Below, piece by piece: positions 1 through 64,000 of a DNA stretch of 64,000 nt. The DNA comes from Polytrichum commune. Its lineage: Eukaryota; Streptophyta; Polytrichopsida; Polytrichales; Polytrichaceae. Below the pieces are notes generated by a model. It was not told the origin of the DNA and did no database searches. It saw only the letters and a program-made list of their open reading frames with translations. Numbering within the stretch: the first letter of the stretch is position 1; each line of letters begins with the position of its first letter. The position numbers and the translations under genes were made by a program. The DNA is taken from the NCBI GenBank assembly GCA_950295325.1, contig OX485805.1, positions 28,135,501-28,199,500 on the forward strand. The letters run 5' to 3'.

Positions 1-558
1 AACAATAGACTTATTTTTCAGGGGCTCAAAAATCACCAAACTGCACAAGGAGGCTCGGTCTTTGTAGGAAATCCTAACCCCAGTCAATACAACACTACTA
101 TGGAGGAACAGACCAGTGTTGGGTTGGTATCATATTTTTTTGATACCAATCAGGCATCCGTAATGAGGATTTCACATTTTTTGCTACCAGTAGGGTATAG
201 GTGATTAACAATATTTATTTTTTTTGATATCATTTGAGTCTATATATTATGCAAAACCCTTCATACCTAGGCAAAATCGCACTAGTATCAATATGGTTTA
301 GAATGTTATTGACCCAAATAAAACCTTGGGTAAACAAAGATTATCTCACCTTGATATACCCACCAAATAACAATTTTTGGTATGAAAAGTTTGATACACA
401 CAAGTAGGTTCATTGATACCATTATTGATGTTGATTAATGATACATTGATTCACCTATATACCAGACCAACATTGTAACAGACCATGCAACTCAAAAAAC
501 TACCATAGTTTCCCCCCCCCCCCAGTACTGATGTAGACTATTGCAATGCATAGAACTG
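1..558. other. No gene recognised; AT-rich flank
   Basis: No convincing coding stretch is visible. If the NPR1-like gene to the right is complete, its ankyrin-coding exons should lie here or beyond the left edge, but I see no ankyrin-like translation. The stretch around 150-180 shares an 18-base match with the reverse complement of 41,945-41,965, so part of it is probably a dispersed repeat. Confidence 0.5.
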
Positions 559-2538
559 CTAACCTAACCACAATTCTGTCCAGCAGGTCCCCAATGGTGG
601 GAAGGGTGACCCATTTTCCAGGGACTCAGGTATTATCCACCAAAGATAAAAGCATTGCCTGTGTATTGCCCTGCATTGCTTCTCTTGAACTTGCTCCAGA
701 TGACATCCTTCATGTCCAAGCTCGAGACGAAATCTCTTCACACTCTTGAGAGCTTCTCCTGGAATCTCCCTTTCTAGTGTAAAATTATCAATATCTGAGT
801 TGGCTATCACCTTCAAGCAAAGACAGTGCAGGTCAGGAACCTCACGAGTACACGCAAGTTTCGATATATAAAGCACATCCTCCACTTGATAATTGTTGTT
901 GTCCAAATTGTCCATAAGGTATTGCTGCAAATCAGCAGATCCATGTCAGTCTTTTCACAACATCAACATTCCATATAAGGAAAGAAAGATGACTCAAATA
1001 TTGCCACCAGTGTGAAGTATGGTGTTGCTTCATTTCCAAGTTGGTCTAAGTCTATATGTAATATCCGATACCCCACTATGATTGGGTGGATCAAAGATGG
1101 TAGGGTGCACTGGAAATCAAGAGCTAGGAAGGTCACCCATCCAAGTACTATTCCAGTCTTAGGCGGCTGAACCTCGGAGTTCCCGTGAGATCTGGGTTTA
1201 GGCCTTGGGTTTAAGCCACCCCTTTCCATAGGGGCATTTACTAGTGGCATCCTCTACAGTGCAGAAGCTTTTAGACTTTCAATATCTCCATATTCACGAA
1301 GTGTTGAATGAACTCAGGTAGGGAACAACTTCACTTGACAATATAAAGGAGCTTAAAGTCAGTAATATGGAAGCGCTTTGTGATTATGAAAGATTTCAGG
1401 TAAACATCAAGTAGACTACATCCAAGTCGGTACAAGAAAATGTGTAACTAAACGAGTTCAATTATTCACCATGGGTTTCCTGGTTACCCAGACATTACAA
1501 ACTTCTAAATTTAGATACACCAATAATACTGCTTTCGCATTGATTCAATCACATCAAATTACAACATTAAAGCAATGCTCACCAAACATACGGTTGCAAT
1601 TAGTGTATTCTGTTTCTATAGATGCAAGACCTAAATTAATGGAATAAAATCCAGGGTGAGTGGTTGGCCACGAGGAGGAGGAGGAGGATGAGTTAGGACC
1701 TGAGCAAGATTCTTGGGCATTGGGGTCTCAATACTGAAGCGCATGTCAAATAATTCACAAACTTCTAAATTCATATACCATTAACATTGATTCGATCACA
1801 ACAAATTAAAGCATTGCAGTAATGTCCGCCAAACATAGGGTTTCAATTTTTACATTATCTTTCTATGTTTTATAGATGCAAGACCTAAACTATTAAAACA
1901 CACACTCCAGGGTGGAAATTCACATCAGTGATTGGCCATGAGGAGGAGGAAGAGTTGGGAGTTTGGACCTGAGCAAGGTTCTTAAGCTCTGGGATGTCAA
2001 ACACTGAAGCTGAATTCAGAAGCTCCACAGCATAGTCGATTGCCGGTCTACAAGCTAAGTGGTGACAAGTGACATCGCGGCACTCGTTGACAACTGAACT
2101 CATGGATCTCAGTTTCCCTCCATACACATACCCCAACACGGTCTTGAACGCTGCGTACCCTATCCTTCTTCCCTCTCCCACAATGCTACTGAGCTCCAGT
2201 TCCGGTGGAAACTTGCCAGACACCTTGGACGACTTCCCAGTACTGTCCTTGGCCTTCTCTGCAAACACCTTCCGCCAAACCGGGCTCCGAACCGCCAGAA
2301 TGGAGCGGTGCACTGGCACACGTCTGCCATCCACAAGGATAGTCATGTCGCTGTATAACTCCTGACCCGTCAAACTCTCAAAGTCTGATCTCACTTTCTC
2401 CGATTCGCTACTACTCTTTTCCAATTCCTTACAGCACCCGCAGTTGCTGATGCCACCCACACCACCCCTTCCATCTGACAAAAACTGGAATCCCGACTCC
2501 TGTCCTGGCTGAGAGAGCGTGAGATCAAAGTCCGCCAT
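559..2538 (-). CDS. NPR1-like BTB/POZ protein, exons 1-2 (partial)
   Basis: Exon 1 runs from ATG 2538 to 1969. It encodes an acidic/Gly-rich N-terminus, a BTB/POZ domain (SDMTILVDGRRVPVHRSIL then AAFKTVLGYVYGGKL) and the NPR-type segment CxxxxCHHLACRPAIDYAVELL. It ends at a CAG|GT donor. Exon 2 starts at 924 after TTTGCAG and continues in phase with the NPR1 helical region (YLMDNLDN, then IANSDIDNFTLEREIPGEAL, then RFRLELG), which matches LLDxLD and IxxSNVDxxSLExxLPEEL of NPR1 proteins. After the LELG motif the frame loses similarity and stops at 559. An ATC microsatellite lies just upstream of ATG 2538; an in-frame ATG at 2574 is possible but less likely. NPR proteins are salicylate-responsive transcription cofactors (known for the family). 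Ankyrin repeats are not seen, so the gene either continues off the left edge or is truncated. Confidence 0.78.
1118..1191 (-). pseudogene. 5S rRNA-derived fragment (possible 5S-type SINE)
   Basis: Read on the minus strand, this stretch follows plant 5S rRNA from about nucleotide 28 to 103. It has ATCTCACGGGAACTCCGAGG (5S: ATCCCATCAGAACTCCGAAG), then AGTACTTGGATGGGTGACC (5S: AGTACTAGGATGGGTGACC). The last block contains the RNA polymerase III C-box. The first ~27 bases and the 3' end do not match, so it is not a functional 5S gene. It lies in the intron of the NPR1-like gene. It could be a decayed 5S copy or the head of a 5S-derived SINE. Confidence 0.7.
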
Positions 2539-2718
2539 GATGATGATGATGATGATCCTTCCTATGATTTGCACCCTCGCTTGCTCTTAGACTCGGGCCC
2601 TCTACAATGAATTCCTCCCAAACACGTCCATCCACCATTCTCCTTCGAGTGTCTCCCGAGGAAAATCCAGCCAGAGTAGTGTCTGTCCCAACAGACCCGC
2701 AATATTTGCTCCCTCCCC

Positions 2719-3390
2719 TTTAACCTGCAAATGGCTCACAGTCTGGATCCAAATGATACATCTGATCGGCCACTTTCGCACTGTCCCAAGCTCCACTTCC
2801 AATAACCACACCTACGATGACTACAACCCCATTCTCAAACACATGACACCAAAAATCTTTCCATCCCAACCTACCAAGAGTAGATACTGACTCAAGTCAC
2901 CGAAACTTGCAGAAAATGTGCTTAACCCTTCAATCTGCAAATGGGACACAGTCTAGATCCAAACGATACATCTGATCGGCCACCTTCTTATTGTTACTAT
3001 TATTCGGACTGTCCCAAGCTCTCTTCCAAATTACCGCGCCTATGATGACTGCACCCCTCATTCTCAAACACCTGACACCGAAATTCTTCCATCCGAATCT
3101 ATCAAGAGTAGATGCTCACTCAAGTTACCATAACTTGCAGAAAAATGAGCCTTAACCGTTCAAACTGCAAATAGCTCACAGTCTGGATACGTGTGATACA
3201 TCTGATCGGCCACCGTCTTATTATTCTTATTATTCGCACTGTCCCAAGCTCCACATCCAAATTACCACACCTATGATGACTGCACCCCCCATTCTTAAAC
3301 ACCTGACACCGAAATTCTTCCATCCAAACCTACCAATAGTAGATGCTCACTCGAGTCACCGAAACTTGCAGAAAATGCGCACGACCGTTC
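2719..3390. repeat. Three degenerate tandem repeats upstream of the NPR1-like gene
   Basis: Units begin near 2721, 2932 and 3161 (spacing 211 and 229 bases) with CTGCAAATGGCTCACAGTCT-like sequence. Each continues with GATACATCTGATCGGCCACC, ACTGTCCCAAGCTC and a CACCGAAACTTGCAGAAAAT-like block. The array starts about 180 bases upstream of the NPR1-like start codon, so it lies in the likely promoter or 5' region. Confidence 0.75.
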
Positions 3391-4372
3391 AGGGAGCTTA
3401 CATTTGCTGCTGCTCTCTCTCAACTGCGATGACGTTCTAGTGCCCCCTCGGCTAAGTCGACAGAAAAATGCGAGAAAGAGATGATGATGATGATGAGCTA
3501 ACTTAAGTCATCAGGGATCCTCGTCGCAATTTCTCCCGAATGTAAACAAGTTACTCCCTCTCTTCTGTTCTTATGGGATTGCAGGCAAATTCCAACAAAC
3601 TCTCGCCTGTTAAACTTGACGAAAATGGAAATCGCTCGTTGCTCAACAGATGATCGATCACTGTTGCGGCATCAAGAAGAAACCTAAGAAGAGCCACCTC
3701 CGAAGCAAGCAATCGCCGGAGGAAATTTCTTCTTCCATGCTGCGGCTGGTCCTCCTGGATGTGTGAGTGCGAATCTCGGAAGCGGCCGCCTGACCGAGGA
3801 GGTGCATTGTTTGTTGTTGCTGCGGCACCTGTGCTGTGATCGATGTGTGAGTCTGCGGCGGCGGCGGCGATGATGATGATGAGGCGTGTTCAAGATTGTA
3901 GTTGATAAATTGCCCTTGTTTGTGGAGAGTGCCGCAGTGTAGCATGAGCTCCCTGTGCTAATCCGGGGTAGATGCCAAAGCGGGAGCGCAGGAAGAGCGG
4001 GAATGCGGCAGACATGGCGGACGAGGTAGCCGATCTCACCGCTTCTTACGTAAGTAACTTTAGGGCTGCACAACTCTCAGATTCTAGCCCCTTCCTCCCC
4101 CGCATCGCAGCTGAAAAAGGTATCGAACGGTCGATCCACGCAGCACCAGCCACCAGTGAAAAATAACAACAACGCCACCACCTTCCGATTCACTCACGAC
4201 GTCGCCATCGTCGTCATTGGACATAACTAAGCAGTAGAATCCACAAGGTAAGTAACTTAAGAACAACGACGAACGAGGAAGTCGATGAAGATGAAGAAGA
4301 AGACGGCCGAGGGAATCCTGATCCCTTCCCTTCCCTTCCCTTCCCTTCCGTTGCACCTGTGGTATCTTATGT
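3391..4372. other. GC-richer block, possible gene start or CpG-type promoter
   Basis: This stretch is clearly richer in G+C than its surroundings. On the plus strand, ATG 3972 opens a short basic-then-acidic frame (MPKRERRKSGNAADMADEV) ending near a good donor TTAC|GTAAGTAAC at about 4051. A second identical GTAAGTAACTT donor-like site lies near 4248. This could be the first exon of a plus-strand gene, but no downstream exon is recognisable and a transposon-like inverted repeat starts at 4373. The opposite strand also has open frames that look low-complexity (His/Arg runs). Confidence 0.3.
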
Positions 4373-5597
4373 GGGTGCTATTTGGTTCGTTTTTCATGTT
4401 CTCCAACTTCGACCGATTAGATTTACACAACAAAACTCCTGATGCATCAGCAAATCTACCATGAAAAATCTGCCAAAATCGCATGGAAATCGTATCTCCC
4501 CTTTATTTAGTTATGGTCATGGGAAGTGCATGTTTCTTGATTTCTTAACTCAATTCATAGATCCTCTCAATTGTGTTCACTATTGAATGTAGAGTACTTC
4601 TTAATATTCAAAGACATTATAGTCCAATCTCTTTTAAACATGTGTCTTTATGATTTGCTCTTTGATCCTCGCCGAATCACACACCAATCAAATCTAGGAG
4701 TTTGATTAAGAAAATGACCGAGTTAAGACCCATCTACCTTAATAAGGCTTGAAGGTGTATTAATTCACACACAACCAAGTAAAAGTTGAAGGTGTGCTTA
4801 AAGGAACATGGGTGTTATTTGGCAACTTTTCTTAATTGGGCCCTTATAAGGTAGAAACACAGAAAACGGTGAATGATTGCTACTAGTGTACTAGACTAGG
4901 GGTAGTATGATTCTTGTCTGGACCTAAAATGGCTCATTTTACAAGTGATGGCCCGAAAAGGATGCAGTGATTGGCTAGATAGATGTTGTTTCACACCCTT
5001 GCGATCACTTTTGGGTGGCATTGAGTTAACCGTGTTGTGTGCATTCGTATGCAAAGTAGGACATTTTGATGCTCAAATTAAGGAGACTCTAGTGTACAGT
5101 TAGGGGGGTTTGACTTACTTGCATCTTTGGGAAACTATAACTAATTAATTACAAAAAATAAAATTACAAAACAACCTGCATTCCTCATCATTTCATCTAC
5201 TCCATCTCTAAAGAATACTGCAAAAAAATTAAGCCACTATTTATGGCCGAATCATCTCATTTTCACCATTTTCCGTATTTGATTGGTGTGTAATTAGGTG
5301 AAGATCAAAGAACAAACACCATAAAGACACGTGGCATTAAGAAAGTGGACTATGTTATCACATTTTCTTAACTACTCCACACTCAATACTGAACACAACT
5401 GGACGGATATGCGTGTTTAGTTAAGGAATCAACAAATATGGACTTCCAATAACCATAACATTATCATGGAAGTTCTGATTTTCAATCCAACTTTTGATGA
5501 TGCTTCGTCATATATTTGCTAATTTATACAAGCTTCATTGTGTAAATTGCATTCGGAGAAGTTGGAGAATATGAAAAATTAACCAAATAACACCCCC
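4373..5597. mobile_element. Long-TIR (foldback-type) DNA element, non-coding
   Basis: Inverted arms of roughly 300 bases face each other. The left arm, 4373-4710, begins GGGTGCTATTTGGTT and includes TTCATGTTCTCCAACTTC and ACACACCAATCAAATCTAG. The right arm, 5270-5597, contains CTAATTACACACCAATCAAA in reverse and ends AACCAAATAACACCCCC. The arms are diverged but collinear. There is no transposase in the interior and no unambiguous target duplication. It resembles a MITE or solo foldback element of unknown superfamily. Confidence 0.7.
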
Positions 5598-6058
5598 ATT
5601 CCTTAAACTCTTTAACACTAGGGGGTGGTTGTGGTTGTGGGGTACTTTCTTTGATCATGTTTCCATGGGAAAAGCATAATAAATGCTAACCATTCCCACA
5701 ATCATCCCTTACCCATTAAACCCCTTATTACTCCACATGGTTAACCACCCTTGGGGTGGTTGTTCATGCTCATGTGGCATTACTAGAGAGCTTCAAGGCC
5801 AAGGTCCAGGGAGAAAGTTGAGGAGACATCCACTTTAGCACTATAATCAAAAGCTAACAAAGATCAAATTACTTCGATTTTCTCTTGAGCTTGAAACCTA
5901 AACCAATGATATAAAGTAACTCCACCATCAAAACAATCACAAGAATTTGCCAACCAAAAAAAAAATTTATTGTGAATGAAAAAACATAGTAGTTGTGATT
6001 CAATGTGGCGGTTAATCATAACCATATTTGTAGCGTAAATACCCTTTTCATCTTATAA
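5598..6058. other. No gene; short GGGGTGGTT inverted motifs
   Basis: No coding signal is seen. Around 5619-5750 a G-rich GGGGGTGGTTGTGG motif and a partly inverted copy (GGTTAACCACCCTTGGGG) suggest a ~130-bp MITE, but the ends are too diverged to call. Confidence 0.3.
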
Positions 6059-6545
6059 TAGTGGATTTGCGTTTACAATCAACCCTCCTATTGTTGTAAC
6101 ATGTGGAGTGGAGACAAGCAATGTATGGATTCCGGTGTAAGGTTGTTTTTAAGCGTAATTGAAGGCCATTAAAGATGTGCTTGCACCCAACTAAGTAAAA
6201 GTTGATGGTATGTCTAACTACTCTTGTATTTGAAGAGTGGATTTGACCTTGGTGATCGTGCCTCCCATTGGTACATTTTGTGGAGTGGAGACAAGCAGTG
6301 TATGGATTCTAGTGGAAACATTGCCTAAGAATAATTGAAGGGCATTGACGTTGCATTTATACACAAGTATTACAAGTTGGAGGTGCATGTATACTCATAA
6401 TTGAAGAGAGGATCCCAAGTGAATTTGACCTTGACGATCGTCTCTCTATTGGTGCATTCCATGGGGTGGAGACAAACAATTTATGGATACTCATGGAAAA
6501 GTTGTCTAGGACAAATTGTCTCGTACAAATCCTCTCCCATACTTT
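6059..6545. repeat. Three degenerate tandem units of about 178 bp
   Basis: Units share GTGGATTTG(A/C)(C/G)-TT near 6062, 6237 and 6418 (spacing about 175 and 181 bases). Each continues with a TGGAGTGGAGACAAGCA-TGTATGGAT-like block and an AATTGAAGGGCATT-like block. They are not coding. Confidence 0.7.
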
Positions 6546-7162
6546 ATCCTCAAATATCTCTTCCATGGCCCCGTAGAAATCGCAAAGAATATACATCTAG
6601 AGAAAGTCAACTACAACCATCACGACTATTCCCAAGTCAGTCCTAATTACACCTTGTATTGTAGTTGGGCAAGTCAGTGTAGTTGTGGTTGTGGTTGTGG
6701 TTGTCCACCGCATCTTCTCTCCTTATCCCTCATAAATAGAGTCAATGAAAGTAAACTACAACCACCAACTACCAAATCATGTGACCATATTGTGGTCATT
6801 TTTAACTCTACATGCAGATTTGATCGTTAGATATAATATGGTTTTGTCTATCAATTAGCACTTGGAAATCATGCATATTGTCACTCCAAGTTTCAAATAT
6901 GGATTGAGATGGTACGATATCAAAGTGAAGTTGTCTTCAAGTAATCACATAGGCCCAATCTCATTGTGAAACATAACTTATTGATATCCACTCTAAACCA
7001 CAAACCATGGCATATTCACTAAAATATAGGTCTCCAATGACCACATACGGCATACATACCACACACTAAGCTTAAGTTAGACAAGTTGAGAGGTGGTTGA
7101 AAAGAGCATCCTTCTAGCCCGCATTGGAGCCTCTTACGCAATTTTTTGTTTTTTTCCACTCA

Positions 7163-7697
7163 GGGCCGGTTCACACTATGGCCAAACTTCGAGAGGAGAA
7201 GCGTTTGGACCAATGAAAATGCAGAAATGTCCAAAGTCTGTCCTCTCGGCCTTCACACTAGAGACCAAAGTCCAAAGGACATCGCCTCCAAAAGAGCCTA
7301 GGTGGCAACACTTTTAGGAAGATATGGCGCCAAGAGTTCGGCCTCTTGAGCAAAGTTTGGGCCGAGCAAAATGCTCGACCCAAACTTCCGTCGAGAGGCC
7401 GAACTTTTTTTTCATTAAAATATCAATCATTAACAAGATCTTGACCATTAGATTGGAGGGGTTATTTTAAGAAAGGAATAAAGTGGGATGCTCCTTTGGG
7501 TTTGGACTTTGGGCTCGGCCTTTGGAGGCTTCACACTACGGCCATCCAAGTCGAGAGGCCGTGGGAGTTCATGGCCAAAGGCTCCACTTACTATATTTTA
7601 TTGACTATTTTCAACTCATTTCTTTGGACTCTCAACAAAGTTTGGCCACTCAATCCCACAACCTCTTGACTTGGACGGCCATAATGTGAAGCGGCCC
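7163..7697. mobile_element. Harbinger-like MITE (TCA target duplication)
   Basis: This 535-bp element has inverted ends GGGCCGGTTCACACTATGGCC at the left and GGCCATAATGTGAAGCGGCCC at the right. It is flanked by the direct triplet TCA (7160-7162 and 7698-7700). There is no transposase. A three-base duplication and a GGG-starting TIR fit the PIF/Harbinger superfamily. Its ends resemble those of the elements at 18,730 and 50,510 (GGGNCGGTTTACACYAT), so they are probably mobilised by related transposases. Confidence 0.82.
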
Positions 7698-7700
7698 TCA

Positions 7701-9692
7701 AGTCCACTTTGCACTTCAACATTCAATCCATTACTAGGCTTCCAAAGCTCAGTCGGCTCCTTTATGGATCCCATGTGGATAAAATACAACAAAAGCATAG
7801 TCACATCATGAAGGTGGCTTAGGAACGTCAAGAGTTTGAATTGTCATGTAGTTGGCTCCAAGCGAATTGGGTTTTCAAACATTTGTTGGCTTGTTGTGAA
7901 TTTTCCTTTGTTTTACCATAATCCTCTCTCCCCCCCCCCCCCCCCCCATGATGCCTCACTCTCAGACAAGAACGATGATTGCATCAAGGCAATAACAATT
8001 TACCAAAAATGACCAATTATTATCACATGTGGAGAACAATTCTATAATTGTGTTACATATTGATCATAAAACCATATAAAATGTGAAAGAAAATTACAAT
8101 ATTCATGCAAAAGAGTGGTAACGATTACGAAGAAGATGACGTCATGTAATAATCTTAAAACTCCTTGACATATTCTTGCTCCAAGTGTTGAGAGCTTAAA
8201 GAGTGATCAAGCTCTTAATAGTTCCCCAATGGTTTTGAGTGTTGGATAGAAGCTTGTCAAACTCAAAATCAAAGCTCTTAACTCAACCTCTAGTGTTTTT
8301 ATTTTGGAGAGAGAGCGTGGATGGCGGGGTGGGGGGCCTTGACTTCTTACATCCCAACACCACATCATGTCACCAATGCCTTATAAACCTATGAACAATT
8401 TGAAATTTTGAAATTGTAGACTATACATAAAGACAATTGCATGCGATGATGGTAATCGAATATGCATAAAACACGTTTAAATCTAGGTTATTTGAACAAA
8501 ACAAAATTTCTCTATGTTTCATGTTCATACACACATCAATCTAATTGGAGTAGGTAATGCAATCAATAAAGCAAATAATTCTACATTGAGTCACTTTTGA
8601 CATCCTAAGTTGTAAACAATAGCAAGTAAGCACCTCTATACAGCGCCTCGAGTACCAAAATGGGCCTCTTAATCTTTAATCTCTAAGCATCTAAGAGGCT
8701 TAGATCAGGTCTCTCCAACCCCAAAATTGCGTATTTGGGCTACATATTCTCATTTTTAACTATTCATACTTTAAATGATCATATCTAAAATAAAATCATT
8801 TTTGAGTGCATTATTTGAATAAGTTAAAGACATTGATGTTACTCAAAGATTTATGTTCAAATAAGCAACGTGGGTACCTTTGGATGCAAACATGTACATT
8901 GTATTTTGATCATCAATGTCTAATATGAGTATATTCTTATTTTCTCCTTGACATAAGACAATGTATATATTAAACTTTCAAACAAACAAATTTATAAAAT
9001 ATAATTATAAACTTAGTGAAAGCCTATATAAATATTGTTTTTGGCCGTAGATTGAGACCCCATGTCATGTAAGGGTTAAGGGGTAAGGATTGTGAGTCAT
9101 GGGTCCTTATGAAGCCTTCTTTGTGCAATCTCAATGCAACATAACATTAATCAATAGGCTTGGCCACTCTAAAACTAACTTGGGAGAAACTTAAACCCTG
9201 CTGCATTCATTACATCCATAGGAATATGCCTAATATCATTGTACATGCGTCCATAAGTAAATGCATGTGTAAATTCCCCACACACGCGCGCGCACACACA
9301 CGTAACATTACTCAGCAACATGGGCCCTCACAATATAAAAAGGGGATGATAAGAGTTTAATCTGAATTAGAATCTCTTTGCGCAACTATTTAAACATCCC
9401 ACTGTTATATTCCGAGGACCCATGGAACAAGAGTTGCATGTTGAGTAATTTTATGCAATTGTCGGCACATTGTTGTTATTTTGTTTGAAAGAAAACCATG
9501 TGTGAGTCACATTGTGTGGAATCCCACTGCAGTAACGACAAGGCAATATTGATCATACTAACTCCACTTGCAAACACTAATGAACCTAACATTGTAGCCA
9601 CCCGGGGTGAAAATCAGGAGATTCCTCAACAATCCTCCTCCAATTCCATAACCCACCCAAGTCACTTCAACTGCTGACTAATATTGTGACAT
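7701..9692. other. No gene recognised; AT-rich, poly-C tract at 7929-7947
   Basis: Short open frames only, none with recognisable motifs. There is a C homopolymer near 7930 and an alternating CGCG/CACA tract near 9285-9301. I see nothing else. Confidence 0.5.
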
Positions 9693-9852
9693 AACATTAT
9701 TAAGCAATGTGCGTTCATTCATGTGGATCCCAGGAATATAACCATGTTATGCCATAGTTTAGTGCATATTCAAATACAACTGCGGCATCCCCATGGTTAT
9801 ATTCATGTGGCCCGCATGAATGAACACACACTGCTTAATAATGATATGGAGT
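9693..9852. repeat. Foldback repeat, copy 1
   Basis: Imperfect palindrome. The left arm is ACATAACATTATTAAGCAAT followed by GTGCGTTCATTCATGTGG and AATATAACCATG. The right arm reads back CATGGTTATATTCATGTGG, GCATGAATGAACACACACTG and CTTAATAATGATATGG. The same structure recurs at 13,466-13,645, so this is a dispersed foldback MITE. Confidence 0.75.
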
Positions 9853-10806
9853 CTCTTGCAGAGTTTGAAACATAAGTTAAAACATAAGCAGTCAAATCTT
9901 GACTACCGATTTTTTTCACAATTTGGCTAGAACCACGAAAATATAGTGTGAGGCGAAGAACCAAGAATTTGATTTAGTGGATGTTTGGAAGAAATACATT
10001 TTACTAGATTCTTTATTTTTATTTTGAGACAAAAGGCCAAAAGAGCCAACGCCAAATGCATTAAGAGCCAAGAAAACGTGCCCGTTGCCGGAGGGGCCCC
10101 TTGGGCGCGAAACACTGCCACATAAAAAACCAACAAACGACCCTACCACGGACAACCCACCAGACCCACCAAGCCAAGGACCACCCCCAAGCCGCCAAGA
10201 CCGCACTCGATTGAGCGCCAAGCACCCTAACTACGTTTGCATTTTCCGATTCCATTCCACATGTAATTTGTGCCTTCTACAAAGTACATTCCTAGTGCCC
10301 CCGGTTTGATCAATACCTTGAAGCCTGGGCGTATCGAAGGAACTGCTAACCTAAATCTGTTTAATCGCATGTTCCCACACCGCCTTGGCATGGACAACAA
10401 CTTCATCCCACATACGGTGTTCGACTTTGGATTCATGTCATTGTTCATGGTTGAACACTTTGTCATTGCGCTCAATCTAAATGGTGCAGAGCGTGGTTCC
10501 CCTAAAGAGATGCCAAACTTTAATTTTTCTACCATATTTCTTCGGAATCCTTTCCCCATTTTACTAGATTTTTGGAGAGGCGCCCCTTCCAATGAAGAGT
10601 CAAAACGTACAAGAATAACCTTCTATCCCTGAGCCTGCTTTCCTGGCAAGTTGCCACAACAAATTATACTTTAAACAAGCTACTCCCCAAACTCTGGGAG
10701 TGGTGGTTGCAGTTTGCATTTTGCAGCAGGCCCCCAAAAAAGTTGGGAGAAAGTTATAAAATTTGTGCCAGTGCCCGGGAGGTTTTTGGGCATAGTCGGT
10801 CAAGAT
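9853..10806. other. No gene recognised; one 120-codon open frame
   Basis: An open frame runs 10,270-10,632 (+) with an equally long frame on the opposite strand (10,227-10,592). I recognise no family in either, and the base composition is locally GC-rich (10,080-10,200). It could be a gene fragment captured by a repeat; I cannot assign it. Confidence 0.3.
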
Positions 10807-11765
10807 CAGGGCCCGGGCAGAACCGGCGGTTAGGTACAGATGAACCGGTTGAGTTTGAGAAATAACCAGTTGAAGTTGGAGACTTCCAGAGAATTACATA
10901 TCATTTTAGAGGAATCTATACAAGAATATACCTCAAATGAATGAAAGCAAAACCGGAAGATGTCAACCTATGATGGGGGAGAACCGGCAGTTAGTTACAG
11001 ATGAACCGGTTGAGTTTGAGAAATAACCGGTTGAAGTTGGAGACATCCAAAGAATTACCGATCATTCTAGAGGAACCTATACAAGAATATACCTCAAATG
11101 AATGAAAGCAAAACCAGAAGATGTCAACCTATGATGGGGGAGAACTGGCAGTTAGTTACAAATGAACCGGTTGAGTTTGAGATATAACCGGTTGAAGTTC
11201 AAGACTGCATGAAAATTACTGATCATTTTAGAGGAATCTATAGAATATACCTCAACATGTAACCGGTTGGACTTGCAAACACAAGGATCTCAACCGGTTA
11301 TGCCCAAAAATCTCCCCGATCACTCATGTCAACATGTTAACCGGTTGGAATTAGAATCACTTGGATCTTGACCAACTATTCCCAAAAACTTCCCGAGCAC
11401 TAGTCAAGATCCTCGTGATTCTAAATCAAGCCGGTTATAGGTTGACATCATCTTCCGGTTTTGCTTTCATTCATTTGAGGTATATTCTTGTATAGATTCC
11501 TCGAGAATGATCGGTAATTCTCCGAAAGTCTCCAACTTCAACCGGTTATTTCTCAAACTCAACCGGTTCATCTGTAACTAACCGCCGGTTCTCCCCGATC
11601 ATAGGTTGACATCTTCCGGTTTTGCTTTCATTCATTTGAGGTATATTCTTGTATAGATTCCTCTAGAATGATTGGTAATCCTCCGGAAGTCTCCAACTTC
11701 AACTGGTTATTTCTCAAACTCAACCGGTTCATCTGTACCTAACCACCGGTTCTACCCGAGCCCTG
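10807..11765. mobile_element. Palindromic element of inverted 160-bp tandem units
   Basis: The element begins CAGGGCCCGGGCAGAACCGG and ends CCGGTTCTACCCGAGCCCTG. The left half holds three direct units (from about 10,821, 10,981 and 11,141). Each contains AACCGG, GATGAACCGGTTGAGTTTGAG, AACCGGTTGAAGTT and ATACCTCAAATGAATGAAAG. The right half (11,418-11,760) holds two units in reverse orientation. AACCGGTT motifs are scattered through the middle as well. CAGGG ends recall hAT elements, but no 8-bp duplication is visible. A degenerate partial copy lies at 43,770-43,975. Confidence 0.8.
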
Positions 11766-13465
11766 ATTTTGTGCTAGCGGTGTAACTTAGGTGAAGTAGG
11801 TGGATGAGATGGAATTCTAGTATAAGGTAGACAGCCCATCTTAAAACGCTTCCCTTTTTATAAATAACGTTGATCATCCCAATTAGTGCATGTTACTATT
11901 CGTACTTACGCACTGCTATATCTATTTGATGAGAATGTAGTATTTTATCCAGCAAAGTTATTTATGCTCTACTAAGGATTTGGGCGAACCAACCCATACA
12001 CTCATTCCTTGTTGGATGATTGTAGCCTTGCCTCCAAGGAACCAGTGTACGGGTTGTTTCGCCCCAACATTCTATTAAGGGCCTCGTGAGGCTCCACCCA
12101 ACTATTGACAACAATTGGTATATCTATTCGTACTTATTTTAAAATATTGATTCAAATCTGGATAGTGGGATTGTTTATAGGTTGTTTATTTGAATACTGA
12201 CATGTATCATGGGGGGACAGTGAAAATTATCATGTACATGATTCTTTTGAGGAATCGTTTACATAGTAGTAGTAGTTGCAACAGTAGTTCGTGATATTAT
12301 TCTATATGAACTCAAGTGACAAAATTTAGGGGTAAAATGAATGTTTAAACAATGTTGGGCTTCAAGTCAAATCGAAGATTATATTATAAAATCTAAGATC
12401 AAAGGCATCCTCTTTTAGCTCAAGCACATGAGTATCTTCAATCGTGTCCACTAACATAACATTAAAGCATCCAACCATTATTTTTCTTGTGGTTGCACAA
12501 ATCTAGATATATGGATTCACAAATCGATGATATACATAGGGAGATTCAAAATTTATATTGCAATCTAGGAAGGCAATCGATATCTTTTGGGCACACAAAC
12601 ATAGGGTAAGTCACCACGTGAGATTTGAGATTGCACAAAATTGTGAATTTCCATAACTAGATGTCGAAACTAATGCTTAACCTCACTTTGATGACACTAA
12701 TTTGACTAATGTGTTCAACTCAACAGTTGATAGGAGATACAAACATGGTGATAGTTTTTTTTTTTTTTTTGCCTCATTGATACTCGTTGCCCAAGACTTG
12801 GCAAATCAAACGAAGGTGATGCATGCAACTAAGAAGCAGTGAGAACATGTGCAAGTTTTGTATTGAAATACACATTACATGGTTTATGTATTCTTCTATG
12901 GTTTGTTGTCCATAGGACAAGGATCTAATTTATTGGGTCCCCTAATCGTTAGCACTACACTAAATATTGTATTTGGCATCATATTGTATTGTATTGTATA
13001 ACATTGTGGTAAGTTTTTTTTAGTGACACTTCTTATGAATGAGTTTACAAATATTGTCATCCCAACTTACTTTCAGTTCATCCAAATGCCAATTCTTGAA
13101 ATAAAGGTTGGTATATTATGCATCGTAACATTTATGTGATGGAATGTTGTCATGGATGATTGAAATTTGGACGACAATTATTAATAAGTGACAAAATTGT
13201 AATTGTAAATCTATAATGTCCAATTTTTGTTCCAAGGATGACAAATGATGTTAGGTTTATATTTAGACTTGATGACACTATACATGCAGTTTACAATTGG
13301 TATTAAGCAAGACAATTAGAATTGGTGACACTAATAACAATATTCAGTGTAATACCATTGTCCCATGAACTAAAAACAAGGGATCTATATCATGACAAAA
13401 GTGAAGTATTCACTGGCCACATGGCTCAAGTGCAAGATTGAGGTTGCATTTGTGCAAAGAATATA
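11766..13465. other. No gene recognised
   Basis: No coding signal. A T homopolymer lies at 12,757-12,770. The sequence GACACTTCTTATGAATGAGT with ACAAATATTGTCAT near 13,024 recurs at 52,553-52,600, so this stretch contains a dispersed repeat. Confidence 0.45.
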
Positions 13466-13645
13466 TAACATGATTAAGCAATGTGCATTTGTTCATGTGG
13501 AACCTAAGAATATAACCATGCGATGCCTGAACCTAGTGCAATATCAAAGTAAATTTGTGTCTCTTTGCACTATATTGGAGCATCCCATGGTTACATTCTT
13601 AGGGTCCACATGAATGAACACACAATGTTTAATAATGTTATGGAA
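13466..13645. repeat. Foldback repeat, copy 2
   Basis: Same palindromic structure as 9693-9852. The left arm is ATTAAGCAATGTGCATTTGT, TCATGTGGAACCTAAGAATA, TAACCATG. The right arm is CATGGTTACATTCTTAGG, GTCCACATGAATGAACACAC, AATGTTTAATAATGTTATGG. It differs from copy 1 by scattered substitutions. There is no coding content. Confidence 0.75.
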
Positions 13646-15344
13646 GTCCTCTCGAATAAGATTGCTCTTTGATATGTGTGGATACATCCACCTTCCATTC
13701 TCAAGCATCCAAGTGTCGCAGTGACTAACCTGCTTGGGACTCATTATGGGCATCTAACCACAAGTGTCATTTTTCCTTCCCTTTCTTGCATGCACATCGA
13801 ATTTGAAGCCAAGGCAACCCATACCTAACCCATCCTCCTCTTTAGTTCGACTCTAGTGCATAGAAATGCATGTCTATAGAACATCTAAAAATTGAAACGT
13901 ATGTGTATAGAGATGCCCAAAAATGGTGGTTGAAACTTTAAGGGTTGAGCACTTCGGAGTTCATCACAAAGGCCATAAACAATCTACGAATTGTAGTCGT
14001 TGATGAAATAAAGTCCAAACAACCTATTGAATTTTTGTTAGTAAGATTGCATTATGAATTCCAATAGTAACATGCACTAATTGGGATAATCGGTGTAGCC
14101 CACTTCGCCAAGGATACAAAACACACAGTTAGTATAAGATGATTATTAGTGAATCCAAGTCAAGGTCATAGTCATTTTCCTCATTATTTTTGGAGTTCGT
14201 ATGCATAACTTGTTCTTTATTAACGTGAAGATTATTATGCTCATTTAAGTGGTCCAAAAATGTTCCCCAATTGATGCGGGCATTAAGGTAGAAAAATGGA
14301 AAACGGTGAAAATAAGTTGGTTTGGCCATAATGAATGGCATGAATTTTGTGCGATATTTTTAGAGTGGAGGATAGGAAATGGTGAGGAATGCAAGTTTTC
14401 ATCTGAACCGAAGAGACATGACTTATCCAGCCAATCCCTACATCCTTTTTGGGCCACCACTTTTACAATTAGTCATTTTGGGTCCACACAAGGATCATTC
14501 TACTTCTAGTCTAGTGCACTAGGGTCCAAGCACAATAAAGTGGAAAACTCTTGATCTTTGCACAAGTTTAAGTGAAAGTCATTTAAAACTATATACTCAT
14601 TTCGAATTTTGTGAAAAAATAAATCATAAACATTTTAGAAACATATTGATATACAAAGTCAAGCAATCTATGTTGACCAAAAGTTCTCAAAAATAAATCT
14701 ACATATTTTTAGAAGATGGTGCGAGTGGTATGCAAGTGGTGAAACTGAACAAGTAATTGTCAAAAGAAATGTTTAAAATACAATAAAACTACATTCAATT
14801 GATGATTTTCTACAAAAAAATAGTTGATGATGACCTCAAGTGTATAATGAATTCAAGGAACATGAAAAAATGAAGTTAGAAATAGTTAAGGTCATGAAAT
14901 TTACGTTCAAAACTAGATCCGGCCATTTTCTTTTGAGCATTACTTTTGATGATTAGTTTTGAAGATATCGTATTGGTATTCTACATTTGAGTACTTAACA
15001 CAAAAATTTAGGTCACCATGAAAAAACATGCAATTTAAACAGTAATTTGCTATTATTTTAGGTGTTCTACAAAAGAGAGGATATTGTAACACCTTCTTGG
15101 TCCACTTTACCATGCTTGCACCCACTAATAGCGGTCATTCACCATTTTCCATTTTTCTACCTTAGGCTTCCAATTTGGAACAGTGACATTGGACATAAGG
15201 CACACATAACTTACCACAATGATAAATTTAAGAGTTCCATGTACCTAACAAAAATACATATTGTTGATTCCAAGTTATGTGTTGGTTTTAGTGGGCCTTC
15301 CAAACATGGGACATACACTATTAAAATGTACCCCCTTTAAACGT
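13646..15344. other. No gene recognised
   Basis: Only short, overlapping open frames on both strands, typical of chance. An imperfect inverted pair occurs around 14,280 and 15,150 (the CATTTTTCTACCTTA motif and its complement), suggesting remnants of another inverted-repeat element. Confidence 0.4.
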
Positions 15345-15808
15345 GGACTTAATAAAGTTTTACATTGGTCCCCACCAAGTGTAAACCAAATGTGGACCAA
15401 GAGGAATGACCATGCACCAAAAAATGAATGTGCTAATTTTTTTTAATGTATGCTCAAAAAGGGATTAAAAAAAAAAAAAAAAACCAAGTTTGACCATTCT
15501 CTTGTCTTCATCTTGTCTTCTTCCCAGAAAAATATCATTAAAAATCAATTATAACAACATTTATGTGTCATGAGCCCTTGCATTTTCTACTAGAGCACCT
15601 CTTTTTACCTCTCCCACAGCAAAACCCGTTAAATCATGTCAATGGTTAAAGTAGGCCTTAAAATATGTCTTTTGGGGACCTCCCTCGAACTCTATGGTCA
15701 ATCTGACAATTTTTTCCTTGGTGTAAACCGAAGTGGTCCTGGGACAAGTTCAACAGCCAATCACAAATTTTACAGGGCCTTGGGACAACTTCATGGTCCA
15801 TGATGTAA
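15345..15808. mobile_element. Truncated, internally deleted copy of the 1.1-kb Harbinger MITE
   Basis: It contains blocks collinear with the element at 18,730-19,861: GTGGACCAAGAGGAATGACC, then TTTGACCATTCTCTTGTC, then the GAGCCCTTGCATTTTCTAC / CCCACAGCAAAACCCGTTA region, then GTGTAAACCGAAGTGGTCC. It ends CATGGTCCATGATGTAAA near 15,808. The outer TIR bases are decayed and no target duplication is visible. Confidence 0.7.
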
Positions 15809-15825
15809 AACATCCCGTAAGACAT

Positions 15826-15880
15826 GAACGACGAGCGGTGAGCAATGAACGGTGAGCAGTATCACATGAGCAATGTGCGG
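15826..15880. repeat. Fragment resembling the MULE terminal iterons
   Basis: The stretch GAGCGGTGAGCAATGAACGG, then TGAGCAGTATCACATGAGCA, then ATGTGCGG closely matches the TIR of the large MULE at 28,471 (repeated TGAGCRR heptamers with AGTAACACATGAGCAATG). It is probably the end of a deleted relative. Confidence 0.6.
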
Positions 15881-16436
15881 CAACCAATTGAAGAATTGGA
15901 TTGTAAGAGATGTCTTGCCTCCAAGAATTCTTGAAGTAGTCCATGAGGAGTAGTTTAGTGTCCAGGTTCAGTACTTGATGTTGTGGGATTTGTAGGTATC
16001 CACTTGGAGCATGAACATGAATGCTTCTCTCGCCATGACTGAGAATGTTCCTTATGCACTTGAGATAATACTAGCTTCCCGTCTTATCCAAATTTGCAAT
16101 TCAGATTCCAATCCATTGTCTTCCTCGTTTGTGCCAGTTTCAACTTCATCTTTTTCTTCATGTCGAAATCGATATCGTATCACTCCATATCAATGTTGAC
16201 ATGTTTGCTCTAACAAAAAAATTCTCGATCTCCTCCTCCATGTTGTGTATGAGCATGATAGGCAGTGTTGGCCGAATAATGACTACATTCCATTCCTTGA
16301 TTGGACCATATAGAGAGACTTCCACAATCCTATGCTGTAAATAAATTCCAAATAACATTTTTATTGATAGTGTGTAATTGACTTCATCTACCGTTTCCAC
16401 AATTCCAAAACTGAGCTCCCAAAATTCTCACAAATA

Positions 16437-16977
16437 CAGTAATCTCCTGCTTAAGTACGCACTTTGAACCATAGCCGTTGGTGCGCACTTACTTGGTAGG
16501 TGCGTAGTTTACTCATATCACTTTCTAGACCCTCTGATTCAATAAATTGCAACAGGAAACGGGTGAAATCCTTGGCAACCCGCTCAACTGAAGCCCAACG
16601 ATGTGAAATTGTTTCAAAGTTGAGCAAGCCGAATGCGCCGAACAAGCGGGCGCTGGGGCGGGAGTATGAAGTTAGTGAAAGCGCCATCCGAAAAGTCTGG
16701 GACAAATGGGAGAACATATTGCACCAACGGCACTAATGTCTACTGATGCCAAAACCCTAAATGGAAGTTGGACATATGTATGGTGAACTGTGACGATCGT
16801 TTGAGACGTTCCAACAAAACAATAACAAACTAACATTGAATGTCAAGTATAAAAAATTCATGCATTCGCAGCAAATGACTTTGCATGACATGTTCATACA
16901 ATAAAGTATGAACCCTGATTTTTGTCAAAAAAAACTGCGCACTTAACCGGGATGCGTACTTAAGCGGGAGATTACTG
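16437..16977 (+). mobile_element. Pogo/Tc1-mariner-like deletion derivative with a transposase N-terminal fragment
   Basis: The TIRs are CAGTAATCTCCTGCTTAAGT-ACGCA at the left and TGCGT-ACTTAAGCGGGAGATTACTG at the right, with one mismatch over 25 bases. They are flanked by TA on both sides (16,435-16,436 and 16,978-16,979). Inside, plus-strand frame 16,500-16,736 encodes a helix-turn-helix-like segment (EIVSKLSKPNAPNKRALGRE then YEVSESAIRKVWDKW). It resembles the CENP-B N-terminal/Psq DNA-binding domain of pogo transposases. The DDE catalytic part is absent, so the element is non-autonomous. Confidence 0.8.
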
Positions 16978-17015
16978 TACACATTACCATTACAATTATT
17001 TGAGCTCCTTGAATT

Positions 17016-17717
17016 TCAACAATTACACATTATCACTACAAATAAATGCTCACATGTAAGGGTGCCTTCACGTACTATGTAGTACGTTACGTGTGTTTTG
17101 CCAGAAGCATCAATGTAAGCATGTGACCACTTTGTTGCAGTACCTTGGAAGTCTTGTATATGTTGTGTCGAGAGTGATAGCTCTTTGAAGTAAGGTTTAC
17201 GTGCCTCCAAGCCTTCCAGATTGCAAGCTTCGCATGTTTATTATGTCCACCACCTACGTAGTCCCGTTTTGCATTCACAATATCAGTGTAAAACTTCTCC
17301 GATCCTCCACACAAGGTCCATTCTTCAAAACAAAATTTGCGTGAACCCCATTGAAAGAAGGCTTACTAGGAATATTGTTTTTTTTCCCCCCCAAAACAAT
17401 CGTGTGTCTTTACAAATGACTACATTCTCACTGTGTGCACCTACCAAGGATACAACTCTTTGCATCTCTTCCATTGCTTGGCTTTTCAACTTCTTATCTT
17501 GAATACACCAGATGAACTGGAAATGAAGATGGATTATCTTTTCAACTGTAGGATCGAAAGTGTGTAATGTGCACATATCGACTCGTTCAAGTGGAATGGG
17601 TAAGATGGGTTTCCAACGTGCTAACATTGATCCCGAGCTCATAGGTTTTGTTGATACCAGGGCCACACCAGTAGGCCCAGCCAGAAACACCAGCCCTACG
17701 TATCTCCGGGAATACAT
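17016..17717 (-). pseudogene. Decayed gene of unknown family (one frameshift)
   Basis: Two abutting minus-strand frames, 17,717-17,325 and 17,314-17,087, are offset by one base but read like one protein. The first has RWKPILPIPLERVDMCTLH, IIHLHFQFIWCIQDKKLKSQ, VVSLVGAHSENVVICKD. The second has FYTDIVNAKRDYVGGGHNKH, AIWKAWRHVNLTSKSYHSR, IYKTSKVLQQ. The conserved-looking W, C, H and G residues suggest a real former protein, possibly of a mobile element. I do not recognise the family. Confidence 0.5.
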
Positions 17718-18726
17718 GGCTGGGATTTTAGGGCCACTCCAGATATTATACTCCCTCGCTTTGTAAATGCCGCTATCGTTCCAATATCAAACGTTGTTTT
17801 CTCTTGAGAGCAATAAGCTAGAAATACCACAACCCATTACCCACCCTCTAGCCGTGCACTAGACCGCCGTCATAATGGTGAAGTGTCATTTCTAAAACGG
17901 ATCATAGCTCGGCGGCAACTTCAATGCGTGTACACTTAGTGTAGCCAATGGGAGTCGAGTGTTTATGTACTCATGAGGTAACCGATTTAGGCGATGTTCT
18001 GTATGGAAAGGCATGTTACCATGTTCGGTGTAGGGAGAATCTAGTGAACGTGTTGTGGGTTGGACAAACTTTCCACTTTGAAAAGTTGTAGCATTTTTTT
18101 GTTTAGGGCAGAAAAATATGAAACAACTTGCATTCTTCATGAATCCCTCTCGTCTATCTTGGAAAATTATCTCATGATCGTCAGACCAGATGTTCAATGC
18201 GAATCACCTTATTTTCACGGGTTATGGTATTTCTACCTTAGATTGCAAAAATATTTAGCACATGCTCCATGCCCCAAATCACGTTCTGTTTATAGTTTTC
18301 AAATCAGCAGACGAGTGCCATTCAACCCAAATTCGCCCTCTCCCGGGAGTCGGGACGGCCAGTAGTTGTCCTGCATCTTGTGCCTTGATCAAGGAGGGAA
18401 TCTTCGTTTGTTGGAAAACCCAGCACAATAACTTACCTCATGTGACTCTTTCTCCACTAACTTAGAAAGCATCCCACCGCAAATGTTTCACGTTCACGTT
18501 CGCTTTGAACTGCAATATTGTATATTTAGCATTGTTTTTTTGTCTACTATTGGGTCCAATGCTCGGTTCATGATAGGAATGCTGATCCTTTCAACCCTTT
18601 TCCCCATCGATCATATCAGCTTCATCTAATTTAAGAATAAATATGAGGGTTTGCTTGCTACTCAGTCTTGCAATAGGCAATCCACGTTTAGTAATTCGGT
18701 ATTGATTGCAAAAGACTGACTTGTAA
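17718..18726. other. No gene assigned; possible upstream remnant of the decayed gene
   Basis: Open frames exist on both strands (for example 17,892-18,197 minus and 18,060-18,365 plus), with no recognisable domain. A minus-strand translation near 18,300-18,420 (IPSLIKAQDAGQLLAVPTP then RIWVEWHSSADL) looks protein-like. It may be an upstream part of the gene remnant at 17,016-17,717. Confidence 0.3.
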
Positions 18727-18729
18727 TTA

Positions 18730-19861
18730 GGGACGGTTTACACCATAGACCATGAACACGTCCCACAGAAGATGCCTTATTCCGCGGTATGAGTTCATGG
18801 TCTACATTACATGGTCCGAGTTCTTAAAAATTTGATTTACAAAGCCGTTGGGCCCCTCACTAGGTGTAAACTGAATGTGGACCAAGAGGAATGACCACAC
18901 ACCAAAAAGTGAAGGTGCTGATTTTTTTAATACATGCCCAAAAAGGGCAATTTTGAAAAAAAATTAAGTTTGATCATTCCTTGTCTTCTCTTGGTCTTCA
19001 CTTGTCTTCACTTCTTGTTAAATGTGTCGAAGATGTGGCTTGCAAATCTTCTCACAACAATTTTTTTTAAATAAAATAAAATGAGCAATTTAATTTGTAC
19101 ATGCTCAATGTAATTTACATGTGACATGTACCTTGTGTTGTCACTACACTAAATAGGATATTTAGTGTTTGATTATATTTAATGTTGTTACCACCCTACC
19201 TTGCTCGACACTAATTTTTAATTCTTTGATAATTAATGTTAGAAGATCTCTCATTGCACTTCTTTTGACTACCCTGATCTACAGTCAATAAACCACTACA
19301 GATTTTTCTTTTTTCTTTTGAAACTGAATTTTGTAAGCATATTGGGGTGTGTAATATACCGTTGGAAAGGTATTTTCAAGACCTTTCCAACGGTATATTA
19401 AAATCCCCGAAATTCCAAACATTGCATTTGGTAGACCAAAAAACAAATCTGCACTTGAATTCTTGAGTTCTAGATGTCCCGCGTTGTTTGGTGAAACACA
19501 TGTGAGCCGGTTTAAGGGGTAGGGCAAAGTAGTGCTGGTATGTCTCATGGGCTATGGTATAATTAAGGCGCTTAAAAGGTAGATTCATTATAAATTTATT
19601 GAAATGGTATTTCTTTGACATGGGCCCTTGCATTTTCCTACCATACCACCTTTCTTGCATCTCTCACCGCAAAACCCATTGGACCATATCAATGCATTTA
19701 TTAGGCCTTAAAAATTATATTGTGGGGACCTCGTCCTCCATGGTCCCTTGGCCATTTTTTCCTTAGTGTAAACCGAAGTTGTCCCGGGAGAACTTCAACA
19801 GCCAATCAGTTGCCTTGCAGAGCCCTGGTCCAACTTCATGGTCCATAGTGTAAACCGGCCC
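18730..19861. mobile_element. Harbinger/Tourist-type MITE, copy A (TTA duplication)
   Basis: This 1132-bp element starts GGGACGGTTTACACCATAGA-CCATGAA and ends TTCATGGTCC-ATAGTGTAAACCGGCCC. It is flanked by TTA (18,727-18,729 and 19,862-19,864). There is no transposase. The interior includes a hairpin (ATATACCGTTGGAAAGG and its complement near 19,352-19,403) and a half-element related to 43,325-43,665 (CACTACACTAAATAGGATAT near 19,144). A reverse-oriented relative is at 50,510-51,714. Confidence 0.88.
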
Positions 19862-19864
19862 TTA

Positions 19865-20272
19865 ATGCGAATTCGCTTTGATAAGACCTTCGACACGCAG
19901 TTGATGCATAATTTTGAAAATTAACTTTTAAATCAACACCCTAAACCAAAACCTAACATGTAGTGAGGCAAAAAGGTCATACCTATAGGGGCAGAGCTAG
20001 GATTTTGACCTAAGGGTGGTTGATCTCAGGAAATATGGACATATCCAATGTATATTTTATTTTCAAATTTCAACAGGTGGTCAAATTTGATTATTTATTG
20101 AGAGATTTGGACGCGTCGAGGTGACGTCCCCATAAAATTTTTAATAATGTTGTACATATGCAAAGCTTTGGCAATGGTCTTTGCGATACAGAGGATCATC
20201 ATATCGACCATCCAATCATTGCCAATAGTAAGCAGATGTCCAACTTTCCTTTAATGCACTCATAGAAAACAT
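19865..20272. other. No gene recognised
   Basis: AT-rich spacer between the MITE and the GA-bounded repeat array. No coding signal and no clear repeat structure. Confidence 0.5.
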
Positions 20273-21517
<1,245 letters not shown>

Positions 21518-21581
21518 GACTTTTCAAAACTTTTACAAAGTTTGAACTTCCTCCTTTCAGAGGCCAAATCCTTCAATAACT

Positions 21582-22387
21582 TCTTCCCTCCTTGTTAGTA
21601 CATTGCACATTTTAACCTTTACACTTTGGAGCATTTTGAAAATATTTTTACTATGTATAACCTTGGAGTACTCACACCACTATGGTTTGTAAGTGTGTAT
21701 CCTTTCCAAACCAATATGTAACTTAAGCCCAACATATACAAAATCAAGTTGAATGTGACTAACTAAGAGTCTTTCAAAGTCATTAACAAGGTATCATTGT
21801 AAAACATGCCTTCTAACTTGTGGAATGTTTACTTCCTCTATACACACTATTTCATAATAAGATGGTATACAAAACCTAATAAGGCCGTCAAACTTGTGAA
21901 GGGTCTGCCTCACCTGTGCCCATGCAACCAACCAACAAAACATTGAGGATTAGTTACGTACACGAGGTGAATAACAGCAGAACCCAATTGTTATCTATGT
22001 CACACAAATACATGAGGCATAATCATACATTTTGTATCCCGAAATACTCACTAACCTCAATGAGTATTCTACCTGTTCTTTGGCCATTTGAGAACCCACA
22101 GCTTGTAGTAAATCACTTTCACTTTCAACAAGCTCCCACCTTGTTTACCCTAATCACCAAAATTACCTAAGGTAAACAGCTTCCACGGTTTACTCTTGGA
22201 AAGGAAGTACTCAAGTGGGCTTCCTCTTAATATACGATTAGGTAATCGTTTAGGACCGTAGATTCGCACCATCAGATCTATGGTCGTTCATCCTTAGTTG
22301 GCCATTGCCTAGTACCAAGGTACAAACTTTTTAGGGTAAAAATTAATTGTGTGGTGTCAGTTGGTTCAAATCAGACCTAGAGCTAGG

Positions 22388-22390
<3 letters not shown>
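21582..22390 (-). repeat. Direct terminal repeat, 3' copy
   Basis: An 809-base repeat matching 26,886-27,694 with no difference noticed by eye. It begins TCTTCCCTCCTTGTTAGTAC and ends at a GA tract (22,391-22,421). It lies downstream of the RT stop codon on the coding strand. It contains the GTGCCCATGCAACCAACC and TTAGTTACGTACACGAGGT motifs shared with R1 and R2. Confidence 0.88.
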
Positions 22391-22422
<32 letters not shown>

Positions 22423-22559
22423 CCCACCACCTTTTGTAAATCCCCTGGTATGTCAAATAAATTCCAGAAATGAGATGCATGTATATACTTATAACAGACA
22501 TAGCATGCCCCCACTTTCGGTTTGCATACCAGCCCTCTAGTATATTCTCTGCTCTGCTC

Positions 22560-24680
22560 TCAGACATAAGCCATTTCTAAGGATTTTCCCAGATTGCTAC
22601 TTATATATATCTCTCTCACAATGTAATAGAAATAGTAGTGCCTAGATAGAGGTGTACCTTGTATAAGCTGAATAAGGTCTGTTACCTTAAACTTGATTGC
22701 TGGGAAAGTTGTGGTTGAAAGGGTCGAGATTACCAGTTGTAAAAGTTTTTGTTTCCGGAAGCCGTTGCTAGAAAGAGTGTTGATCAACTTCTGAATCTCT
22801 TGTCTTGCCAGTATAATGTTATTAGACAGATACAATATAGGAATTGTCTGTGATATTATAACATTATATGCTTGTTTTACTGGTCTACATGAATTAAATT
22901 TTATGTATTGCGTATACGTGAATGGAAGGTCACGTCTCTTATCAAACTTTTGGAGGGAGAATTCTCCTACGTTTTCATTGGATATGGTTACAAGCGCATT
23001 CATGAAGTGTGCCTTGGTACCATGACTAGGGTTTGTGTCAGAGAAATTAGACACTTCCGTCTTAATTTCCAAAATGTGTAAAGGATAGATCCAAAAAGGG
23101 TTATCCATTACCCTTGGTTGTTTGGGATCAAGGAAAAGTTGTGCGTCCCCAATATTGACCCAACAAAGGTCGTCAATATAGCGAAACGCATATGCAAACT
23201 TAGCCATGAGATCCATCCTTCCAAGTTTGGCTAGTCTTTGGATAAATTTAATCTCATACGACATTAGGTAGAGATTGCACCATAAAGGGGAACAAGAGAA
23301 TCCCATTGGGATCCCTAGTGCTTGCTTCCATATCTGGTTACCTAGTCTAATGTAACAGTTAGTGGTGAGCCATTTGTGCAATTCCAAAAATTTAGTGACT
23401 GACATGTAGTTCCAGTTACCATAGTTAGGGCATGTGGAAGCCCATACTACTTTGGATGTTACACCTTGTGTATTAGATTTAAACCAAATATTCATTTCAC
23501 TTCTAGGGTGCTTTCTTTTGAAGTTTTTAACCCCAAGTGATGTGATGAACTCCATGGCTTCAAACAAAGTATCATTACCATTGACCGGAATAGTCTCAAA
23601 GCATCTAGTAATATCCGCAACATAAATGTTGTGAATATTGTTTGGTAAGTTGATACAAAAGTCATTTATGGAGTCTATTACCCAATAAATGGACGTATCT
23701 ACTCGGAGGAAATTTTTGTATCCTTGTATGGTAGTTTTAGCCCACTCCTTAACCTCTTCAAGGAGGGCCATAGTGGCTATGGTAATCAATGTAGCCAAAT
23801 TGACAAAGATGGAACCAAAGGCATTGGTTATCCACCTATACTTCTTTTTATGGAATTTATAGATGGCCATAATATACGGTAGTTCTTTGCCATTGATAGG
23901 TAATTCCATCATAAGTTCTTGCATTGTTACTAGGAGAGGATTAGTTACCTCATCTAGTGACAACCATTTACCATTGGTTATGCAAGGTATGAAGTCAAGA
24001 CTATTGAGTCTATTCAAAGCTTGAATTCTTATGTGACTAACACATATGAAGCAAGCATTGTTAGATGCCTTATCTAATCCTGAAATGTAGACGTGTTTGA
24101 GGATCCAACTCAATTCGTCATTAACAACATTTTCTGAAAAAAGATAAGGTTGCGAGTACCTGAATCCAAACTTGTTTAGCTTGCAAGCTTCAAGTAAAAT
24201 AGTCCTACATCTCCTTCGAACCTCCTTGCAAGCATGCTCCATGTCTACTATATCTGTTATGTTGAGTACCTGGCACACTTGTATGAATGTGTCACATACA
24301 ACTTGGATTACCTCATGTATTACGGTGGGTCTCAAGGGTATATGATTCAAACCCATTTTGAGGGCATGTCTCAGTCCCTTGTGTTGGATGATGGAAAGAT
24401 CCATAGTCCTTACATGACCCATCATTTTTTCTTTTTCTTGGTCATTATCAATTGCTTCCGGGTCAATGAACTTCCTTAGCCTGTTAGAGGAATGACATAT
24501 GCATTTGACCTCTTTTGCCATGAGTTCAGGAATGTCAAAATCTTTGAACACCATGCCTGGTTTATAGCAAAACACAGACATGTTGGGGTGATAACACCAT
24601 GCAAACATAATATTAAAAAGAGCAGGTACAAAATGTGGGATGGAGAGGAACATGAAAATTTCTGAAAAGAATTTTTTCAT
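22560..24680 (-). CDS. Reverse transcriptase ORF (RYIDD group, Penelope-like appearance)
   Basis: About 706 aa from the first ATG at 24,680; the frame is open to a stop at 24,807. RT motifs appear in order. A KKKYRWITNAFGSI motif near residue 290 is followed by IYVADITRCFETIPVN (motif A with catalytic Asp) near residue 375. QALGIPMGFSCSPLWCNLYL (motif B) comes near 480, then FAYAFRYIDDLCWV (motif C with the DD pair). DKRRDLPFTYTQY and a VIISQTIP segment follow. The layout (ALKMGLNHIPL early, SLYTNIP-like motif A, GIPMG...YE, RYIDD, DKRxD) matches RTs of Penelope-like appearance found in invertebrate and green-lineage elements. No GIY-YIG endonuclease, RNase H or integrase is visible. The ORF is unbroken. 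Confidence 0.82.
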   Translation of the reverse strand: MKKFFSEIFMFLSIPHFVPALFNIMFAWCYHPNMSVFCYKPGMVFKDFDIPELMAKEVKCICHSSNRLRKFIDPEAIDNDQEKEKMMGHVRTMDLSIIQHKGLRHALKMGLNHIPLRPTVIHEVIQVVCDTFIQVCQVLNITDIVDMEHACKEVRRRCRTILLEACKLNKFGFRYSQPYLFSENVVNDELSWILKHVYISGLDKASNNACFICVSHIRIQALNRLNSLDFIPCITNGKWLSLDEVTNPLLVTMQELMMELPINGKELPYIMAIYKFHKKKYRWITNAFGSIFVNLATLITIATMALLEEVKEWAKTTIQGYKNFLRVDTSIYWVIDSINDFCINLPNNIHNIYVADITRCFETIPVNGNDTLFEAMEFITSLGVKNFKRKHPRSEMNIWFKSNTQGVTSKVVWASTCPNYGNWNYMSVTKFLELHKWLTTNCYIRLGNQIWKQALGIPMGFSCSPLWCNLYLMSYEIKFIQRLAKLGRMDLMAKFAYAFRYIDDLCWVNIGDAQLFLDPKQPRVMDNPFWIYPLHILEIKTEVSNFSDTNPSHGTKAHFMNALVTISNENVGEFSLQKFDKRRDLPFTYTQYIKFNSCRPVKQAYNVIISQTIPILYLSNNIILARQEIQKLINTLSSNGFRKQKLLQLVISTLSTTTFPAIKFKVTDLIQLIQGTPLSRHYYFYYIVREIYISSNLGKSLEMAYV

Positions 24681-24990
24681 ATGTATCCATTCCAATGCCC
24701 TGCTACAGTAGAAGACGTGTACGATCCCAGTATGATTTGTTTTCTTTTTTCTAGTAACAACTTTCCTACCAAGAGTGTTATATGTGAGTTGTCTCTGATC
24801 AGCTGTTTATACCCAAAAAATATGTTTTAGTATCATAACTAGGTATAACAACATTCTTTGATATATGTTTAATTCACAGCTATAGAAGTACTCACAGACT
24901 AAATAAAAATGAGTATCAGCTGTATTCAAAATTGAAACTGAACTTGCGACTGAAAACGAAACCGAAATAGTATGCCAGGTTGGCTCTGGT

Positions 24991-26730
24991 TTACTCCTCC
25001 TCGTCCCACAGAAGGACTCTGCGCTTAATTGGGGACGTCATATTGTTGGAGTTGCCTGGTGTGTATCCTCCAAACCCGTTGGAGTTAGCTGGTGAGTTGC
25101 CAGGTGGGCCGTTCCCCGTGCTGGCTGTCTGTGAGTTAGCTGGGCTTCCCCAAAGGCTTGTAAGTCGTCCCGAGGGTGGTGTAGACAGGTTAGGGTTGCG
25201 GCCACTCCGTCCACCTCCCCGACCTCGGTACCCTCGGCCGCCTCGTGCAAAGCCGCCGCGACCTCCTGGAGTTCCTCTCCCTCTTCCTCCTACAAAGCCC
25301 CTGTCTGTGGGCGATGAATTCAGATTGAACTTCTATCGCTTGTATGGAGAGGGCGCTTTGCTTGGGGATCCGGGATGTGCAAGAGAGAATTTGGGTCCTT
25401 TGAGGAGTCTCTCAATTTTACTTGCAATAGGAGTGTCTGTGATGTCCATGAGCAACCCCTGATTGGGATTTTCAGAAAGTTGTATAGCTGCACTAATCAT
25501 GTATTCTCTTGTTGTATGGAATACAATTGCAGCCTTGACTGCTACTCTTGCTGATTCTCTCATCCAAATCATGAATGCAGCAAATCTAGCTATTGCAGTA
25601 GGGTAGTTAGGAAAAAAGATTTCCAACTTGTTAACCATGGTCCATACTGCATGATCGAACCATATAATGGATCCTTTGCATCCACTTGTGGCTCTAGGAT
25701 TACAGAGGCATCGCATGTAGGGTCTTTGCACATTCCACATTTCGGATAAGTGCGACTCCTTGCGATTATGACCAGTGGGTAAATCCTGTTTTGTATGAAG
25801 CTTGACCTCAAGGGTGGTACACTTAGCATGATCAAACATGGTAAGTGGAAATGCATGTGTAAGGTCCATTGGTGCTCTCAATACTCCAAAGTTACTCAAT
25901 GCTTGCTTCTTGTACCCTTCCACCTCTTGATCTGTAAATCCTGTCCATGCTTGCCACATAGGGATAGATATAGGAGCAAGGAGGTTTGTATTACCTATAG
26001 CCCACATTCTATGTTGATACTTTGCCACTAGAAGCTCCACACTTCGCGGTGGTTTGATAGGTACCACTGGGCCTTTGCTAGTAACCATGGTGTTCTTCTG
26101 TTTTTCAATTTGAGTAGACAGTATGCCATCACAGTATTCCTCCAGTGCGCTCTTATCGGCTTCAGATATTCGGAGCTTGGCTAGCAGCGGGTGCGTGCTG
26201 CTGCCCTTTCCATCCTCTGGTCCTTTTATCGAACGCACAGACTCGCTGTTGAGTTCATCTTCATTGGCCAGCTTCAGAGTCGCCTCCACCCTCTGTGCTA
26301 TCTCTGCAGACCGAAAAGCATCTGTTTCGTCGTCTGAGATCAGTTCCTGCAGTCTGGACTGAGCCATCCGCAGTCTGCTGATGGTTTTCGTTGTATCAGT
26401 TGTGGCTGTGACAAAGAGTGTTGTCCAGGACGCGAGATCTAGCGTATCCAGGAGTAGCGGTCCGTGCATACCATCATCATCAGCCTCGTTGATGACTGCA
26501 ATATCAGATTCTTGTATGAAGGCATGAAATTCTGGTATATCAATCACTGCCATGGTGGTTTGAACCGCCGGTATGGGGGCAGGTAGCGGAGGCCCGTAGC
26601 CTAGTGTGACCATTTCTGCACTCCATGCTTGAGTTTTTTGATCCGACTGTCTCACATTTTGTTCACAAGCAATGTAAGTATAATAGATAGCACAGATATA
26701 TATAAGAATGGATGGTAGCAGCTTCCACAC
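24991..26730 (-). CDS. ORF1 (gag-like) with RGG-box tail behind an in-frame TAG
   Basis: The first part, 26,730-25,333, encodes 465 aa. It has an N-terminal hydrophobic stretch (LPSILIYICAIYYTYIAC), a charged helical middle and a conserved-looking Trp/Cys core (PMWQAWTGFTDQEV, MRCLCNPRATSGCKGSIIWF). It ends YKR at TAG 25,333-25,335. The same frame then continues for about 113 codons to TAA 24,991-24,993. That tail contains an Arg/Gly-rich segment (RGGFARGGRGYRGRGGGRSG) and a Pro/Asn/Ser-rich region ending LLWDEEE. RGG boxes bind nucleic acid, which suits an RNP-forming ORF1. The TAG is either a nonsense mutation (CAG to TAG) or a readthrough site. The domain family is not recognised. Confidence 0.68.
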
Positions 26731-26885
26731 TGCTAATGGATGGTCTTGAGAGAGCTGGGCATTTCTTGAGTGAAGCTATGCTTACTTTCAAGCATATTTC
26801 TTTCTACAACATCCTCTTTGTCAAGAGGCCATTCCATTCTTTCATATATCTATGTATCCATCAAAACTTGGGAGGGTGGGTGGGA

Positions 26886-28470
<1,585 letters not shown>

Positions 28471-28560
28471 GGGAAGCTATCTTATGAGCGATGAGCAGTG
28501 AGCGGTGAGCGGTGAGCAGTAACACATGAGCAATGAGCAGTAACATATGAGCAATGATTC
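28471..28560. repeat. MULE left terminal inverted repeat with TGAGCRR iterons
   Basis: GCTATCTTATGAGCGATGAG is followed by several tandem TGAGCRR units (RR = GA, AG or GG), then AGTAACACATGAGCAATG and another AGTAACATATGAGCAATG. The right end carries GCTATCTTATGAGCGGTGAG in inverse orientation with fewer units. Such subterminal iterons are the expected transposase-binding region. Confidence 0.8.
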
Positions 28561-28691
28561 CAAATTTAGTAAAGACACACGGGTTTAGGGTACACAACCA
28601 AAATTTTGACAAATTAATTGCATATTTTCAATTGTAAATTGCCAATATTTTAAATGAAGCACAAGTGAAAGGGCCCTATTTCCATAGATCA

Positions 28692-28925
28692 TTTAAAACA
28701 CTTTCAATTCATTGCTGATTTTTATTATAATAATCCAAACCAATACATGTCATTTATTGACATCCTTATACATGTAATTACAACCAACACTTGCACAACT
28801 ACTCACATTCCACAACACCATCAAGCTCAAGTAGGTGCATAACCTCATTATACGTACATGTAGGTGCCATAATTGTGAGCCACTCAAACTGCTCACGGGT
28901 TGAATTAAGGCCCAGAATCTACAAA
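28692..28925. repeat. Duplicated 3' end of the transposase gene (outer copy)
   Basis: This stretch parallels 29,270-29,490: CATTGCTGATTTTTATTATA, CATGTCAT, then the coding end that on the minus strand reads TYTYNEVM-LLEL-G-VECE followed by a stop. The copy is diverged. It implies a direct duplication of the terminal exon and 3' UTR within the element. Confidence 0.7.
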
Positions 28926-28984
28926 TGAAAGGAAATTAGATATTAGAAATAGTCAATATGTAGGTAACTACTAGATTTTGAAAC

Positions 28985-29165
28985 ATCCGCCTGTGGATGC
29001 GAGTTGTGTAAGAGACTGGTATTAGGTCTGTATCAACCCGGGTTCGAATCCGGTTGGTTACATTGACTGGTGCTATCCCAAATTGAGCTAGTGATAAAGC
29101 AGGAATAATTTATAGGCGGATACCAAGAAGACGTTACTACGCGGATGTGCGTAGAATCTTCTCAA
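28985..29165 (+). repeat. tRNA-like promoter fragment, candidate SINE
   Basis: A perfect RNA polymerase III B-box GGTTCGAATCC lies at 29,041-29,051. A weak A-box-like GGATGCGAGTTGTGTAAGAG lies about 45 bases upstream. The stretch lies between the two copies of the transposase 3' end and ends before a T/A-rich tract. It does not fold as a full tRNA by eye. No clean target duplication is visible. Confidence 0.4.
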
Positions 29166-29374
29166 TTATTTTTTATTTTTAGAAACTTGTTATTATTTAT
29201 CCATGTCAATCAATCAAACCGCTCACGGTTGGGTCGTAGTCTAAATAGAAATGAAGTTACTGAATCATTTGAAATACTTCCAGCCCATTGCTGATTTTTA
29301 TTATAAAAATCCAAACAAAAACATGTCATATTTTGACATTCAAATATATGGTACTTAATAGACCATTTGCAATA

Positions 29375-32300
29375 CTACTCACACTCTACAATACCAGCAA
29401 GTTCAAGTAGTCGCATGACCTCGTTATAGGTATATGTAGGTGCATGAATGAACTTGTCACTCTCGTAATCCACCTTGCACAAAAATCTAAACACATAATA
29501 AAGATGTTTACAATACACCCATTTTCCTTTATTTCCCAATGCATGAGAGGACATTTTCGTGAAATCCGGGCATGTGCAATGCGGGATGTCGCCAATTGTG
29601 ACATGGTAGGTGATATCATGCTTGGAGACAATGTTGATTATCACTCCAAAGCCCGGATATGGAATGGCAGTGACCCCAACCACATAGTAACCCTCCATGA
29701 GCCCGGCGCTCTCCCATTTGTTTTTGTGATCCGCTAGCGGTGTTGTTGGATTACGACGCACTGTCTTTCCAAACCTGAATGTAGGGTGGGCGTCCGGGTT
29801 TGGTGGCATAGAAAAATGCGAGCGAGGGATGGGGAGAGTTGCGATTGTTGAAAGTCTACGACGAGGGAACAATGCCTCCCTCTGCTGTAGTTGAAATCCA
29901 GCATCTTCAAGTGCCAAAACCTCCTCTCACGATAGATTGGTACCTATCTTCACCGGCCATGTGTTGGGTACTATAGGCCAGTCCAACACATATTTCTTCT
30001 TACTGCCACTCACACAACGTTTGATGTCGTCAGGGCAAAACCAAAATTCATACTCCACATTGTTGGGAGAGCGAAATTCCTTCCTGAGCCCTTTGTATGT
30101 TGGAGCAGGTGTGCCATGTTTCCCAGTCCCGACTTTGACATTACACATAGTCCCTGTGATGGCCTGCAGTGCCCAACATCGTTTGGCTGAGTTGGGTGGT
30201 AATCTTGTAATGTGCCACTTGGAAGCAAGACAATCTGTCTCTAACACGGATGTAGTATGAGCCACACCATGAATTGTAGAACTCAACGATTCCTCTATGC
30301 GTTGACGAGTTGCTCGGGTGTTCGGACGAGGAATGGAATAGTTCACTTTGTCGGGTCGATGAGAGTCACAATCAACACCCGGTGGTAGGTTGAGTTTGCA
30401 TTTGGTGGAACCAAAGAGCTCTGACCCTTCCAATGCACAATCTCTAGTGTTGACGTCTTCTGCCCCTGGATAAGACTTCATGGCATCGGCCAACATTTTT
30501 GGATCTCCACACCTGACAGCCGCTTTGAGTTTCAAGGATGCTGAATCAGGACCTTTACCATCAGACCCCCCTTTCAACCATGTCCGGTAATTTGCAATTT
30601 GTATGAAGGCACGGATCATGTCGTCCACTGTAGCTTCATATAAACAAGTCATCTTGTTGCCGGACTGTTGGAGCCATTTGTTGTGTACAGTCTCTGCAAG
30701 GTTACATGTTGGCATTTCCGCACGCTCTTCTATTGTCATATCCTATGAACAACACACAAATACAAGGATAAGACAAACATAAGATAAATTATATATCTAG
30801 GTTTGGGTCGTTCAACCCAAAATGACTGCCACGTTTGGGTCGAACGACCCAAACTGCCTACAAGGTTTGGGTCGAATGACCCAAACTGTTTGTTGTTTGT
30901 TATGTACAGTCTCTGCAAGGTTGCATATTGGCATTCCCGCACGCTCTTTTATTGTGATATCCTATGAACAACACAGAAAGACAAAAATAAGAAAAACATA
31001 GGATATATTACATTGAATAATGAAGTTTGATATGTACTTACAAGTAGCATATGGCCACCCCATTGTCTGTAACGAAAGTGCCAAAATCCCAACCACTCTG
31101 AAAGGCCAAGGATGCCTTCTTCGGATGCAGCTCCAGATGACAACCACCAAGAACGAATCACATGGTACTTGGTCTCAGCGTCGTCCATTGTTTTCGCGTC
31201 TTTGTAATCCTTGCATATTTGTTTGTGTTGAAATTGCAAGGATGGTTTGATATACTTTTGGGTCACCTTATCCAAGCTTGCGGACCAATGGAAAAGACAT
31301 GTACGCTCACGTGCAACCATGGGTAGACTTGGATCACCATCCCCGTAAATTGCCCTCACCGCATTCCAATTAGTTTGAGCACTATCAGCCATAAACCCTT
31401 TGAAGTTTACGTTTGATACATCATTATCTGCCATGACAACATTCAAATTTTCCCAAAAGAGAATTTGCGCTGCACCATCTTCAGATTGCATGTCACAACA
31501 CGCAATAGTCAACACTTTACAGTATCGACTGTCGTACACATGGCAAGCCATGGTCGTCCAGTCCTTCAAACGTTTGAGATGGTCAAACATAATCCATGAA
31601 TTCTCCATATCCCCACCGACTTGCATCCTCTTCACAAGCTCCACACCACTACCTGGAAGGTCTACAGACATCTTAAAAACAAACACTTTGTCCTTTGACT
31701 GCCTTGGGAACCGACTACCATGGACGAATTTGAAAGCAGAGTGGTCTTTGAGCGCCATAATACTATCCATAGTTCCCATTCCACTACGCAAAAAACGCTT
31801 TGATCCAGATACAAAGTTACGACAATTTGGAGAGGCAAGAGTGCTGAATTTGTCCATGACGACCTATAGGGATGAACCAACCAAGTGATGGCCTTCGACA
31901 TTTGCGGAAGATTTGAGAAGGTAATTGGCCAAAAATTGTTTGCTCGCCGCCATAACTATGGTTGAATTTTTTGCTGTGGGTGTTTTCAATACTTCATTTG
32001 CAACGCATTGGTATGCCATGTCCAATGATTCACGGCATGTGCCATTGGCCAGAGGGTGATCATGTACACCAAGATGAATGCAAGCCCTGGACATTCCAAC
32101 GGATGTGGAGTGAATGTATATGATTCGAGCATTACACAAAGCAATGCACACAGGTGTGGAACGACATACCTTACACTCGACAGTGGACTTAGTAGGGGGA
32201 ACAACACCCACAGTAAATGGGATAGGAGTTGAACCGGCCCATTCAGTGTTGTTCCGGAGGCCCCCATTGCGATTCATGTAATCATAGTAGTCATTATGAC

Positions 32301-33177
32301 ATTGAAGATGACCAGCACAAGTAGAGCACCGGAAGGACAGTCCAAAGTCATTTTGGATATTCGTGGTTTTGGTGGTGCACCAAGGGTGACCGTCGCACAT
32401 CTTGTCAATGCCGTCCATTGAGCGACCATACGTACTTGGAGCTTTGAGTGCCACATGAGGCAAGAGAAATAAAACATCACCATTAAAAGAAGATGGTAAG
32501 TACTTGACTTCACGAACATCTATACTGTCAAAATCAATGGATGCAAGATCGGACTTTGATCTTTTTTTTGACTTTGTCAGCTTCAAGGCATCAACCATAG
32601 TCAACCCTGTAGATGAAGGTGAAGGGTGTAGTGGAGGACGTTGAGAAGGTGAGATTTGGGGAACCACCTTCTTGTACATAAGACCGCAAGGGGATTTGGC
32701 TACATGTATAGGAAGTTGGGAAGGAGTAGAATGAACACTTCTAAATGGAAATGGCGATGTGTTTGGAAGATCAATAGATGCACAAATGTCTTCTTCTGAA
32801 TCTGATAGCACAAATATACTATCATCAAGGGGTTCCACCTTAACAGGTGTGATAGAGGGAATTTGAACTGTGGATGTACCGGATTCGTTTGTCAAAATGA
32901 CAGTTGAAGCTTGCATTTGAGACTCAGAAAGTTCTATCACCTTAAATGAACCAGGTCCTAAGATCCACATAAAACCAACATCAGTTCTATTTTTTGGAAC
33001 CAAAATCGTTTCATACACCTCTCCATCTGCAGAGTACATCTCATGCTCTAAATACATGGTTCCTATCTGGAGATTGAATCTCAAACTAAATAAATCCTCT
33101 GAAACACTCACATGACCATCATCTTGGAGTGGCAAGATGAAGGGAACAAAAGATCCATGAGCTCTAATGGTAGCCAT
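29375..33177 (-). CDS. MULE transposase gene, two exons, two in-frame stops
   Basis: Exon A is 33,177-31,042 (donor CTT|GTAAGT). Exon B is 30,742-29,375 (acceptor TTCATAG). Both are phase 0, giving about 1167 codons. Domains in order: a Ser/Pro-rich N-terminus (~1-235); a zinc-binding segment with CDGHPWCTTKT, FRCSTCAGHLQCHNDYYDY, CRSTPVC and HLGVHDHP, resembling the WRKY-GCM1-type fingers of MULEs; the MULE core with FMADSAQTNWNAVRAIYG and CLFHWSASLDKVT, then WHFRYRQWGG; and a C-terminal SWIM finger CTCPDF...YCKHLYYVFRF. In-frame TAG (31,864-31,866) and TGA (29,927-29,929) interrupt it. Each is one transition from CAG and CGA. The gene is divergent from the methyltransferase-like gene. Cut-and-paste transposition is the family role. 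Confidence 0.8.
30676..31012. repeat. Duplicated exon-B start flanking a palindrome triplet
   Basis: The segment 30,676-30,790 (exon B start, its TTCATAG acceptor and adjacent intron) is repeated at 30,893-31,012 with about a dozen differences. Both include GTACAGTCTCTGCAAGGTT, GCACGCTCTT and ATCCTATGAACAACACA. The three 32-bp-spaced palindromes at 30,801-30,886 lie exactly between them. Splicing could in principle use either acceptor; only the inner copy keeps the long open frame. Confidence 0.8.
30801..30886. promoter_or_regulatory. Three palindromes at 32-bp spacing (transposase intron)
   Basis: Half-sites GTTTGGGTCG are followed by their reverse complement CGACCCAAAC, with variable centres (TT, AA, AA), starting at 30,801, 30,833 and 30,865. 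The left-most has a decayed right half. The sequence and 32-bp period equal those of the large array at 35,418-35,778 near the other gene. They are likely protein-binding sites, not coding. Confidence 0.85.
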
Positions 33178-33699
33178 AGAAAATTAAAAAAACATATGAA
33201 CAACACATCACAAAAATATGGGGTGAATGTTGCTTTTGTATAGAGTTGTGTGAGGAAATGAATGGAAATAAAAACGTGTGATACAATAATGGATGGAGAT
33301 GAAAGCGTGTGATAAATAACATCTAATAATACAGAAGTGGACATAATACAATAATAGTCAGAGACTATTTACGAGCAAGATATACACAAAACGGCGTCAA
33401 ATACTAAAAGGATTGGTAGAAATTTAAAATATATATGTGTGGACTGACGCAGATGTAGAAAGAATTAAAATTGGTTGGAAAAATAAATTATTGATTATTA
33501 TGAATAGAACAAAGTAGGTGTCAGAAAATTTTGGCGGATATAACAAAAATAAACACATAATGACAAACGCGTTGAAATATCTCGTTCATTGAACACCAAT
33601 TACAACATGTGATCGTAATATACGCCGGATTTTGTGAGATAGATACATTGGAAGAATAAATGATAGTACCTGATAGAAAACATATCATAGACACCAACG
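33178..33699. promoter_or_regulatory. Divergent intergenic region between the two MULE genes
   Basis: About 520 AT-rich bases separate the two opposing start codons, so both promoters are expected here. I see no palindromes of either family and no unmistakable TATA box. Repeated ATAATGGATGGAGATGAAAG / ATGAATGGAAATAAAAACGT-like stretches occur near 33,255-33,310. The assignment rests on gene orientation. Confidence 0.5.
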
Positions 33700-34105
33700 A
33701 TGGTAGACGATGTAGAGAGAACACCCGTGAGGCCGAAGAGAAGACGTAGGAAAGCTTTGTATTTCACTTCCGACAAAAAGAGGTTCAGACTCAGTGTGGG
33801 AAAGAATGATGCAAAAAAGGAAGGGAAAAGAAACTTATTGAGTACGGTAGAAGAAACTGTGAAGACACTGGATTTTGATGCGATGGAGGATGATGAAGGT
33901 GCAAAGAGCAAAGAAGATGTAGACGATCGTATATCAGAGTCCGAATTGAAGACGGGTTCAAAGAAGACGACAAACAAAAAGGTAAATCAGTTCAACGTTC
34001 ACATAATTTGATAGTGTATAAGTTGTAAGTTAGGACGGAGAACCTTGTACGATCACTTACATGTCATGTAGTAGCAATTTATAGAGGTTATAAATTGGAG
34101 AGGAG

Positions 34106-34530
34106 AAACCCTATACGTTAATGCACTTGGTATATAACAGAAATTTAGAAAGGCTAGAAGTCAGGAGGAGAACGCACAGGGTTTATAAGAGCAACTTAAG
34201 AGACGAGAAGTTGGGAGGCGAAACCATGTGCGTTAGCGTACAGGGTTTATAAGAGCAACTTAAGAGGCGAGAAGTTAGGAGGTGAAACCCTGTACGTTAA
34301 CGCACAGGATTTATAAGAGCAACTTAGGAGGCAAAAAGTTGGAAGGCGTTAATAAGGCCAAAAGTTGGGAGGAGAAACCCTGTGCGTTAACGCACAGGGT
34401 TTATAAGCGCAACTTAGGAAGCCCAAAGTTGGGAGTAGAAACCCTGTGCGTTAACGCACAGGGTTTGTAAGCGTAACTTAGGAAGGCCAAAGTTGGGAGG
34501 TAAAACCCTGTGCGTTAACGCACAGGGTTT
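34106..34530. promoter_or_regulatory. Palindrome family 2: GTGCGTTAACGCAC sites at 64-bp spacing
   Basis: Half-site AAACCCTGTGCGTT is followed directly by its reverse complement (28-base perfect palindrome at 34,375-34,402). Sites start at 34,106 (decayed), 34,157 (half), 34,221, 34,285, 34,375, 34,439 and 34,503. Most intervals are exactly 64 bases, one is 90 and one 51. Spacers share TATAAG(A/C)GCAACTTA and a CAAAGTTGGGAGG-like block. The array lies in the long intron 1 of the methyltransferase-like gene. Confidence 0.85.
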
Positions 34531-34984
34531 GTAAGAGCAATTTAGGAAGGCCAAAAGTTGGGAAGTAAAACGACTAGGAGAGCCTAAAATTAAAACAAAT
34601 ATCTATTGTATGAATTTAAATCGATGTTCAGAACATAAGAGCAAAAAAACTATTCAAAACGAGGTGAGAATGCAAGAAATGACAAATATGATTACTCAAG
34701 TACTCATGCAATACGTTATAGAAGCTAGAAAATGACATAAAATAGCATAAATTTTTTTTTGCCCCGAAACCCAAATTTACGAGGTGGCCCAAAACAAAGA
34801 AATAGATAGAAGAATGAGAAAAGAAAATCATTTCAAACCAAAACAAAACATCATAAGAATTTGTAGCTACGAAGATTTAGATAATATAGCATATTTTTGT
34901 TTTTTTTTTTATCCCATTAGCATTTTTTCCAGATTTTACAAGTTTTGGCAAATCTACGAATTCCAACATTTCAAAGTCACGTCT

Positions 34985-35210
34985 CGGCCCTGTGCGTTAA
35001 CGCACAGGGTCTATGTGCTAACGCACAGGCCTTATGTGCTAACGCACAAGGTATATGCGATAACGCATAGTAACTAGAAAGTTGCCAGCACAAACCCTGT
35101 GCGTTAACGCACAGGGCCTACTTGCCTAGCTAGAGGCTTCGCAAAATTGGGCAAGTAGACCCTGTGCGTTAACGCACAGGGTCTGCGCTGGCAACTTTCT
35201 AGCGGCTATG
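34985..35210. promoter_or_regulatory. Palindrome family 2: four sites at 21-bp spacing and an inverted pair
   Basis: Four sites are centred at 34,998.5, 35,019.5, 35,040.5 and 35,061.5, exactly 21 bases apart, with the first the best match. Two further perfect sites are centred at 35,105.5 and 35,170.5. These two sit inside a larger inverted repeat whose outer arms are CTAGAAAGTTGCCAGC (35,074) and GCTGGCAACTTTCTAG (35,192). Confidence 0.85.
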
Positions 35211-35417
35211 CGGGGCCACGAAGAGCCATGCTAAATATGGCTGCAGGGACAAGTAGTATTAATTGCCACAACCCCAAAGCATTCAGTTTTTTTTCTCTCC
35301 TCCGTCGGACCTGAGCTCATCGCTGCAAGCTCTCTCATCTACAGGTGCAATACAAGGTTTGTTTGCACTTTCGTGGTGACTGGATAATTGCGCATAATCA
35401 GGCGTAAATTGCGGACA

Positions 35418-35778
35418 GTTTGGGTCGGCCGACCCAAACTGTGTGCCTAGTTTGGGTCGGCCGACCCAAACTGTGTGCCTAGTTTGGGTCGGCCGACCCA
35501 AACTGTCTACCTAATTTGGGTCAGTCTACCTAATTTGGGTCAGTCGACCCAAACTGTGAGCATGGTTTGGGTCGACGGACCCAAACTGTCTACCTAGTTT
35601 GGGTCGGCCGACCCAAACTGTGAGCCTAGTTTGGGTCGATCGACCCAAACTGTCTACCTAGTTTGGGTCGGCCGACCCAAACTGTGTGCCTAGTTTGGGT
35701 CGATCGACCCAAACTGTCTCCCTAGTTTGGGTCGGCCGACCCAAACTGTGAGCATGGTTTGGGTCGTTCGACCCAAAC
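35418..35778. promoter_or_regulatory. Palindrome family 1: array of 11 sites plus a half-site in 32-bp register
   Basis: Sites GTTTGGGTCG-NN-CGACCCAAAC (22 bases) start at 35,418, 35,450, 35,482, 35,514 (half only), 35,533, 35,565, 35,597, 35,629, 35,661, 35,693, 35,725 and 35,757. All intervals are 32 bases except one 19-base slip. Centres are mostly GC or AT (forming GGCC or GATC). Spacers alternate short versions of TGTGTGCCTA and TGTCTACCTA. The array ends about 250 bases before exon 2 and lies inside intron 1 of the methyltransferase-like gene. Confidence 0.92.
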
Positions 35779-38700
35779 CTCGCGTCCAACTTTGTTAGAC
35801 CTGTAGTTGGACGCACAGGGTCTGGCCTTGTAGTTTTGGGGTGAGCGGCCACCCTAATCGTACAATATTTAAAGGTACAAATGACTGTGTCTAGAATAAT
35901 TTTTGTCATTCTTCCTTGTGTTCGTGGTATTCTGTTGTTATTGTTGTTGCTATTGCTGTTGTTTTTGTAATGTTATTGCTAATGTGTTGCTACTTGTTTT
36001 GAAATATTTATGAAACTTATTTCATTTGTTTTAGGACCAATCAATGGATTTGGAAAGAACGACTCCTATTTCTAGTGATGATGATTCCACCATGCATTCA
36101 ACTCAAGATCGTCCATCTCAACAAGTTCATCATCATCAGGACATATCGTCAAATCTTCATAATAAGAAAAAGAAAAAAATAAATGAATCCCTCGTTGATT
36201 TTGACTCGGATGAAGATAATGATGGTGACAATAAAACTTATTAAGAGAAAGTGTGGGAGCTTACGAACAAACGAAAGGTCAATTCCACTTCCATAATTTC
36301 TTCAATCCGTGCTGGACCTAATGCTCGCTTGCGTGTACCCTTATGTCGCATGGTTCCTATGCCGATTGTGCGTCCTGCTTTGAAGGGTGATATTACTAAA
36401 TTGGAGGCTGATTTTTTCAATGGTTATCGTGATGGTGACCGTGTGTTTTATATATCGGCCACCGATTCTAAGGGAAACTTTCAATTCGTGGATGATGAGG
36501 TTCGCGCATCTTGGAGCCCAAATTGGGCTCAAGCCAATGTCCTGTTTGAATCTCAATTGGATACAGATTTGTCATTGACGTCAAACAAGAACAAGATATT
36601 TTTTATATGGGATGGAAATCACAGATTTCTTGCTTGGAAAAATTATATTGACCGCGTATATACCGAAGATTATGAACGTCATGTCTTTGTGGATTTTATC
36701 ATTTTGGCGCCCGAGTCTGACGACATTCCAAGTTTGTTGACTACTCTGCATGACATCAACAAGTAATGTTCTTACCTATTTTTTTACACTTATTTCTAGT
36801 TTATATTTTGTTTTCCAAATTATATCATCATGAATCTAATCAATTTAATGTTTTTTTTAGGTCAACCGAAAATTCTCACGTATCCACCAATTTGGTGCAT
36901 ACTTTATATCGGATGCAAAGTATTGGCACCATGCCTTTGACTTCCTTCATAAAGCAACTGGATCCAAAGAGTTATAAACGATGTGAGGAGAAGTCCGTCA
37001 AAACTTGGTATTCTTTGACACGACCAATTTTTTTGGATTACATGTACAGTGTAAGTTCTTCTACCATTGCTAATATGTGCCTTATGTTTATTCACCTTCA
37101 TTTTACATTACATCTATATGAACTTATAAATATTGACTTTTGTTTGATTTTTCAGCAAGAACTTGCTGAGGCTAGCGATATTGCTCTCAACCAGTACAAT
37201 GAAATTCATCCTCTTGAACGGACATCAGACGGAATTTCAAAAGCAATGTCCGCAGCTGTCAACAAAAAACGTGCAATGTTCTCTTCTAGTTTTACGAAAC
37301 AACTAGCGATTGCCGATATCAACCTTACCTCTGCTTTCCTTGAAGAAGTTAAGCACCATTGGGGTTCATTTTCGGTGCCTGAAATGCTACAAGAGAAACT
37401 TCATTATGTTGCTGTCAGTAATGTGGATGCAGAAGTCAAAGTTGGATGGCTCAAGCTTTGGAATGGCAATAGATTTGACAAAGATGCATTGCATTTCCCG
37501 AAATCGCCCCTCTCTGATTCTGCACTTGATGATTGGTTATCAAAGTCTACATATTGGGCACAGTTGGAAAGAAAGGCTATCGAAGAGCTTCAAAGTATTC
37601 TTTCATCTCCTCTTCAGTTGCCTGTAGATGTGCCTACTCTCTTCGAGTATATCCAAACCTGGAAGTTTGCGGCTTTCAATTCAATATTCTATCGTGAATT
37701 CCAAAGCGGAAAAGTTAAAAAACACAACGGTTGGGATGAGCAACCTAATATTGATCTTGTTATGAAACGTGTATTATACAGGTACAACCTAATCTTATTA
37801 TTTTTTTGATTTTTTTTATGCCATTTGTCAAATTATCATGGAATATTTGACTTACAATATTTTTGTGTGTAGGTATTTTCGATATGTTTTGATTCCACAT
37901 AAATGCGTTATAGGGGAACCTCGTTTTTTCCCAAATTGGCGTGACACTGGTGCAGGAGATTCATGCATGTTCACTACTGAGATTTGTTTGGATTGGTCGC
38001 TCCCACACTATGAGGATTGTGGTTGGTATCTTGATTGTCCTAAGGATGCATGTCCGTGAAGTGAGAAGACAATCCGTTAGATAAATGATGCTAAAAATGT
38101 GGATCCTCGTGATACTGCAATTTTGAAAGCACAAATTGTGCAGCTTAAACTTAGAGAGCCAGAACCAAAAGAGACAAAACGTCGTAAGAGGAAACATGTT
38201 CCTGAAACCAAAATACAAGATCAATCGGAAATTTCACAACATAAAGATTTGCTTGTTCTTTCCAATGATTTGGATAAGAATCCACTTGGAGGCGAAAGTT
38301 CAAAGTCTGGGTGCGATGTATTGGAATTTCATTACTCGAGCACCTATGACGCTATTCATCGTGCGCCAACGAATGTTTTGAGAAAATAGTTATTCATACT
38401 GAAGAACTTTCTCACGCTCTCTTTTGCTCGATCTACTGCTGTCAAGAACAAGTCTGAAGGGGTTGAAGTAGGCCCTCCTGAGTGGATCCAATGGCGGACA
38501 TTTCTTGAAAACGTAAGTATTATTGTTTTGGTATTTTCTGTAATGTTCTTACTTTCATTTGGATTTTATTTTGTGTCTTATATTGTGATATGTTGTGGTA
38601 TTTCAGTTCAAAGACAATCGCGAATTTCATGTCATGGGAAGTCCGACTCCATTTGCCATTGACTTGGTTTTTCTGCAATTTCCCGACGGTCTTGACTTCA

Positions 38701-39862
38701 ACCTCTCCAATAGACCTGCTGAAATTCCTCTTTGGAATAAATATGACAAGAAATGCATGGTTGCAACAATGTCCTTGTGCAAGTCCATCTTGTCTGATGA
38801 TGGCGTCCTCATAGTATTTTCTGCTATCGATATGCAAACCAAGAAGGTTTTGAATTCAACCTTACACAACGGCAACATGAAAGTTCTTAGGACTTTTATT
38901 TGCCTCAATTCGTACATGGTGTTCAAGGATCTGGAGTCTCCAACCTACACCGTAAGTATAACATATCACAATTGTTTCTATTTAATTATTTTGGTGTTAT
39001 TTGCATTGTATATAGTTTTAACACAATTTATATTTTTTTGTAGATTCCGGCATTTATGGCTCATGTCTTGGTAAGGGATTTTACTACCACAAAATCCACG
39101 AGACAACCAAACTCCACTTTTTTTGGCACTGGATTGAAAAGCAAAAACTTGCTTTTCAATTTTGTGGATGAAAAAAACATGCTTCTTCAAAAATCGGGAA
39201 GACCTTGGAGGGGGCCATATCAAAAATCGCCGCGTTTTTTTCAAGATCTTATTGAATTGTTTACACCATCGAATGGACGCGTTGTTGATTTGACGTGTTC
39301 CACTGGAGCTTCTATCCTAGCAACACGCGCATGTGGCAGACATCTTCTTGCATTTGAGGGTGATAATGACATGTTTGAGCACATATTGAAACCTCTTTTG
39401 GAAAACGTTTTGAAAGAGGGGTCATCTAAGGAGAATATACAAGATCTCACAAAAGAAGATGATAACCTCTCAGATGAGGAGATGCTTGAATTTGAGTGTA
39501 AGTAAGTTTTAATACAATAAATTTTTATTCAATTCATTCGTTTCATTCAATTCATTGGTTCATTTTTATTTCTTCACATTATTTACATGTTTCATCGATT
39601 TGATTTAAGGAATACGATTGGAAAGAGGACATGTCTCCCGTTTTGGGCACATAGAGAATTCCTACGAAGTCCAAGCCGTAGCCCGCGTCTCCCATCATAT
39701 GCCGAGAATGTTGCAATTGCAATGTTGAATCTCGAAGATTCGGATCCAAATGAAGAATCTTGCTATAGTTCCAAAATCAATTCACAATGCAAAGGTGCTC
39801 GAATATATATAGATGACGAGGAAAAAGATAGTTTCATGTCTAGTGCTACTACTGATGAATAA

Positions 39863-40045
39863 ATTTTTGGACTTCATGTTGTTTATCCTTCTCAACCCTC
39901 TTATTACTAAACCCTAAAATCATCATTTTTAAGGCCACAATTCCACGGTTATAGGATATTGGTGGCCCTATTACCAAAATTTTCATCTTCCTCACTGCTC
40001 ATAAGTTACCGCTCATCGCTCACCGCTCATAAGATAGCACTCCCC
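39863..40045. repeat. 3' flank and right terminal inverted repeat of the MULE
   Basis: After the last exon comes an AT-rich tail (CTAAACCCTAAAATCATC). From 39,995 the terminal repeat follows: CTGCTCATAAGTTACCGCTC, ATCGCTCACCGCTCATAAGA, TAGCACTCCCC. It is the inverse of the left end, with fewer heptamer units. Confidence 0.8.
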
Positions 40046-40529
40046 GTTCAAACATGATCCTTGGCCATGACTAAGTTACTCCAAGTAGAATACTCCTCTT
40101 GGTGATTTGTCCTTGTTCCTCTCACTTTCCGCACGTATCAACTATTCTAGTGAGTATGCACAAAGTCACCTCACCTTGCGCTTGCGTGAATAGTAAGAAA
40201 AGGAGGCTTCTTTTAGGGTCAGGGGTTTATATTGGAGTTCTTACCTATGGTAAGTTCTTCCAAACCATGTTTTTTACCATGGGTTACATACGTGATTCAC
40301 GGTTGTAATCATGGTTACTATACCTCTTTCATCTACATCCTCGTTACATATCTGGTATGGAAAGTATGATCATTTTCCATGTATGTATATGTAGGATCTC
40401 TTGCTTGTATTGTAATCTATTTGTAAAGAAAACAATTTTTAGTTGACTAATGTGAAAGTTTATAATCACAAAGTGTTTAATATCGTAGCCTTGATCAAGA
40501 ACTAGAGAGAGAGAGAGAGAGAGAGAGAG
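40046..40529. repeat. GA-bounded repeat unit R2, right part
   Basis: It resumes R2 after the MULE: GTTCAAACATGATCCTTGGC, CATGACTAAGTTACTCCAAG, TAGAATACTCC, CTCTTGGTGA, then AGGGTTTATATTGGAG and GGTAAGTTCTTCC. It ends in a GA tract (40,504-40,529). The order matches R1 (20,953-21,414) with about 10-20 percent visible differences. Confidence 0.82.
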
Positions 40530-40803
40530 TTGTTTTCCCGTTGCGGTTCTTTGGGTTGTACCAACTGAGATTTTAGGAATTTGGGGGTTGTAATATACCG
40601 TTGGAAAGCTCTTAGAAAACACCTTTCCGACGGCGTATTTCACACCCCAAAATTTTTTTAACATTGTAGTCACAAAATTGAAAAAAAAATTGTAATCGTT
40701 TTGACATAAATTTCTACTAGTGATGTCAGGGGGCTGACACCCCCCCTGCCTCCACCCCTGCATACATGCAAGGATGAAGTTGTACAAGGTGACCACCCAA
40801 CTT
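40530..40803. other. Hairpin repeat related to the Harbinger MITE interior
   Basis: GTAATATACCGTTGGAAAGC and its approximate complement (CACCTTTCCGACGGCGTATT) form a hairpin near 40,588-40,648. The same palindrome occurs inside the elements at 18,730 and 50,510. No coding signal. Confidence 0.55.
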
Positions 40804-41573
40804 TTACACCGCCTCAATATCCATGAACAAAGAATTATTTTCATTCAATTCAATGCATATTGCTTTCCTGTTCTTAGTTTTTGGACCTGGCAAGGTCTTC
40901 AGTGTGTTATAAATAGAAAAGTAATCACCCATGAAATTACACAGTTTAGCGTTCATCTCCCTATGAAGTAACGTAACATGCCAAAGGCCTTGGTAAGCAT
41001 CCGACTCATAAATTGGAACCAGCAGCTTTGACACCGTGTTGGAATTTTCTGTAAAACCTTGCAAATCAGTTGTGGTGATGCATTCACCTATCTTCGCTAA
41101 GCATTTGTTATTGGCTCTGTCTGTAGGACAGAGAGTGTGCATCAACTTCTTTGTTTCAAGAGCAAATTTCTTAACCACTTTGCATTCACATTTGGACATT
41201 ACTTGTTCTTGTTATTTTTGGTCCAATTTATTTAATGTGGATGTTATATATAACTATAGTTGCTCTCTAGAATGTATTGAAAGAAATCTAGTTAACTACG
41301 GTTATTTTGGCAGTGGTAAATTATTTAAATTTTAAATTTTGGGTGATAAATGAGTAGCTTCAGTCCTTGCCCCACATTTGAGAAGAAGGTGTACAAACTC
41401 CAAGAAAGAGTTGGTATAGTAAATAGCCATGGATTGACATGAGCAAAGTGGGCAGCTACTGTTGCGGTCTTTTGTAGTAAAGGACGGAGCCTCACGGTTC
41501 TACCGTTTTCTTGTTGAGCTTTATAGTAAATGATTGCATCGATGGACTTTCTAATAGGGAATCGACTTCTCAT
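40804..41573 (-). other. Unassigned minus-strand open frames
   Basis: Frame 41,199-40,804 (131 codons; MSKCECKVVKKFALETKKLM, then LPGPKTKNRKAICIEL, ending IEAV) and frame 41,573-41,325 (82 codons) read more protein-like than the neighbourhood. They contain no motif I recognise. They may be exons of a decayed gene; chance ORFs cannot be excluded. Confidence 0.3.
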
Positions 41574-43324
41574 TTGATAAATTCTTAGTAAGCGCCTTCC
41601 CTAATTGAATTTGAGCATCCTCAGAAGCACATAGTCGTTGCTTTGTATGATTTTTTGCATTACTTTCCTAGATGCGCTTCATGACAGCACTAGATACTAT
41701 GCGCTCATATGCCATGTTAAGCACTACAAATGGGGGAATACCATGCAAATATTGATTATTTGGTGGGTATGTCAAGGTGAGAGTATCTTTGTATACCCAA
41801 GTCATTATTGTTTATGTCAATACCATTCTCAATTGATACTCTAATGATGATTTTGCTTAGGTGTGAAAGTTCTCGCACAGTATCTAGAGCCGAATGATAT
41901 CGATAACAAAAGCACCGTCAAATACCCATATTCTATCAAATCCAAAATGTGAAATCCTCATTATAGATACTCGGATGGTATTTTAAAAAGAAAGAAAAAA
42001 GATGATACCATAACAACACTAATGTAGTGCGAGGTAGAGTGCTTGATCATGTAGCACAAAAGACGCACAACCCAATGGATGAGACCTTTGAGGAGAGGTT
42101 TTCATGTGGGCTATCACCCAACGGTTGGACTGCACAACCTCAAGGCTAGAAGATGCAATCTAAGACTTTGTTATCCTCTTGTGGACAATTTCCTTAGAAT
42201 GCGGTAAGAGGCAACAATGAATATGCAAAGGAAGTGGTGGGGCCAATGTGTTTCACCACTCCCCATAAGAAATTATCTCGCATCAAACCCTAGGGGGGGG
42301 GGGGCAATGAAACAAACACTAACTTTAACATAATTGGTTGCATGTTCATTTCAATTTTTGTCATCAACTTTGATTACTTCAATTGCTTGATCATAATTCG
42401 GTTTGGAATGGCCCACTACACCGTTTACAGTGTTTAGGGTCACGTACGCTATTTGCAAAGGGCCTAAACTACATGCCTAGAGGTCTCAAAGTGTCGTGTC
42501 CATTACTTGCCAATATGATACCAATCATCAACACAAGTAAACTTTTTAAGTGATAATTAATTACATTGTGGCATATAGCATGGTACGTGTGGGGTACTTG
42601 AGATGATAGTTTTGCATGGTAGTATGCAAGAGGAAGCTATTTATGAGCATACCGATGCCAAGTGTCATGAGGTGACACTAATGACGAGGTTGTTGATCAT
42701 TAGTGTAACCCAACATATGCCTCAAAATAGGGTAAGTGAGACTTAATACCCTAAACGGTGTAGCAAAGCACTAATGCTATCAAAAGTTATATAATAACAT
42801 GTGGAATATATTGATGATGGACAATACGGGAATTGATGTTGTGGAAATAAATGTATATGGGTTTCCTATAAGGATGTGTTCCCTATTGAGAACTTGTGGA
42901 AACGAGACATTGCGATTCCGCAAGGATGTATCCCCCCCTTCTCCAAGTAGGTAGGTATTGTGTGTGTTTTGGGAAAGGGGGTTCCATAGTTGAACTTTCA
43001 TGTGTTCACTTTACAATGGCCATTTAAGGTGGAAAGGGTACCATAGTTGCTATTCATCGCGAAATAGTGGCGCCCAAGATCTTGATCGCCGATGTTACAT
43101 TCATACGACCGGCTTATCCAAGTATGAAGATAATCCGAGAGTCCATGTCACCTTTCCAATTTTGATACAAAATATCGATTTTCATGTGCGATGGTAGCTA
43201 TACATGTTAATGCATGTGTTGATTAGAACACATGCAAATGCCCATGTTGATGTGTGACATGAAAATCAACTCAATTTCGGCAAGAAAAGTGCCTCTACTC
43301 ATAAAGTACTCAGGTACATAGGTA
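41574..43324. other. No gene recognised; G homopolymer at 42,293-42,303
   Basis: Only short scattered frames. A stretch near 41,940-41,965 (ATGTGAAATCCTCATTA) is the inverse of 160-180 at the left edge, so a dispersed repeat is present. Nothing else stands out. Confidence 0.45.
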
Positions 43325-43665
43325 CACTAAAAAGGATATTTATTGTTTGATACACTACATACAAATACACACTAATTGTCAATAACCCTATGAAAGTAAG
43401 TAACATTAAATGTAAACTCAAACACTTAAATATCAACTATGGCAATATGTGGAAGTTAAATATTTGGATTTAGTGTTAGAAAGGATATGAAAAACAAAAA
43501 ACAAAAAAAACAATGATATAAGGAGAATTCCAACATATCTTCTAGTATTCCAACACATTTATGTCTAGCACTAATTGTCAAGGAATTGAAAATCAGCGTT
43601 AAGCACGGTAGGGTGGTAACAACATTAAATATCATCAAACACTAAATATCATTTTTAGTGTAGTG
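43325..43665. mobile_element. Small TIR element with CACTA-like ends
   Basis: The left end is CACTAAAAAGGATATTTATT-GTTTGAT; the right end is ATCAAACACTAAATATCATT-TTTAGTGTAGTG. The right half (AGGGTGGTAACAACATTAAATAT...) is homologous to 19,142-19,240 and 51,150-51,240 inside the Harbinger MITEs. Those MITEs therefore appear to contain half of such an element. No target duplication is seen. Confidence 0.5.
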
Positions 43666-43769
43666 TTTTCTAGGAGGTGCATAGTGGAACCTTTGGTTTT
43701 TAGCTAAGTAAAAGTGGCACTTATTACAAGATGGAAGGGGCAGCGTCCGGGGAGGTTTTTGTGCATAAT

Positions 43770-43975
43770 GAGTCCAGATCCTAGTGTTTCCAAGTTCAAT
43801 TGGTTACATGTTGTGATCTTTCGATTTTCCTTTACTAATTTGACATATATTCTACAAATTCATCTAACATGATTGGTAACTTTCCTGAAGTCTCAAACAT
43901 CAACTGGTTATTTCTCAAACTCATCTGGTTCATCTGTAACAAGCTCTTGGTTCTCCCCGTTCATAGGAGAGGGTA
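43770..43975. repeat. Diverged partial copy of the 10,807-11,765 element
   Basis: Blocks TTCAATTGGTTACATGTT, TGACATATATTCTAC, ATGATTGGTAACTTTCCTGA-AGTCTC, AACTGGTTATTTCTCAAACT and GGTTCATCTGTAAC follow the order of the right arm of the palindromic element at 10.8-11.8 kb. Confidence 0.7.
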
Positions 43976-44389
43976 CTTGGAACTTAGACTTAATTAATGC
44001 AATGGGATATGGGATATGGGATATATATATATATATATATATATATTGAAGCTGTTTTAATTAGCAAGTGTTTTTTTGGAGAAATGATCTGTCAGTTTTC
44101 CAATTGAAATAAGACACACACACACACAAATTGAGGGAATGAAGAAATTGTTGAAGCGTGTTTTTGGCAATAGTTGGTGAAAACATATGGAATGTGGCGG
44201 AGTTACCTCATTAGACATTGTCAGACAACATGTGATGTTGTCCAATTTAGACCTTCATTTGAGAACATACAAATTTAGAAAGCACTTGATTTATGATAAT
44301 GAAATGAAATTGATTTTAAACTCCGTGAAGTCAAAAGGTTTAGGTAACCAAAATTACATCAAGATCGTGTCAAACCAACCGATTCTCTA

Positions 44390-47110
44390 CTGTGGAGGAG
44401 CGTGGTAGCTTCTTTGAGATGGAGAGGCGAATATCAAACTTGTTGGTCCAATTGAAAAAAAAGACTTGAGACTTTCTAATATTATATTCTCAAATATCGA
44501 CATTATATAGGGGTAAGTCCAACACAAAGCGTGCTTCCTTTTAAATTGCATCATAAGACCAAAGGTGGCATAACCTATTATCTCTAGAAATAGGGATAGT
44601 CGACCACTGTCCAATTTCAATGGTTAGTCTATAATTTGAGGTGCAATAAGCAACAATTTGTGCCATGTGTCAAATCCTTGTTTGGCAAGGTGTTTAGAAA
44701 GGGAGGTTGTTTGACTAACCAACGAAGAGGAGAGTAGGTGGCAAGTTGTTGTTGAAAACCGTACTTCACTTAAGAGCATATAATCCCATGGGAAGTTCTC
44801 CATCTTTTTGGCCAACAAAATATGATTCCGTTGCATGTCGAAGAACACGATTTGATGTGAGATATCATATGTATCTTCATGCCCATCTCAAAACCTACCA
44901 ATGAGAGTTTTCCAAGTCACCTCCCAAATCTTTATGGCATGTGTGAAAATTGGAAGCACCAAAGCCTTGATTCGATGGGATTTGAGTTCTTAACATGTGA
45001 CTTCAACTATTGTTTATTTCCTTAACGTGGACATCAAGGGTTTCATTCATGTAGTTTGTTGTCTTTTAATTGATGGCTCAAGGTAACCATGTGAATAAAA
45101 CTCAATCCCAATGTACTTATGTTCACGAGTTATCTCAATTTGGTCTTTGCCTAGGTAAAATGTCTCTTGGTTTACTTTCCTTTTGTTGCGGTCAAAGATC
45201 TTAATCGTGGTCCTAGATATTTTGACATCAAGGCTAGAGGAAGCACAAAAATTATATAGCTTTGTTCAAGAGTGTTTGTAAGCAAGCTCCTGAGCTAGAG
45301 AGCATAACAACATCGTCAACATAAAGGAGAGTGGGAACCATTGTGTGACATAAATATGAAGAATCCTTGCCAATCTCATCCAAATATGTTTCAAGTTCAT
45401 CAATATACAAGCTAAATAATGTGAAGGAAAGAGGATGTCCTTGTTTAACGCCCAACTACCCAAGCTCATGAATGGTTATTTTGAGTGCATTTCACTCAAT
45501 GTTGGTTGTCGAATTCTAATGGACAAGTTTTGAGGTTTAAATGAGATTTATCCATGGGGTCTTGAAACTTGGGATCAAGGGGGGAAACGGACATGAATAA
45601 CCCTTTGGGATATTAGACTATAACATTTGAAGGAAGGGATGCAAAAGAAAATGCCATGTTTTATCCCAAATAATAAGGCCTTTGACCAATCAATTTTACT
45701 TGGAAAATAAGCAAAATAGTTGTGTGATCCACTAGATGGGAATAACTCAATAATTGAGCACCTCCACAAATTCTCATGCCAAAATGTGCAAAACCACAAT
45801 AGGCTATCTACCTTGCATTTGGAGTATGTAAATTATCCCATGTTTCTACCCACATATATGCAAAGAATTCACTAAAAGTCAAAGAGTGTCCAACTGTTTA
45901 AACTAAATGGTTGATGTGAGCAAAAAGGCCATTTTTATACGAACATTAAAAAAATCACTTTTACCAAAATAAAACGTCATTGATGTTCATGCAAAGTTTA
46001 CATTGGAGGGGCAACTATTGATCGAAATCACCACCCTCACACGAACTCCCAACACAATAGAAACGTGATAACTTCCCACTTTGACATTTTCCTCTGCCTT
46101 CGTATGATCTACAAAATGCACGGTTCATGTGAACCTATTGGCGAGACCCCGGGGTCCCGCAAAGACTCGCTTTGAGAATGGAATTAATTATTCATTTTTG
46201 GTTGGGGAGCGCATGTGCAGTTTGCGGTGCTCGATAGTTGGTGTTGCTTTTAGTTTATCATGTTGAAGCGTTGTGTATACACTTGTTTTGAATCCCTTAA
46301 TGGGCTGCTACATGAACTAGTCGGTTATGATTAGCATGCAGATTGGATGATGAAGCCGATTAGCAGTCTCGATAGAGCCTTGAGTGAGACTCTTCCAATT
46401 TTGGCATTAATTTCACAATTAATTTTTTGGATTTTTTTTGCATCGTTGTGTAGATCTCAATGAAAACGATCAATTGCCGCACTTATCTACTGAATCAGAC
46501 GTATATTGACGTTGCTACAGGGTTTGTGCGAGAGTCGGGACCGGGTGGACCCCGGGTCCATCAATAGGTTCATGTGTCTATAGGTAGATATCCATGTTGG
46601 CTTGATGTTTATTTTTATTTTGAAAGCGGATGAATGAATTAGGTGGGGTCAATGTAGGGAAGTAGCCATCCATCAACCAAGAATGGGTTGCTTGGTAGGT
46701 TAGGAGTTAATAATGTCAAACACTACTTCACCGTGTGCATCACTGTTAATTCATACTTTTGCACAAATTGTGGTATACATTGCTTTTACATTTGTTGTAA
46801 ATGAAGTGTTACGCCTAATCGTTGGAGACATTCCCAAAGCTTGTCATGTGAAACTTTGTCAAAAGTTCTTTCTTCTTCTTGAATCAATGAAACGATTTTA
46901 GAGACATTGACTACTTCTTGTTCAATTAAAGTACTGAATGTAAGAATGTGGTCCAAAGTAACTATACCTTCCCTAAAACCTACTCATTGTCTTGTTATAA
47001 CTTCTAGCCACTAAATTAAATAACTTTGTGATTGGCTCACATAGATCATTTTCAACCCATTTTAGAAACTCATGTATTAACGCATGAACTATCTCTTGCC
47101 TTGTGATTTG
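44390..47110 (-). pseudogene. LINE (non-LTR retrotransposon) RT pseudogene in two pieces
   Basis: In the 5' piece (about 47,110-46,713), minus-strand translation gives EFLKWVENDLCEPITKLFNL, TLDHILTFSTLIEQE and ERTFDKVSHDKLWECLQRLG, matching the RT palm of plant LINE-type elements (FDxVxxxxLW). In the 3' piece (45,469-44,390), GVKQGHPLSFTLFSLYIDEL and PTLLYVDDVVMLSSSG match the GVKQGxPLSPxLF and YxDDxxxL motifs. More than ten stops and frameshifts break it. The 1.2 kb between the pieces is foreign and contains the TIR element at 46,130-46,571. The endonuclease and 3' tail are not recognised. Confidence 0.78.
46130..46571. mobile_element. TIR element inserted in the LINE pseudogene
   Basis: The left end is GAACCTATTGGCGAGACCCC-GGGGTCCCGC; the right end is GCGAGAGTCGGGACCGGGTG-GACCCCGGGTCC-ATCAATAGGTTC. 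The ends are inverted but diverged. A short ATGT occurs on both sides and may be the target duplication. There is no coding content. Confidence 0.55.
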
Positions 47111-47612
47111 TCATATCTTTCTACTAGCCCATATCTCTTGCCTTCGGTAAAAGCATTTGGAAGTTGAGTCTTCGGAATAAAATAATCATTGATACTTTGT
47201 CACGAGGTTTACAATTTTATGCAATAATCTACTAGTTTTGTGGCGTAAATGGGAGGGTCAAATCATGTTTTTCTTCAAAGCTCTTCCAAAACAATTTGGT
47301 CTAGTTTTAGCAAAAGATGTTGTTCCTTTTAGTTTGCGCTCCAGGAAAGAGTGTTTCTTATGCTAGATCATTGTGTGGTATTTTTCTCAAAGCTATTCTT
47401 CAAGTACTGACCAAATGACTAAAGTTTAACACAATGAAATAGTTTCGCCCAACCTCTTGACAATTGCTATTGGACCATGTGTTGGAAAACCTGCCTTTTT
47501 CTTGCCACCTAGTTATTTCTAGAGAAAATCGGTTGAGCCGCATGTATTATCAAATGTAGCCAAGCTTGACCATGTACAACCAATGAAGTCCAAGTCCCAC
47601 CTTGCATATAGG
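47111..47612. other. No gene assigned; possible upstream LINE remnant
   Basis: Minus-strand reading near 47,110-47,200 gives QLNFQMLLPKARDMG, which could be a frame-shifted continuation of the LINE pseudogene. Otherwise nothing is recognisable. Confidence 0.3.
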
Positions 47613-48004
47613 CAGTGTTCAAGATTGAAGCCCTTATATGAGTTTCATTTTGAAGGGCTCTCAAATTTCAGCCCTTCAGTTGAAAGGCTGGTTCAAATAT
47701 GAGACGTCAATCCAAGAATATAGAAATGAAGTATAAAACTCATATTAAACTTGTACATGAATTACATGGTACATGTTTCTAGTACAATGTGGAGAATTAA
47801 GAATCAACCATCTAACTCCACTTCTTGTAGTGACAATGCCCTACACTTGTTGGTTCTTATGGCGAGCAGACTATATTGAGGACTTCAAGTGATGTCTTCA
47901 TTTTCAAGTTGGGGTTGCATGTTGAAGGGCTATTTTGAGAGAGGTATATTTTGAAGGGCCAAATCGTGTTTGAAGGGCATTGAAGACTTCAATCTTGAAC
48001 ACTG
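47613..48004. mobile_element. hAT-type MITE with 8-bp target duplication
   Basis: This 392-bp element has TIR CAGTGTTCAAGATTGAAG at the left and CTTCAATCTTGAACACTG at the right, a perfect 18-base match. It is flanked by the direct octamer CATATAGG (47,605-47,612 and 48,005-48,012). Internal GAAGGGCT motifs recur on both sides. An 8-bp duplication with CAG-starting ends is diagnostic of hAT elements. Confidence 0.93.
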
Positions 48005-48235
48005 CATATAGGTGAGTTCATGTTTGACAATTAGGACGTATCGGTATGCCTTCTTAGGGTTGGGATGGATAACTTGACATTGATCAAACAAGATTAGAAG
48101 CCTCGATCCTACACTATGACATATTTTGAAGTAGAGAGGACAATGGTCTAACTCAAGTTGTTAACTAACCATGGAAAAATCGCAAATAGAATTGCAAAGG
48201 GAGTTGGGTGACCTATGGAAATAAGTGAAATATTA

Positions 48236-48707
48236 GAGTTATCCGTAAAGTAAGCTGGTGTTTTGACAGATTTTGAGTGCACTATTCACACAAACCCATG
48301 GAAACGCAAAGTAAGGCTCTTGAATTCCGGGGCATAATACACAAGGCCAGGGTTTAGGGTCAGAGCTGGTCTGCTTGTTTTTGGAACTGGTCTGCAGTCC
48401 TTTAGTTTCTCCGGATTCAGGCTGCGACAAATTTGGGGTTGTCCCCGCGGACTTCGCCCCGCCTTGTGAGTGGATCTTCTTTGTTGGCGAAACAGGAGAG
48501 GGCCCTCTGACAAAGCGACGCTAAATTCCCGGGGCGCGCTCGCAACACAGGAGCAAATTTTTTTTTTCACCATTTCCGGTCCCTCAAAAGATTTGTGCTT
48601 GTGTTTTTTTATAGCTACAGACACCTGCTCCACTTTTAGGGCCTGTCACACAATTTTCTCAAATCCAGGCCCAAAACCCTCTCTTCATCTCACTTTACGG
48701 ATAACTC
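48236..48707. mobile_element. TA-flanked MITE (Tc1/mariner type)
   Basis: The left end is GAGTTATCCGTAAAGTAAG; the right end is CTCACTTTACGGATAACTC. TA lies on both sides (48,234-48,235; 48,708-48,709). The 472-bp interior is more GC-rich than its surroundings and holds a 115-codon minus-strand open frame (48,633-48,286) without recognisable motifs. It may contain captured sequence. Confidence 0.82.
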
Positions 48708-48709
48708 TA

Positions 48710-49156
48710 TTGACATAGTTTTTTTTTACCCCCGTTAAGAATCACAAAGCCGTAGAAGGACAAATTTTCTACCAAATATTGACCGAAAGCATATCTCTCA
48801 ACCATTGTGGTCTAAGAACCTCTAGCATGTTGATCCTATTGACATCAAGATGGAAGTATTGTCGTTGGTGAGAATTAATTCACACATTTGAAATCACCTA
48901 CTATGAATACTCTCCTTGAGTTTGATAAGAAACAAACTTAGTGAAAAGAAGAGTGCAAGGGTCTATAGGTATAGATTTGTAGATTCTGGCACCAAAAAAT
49001 GGAAAGTAGCATATACCAACATAGATATCTATGGATAGACCTATATCATGGTATATTTTAATCCATGTTTGTATGTCCATGTGAGTGAAAGGAGATGTCA
49101 CATTCATCTAGAAATAGACCTCGTAATAAACACATCAATACCATAACGTCCTTGAG
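48710..49156. other. No gene recognised
   Basis: AT-rich spacer between two TA-flanked MITEs; no coding or repeat structure noted. Confidence 0.5.
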
Positions 49157-49158
49157 TA

Positions 49159-50100
49159 CCGTAGGTTCATAGCTGGTTCGACACATGTTAGCCGAATAAT
49201 TAATTAAATTACAAAAAGTCGGTTCGACACCTAAAAATAGAATATTCATATTTTCGGCAATTTTCTCTTTCAATTTTAAATTTTCGGCTTAAATTCATTT
49301 TCTATCTTCTATTTAAGCTTATATCTTGTACATCTCTCTTGCATTGAATGACAAGTAAGATGTGAGTGAAGAGTTGAGAATGCTCTGTGCTTTATGCAAG
49401 TAGAGTGGAGTTGTGTTCAACAATGCATATGGGATATGTAAACTTTGAGGTGAAGCACCAAGGTAGATTTCATTTTTATAACACGCATAACTTTTGCATA
49501 GAGTCTTCAAATGACATAAAAGTTGTTGGAGGTGGAAGATTACTTGATTTCTAAACTTTTCTTAGACCAACAAAATTCCAAAAAAGTTGATCTTCTATGC
49601 ACAAATGAGCTCCGAAAAACTATTGTGAACGCATTTTAATTTTTTGATCTTTACACGGCTGCAATGTTTTGTCCATATCTTTTGCATAAAGATTTATTTT
49701 GACACAAAACTTGTTGGAGGTGGAAGAAGGATTGATTTCTCAACTTTTGTTAGTTGGACAAAATTCTATAAAACTTCATCTTCTATGCTCAATTGGACTC
49801 CAAAAATTTGTGTACAACACATTTGAAAAGCCTCACCTAGAGTCTTGCTACTTCTTAACCCATATTCTTTGTGGACTAATGTAAGTGAGCTTGATTACAA
49901 AAGGAGCACCTTCTCTCTTTCAAAATTCACATATGCTTCCCCTGTAAGTAAAACTCTAGTGAGAAGCAAAAATTTCTTACTTTTCGGAAATTTTGAAAAA
50001 TAATTAATTTCATATTCGGCAAAAAATGCCAATAATATTTCAAAATTTTCGGCATCTATTTTTAGAATTATTTTTTGTCGAACCAGCTACGAACCTACGG
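49159..50100. mobile_element. TA-flanked MITE with internal duplication
   Basis: The left end is CCGTAGGTTCATAGCTGG-TTCGACA; the right end is TGTCGAACC-AGCTACGAACCTACGG. TA lies on both sides (49,157-49,158; 50,101-50,102). The 942-bp interior contains a degenerate direct duplication: 49,490-49,640 parallels 49,675-49,830, sharing GTTGGAGGTGGAAGA and ATCTTCTATGC. No transposase is present. Confidence 0.85.
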
Positions 50101-50102
50101 TA

Positions 50103-50389
50103 GTGTTGCATGGTTGTGTGTTGCCATATCCATATCATGCAGTGGAGAAATGACTATAACCAAGGATATTTACAATTTTCATTTCATCTTTCTCCCAAGA
50201 TTCTACTACGAATGTTGTTAACAAACATACACACACAAGTATGGGAAGGAACAAAAATGGAACCCAAAATTGAGCAGCAATAGAACGCCACAACAACAAC
50301 AACAAAAAGTTGGATTATAAAAAATGCCAATAATTACAAGGGAAATCCACCACCAATAGGGGATCATGATCAACAACCTCCAACGAGAA

Positions 50390-50434
<45 letters not shown>

Positions 50435-50509
50435 GGACCTAAGAAACCATGAGACAAAACACAAACGAGTGCCCAATTTAACCAAGGGCCGGAGTTACTG
50501 AGCCACTTA
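50103..50509. other. No gene; GA microsatellite at 50,395-50,431
   Basis: This spacer carries an AGAGAG tract and a CAACAACAACAACAA-type simple repeat near 50,292-50,306. Its GA tract is not followed by the R-unit sequence seen at the other GA tracts. Confidence 0.5.
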
Positions 50510-51714
50510 GGGGCGGTTTACACTATGGACCATGAAGTTGGACCAGGGCTCTGCAAGGCAGTTGATTGGCTCTTGAAGTTGTCCCGGGACAACTTCGGTT
50601 TACACTAAGGAAAAAATGGCAGAGGGACCATGAAGGTTGAGGTCCCCAAAATATAAAATTTTAAGGCCTAATAAATGCACTGACATGGTCCAACGGGTTT
50701 TGCGTTGAGAGAGGCAAGAGAGGTGGTCTCGTAGGAAAAGGCAAGGGCCCATGTCAAAAAAATGACATTTCAAGAATGTTTTAATGAATCTACCTTTTAT
50801 GTGCCTTAATTATATTATAGCCCATGAGACATACCAGCACTACCTTGCCCTACCCCTTAAACCGGCTTACACGTGTTTCATCAAACAACACGGGACATCT
50901 AGAACTCAAGAATTCAAGTGCAGATTTGTTTTTTTGGTCTACCAGCTGCAATGTTTGGAATTTGGGGGCGTGTAATATACCGTTGGAAAGGTCTTGAAAA
51001 TACCTTTCCAACGGTATATTACATGCCCCAAAATGTTTAAAAAATACAGCTGCAAAACAAAAAACAAAAATACATAGTCGTTTAGTGACTGTAGATCAGG
51101 GTGGTCAAAAGAAGCGCAATGGGAAATCTTCTAACATTAATTATCAAAGAATTGAAATTTAGTGTTGAGCAAGGTTGGGTGGTAACAATATTAGACATAA
51201 TCAAACACTAAATATCCTATTTAGTGTAGTGACAACACAAGGTACATGTCACATGTACAAATTGAATCGCTCATTTTTTTTGTAAAAATTGTTGTGAGAA
51301 GATTTGCAAGCCACATCTTCGACACATTTAACAAGAAGTGAAGACAGTTGAAGCCCAAGAGATGACAAGAGAATAATCAAACTTTAAGGCGAAAAGAAGA
51401 AAAAACTAAGTGACAAGATAAGTGAAGGCATGTGTAGGCAAGTGAAGGCAAATTGAAGTCAACAAAATGGTCAAACTTCATTTTTTCGCAAAACTGCCCT
51501 TTTTGGGCTTATATTTAAAAAATCAGCACATCCACTTCTTGCCGCATGGTCATTCTTCTTGGTCCACATTCGGTTTACACCTAGTGAGGGGCCCAACGGC
51601 TTTGTAAATCAATTTTTTAAGAACTCGGACCATGAAATGTAGACCATGAACTCGTACCGCGGAATAAGGCATCTTCCGTGGGACGAGTTCATGGTCTATG
51701 GTGTAAACCGCCCC
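50510..51714. mobile_element. Harbinger/Tourist-type MITE, copy B (TTA duplication)
   Basis: This 1205-bp element starts GGGGCGGTTTACACTATGGA-CCATGAA and ends TTCATGGTCT-ATGGTGTAAACCGCCCC. It is flanked by TTA (50,507-50,509; 51,715-51,717). It is collinear with copy A (18,730-19,861) in reverse orientation, including the ATATACCGTTGGAAAGG hairpin (50,978-51,027). There is no transposase. Confidence 0.9.
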
Positions 51715-51717
51715 TTA

Positions 51718-53248
51718 GAAAATGAATGATCCACTTGAGATAGTGAGCCCTCGGGGGGTTCATTTGCGAAAATCGTAGAACAACGTGCGATAAAAAATAA
51801 GGTCTAATATATTCATTGTAGATAAATTTTGTAAAAAACTTACATATAATATAGGGGGTTTTTAAATAGTGAAAAAAGATTACATGTAAAATACCATCAC
51901 ACCTTTATTTTGAATAATACCATACCTTATAATCTTTTATGCAAGGTAAATAGCCCCCCAATAAATAGGTCCCGAACGCATGTGTATGCAAAATATAAGA
52001 GGGAGTGAACCCCCCGAGAGTGAGCCACTTGGTCAATCAACGAGCCACTTAAACAGTTAGTGAGCTACTCAAGATTAGTGAGCCACTTTTACAATAAATA
52101 TGACAATTGGGATTAGTGAACTCCGTAGTTGACCTAGTGCCACTTAAGATTGACCATAGGTCACTTAGGTAAAGGTAAGAGGAGGTGGAAGAGAAGGACG
52201 GCAAAGACATAATTTCTTGACCATTCCCATAAATTTCCCTATACCTAGATAATGAATAGGTAGAATTCATACAACAATTTACCACATTTTGAGTGTATAA
52301 GAGGATGGAGAATATATGGTAGAATATATGCTTTGTTTTGAGGATTTTGCACAACATAATCTTTTATCTTTTCGAAGGAATATGAGATATAACAATCTAG
52401 GAGGGAGGCACATGTTAGGAGCCACCTCTCATTCCATATAGAGTTAGGATTAAAGTTTATGTACATTATTCACAAGAGATAGGCTACGAGAGTTATATTA
52501 AATACGACATTTAGTGTTATATGGTGTTTTATATCATCGTGGTGACTTTCGGATGACACTTCTTATGGATAAGTGAGCAAACATTGTCATGGATGATGGA
52601 TAAGTGAGCAAACATTGTCATGGATGATGGATAAGTTCATCCATTGGCCAAAACCCTACCTTTTCTTGTCAACAACTTGTGATGAAATATTGTCACGGAT
52701 TATTGAAACTTGGGATTAAAAAATAACTTGGTAAGTGACATTAATCACAACAATCAGAAAGTAATTTAGAATAAGTTAGACATTCATCTAAGTCATTCCT
52801 ATAATTCATGGATGGTTATCCTAATTTCATCTATAGTGGCTACAATTAACCTAAACACTTCCCTTAACCAATATTCCTTACCCTAAAGTTTGTTTTTTAC
52901 TTGTATGTCAAGGTTTTGCTTTGTGTGACAGTTATATGGAGTGGTCTTTCTGGAAGACTATGTCACTTGCATTATTGTGATTTTAGGCTTTCTTTGAGTG
53001 TTATTTCATTTTTTTGGACACTCAAAGAAATTAATTTCCCAAAAATTTAGGCACCTTCAAAATTAATTATTTTATGCCCAAGCTGCTAGAGAGCTACGGT
53101 AGTTTTAGGAGTCGAGGATAATTAATTCGTGTGAATAATTTGATTATAGAGCTACAAAGCACGTGAGTGAGAATTGATACTTGAGACTATTATACGTGAT
53201 TAATGAGTCTCACACATGAGAGTACTTACCAATTGGAGTGGAAATTCA
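51718..53248. other. No gene recognised; small tandem duplication at 52,570-52,635
   Basis: A 35-base unit (GGATAAGTGAGCAAACATTG-TCATGGATGAT) is repeated in tandem near 52,575-52,632. Surrounding sequence resembles 13,010-13,060. Repeated GTGAGCCACTT-like phrases occur at 51,741-52,090. No coding signal. Confidence 0.5.
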
Positions 53249-54241
53249 CTACAAAAAATTGGGGGCACAAATGACTGCAATAAATGACTCACATTGCGTC
53301 ATTCAAGAAAAAAGTGACTGCACGGTGACTAAGGGTCCCTGAAGTCATTGTGGACAAGTTTTAGATCGTGACTTCAATTCAGTTATCACCATCCACTTCA
53401 ACGGAGGACGGATTGAAAATGTCGGGGGTCTGTAGGGCAACAGAGTTTAGGAGGGAAATGACTTTTAAGATTTCGGGCAGGGTCCCTTGTTCCGCTCTGG
53501 CCGGACGACGTGGCATGCCAGCTCAGTATATTGCGTTGTCACTCTTTAGTTGGAATTTAGTCATGTTTAGAGTGACGTGGACTGCCCAGTCACCTTCAAA
53601 GTCAGTCACAAAGAAGTCATTTGCTAGTTTCGCATTTAATATGTTTTGGTCCACGTGGCATTTGCTGCAAAATGATTTTGAAGTCGGTAGATAGTCATTT
53701 ATATGGCGCTAAGTATCACTTCGTCAAGTGCACAAAGTGACCATTAAGTCACAAGTGCGTCACATTTGTGTACTGTATGAGAAGGGTCCCTTTAGCTGAA
53801 GAGTCACAATGATGTCATAAACAGTTGCTTCTTATAGTGGGTACGGTGACAAACAACAACATGGCCTGCTCTGGCAATAACATAATTCAGAACGCAAGGA
53901 AGCAATACACTACGGGACACGGGCAAATGCATTCACGGGGAACATCATTAGCTGCATGGGTAGTTTACGAATAAATGTACATCAACATACTCCTGCACCA
54001 ATGCCGAAACACGGCAAGGAAATACAACAATTCTCTAATCCATTCATGCATGACACGGCAACTTCAACATAGGTAAAAAAGGTTGAGTCGGGAGTACAGG
54101 GTGGTTGTCCATGAAATGCCAACTTAAATGTGGAACTCAATTTCTGCGCTTAAAGATACAAATTACCGTTTCTCATAGAAGACTCACCGTAAGAAATGCA
54201 CCACACTAATCCTATGCTACAAATCACTACCATGTTACCAC

Positions 54242-57188
54242 TCACATATTGGCCTTAAGGTATTTCTGGTCCCATATAGTAGATGTCCCTTTCACATCCT
54301 CAATCTTCTCTTGCTCATCGTCAGAATTGGGAAACATGAGCTTCACCCCTGGAATCAAAATTTCATGTACATCTATCTTCAACCAATTTTCGGGGATGTC
54401 CTGGAAGTGAAACTTGTGTTTCCCTGGAATCCCACTAATCTTCCCGATTGCGACTTTGTGGCGGATGGCGCGCGGGTTCATGAGGAAGACTTCATCGCCA
54501 ATCCGATACTGTACAAAACGTCACCAATTAGTTGTCTAGTGTTTGGGGGTTTCATGCACGGATAAGACATTCAGCAAGGGTACGGTTGAACAACATGCTA
54601 CCTGCTTCGTGGATGGTACAGAAGCTTTCTTCTCTGCGGCGGAAGTAGCCTTTGGTTTCGGTTCTTTCTTCTGCACCTTCACCTGCACAGGCATAAGACT
54701 CAGTAACATGCGACAATCATTGGATGTGAGGGGGGCTGTCCAGGCCGACGACGGGCGGGGGATTACCTGCTGAGGTGACCTCGGTGGTCTCCTGGACCTC
54801 CTTTGCATAGGAGACCCTGCGGCTGGTAATGCTTCTGCAGGCTTCTGGGGAGCGGTCGGTGGCGATGCTTGGGAGTCGAGATCCTTTCCGGCAGACACCT
54901 CGCTATTCAATTCCTCTTGCGCTACGGGGCCACCGTCCTCGGAATTGCTGTCACCGGAAGGTCCTCCACTATCAGGAGTTTTGGGCGTCTTAACAACACC
55001 TTCGGCGGCTACAACCGGCACGTTCTCCTCAGTTCGCGAAGAGGGCATGTCGTGAACGGCCGTTGGACACTTAGTAATGTCAGCCTCATTCGTGGATGTT
55101 GGTGGATCATGGGAGGGATGTTGTGTTCCGGGCACCTCCATCGTTGGGTCCGCCACGTCCGCTTCACTGGGCCCCTGTCTAATCCGTTCTTGGGCCTCCT
55201 GCACTACATTTAGGACCGATCTTGACGTGTCCAGTTCAGACACGCACCGTTCTGCAGCTTCTGCCAATGAATCCACGTCAAGGTCAGTCACAAAGGGGAG
55301 GTCATCATTAGAAATTGATATATCCTCGCTCGCAAGCTTCCGTGTAGTTCGACCACCTTCCTTCCTCCCAGTTGTAGACACAACTTGCTGCTTCTCATTT
55401 CCCGCTCCCTTCCTTGGTTTAGAGGCTTGTTGTTGTTGGTTCTCCAATGCAGATTCTGTCATGGAGGGGCTGCCTTCGTCCAACAACTTCTCCTTCCCTG
55501 TAATGGTCTTGAACATGGTGCGCAATTCCTCCATTGCCACGGCCTGGGCTTTGGAATGCGATAGGAATTGGTCAAACTTGACTTCCACCTCCTTTTTCCA
55601 AGACTCCAGGGATTCCAATCGAGCCGACTCACCTTCCCCACTTATCTGATCACACGAAAGAGCAGAAGATAAATCCAAAAGTCATGTGAGAGTTAGGACA
55701 AAGTCACCACATATGACTCGGTCATCACGAAAGACGTACACCCAACTTATTAGTCACCTTTATGCAACTAAGCAACAACTATTGAGTGACTGCATTTCAA
55801 CTTCAACAATATGGATAAACGAATTCCCACTGCCACTGTCACCCTTACATTTTTTGGGCCGCCGCGTGAGGAACTTGCCACCCTCGTTTCGGCCACATCT
55901 GTGATTCCCGGGCTAGTTTCACGCCCCTCCCTCTGCAAACATGTAAGCAGGAAGCTATTAGCACGAAGTACCTGCAAGGAATACTAAATCGCAGCAAGCC
56001 TGAAACGGTTGAATTGGACTCTCACCAATCGTGCTTCCCGAGAAGCCCTGCCTCTCCTCCCTACGAGTGCATCACTGCGAACGCTTCGTCGAGCAGCCGT
56101 CATCTTCTGCGCTTTAATCTTCTGCGCATCTGTGCTCCAGTACGCCTTCAGGTTGGCCCACTCTGCATCGCTGATGTGAAGAGGAGGTGCGGTGTCCTTG
56201 TCTTTGAGCCACCACAGTTTCAGTCGAGCTCTCTCTGCCTTCAAGTACTTCATCACAGACAGTCGGAAGCCGTGAATGCTCAAGGGATTTCCTAAGTACT
56301 CGAATTCATTGTCTAGGGCAGCTCTAAGTCTTTGCAGCGTGTGATCCTCGTGCTTGGACCACGAAACAACTGACATGTCCAGGCATTTCGGCACCAATTC
56401 CCGTAGGGCTTCATCCCATGCGTTCTTCCCCTCGCAAATCACATCCACTTCTCCGCCTGGTAGAACGAAGACTCGATTTGGTTTCCTCCCGGCTGTAGCT
56501 CGTTGTCGACTCTCCAAATCGTACTCAACTTTCCTCTTTCGCCTGCATAAGCGCTCTGCACTGTCTGGGGCTAGGTCAACAACAGCTTGGCCTTGTAAGG
56601 CTGAACTCTGGCCAGACCAAGGAGCAGCATATGATGGTGGCGGCCCTGCAACCCAAGGGTTTGTGCCGGTCGCCTGGCTAGGAACGTAGTGGCCTGGGAC
56701 CCAAGACCAATTGGGCTGCCCGTAAGATTCCGATGGAGATTGACGAGGAGGAGGCCGCGGTGCAATCTTCTGTGGGGGCAGAACAGGCGCTGGGTTCTCC
56801 TTCCTTGGAGCCCGGCGATTTGACAGGCGATCGGAGTCGGAAAGGTCAGCATCCTCTTCGGATGAATCAACGAGCCTGAGTATCGATGCTGCAGCAACAA
56901 TGTGGAGCACATGACGTGCGAGAGCTAGATTAGGGTGCACCGACTAGGGTTTGGAGATCAGCCAAGCATCACCCAAAACTTGCTTAGTTGAAAACAAATG
57001 CATGGCCCAACCCAAACCCTAAACCATACAGTTGAGGAGCGAAGTGTTTTTTTACCTGTGGCTCTATCGAATCTGTTGGATTGCCGTTCTACATGTCTAC
57101 AAGCAATGGCGAGGTTTAGGATACCTGTGGCAATGTCCTCGTCATTGGTATTCGTCGCCTCCGACGAGGACCCACCCAGGCTCGACAT
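54242..57188 (-). CDS. TnpA-like CACTA protein (Transposase_24 type), six exons
   Basis: Exons: 57,188-57,125; 56,888-56,026; 55,932-55,849; 55,645-54,767; 54,682-54,602; 54,508-54,242. All introns are GT-AG and the total of 2238 bases gives 745 aa without a stop. Exon 2 begins with acidic and Pro-rich sequence, then the conserved plant En/Spm core: NRVFVLPGGEVDVICEG, LSVMKYLKAERARLKLWWLK, PPLHISDAEWANLKAYWST. Exon 4 starts with a helical region (SWKKEVEVKFDQFLSHSK), then Ser/Glu/Pro-rich linkers. The last exon has YRIGDEVFLMNP, KISGIPGKHKFHFQDIPENW and a TSTIWDQKYLK terminus. TnpA-type proteins bind the subterminal repeats and assist transposition. An upstream in-frame extension to 57,437 is possible. 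Confidence 0.8.
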
Positions 57189-58639
57189 TTTCCCGTTCTC
57201 CTCACCCCGCTTTTCAACCGGATCTCTCCCGGGGTCCTTTATTGCCGCTTGCCCTCCAAGATAGAGTCGCCTTCCACTTCGACGCACAGGTATATCATCG
57301 TTGTTGTTGGGCTTCTCTGCAAATCGGACCTGCTTGGGCTTCGCTTTGGAGGCCTCCCTGCGTCTCCCCCAAAAACCTAAACCATAAGGCCTCCCACACG
57401 CATGAATCAAACACGCCAACCACAGGCACAAAAGCACAATCTAAACTAACTCAACTTAGACAGAAGACGATGGCACTGTCTGTCATGTTTAGGATCTTGT
57501 CATTCGGAGACTGACCAAAGGGAGAAGAAGACAAATAGCGGGTAGGGTTTGGCAAGACTCTCACGTGGCTACAACGCTCAACCTGAAAATCTCGATTGGT
57601 CCTCCACTTCCCTCTGACTAGTTCCCAACTTCTGATCCAATATGACGTCACTCATTTGTAGTCACGTTCTAGTCAGGAGACATATCATGTGACTTCCATG
57701 TATCCGAATGCCAACTGCTGCATAGTCCACTGGAGGTAAGGACTCACAGACTGCAATAACTTCCACTCAACCTTAAAAATGCGCCGCCATGAGAGCCAAA
57801 CCCTGAGTACTCACCACTCCTGTAGAGCTGCCATAACCGGAGCCAATCTCTTCTGCACCTCCGCCACGTTACGGTCGCGGGCAAGCTCGTAAGCACTCTT
57901 TTCTGGCGGCGTGCCCTCCATCTCCGATTCCATGAGCTGCGGTAAGTGCTAGATCGTCCTATTCCTCGGAAATTTTGGGCTTTGTAGGACGTGGTTGCTT
58001 ACATGACAACTCGCTGAAGTGAAAGTCACATGTACAAGCAAGACACACAAACCACAACAAAAGTTCGAAATGCACCAAGTCCGCAGACTCTCTCTATCTT
58101 TCACGGAAATGTAGATGTGAAATTAGCCTTCCTCTGTGATGTGAGTTTAAGACTTCCCTTGCTAATGTACGGTGCTTGATTCTTGAATAGGTAGTTGGCT
58201 TGCTGGCGGCTCCCAATTAATCACCAACTACCGAGGAGGTCGGATGTTTCTGCAATGATCTCGCTTCTGAGTGCGTCCCCTAATCCCTACTTTCAAACCT
58301 TTTAGCTTAGGGGTACTCTTAGATGACTTAAACTCAAACGGTAATCCGTGAACGCGGAGTGAACTTCTGTAGTCACTTAGGAGTCCTAGTTGTCGACAAT
58401 GACTTCCACAAGTCATATTGAAGTCACTGTCACCCAAATTCCAGTTAGTCATAAGTCAGTCATAAGTCATTGAAGAGGCATTTTGTAGTCATTCCCATGT
58501 GTCAACAAACCCTAAACCCCAAGAATAGAGGTTAGTGACGCTAGTGACAATTAATAAGTATTTTGTGTCACTAACATCACAATTAATAAGTCCTTAGTGC
58601 TAACTAGAGTTTGTTGACAGTGTTGTGAAGAGGAAAGTC
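57189..58639. promoter_or_regulatory. Central divergent promoter region of the CACTA element
   Basis: About 1.45 kb lies between the two divergent starts. From 58,370 to 58,620 it is dense in the same GTCACT/AGTGAC/AAGTCA motifs found in the subterminal regions (GTAGTCACTTAGGAG, GAAGTCACTGTCACCC, AGTCATAAGTCAGTCATAAG). A possible N-terminal extension of the TnpA-like protein (KPKQVRFAEKPNNNDD, then RRSGRRLYLG) reads upstream to about 57,437. Confidence 0.6.
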
Positions 58640-61600
58640 ATGATACCCAACAGACTACCGTTGTCTGACAGTAGAAGGCAGCGATTACGAGATGACAGAC
58701 TCTGGGTTAGGGAGTTGAAGCGAGCCAGGGAGTGCAATGTTCAGAAATTGCATTGCCCTTGCATAAATTGTAGGGGGCGTAAGAGACTATTCATACGGAA
58801 CGTGCGGGAGCACCTCATCCAACACGGTCGACATCCTGATTCACGGATTTGGAGAGGCCCAGGCGCTAGAGATTCTTCGGATGAAGAGTGGGAACATCAA
58901 TTCTGGGGACCTATTGAAGTAGAATGTGATGGAGGACATGACGTTGGTGATACAAGTGCTCCGATTGCGCAAAAAACAAATGGGTTGGATGCCACCGTGG
59001 ACACTCGTGGCATGGTCAAGCAGGCACTACCAACAGTGGACGTTCAGGCATATTCTGGGGAGCGGCTTGGCGAGGAAGTCAGGGATGCCTTTGGCATTGC
59101 TGATGCCGTTCATGAAGAATTCAGGGATGCGGAATTCGGTGACGAAGTAGGGGAAGAGGAGTGTCGTGATGAGGAACTAGCAGTTGATGTTGATGTTGAC
59201 AAGGGAGACAGTGACCCCCAACTTGACGACAGGGCCCTACAGGATTCACTGGAGCACTTATATGATGGGTCTCGTTGCAGCAAGCTTGCGGCCACAGTGT
59301 TATTGATGAATTTGTGCACTGTGCACGGAGTGAGCAATCAGTGCGCGAACGAGCTCTTTAGCATTTTGCATCTGCATGTGTTGCCGGAGAACAATACATT
59401 GCCGCGATCCCATCATGCCGCAAAGTCCCTTACTGCAAAGTTGGGTTCGACATACAACACCATCCATGCATGTGAGCACGGGTGTGTGCTATTCCGGGGA
59501 CCCCATGAGGATGCACTTCGCTGTCCTGAATGTGGAGGCCGTAGATACCAAGATGAGGAGCGGCGTTGTTATCCGCTGAAGGTGCTTCGTCACTTTCCCA
59601 TCATTCCACGGTTGCAGTGCATGTACATGAGTCCGAGCATCTCAAAACTGATGGTATGGCATGCAGAGAACCGGAGCAACAAAGACAGAGGGGATGGCTT
59701 GGTTAGACACCCCTGTGACTCGAAGGCATGGCGGCATTTTGAGGAAAATGTCGACCCGAGCTTCGCACTTCATCCTCGAAACGTCCATTTCGCTTTGGCA
59801 GCCGACGGAGTGAACCCTTACAAGCAGAATCAATCCACATGGTCAACGTGGCCCGTTCTATTGCTGAATTACAACTTGCCTCCATGGCTGAGCACCAAAT
59901 TTTTTTTTATGATGATGGCTCTATTGATTCCAGGAAAGGAATCTGTGACAGCTGATGTGTTTGACGTGTACTTAGAGCCTCTTGTGGATGAATTGTTGGA
60001 GTTATGGGCTGGAGTGCCTGCTTACGATGTATCAGAAGTTGCAGGCTCGAAGACTTTCCAATTGCGTGCCATGTTGCTATGGACAATCCATGACTTCCCA
60101 GGCTACGGCACCGTTGGCGGTTTTGCTCATCAAGGCTACGTGGCATGTCCTTGCTGTGGAGAGGATTTAGGCGCAGAGCATTCAACCGAACTTGCTAAGC
60201 AAACTTACGGTGGTACTCGACATTGGCTGCCTGAAGGTCACCCGTACAGGTCACCTGAAATGAAGGACCACTTCAATGGAGAGATGGAACATCGACCAAA
60301 ACCAAGGGAAGTGACAGTGGAAGACCAAATTCGACATGCTCTGGAGTGCGAGGCTTGGAGGGCCGACGGAAATAGGTGGGGTGCTCCTGGAGATCCTTCC
60401 AAAGTACATGGTGTGAAACGTCTCAGCATTCTCTTCCGCTTGCCGTATTGGAAGGTCAGTGACTAGATCCCCATTGAAATCTCGTGGAATGACTTAAAAA
60501 TGACTGTCACTGAACTACATGGGGTACTATCGTAAGTGCTTACTGAGTCACTGCGTAGACATACAGACTTTGTAGTGAAGTTGATTTACTCTCAGGAGAC
60601 TCGGAAATGACTTTTCTCTGTCTGTAATGTTTAGAATCTTCTCATTCGGAACACGTTGGACGTCATGCACTACGAGTTGAACCTAGCAAAGAACTTCCTG
60701 AAGACCATCGCAGGGAAGAAGGACACCGTAAAAGTTAGAAGAGACTTACAAAGGAGGAACATTATACCACACCTGTGGCTAACACCAAACCCACGAAAGG
60801 CAGGGAAGATGGTGAAACCACGCGCTTCTTATGTCTTGTCCGATGCAGAATTTGACAAGTTTGTGAAGTGCATTGAGTCCTTAAAGACGCCTAATGGTTA
60901 CTCTTCAGACCTTGGCAAATGTCTCCGAAAGAAGAACTTTGGGGGGTTAAAGTCCCACGATTACCACACTCTGATGCAGCAAGTAATGCCACTAGCTCTG
61001 CGTGGACTGATGGAACCCGGACCTCGCACGGCTGTCATGAGAATGTGTCGGGTATTTCGCCGGTTGTGCACGAAAGTGTACAATCCCGCAGATTTTCCAT
61101 CACTTGAAGCGGATGTGGCAGAGAGCATGGCGTTATTGGAGATACAATTTCCACCCTCATTTTTTGACATCATGACGCACCTCCCATATCACTTGGCAAA
61201 GGAGCTGGACTTGTGTGGCCCAGTTAGTGCCCGTTGGATGTATCCAGTCAAACGTTTTATGAAAGTGTTGAAGAACCATGTCAGGAACATGGCGCGTCCA
61301 GAGGCTTGCATGGCGGAGGGTTACTTGAAAGATGAATGCATAGGCTTCATTACCGAGTACCTCCACCGATTTGAAGGAACTCAAAGACGTGTATGGGATG
61401 AAGACGAAGAATATGGAGATGCTGAGGAGGTCCTGCAAGGGCAGGGAAACCGTACGTTATGAGTCCAGAAATGAGAGTTGTAGCCCACCAGTACGTGCTA
61501 TCAAATGCCTCGGCTATGCAGGATCTGTTCATGTAATTTGGAACTGACCATTGTACGTGTTGGCCATGCTTGAAGTGAATCTGGAATCACTGTCGTGCAA

Positions 61601-62418
61601 GAAACATTTGGGGATGCCATGCTTATTGAACCATTGTGTGTCCCAATTTCAATCATATCCTGGGACACTCATTACCATGTTTTTGTAGAGCGTGGAGTTT
61701 GGAAGCAGATGAGAATCGGGGAACTCCTGTTCTAGCAGACTGGATTGAACGCACAGTGCAGGCATCTAATTTAGATTTGCGGAAGCCGGAAGACATGGAC
61801 CGGTTTCTCCTAAGTAAGAGGCCATCACAAAGAGCGACTAGGTATGGCAGAGTACTTGCGTTTGGTAACTGCTTTCGAGTGGACGATGCCAACACCGAAC
61901 ACTTGGTGAGCTACAACTCCGGGGTAGCGTCACTTTTTCAGGAGGTGTCCAAGAATTCCCAGGAATCTTCTGTGAACTACGTGGGAGTATTGAAGGACAT
62001 ACTAGAGCTGGATTATGGTGCTCTGACTATGAAGATAATTCTTATGCGATGTGAGTGGATTAAAACCCAAGACAATCGAGGCAACCCCACATACATCCGC
62101 GACGATGCAGGATTCCTTACAGTGAACTTCCGCCACAAACTCCCTCGCCTGGCAGACCCTTTCATCTTTCCGAGCCAGGCGACACAAATCTTCTTCTCAG
62201 ATGTTATTGAAAGACCTGGGTGGAAAGTTGTGTTACGGAAAGAGGCACGAGCTAGACGGGAAGTGGTGGAGGTTGCAGACGCATTTATTTGCACATCAAC
62301 GAAGAGTACCGGTTTAAGAGCTCCAGACAGATTGCCCGTTCCTGCAGGCACAATAAATCTAGTTGGTGCGATCGAATTGTCTGAGGAAGACAATGTGCTA
62401 GCAAATGCAGGGTATTAG
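58640..62418 (+). CDS. CACTA transposase (Tnp2 + DUF4218 + DUF4216)
   Basis: Exon 1 is 58,640-60,454 (605 codons; ATG 58,640, a GTG 15 bases upstream is less likely). Exon 2 starts at 60,635 after TTTAG and exon 3 at about 61,689. Exon 1 begins with the transposase-associated finger (HCPCINCRGRKR...HLIQHGRH), then an acidic linker, then the Tnp2 core (ALAADGVNPYKQNQSTWSTW, LPPWLSTKFFFMMMALLIPG, AMLLWTIHDFPGYGTVGG). The exon junction reads PYWKNLLIRNTLDVMHYELN, exactly as in the family. Exon 2 is DUF4218 (KSHDYHTLMQQVMPLALRG...). Its tail continues in another frame (HQYVLSNASAMQDLF), indicating a one-base shift near 61,440-61,465. Exon 3 is DUF4216 (ILELDYG, then MRCEW, VLRKEARARREV). Confidence 0.85.
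60455..60634 (+). other. Intron 1 of the CACTA transposase, with TnpA-type motifs
   Basis: This 180-base intron, between GAAG|GTCAGT and TTTAG|AATCTT, contains AATGACTTAAAAATGACTGT, GAGTCACTGCG and AATGACTTTTC motifs. These are of the same type as the subterminal repeats. Confidence 0.7.
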
Positions 62419-63127
62419 GAACTAATGCAATTTACTAGCCATGGCTGTATCATTCAAGTTGATGCGAAATTATGTTAAGGATTTAGGGTTTTCATGTAGA
62501 TTCATTTTAGGTGCCGGGTCAAGTATTTGTGGCGTGTACATTCTTGTGTGCACTGTGTTCCCAATTTTGTGCAATTATTGAACATATTCAGCCACGAATA
62601 TATCCTCATTGTCATTCCCTAAACAAGGAAGTTCCCCCCCCCCCAAGCAGAAGCTGCGTTGGCATCCGAAAAAATCAAACCCAAGTATTGTGGTGATGAA
62701 GAACCCTATGACTGATAATCCGTCACTCAAAAAGGACTGCGATCACGTCATCATAACAAACTGCCCGTGAAACTTTTGTGTGATGACCTGGTTGTCCATG
62801 TGAAAACATAGAGTCATTTTGTAGTCAAGTGACAGTGGAATACCCACGCATGGTAAGTCACTGTAGTGGACTTATATGACTGCGAGACTTCGTGAGACAT
62901 CCGTCGTCTCCATCCAGCCTCATCCCAGTCTGTTCAATGGAAAAATGCGGATGAACGTGGCACGTCGCAGCAGGTTCATCTTTAGTCACACTCCATCACT
63001 ATGTAGTGACTCGAAGACCGTGGCTAGAGCTTGAGTAGTGCCAAAAGTGAATCTGGAGTCATTCAGAAGTAACTTCGGACATGAAGTCATTTCTTGCAGT
63101 CACATTTACCCCCGGTTTTTAGTAGTG
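62419..63127. repeat. 3' flank and right subterminal repeat region of the CACTA element
   Basis: After the transposase stop comes about 300 bases of non-coding tail with a C tract at 62,636-62,644. From 62,810 GTCATTTTG, AAGTGACAGTGG, AAGTCACTGTAGTGG, AGTCACACTCCATCACTA and GAAGTCATTTC motifs follow, up to the terminal CCCCCGGTTTTTAGTAGTG. Confidence 0.75.
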
Positions 63128-64000
63128 AAAGACTTCAATGTTGTGATAGGATTACTTGACATGTGCAAAAATGAGAGAGGAACAATTTAAGAATGTTGGT
63201 ATGGGAAAGTATTTATGAAAGGTGGAGGGATAGTGCTCGTGGAGAGAGAGAATACATACAAAGAGAAGTGATGTTTGAGCATATTATTCTATTCAACTAG
63301 ATAAAATATCATTGCTAGAAGTCAAGAAATATTACTCAGAAATAAGTAATCACTTGTGTATATAAGTTATCCTATCATTATTCACCTCCTATAAAGACAA
63401 CTAATCATACTATATCGAAGTCACAAAAGTGATCGATTGTTTACATATTGGAGGAACTAAGAATAATGAAAAAAAATACATATACGCACAACAAATTGTG
63501 AAGATTTCCGTAATTTTATTAGTGTGATTAGATTACAGGGTGAGATTGTTATGCAATGAGTATCAAGTGACCTATATATAGAGAGAGATAATTATGATGA
63601 TTTCTATTAAAAATATATTGTAATGATTTATAGCTACATTTATTTGCTAACTATATTGTAGTGGAAGTCTATCATATAAACATAATTTATAAGAAGAGAT
63701 TAAAGAATTGAGAAAGATGTTAGGAATGATGCGAGGATGTTTCCTTAAGATATTAAAAGTTTAAGAAAGTTGAGAATTAGTCGAGGTATTGTCAGACATG
63801 TGGAGAGGAAGTCTTTCCTACATGATACGAGAATGTCCAACCACAACTTGGTGATTGATAAATTTATGGCCACCTACATCTTACCATAAAAACAACTCCA
63901 ATAATGAAGATCAATGAGTAGGAGGATAAGAAAAAAAACAAAGGAGGAGAGGGTTTCGATTTAAATGAGATAGTTAGAGAGTGTGATCATTTATTGATGA
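63128..64000. other. No gene recognised; AT-rich right flank
   Basis: Strongly AT-rich with ATATATAGAGAGAGA-type simple sequence near 63,575. A minus/plus scan shows only short frames. I see nothing to annotate. Confidence 0.5.

Follow-up and report, generated by a model that had tools for sequence, protein, structure and literature searches.

A 22-bp palindrome of Polytrichum commune, GTTTGGGTCGNNCGACCCAAAC (palindrome A), occurs in arrays in two types of transposon, where its arms are conserved against differing spacers, and related clades of one of these types carry different palindromes. The window, the whole 64,000-nucleotide stretch of contig OX485805.1 that was analysed, holds two such arrays inside a MULE-like element with a non-transposase accessory (cargo) gene. 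Judged from the pattern of conservation, the palindromes are very probably sites for a binding protein. The chances appear about even that the A array represents cognate sites for a dimeric protein encoded by the transposon, most likely the cargo product, and serving epigenetic self-marking or anti-silencing.

Palindrome A and its carrier element in the window

Palindrome A gave 14 matches with three or fewer mismatches across the 64-kb window and none in 100 dinucleotide shuffles. All 14 sites lie within one transposon; the rest of the window contains none, and this includes an element of tnp2 type (CACTA-like) and an open frame that weakly matches reverse transcriptase. The window also has a BTB gene and a DUF3420 match slightly below its cut-off; with the tnp2 element, these point to a streptophyte.

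The main array (Table 1) lies downstream of cargo exon 1 in an inferred intron and comprises nine exact palindromes, one with a single mismatch and one with two. The earlier note had described eleven palindromes and a half-site in a 32-bp register with one 19-base slip, and the mismatch scan and spacings bore this out: every step is 32 bp except one of 51 (32 + 19), within which the half-site falls. The identical spacing reported for the transposase gene was likewise confirmed at the small array, whose sites carry two, zero and one mismatches respectively. Over the MULE stretches analysed, 32 bp separates 84 of 96 neighbouring A pairs. A 118-bp direct repeat brackets the small array, with copies at 30677-30794 and 30896-31013, as if the array had arisen or been inserted amid duplicated sequence. 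The repeat copies, 88% identical, include the start of one transposase piece.

Table 1. Features of the carrier element, in positions of the 64-kb window.
Feature	Position	Strand	Description
MULE-like DNA transposon	28469..40045		11.6 kb; contains every A and B palindrome of the window
Left terminal inverted repeat	28476..28520	+	45 nt, 82% complementary to right repeat
Transposase gene pieces	29375..33183	-	Open frames 31864-33183, 30949-31863, 29927-30742, 29375-29926
Palindrome A small array	30801..30886		3 sites, spacing 32, in transposase gene
Cargo exon 1	33700..33981	+	Basic N-terminus; followed by inferred GT-AG intron 33982-36034 holding A and B
Palindrome B (CCCTGTGCGTTAACGCACAGGG) array	34224..35181		Same cargo intron; 8 sites with 3 or fewer mismatches, 6 exact
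Palindrome A (GTTTGGGTCGNNCGACCCAAAC) main array	35418..35778		11 palindromes of 22 bp and a half-site at 35514
Cargo exon 2	36035..36766	+	ParB-like motif FFIWDGNHRFLAW by eye; frame ends at 36766
Cargo exons, amino-methyltransferase-like domain	38589..39505	+	SAM-motif region VVDLTCSTGAS
Right terminal inverted repeat	39994..40038	-	Partner of the 45-nt left repeat

Target-site duplications of MULEs measure about 9-11 bp. The window element possesses terminal inverted repeats of 45 nt and a 10-bp duplication, GTTCAAACAT, at 28459-28468 and 40046-40055 (element ends and duplication read by eye), both hallmarks of a MULE. None of its transposase pieces matched Pfam at E 0.01, and one had 304 database relatives at E ≤ 0.001; the last contains a SWIM-like CxC..CxH, seen by eye. 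Copies of the transposase in stretches L009 and L018 share 90-98% amino acid identity with that of the window. Two in-frame stops on the minus strand (31864-31866 and 29927-29929) split the transposase frame, with identical piece borders in L009 and L018; shared decay, readthrough and unrecognised introns are alternative explanations.

The array is carried by other copies of the element, as the earlier note's reading requires: in a fixed-offset sample of further MULE copies, seven of ten hold both A and B arrays, the other three (L030-L032) being counted as misses where the stretch lay off this intron or at its edge. In the region of one of these copies (L031, 627-1602), GC-rich arrays of approximately 21-bp units, apparently in opposite orientations, lie beside a short intron-matching stretch.

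Genome-wide distribution of palindrome A

The core of palindrome A yielded 9,731 exact matches in the genome against none for the reversed-pattern control, and no site was present in any of ten regularly placed 10-kb control regions on contigs C1 and C2. A viral origin of the palindrome was rejected, the core having no match in IMG/VR.

Ten 10-kb stretches (L009-L018) take in the first 100 A places listed on contig 1 and form two groups: copies or pieces of the MULE, with a spacing of 31-34 bp, and elements with a DUF7869 protein. The DUF7869 match (PF25273) has an E-value of 1.3e-41 in L017, and L012-L015 were assigned by DNA similarity. In L016 and L017 a ParB-like gene (motif DGQHS, by eye) stands alongside the DUF7869 gene. 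We infer that the DUF7869 protein is the transposase of this second element type. One captured end of the DUF7869-type elements reads ...TATAGTG, which we take to resemble the ends of CACTA elements. L016 further contains a gene for an NLI-interacting-factor-like (NIF-type) phosphatase (5251-6093, minus strand; PF03031, E 1.8e-13), an unusual transposon cargo.

Spacings of A in the DUF7869-type elements are many and for the most part fall at 35-85 bp. Viewed in reverse, L016 and L017 have A sites within two inferred introns of their ParB-like gene cluster, and a large array precedes the DUF7869 gene. Two palindromes of the same view (4383 and 4452) lie inside a 499-residue coding frame, where they encode stretches resembling FGSTDPN and FGSGDPN, and a third follows just after the frame. 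The earlier argument that all sites face one side of the helix is not supported as a rule, the same arms occurring at 36, 46, 57, 73, 78 and 79 bp; it was dropped because the DUF7869-type elements use spacings other than whole turns.

A near-random sample was defined as palindrome A followed by CATG 330 bases later, giving 80 places (34 + 46). At 39 of them a cargo-gene place, out of 290 listed, is no more than 15 kb away, a distance reached by 2.1% of random points. The 290 places are those among the matches listed, up to 150 per list; for the window exon 140 of 150 were used, the ten dropped being second-frame matches at places already counted. The 39 sites divide into 29 near the ParB-like gene (ParB2) of the DUF7869-type element and 10 near the MULE exon, one of which (C1:63995972) has a DUF7869-type flank. 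Palindrome A is thus not private to the window element, since 29 of the 80 sampled sites are near the ParB-like gene of another element type.

The other 41 sampled sites lie more than 15 kb from every listed gene place. Nineteen have flanks of the commonest flank family, that of an element whose listed copies carry ParB2. Of the remaining 22 sites, 4 fall at two further places that resemble DUF7869-type elements. At one (L047) the DUF7869 protein and its N-terminal neighbour are present; the other (L046) has no protein match and a DNA similarity of 67-79% to DUF7869-type elements, partly within the array itself.

Palindromes B and C

The B array of the window has a spacing of mostly 64-65 bp. 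Its exact core occurs 490 times in the genome, with none for the control. Among the listed places, 10 of 11 B clusters lie 3.3-8.1 kb from a listed MULE cargo exon and one is beside exon 1. A third palindrome, C (GGTGTCTCGGTACCGAGACACC; 268 exact cores genome-wide, control 0), occupies the DNA upstream of a cargo exon that has diverged to 30% identity with that of the window (E 8e-9; next exon E 1e-10). Two of the three C clusters among listed places are beside a listed C-type exon and one is not. When 264 kb were scanned de novo for palindromes with perfect 9-bp arms, A, B and C, shifted registers included, were the only ones to occur more than twice. All three fit a 10-2-10 layout of two 10-bp arms about a 2-bp centre; variation of the centre was established for A and C only.

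Upstream DNA was examined for six diverged cargo relatives (L040-L045). In L040 there are 19 C sites whose flanks match those of the C element, and C-like sites with other flanks occur in L041 (93% cargo identity, five sites) and L045 (72%, seven sites). The 85-bp array of L042 and L043 shows a weak palindrome of 10-2-10 layout, and the cargo region of L044 has a tandem array without a recurring palindrome. Where the array in L040 (683-1527) ends, the C palindromes are degenerate, and a change in one arm is mirrored in the other (TTTC/GAAA, TATC/GATA), as though variant half-sites had been retained in pairs.

The cargo gene

The cargo gene lies on the strand opposite to the transposase both in the window and in the copy in L018. 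Exon 1 was matched also in L018 and L010. The ParB-like motif of exon 2 includes DGNHR (by eye), and the window copy is broken by an in-frame stop near 36242; stop-free copies exist. The SAM-binding part of the product matched the DNA methyltransferase families PHROG 67 (E 1.4e-5) and PHROG 3008 (E about 1.5e-5), and its match to PF01555 (E 0.061) was below the cut-off, no Pfam match of the cargo reaching its own. By eye, no catalytic DPPY is visible at the expected place, which reads DLVFLQFPDG in the window and DLILADIPES in L011. The methyltransferase-like exon is present in at least 55 nearly full-length copies at 90% identity or more, and 45 of those listed have no stop.

The cargo is identified as putatively ParB-like from motifs seen by eye. 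Profile searches of the ParB-like products against Pfam, NCBIfam and PDB returned no ParB match, and ParB2 reached PHROG 1033 (ParB-like) at E 0.29 only. A profile comparison of the two ParB-like families, ParB1 and ParB2, found no similarity, and tblastn of P0189 and ParB2 on phages gave no match. An AlphaFold model of the ParB-like product was not used as evidence because its mean pLDDT was only 56.

Conservation of the arms and the nature of the sites

In the DUF7869-type elements (112 sites, L012-L017) the arms of palindrome A hold 1.79 bits, the centre 0.38 and the flanks 0.16; in the MULE copies (96 sites) the values are 1.78, 0.25 and 0.91. The centre dinucleotide differs among the window sites too, and the earlier statement that centres vary while arms are conserved stands. 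Between arrays it is the palindrome rather than the repeat unit that persists. These values bear directly on the possibility that the palindrome is part of a neutral satellite, a tandem unit expanding by slippage and travelling with transposons. Such an origin would account for copy numbers of 5-15 A sites per array in the seven MULE copies scored, for slips of 34 and 51 bp, and for the palindrome-free tandem array of L044. A satellite would have its whole repeat unit in common between arrays, whereas the flanks in DUF7869-type elements are as variable as the arms are fixed. Palindrome C behaves likewise, with pooled flanks of 0.1-1.3 bits over three flank contexts (the C element with L040; L041; L045) and most arm columns at 1.5-2.0. 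One palindrome at many spacings, in short intronic runs and twice in a coding frame, together with three palindromes of a single layout, also speaks against slippage, and we consider a neutral satellite unlikely. The genome-wide distribution agrees in that A is tied to two element types rather than being a plain satellite.

That several transposons exploit sites for a host factor, be it a transcription factor, an insulator protein or a protein of chromatin, appears improbable to a similar degree. The occurrence of A in two element types with unrelated transposase-like genes, and large arrays near divergent gene starts, would be expected of such sites. A single factor would not be expected to leave related MULE clades with different palindromes (B and C), and none of A, B or C was found in 100 kb of control regions.

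Many DNA transposons contain internal transposase sites, and the palindromes might accordingly be bound by the transposase during transposition, as subterminal repeats are; the earlier note had named the transposase finger as one possible binder. The distance of the A arrays from the ends of the window element is 2.3 and 4.3 kb, and palindrome A also occurs in elements whose transposase-like gene is unrelated, which leaves this reading with a very low probability. The wider proposal of an element-encoded binder survives in its other part, that the ParB-like product would fit. A role at the RNA level, with palindromes in introns folding into hairpins or double-stranded RNA that would influence splicing or give rise to small RNAs, is just as remote: many sites are intronic and self-complementary, and two-sided arm changes exceed expectation (7 against 3.6 by chance), but over 223 sites 133 changes are one-sided, one of the seven two-sided pairs is complementary, 42 centres are self-complementary and large arrays lie outside introns too.

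The hairpin was not favoured on account of this test of arm co-variation. A dimer that reads two half-sites would account for the excess of one-sided changes better than a hairpin under maintenance would. Fixed arms and mostly one-sided changes support arrays resembling sites for a putative dimeric protein, as the earlier note had supposed.

Proposed function and comparison with known systems

From these patterns we infer binding by the cargo, the dimeric state of the binder and an epigenetic effect. A dimeric protein would read a 10-bp half-site twice over a 2-bp gap. Its likeliest identity would be the accessory protein combining ParB-like and methyltransferase-like parts; from the sequence features described, it is a toss-up whether the cargo protein binds the palindromes. 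Tandem multiplication of sites in introns and between divergent genes could permit bulk loading on the element that encodes the protein. The loaded protein might then alter the epigenetic state of the element, most likely by escape from silencing similar to that of VANC and VANDAL, or by marking. That anti-silencing or self-marking is the purpose of the arrays is put forward tentatively, with somewhat less confidence than binding by the cargo.

The presence of A in two unrelated element types suggests that one binder is shared or hijacked. A bolder reading, less likely than not, is an addressing code in which ParB-like/methyltransferase-like accessory proteins read clade-specific 10-2-10 palindromes, with A common to two unrelated transposon types, the protein of one serving the other or being hijacked by it. 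The explanation we prefer, cognate sites for a dimeric protein encoded by the transposon, is supported by the single layout of A, B and C with control patterns scoring zero, by the persistence of arms against flanks, and by the 39 of 80 sites near cargo genes. It is weakened by the failure of the ParB-like proteins to match a ParB profile or each other and the poor AlphaFold model of one, by the presence in the window MULE of both A and B, two candidates for its own cargo, and by three of six diverged cargo copies having a weak (L042, L043) or no recurring (L044) palindrome. The one C cluster in three without a listed C-type exon, the slight excess of two-sided arm changes together with the symmetric changes of degenerate C, and the 41 of 80 sampled sites distant from listed gene places count against it also.

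According to two reports on Arabidopsis, VANC binds short motifs in tandem repeats within noncoding regions of VANDAL MULEs, with loss of DNA methylation, and its target motifs differ among related VANDAL families (PMC5735166, PMC10398659); the VANC6 motif is reported also from the unrelated repeat AT9TSD1 (PMC5735166, PMC10398659, PMC12859917). The window element is likewise a MULE with a non-transposase accessory gene and a short motif multiplied in tandem in its noncoding parts, save for the two coding-frame sites of one DUF7869-type element. Targets differ by family here too: the window family has A and B, its diverged relatives have C, and L042-L044 carry other arrays. DUF7869-type elements would be to A what AT9TSD1, as described there, is to VANC6, an unrelated carrier of the motif. 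The VANC21 motif as given there, YAGTATTAY, has nine bases and by eye no such symmetry, in contrast to 22-bp palindromes with 10-bp arms, and the window cargo differs from VANC in its ParB-like and methyltransferase-like motifs.

The account of ParB-methyltransferase accessory proteins reportedly goes back to Iyer 2011 and Petroll 2025. Algal transposons such as Sola1-1_Ec32 of Ectocarpus carry ParB-like and DNA methyltransferase accessory proteins, and the passage concerned suggests that these could bind the transposon that encodes them and modify it epigenetically (PMC12477816). In both systems, as far as that passage describes the algal one, the gene lies opposite to the transposase strand and has an amino-methyltransferase-like part and a ParB-like one, putative in the window cargo; the algal system differs in host and transposon superfamily (PMC12477816), and the methyltransferase-like part of the window differs from the accessory proteins described in lacking a visible DPPY. 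The term 'palindrom' is absent from the main text of that report, whose passage on accessory proteins names no target sites (PMC12477816), and no title or abstract opening among the papers that searches of the open-access literature listed names any for ParB-methyltransferase transposon proteins.

In bacterial parS/ParB and in plasmid iterons, a protein of the ParB fold or a replication protein loads onto sites that are palindromic or repeated. The window arrays resemble these in consisting of palindromic or repeated sites, and differ in that the palindromes are longer than parS and are arrayed in tandem within transposons of a eukaryote; no feature observed points to a role in replication or partition.

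By analogy with the algal proteins, the window palindromes are candidate targets of accessory proteins of the ParB-methyltransferase type. They provide ready probes: there are three sequences, their half-sites are clear, variants occur naturally, and A has two unrelated carriers. If the addressing code is true, they would represent target sites for algal-type ParB-methyltransferase accessory proteins and an independent counterpart of VANC and VANDAL, and sequence-specific self-marking by transposons would have evolved more than once. The recognition code would then be traceable as it shifts among clades, which would bear on the arms race between transposons and silencing.
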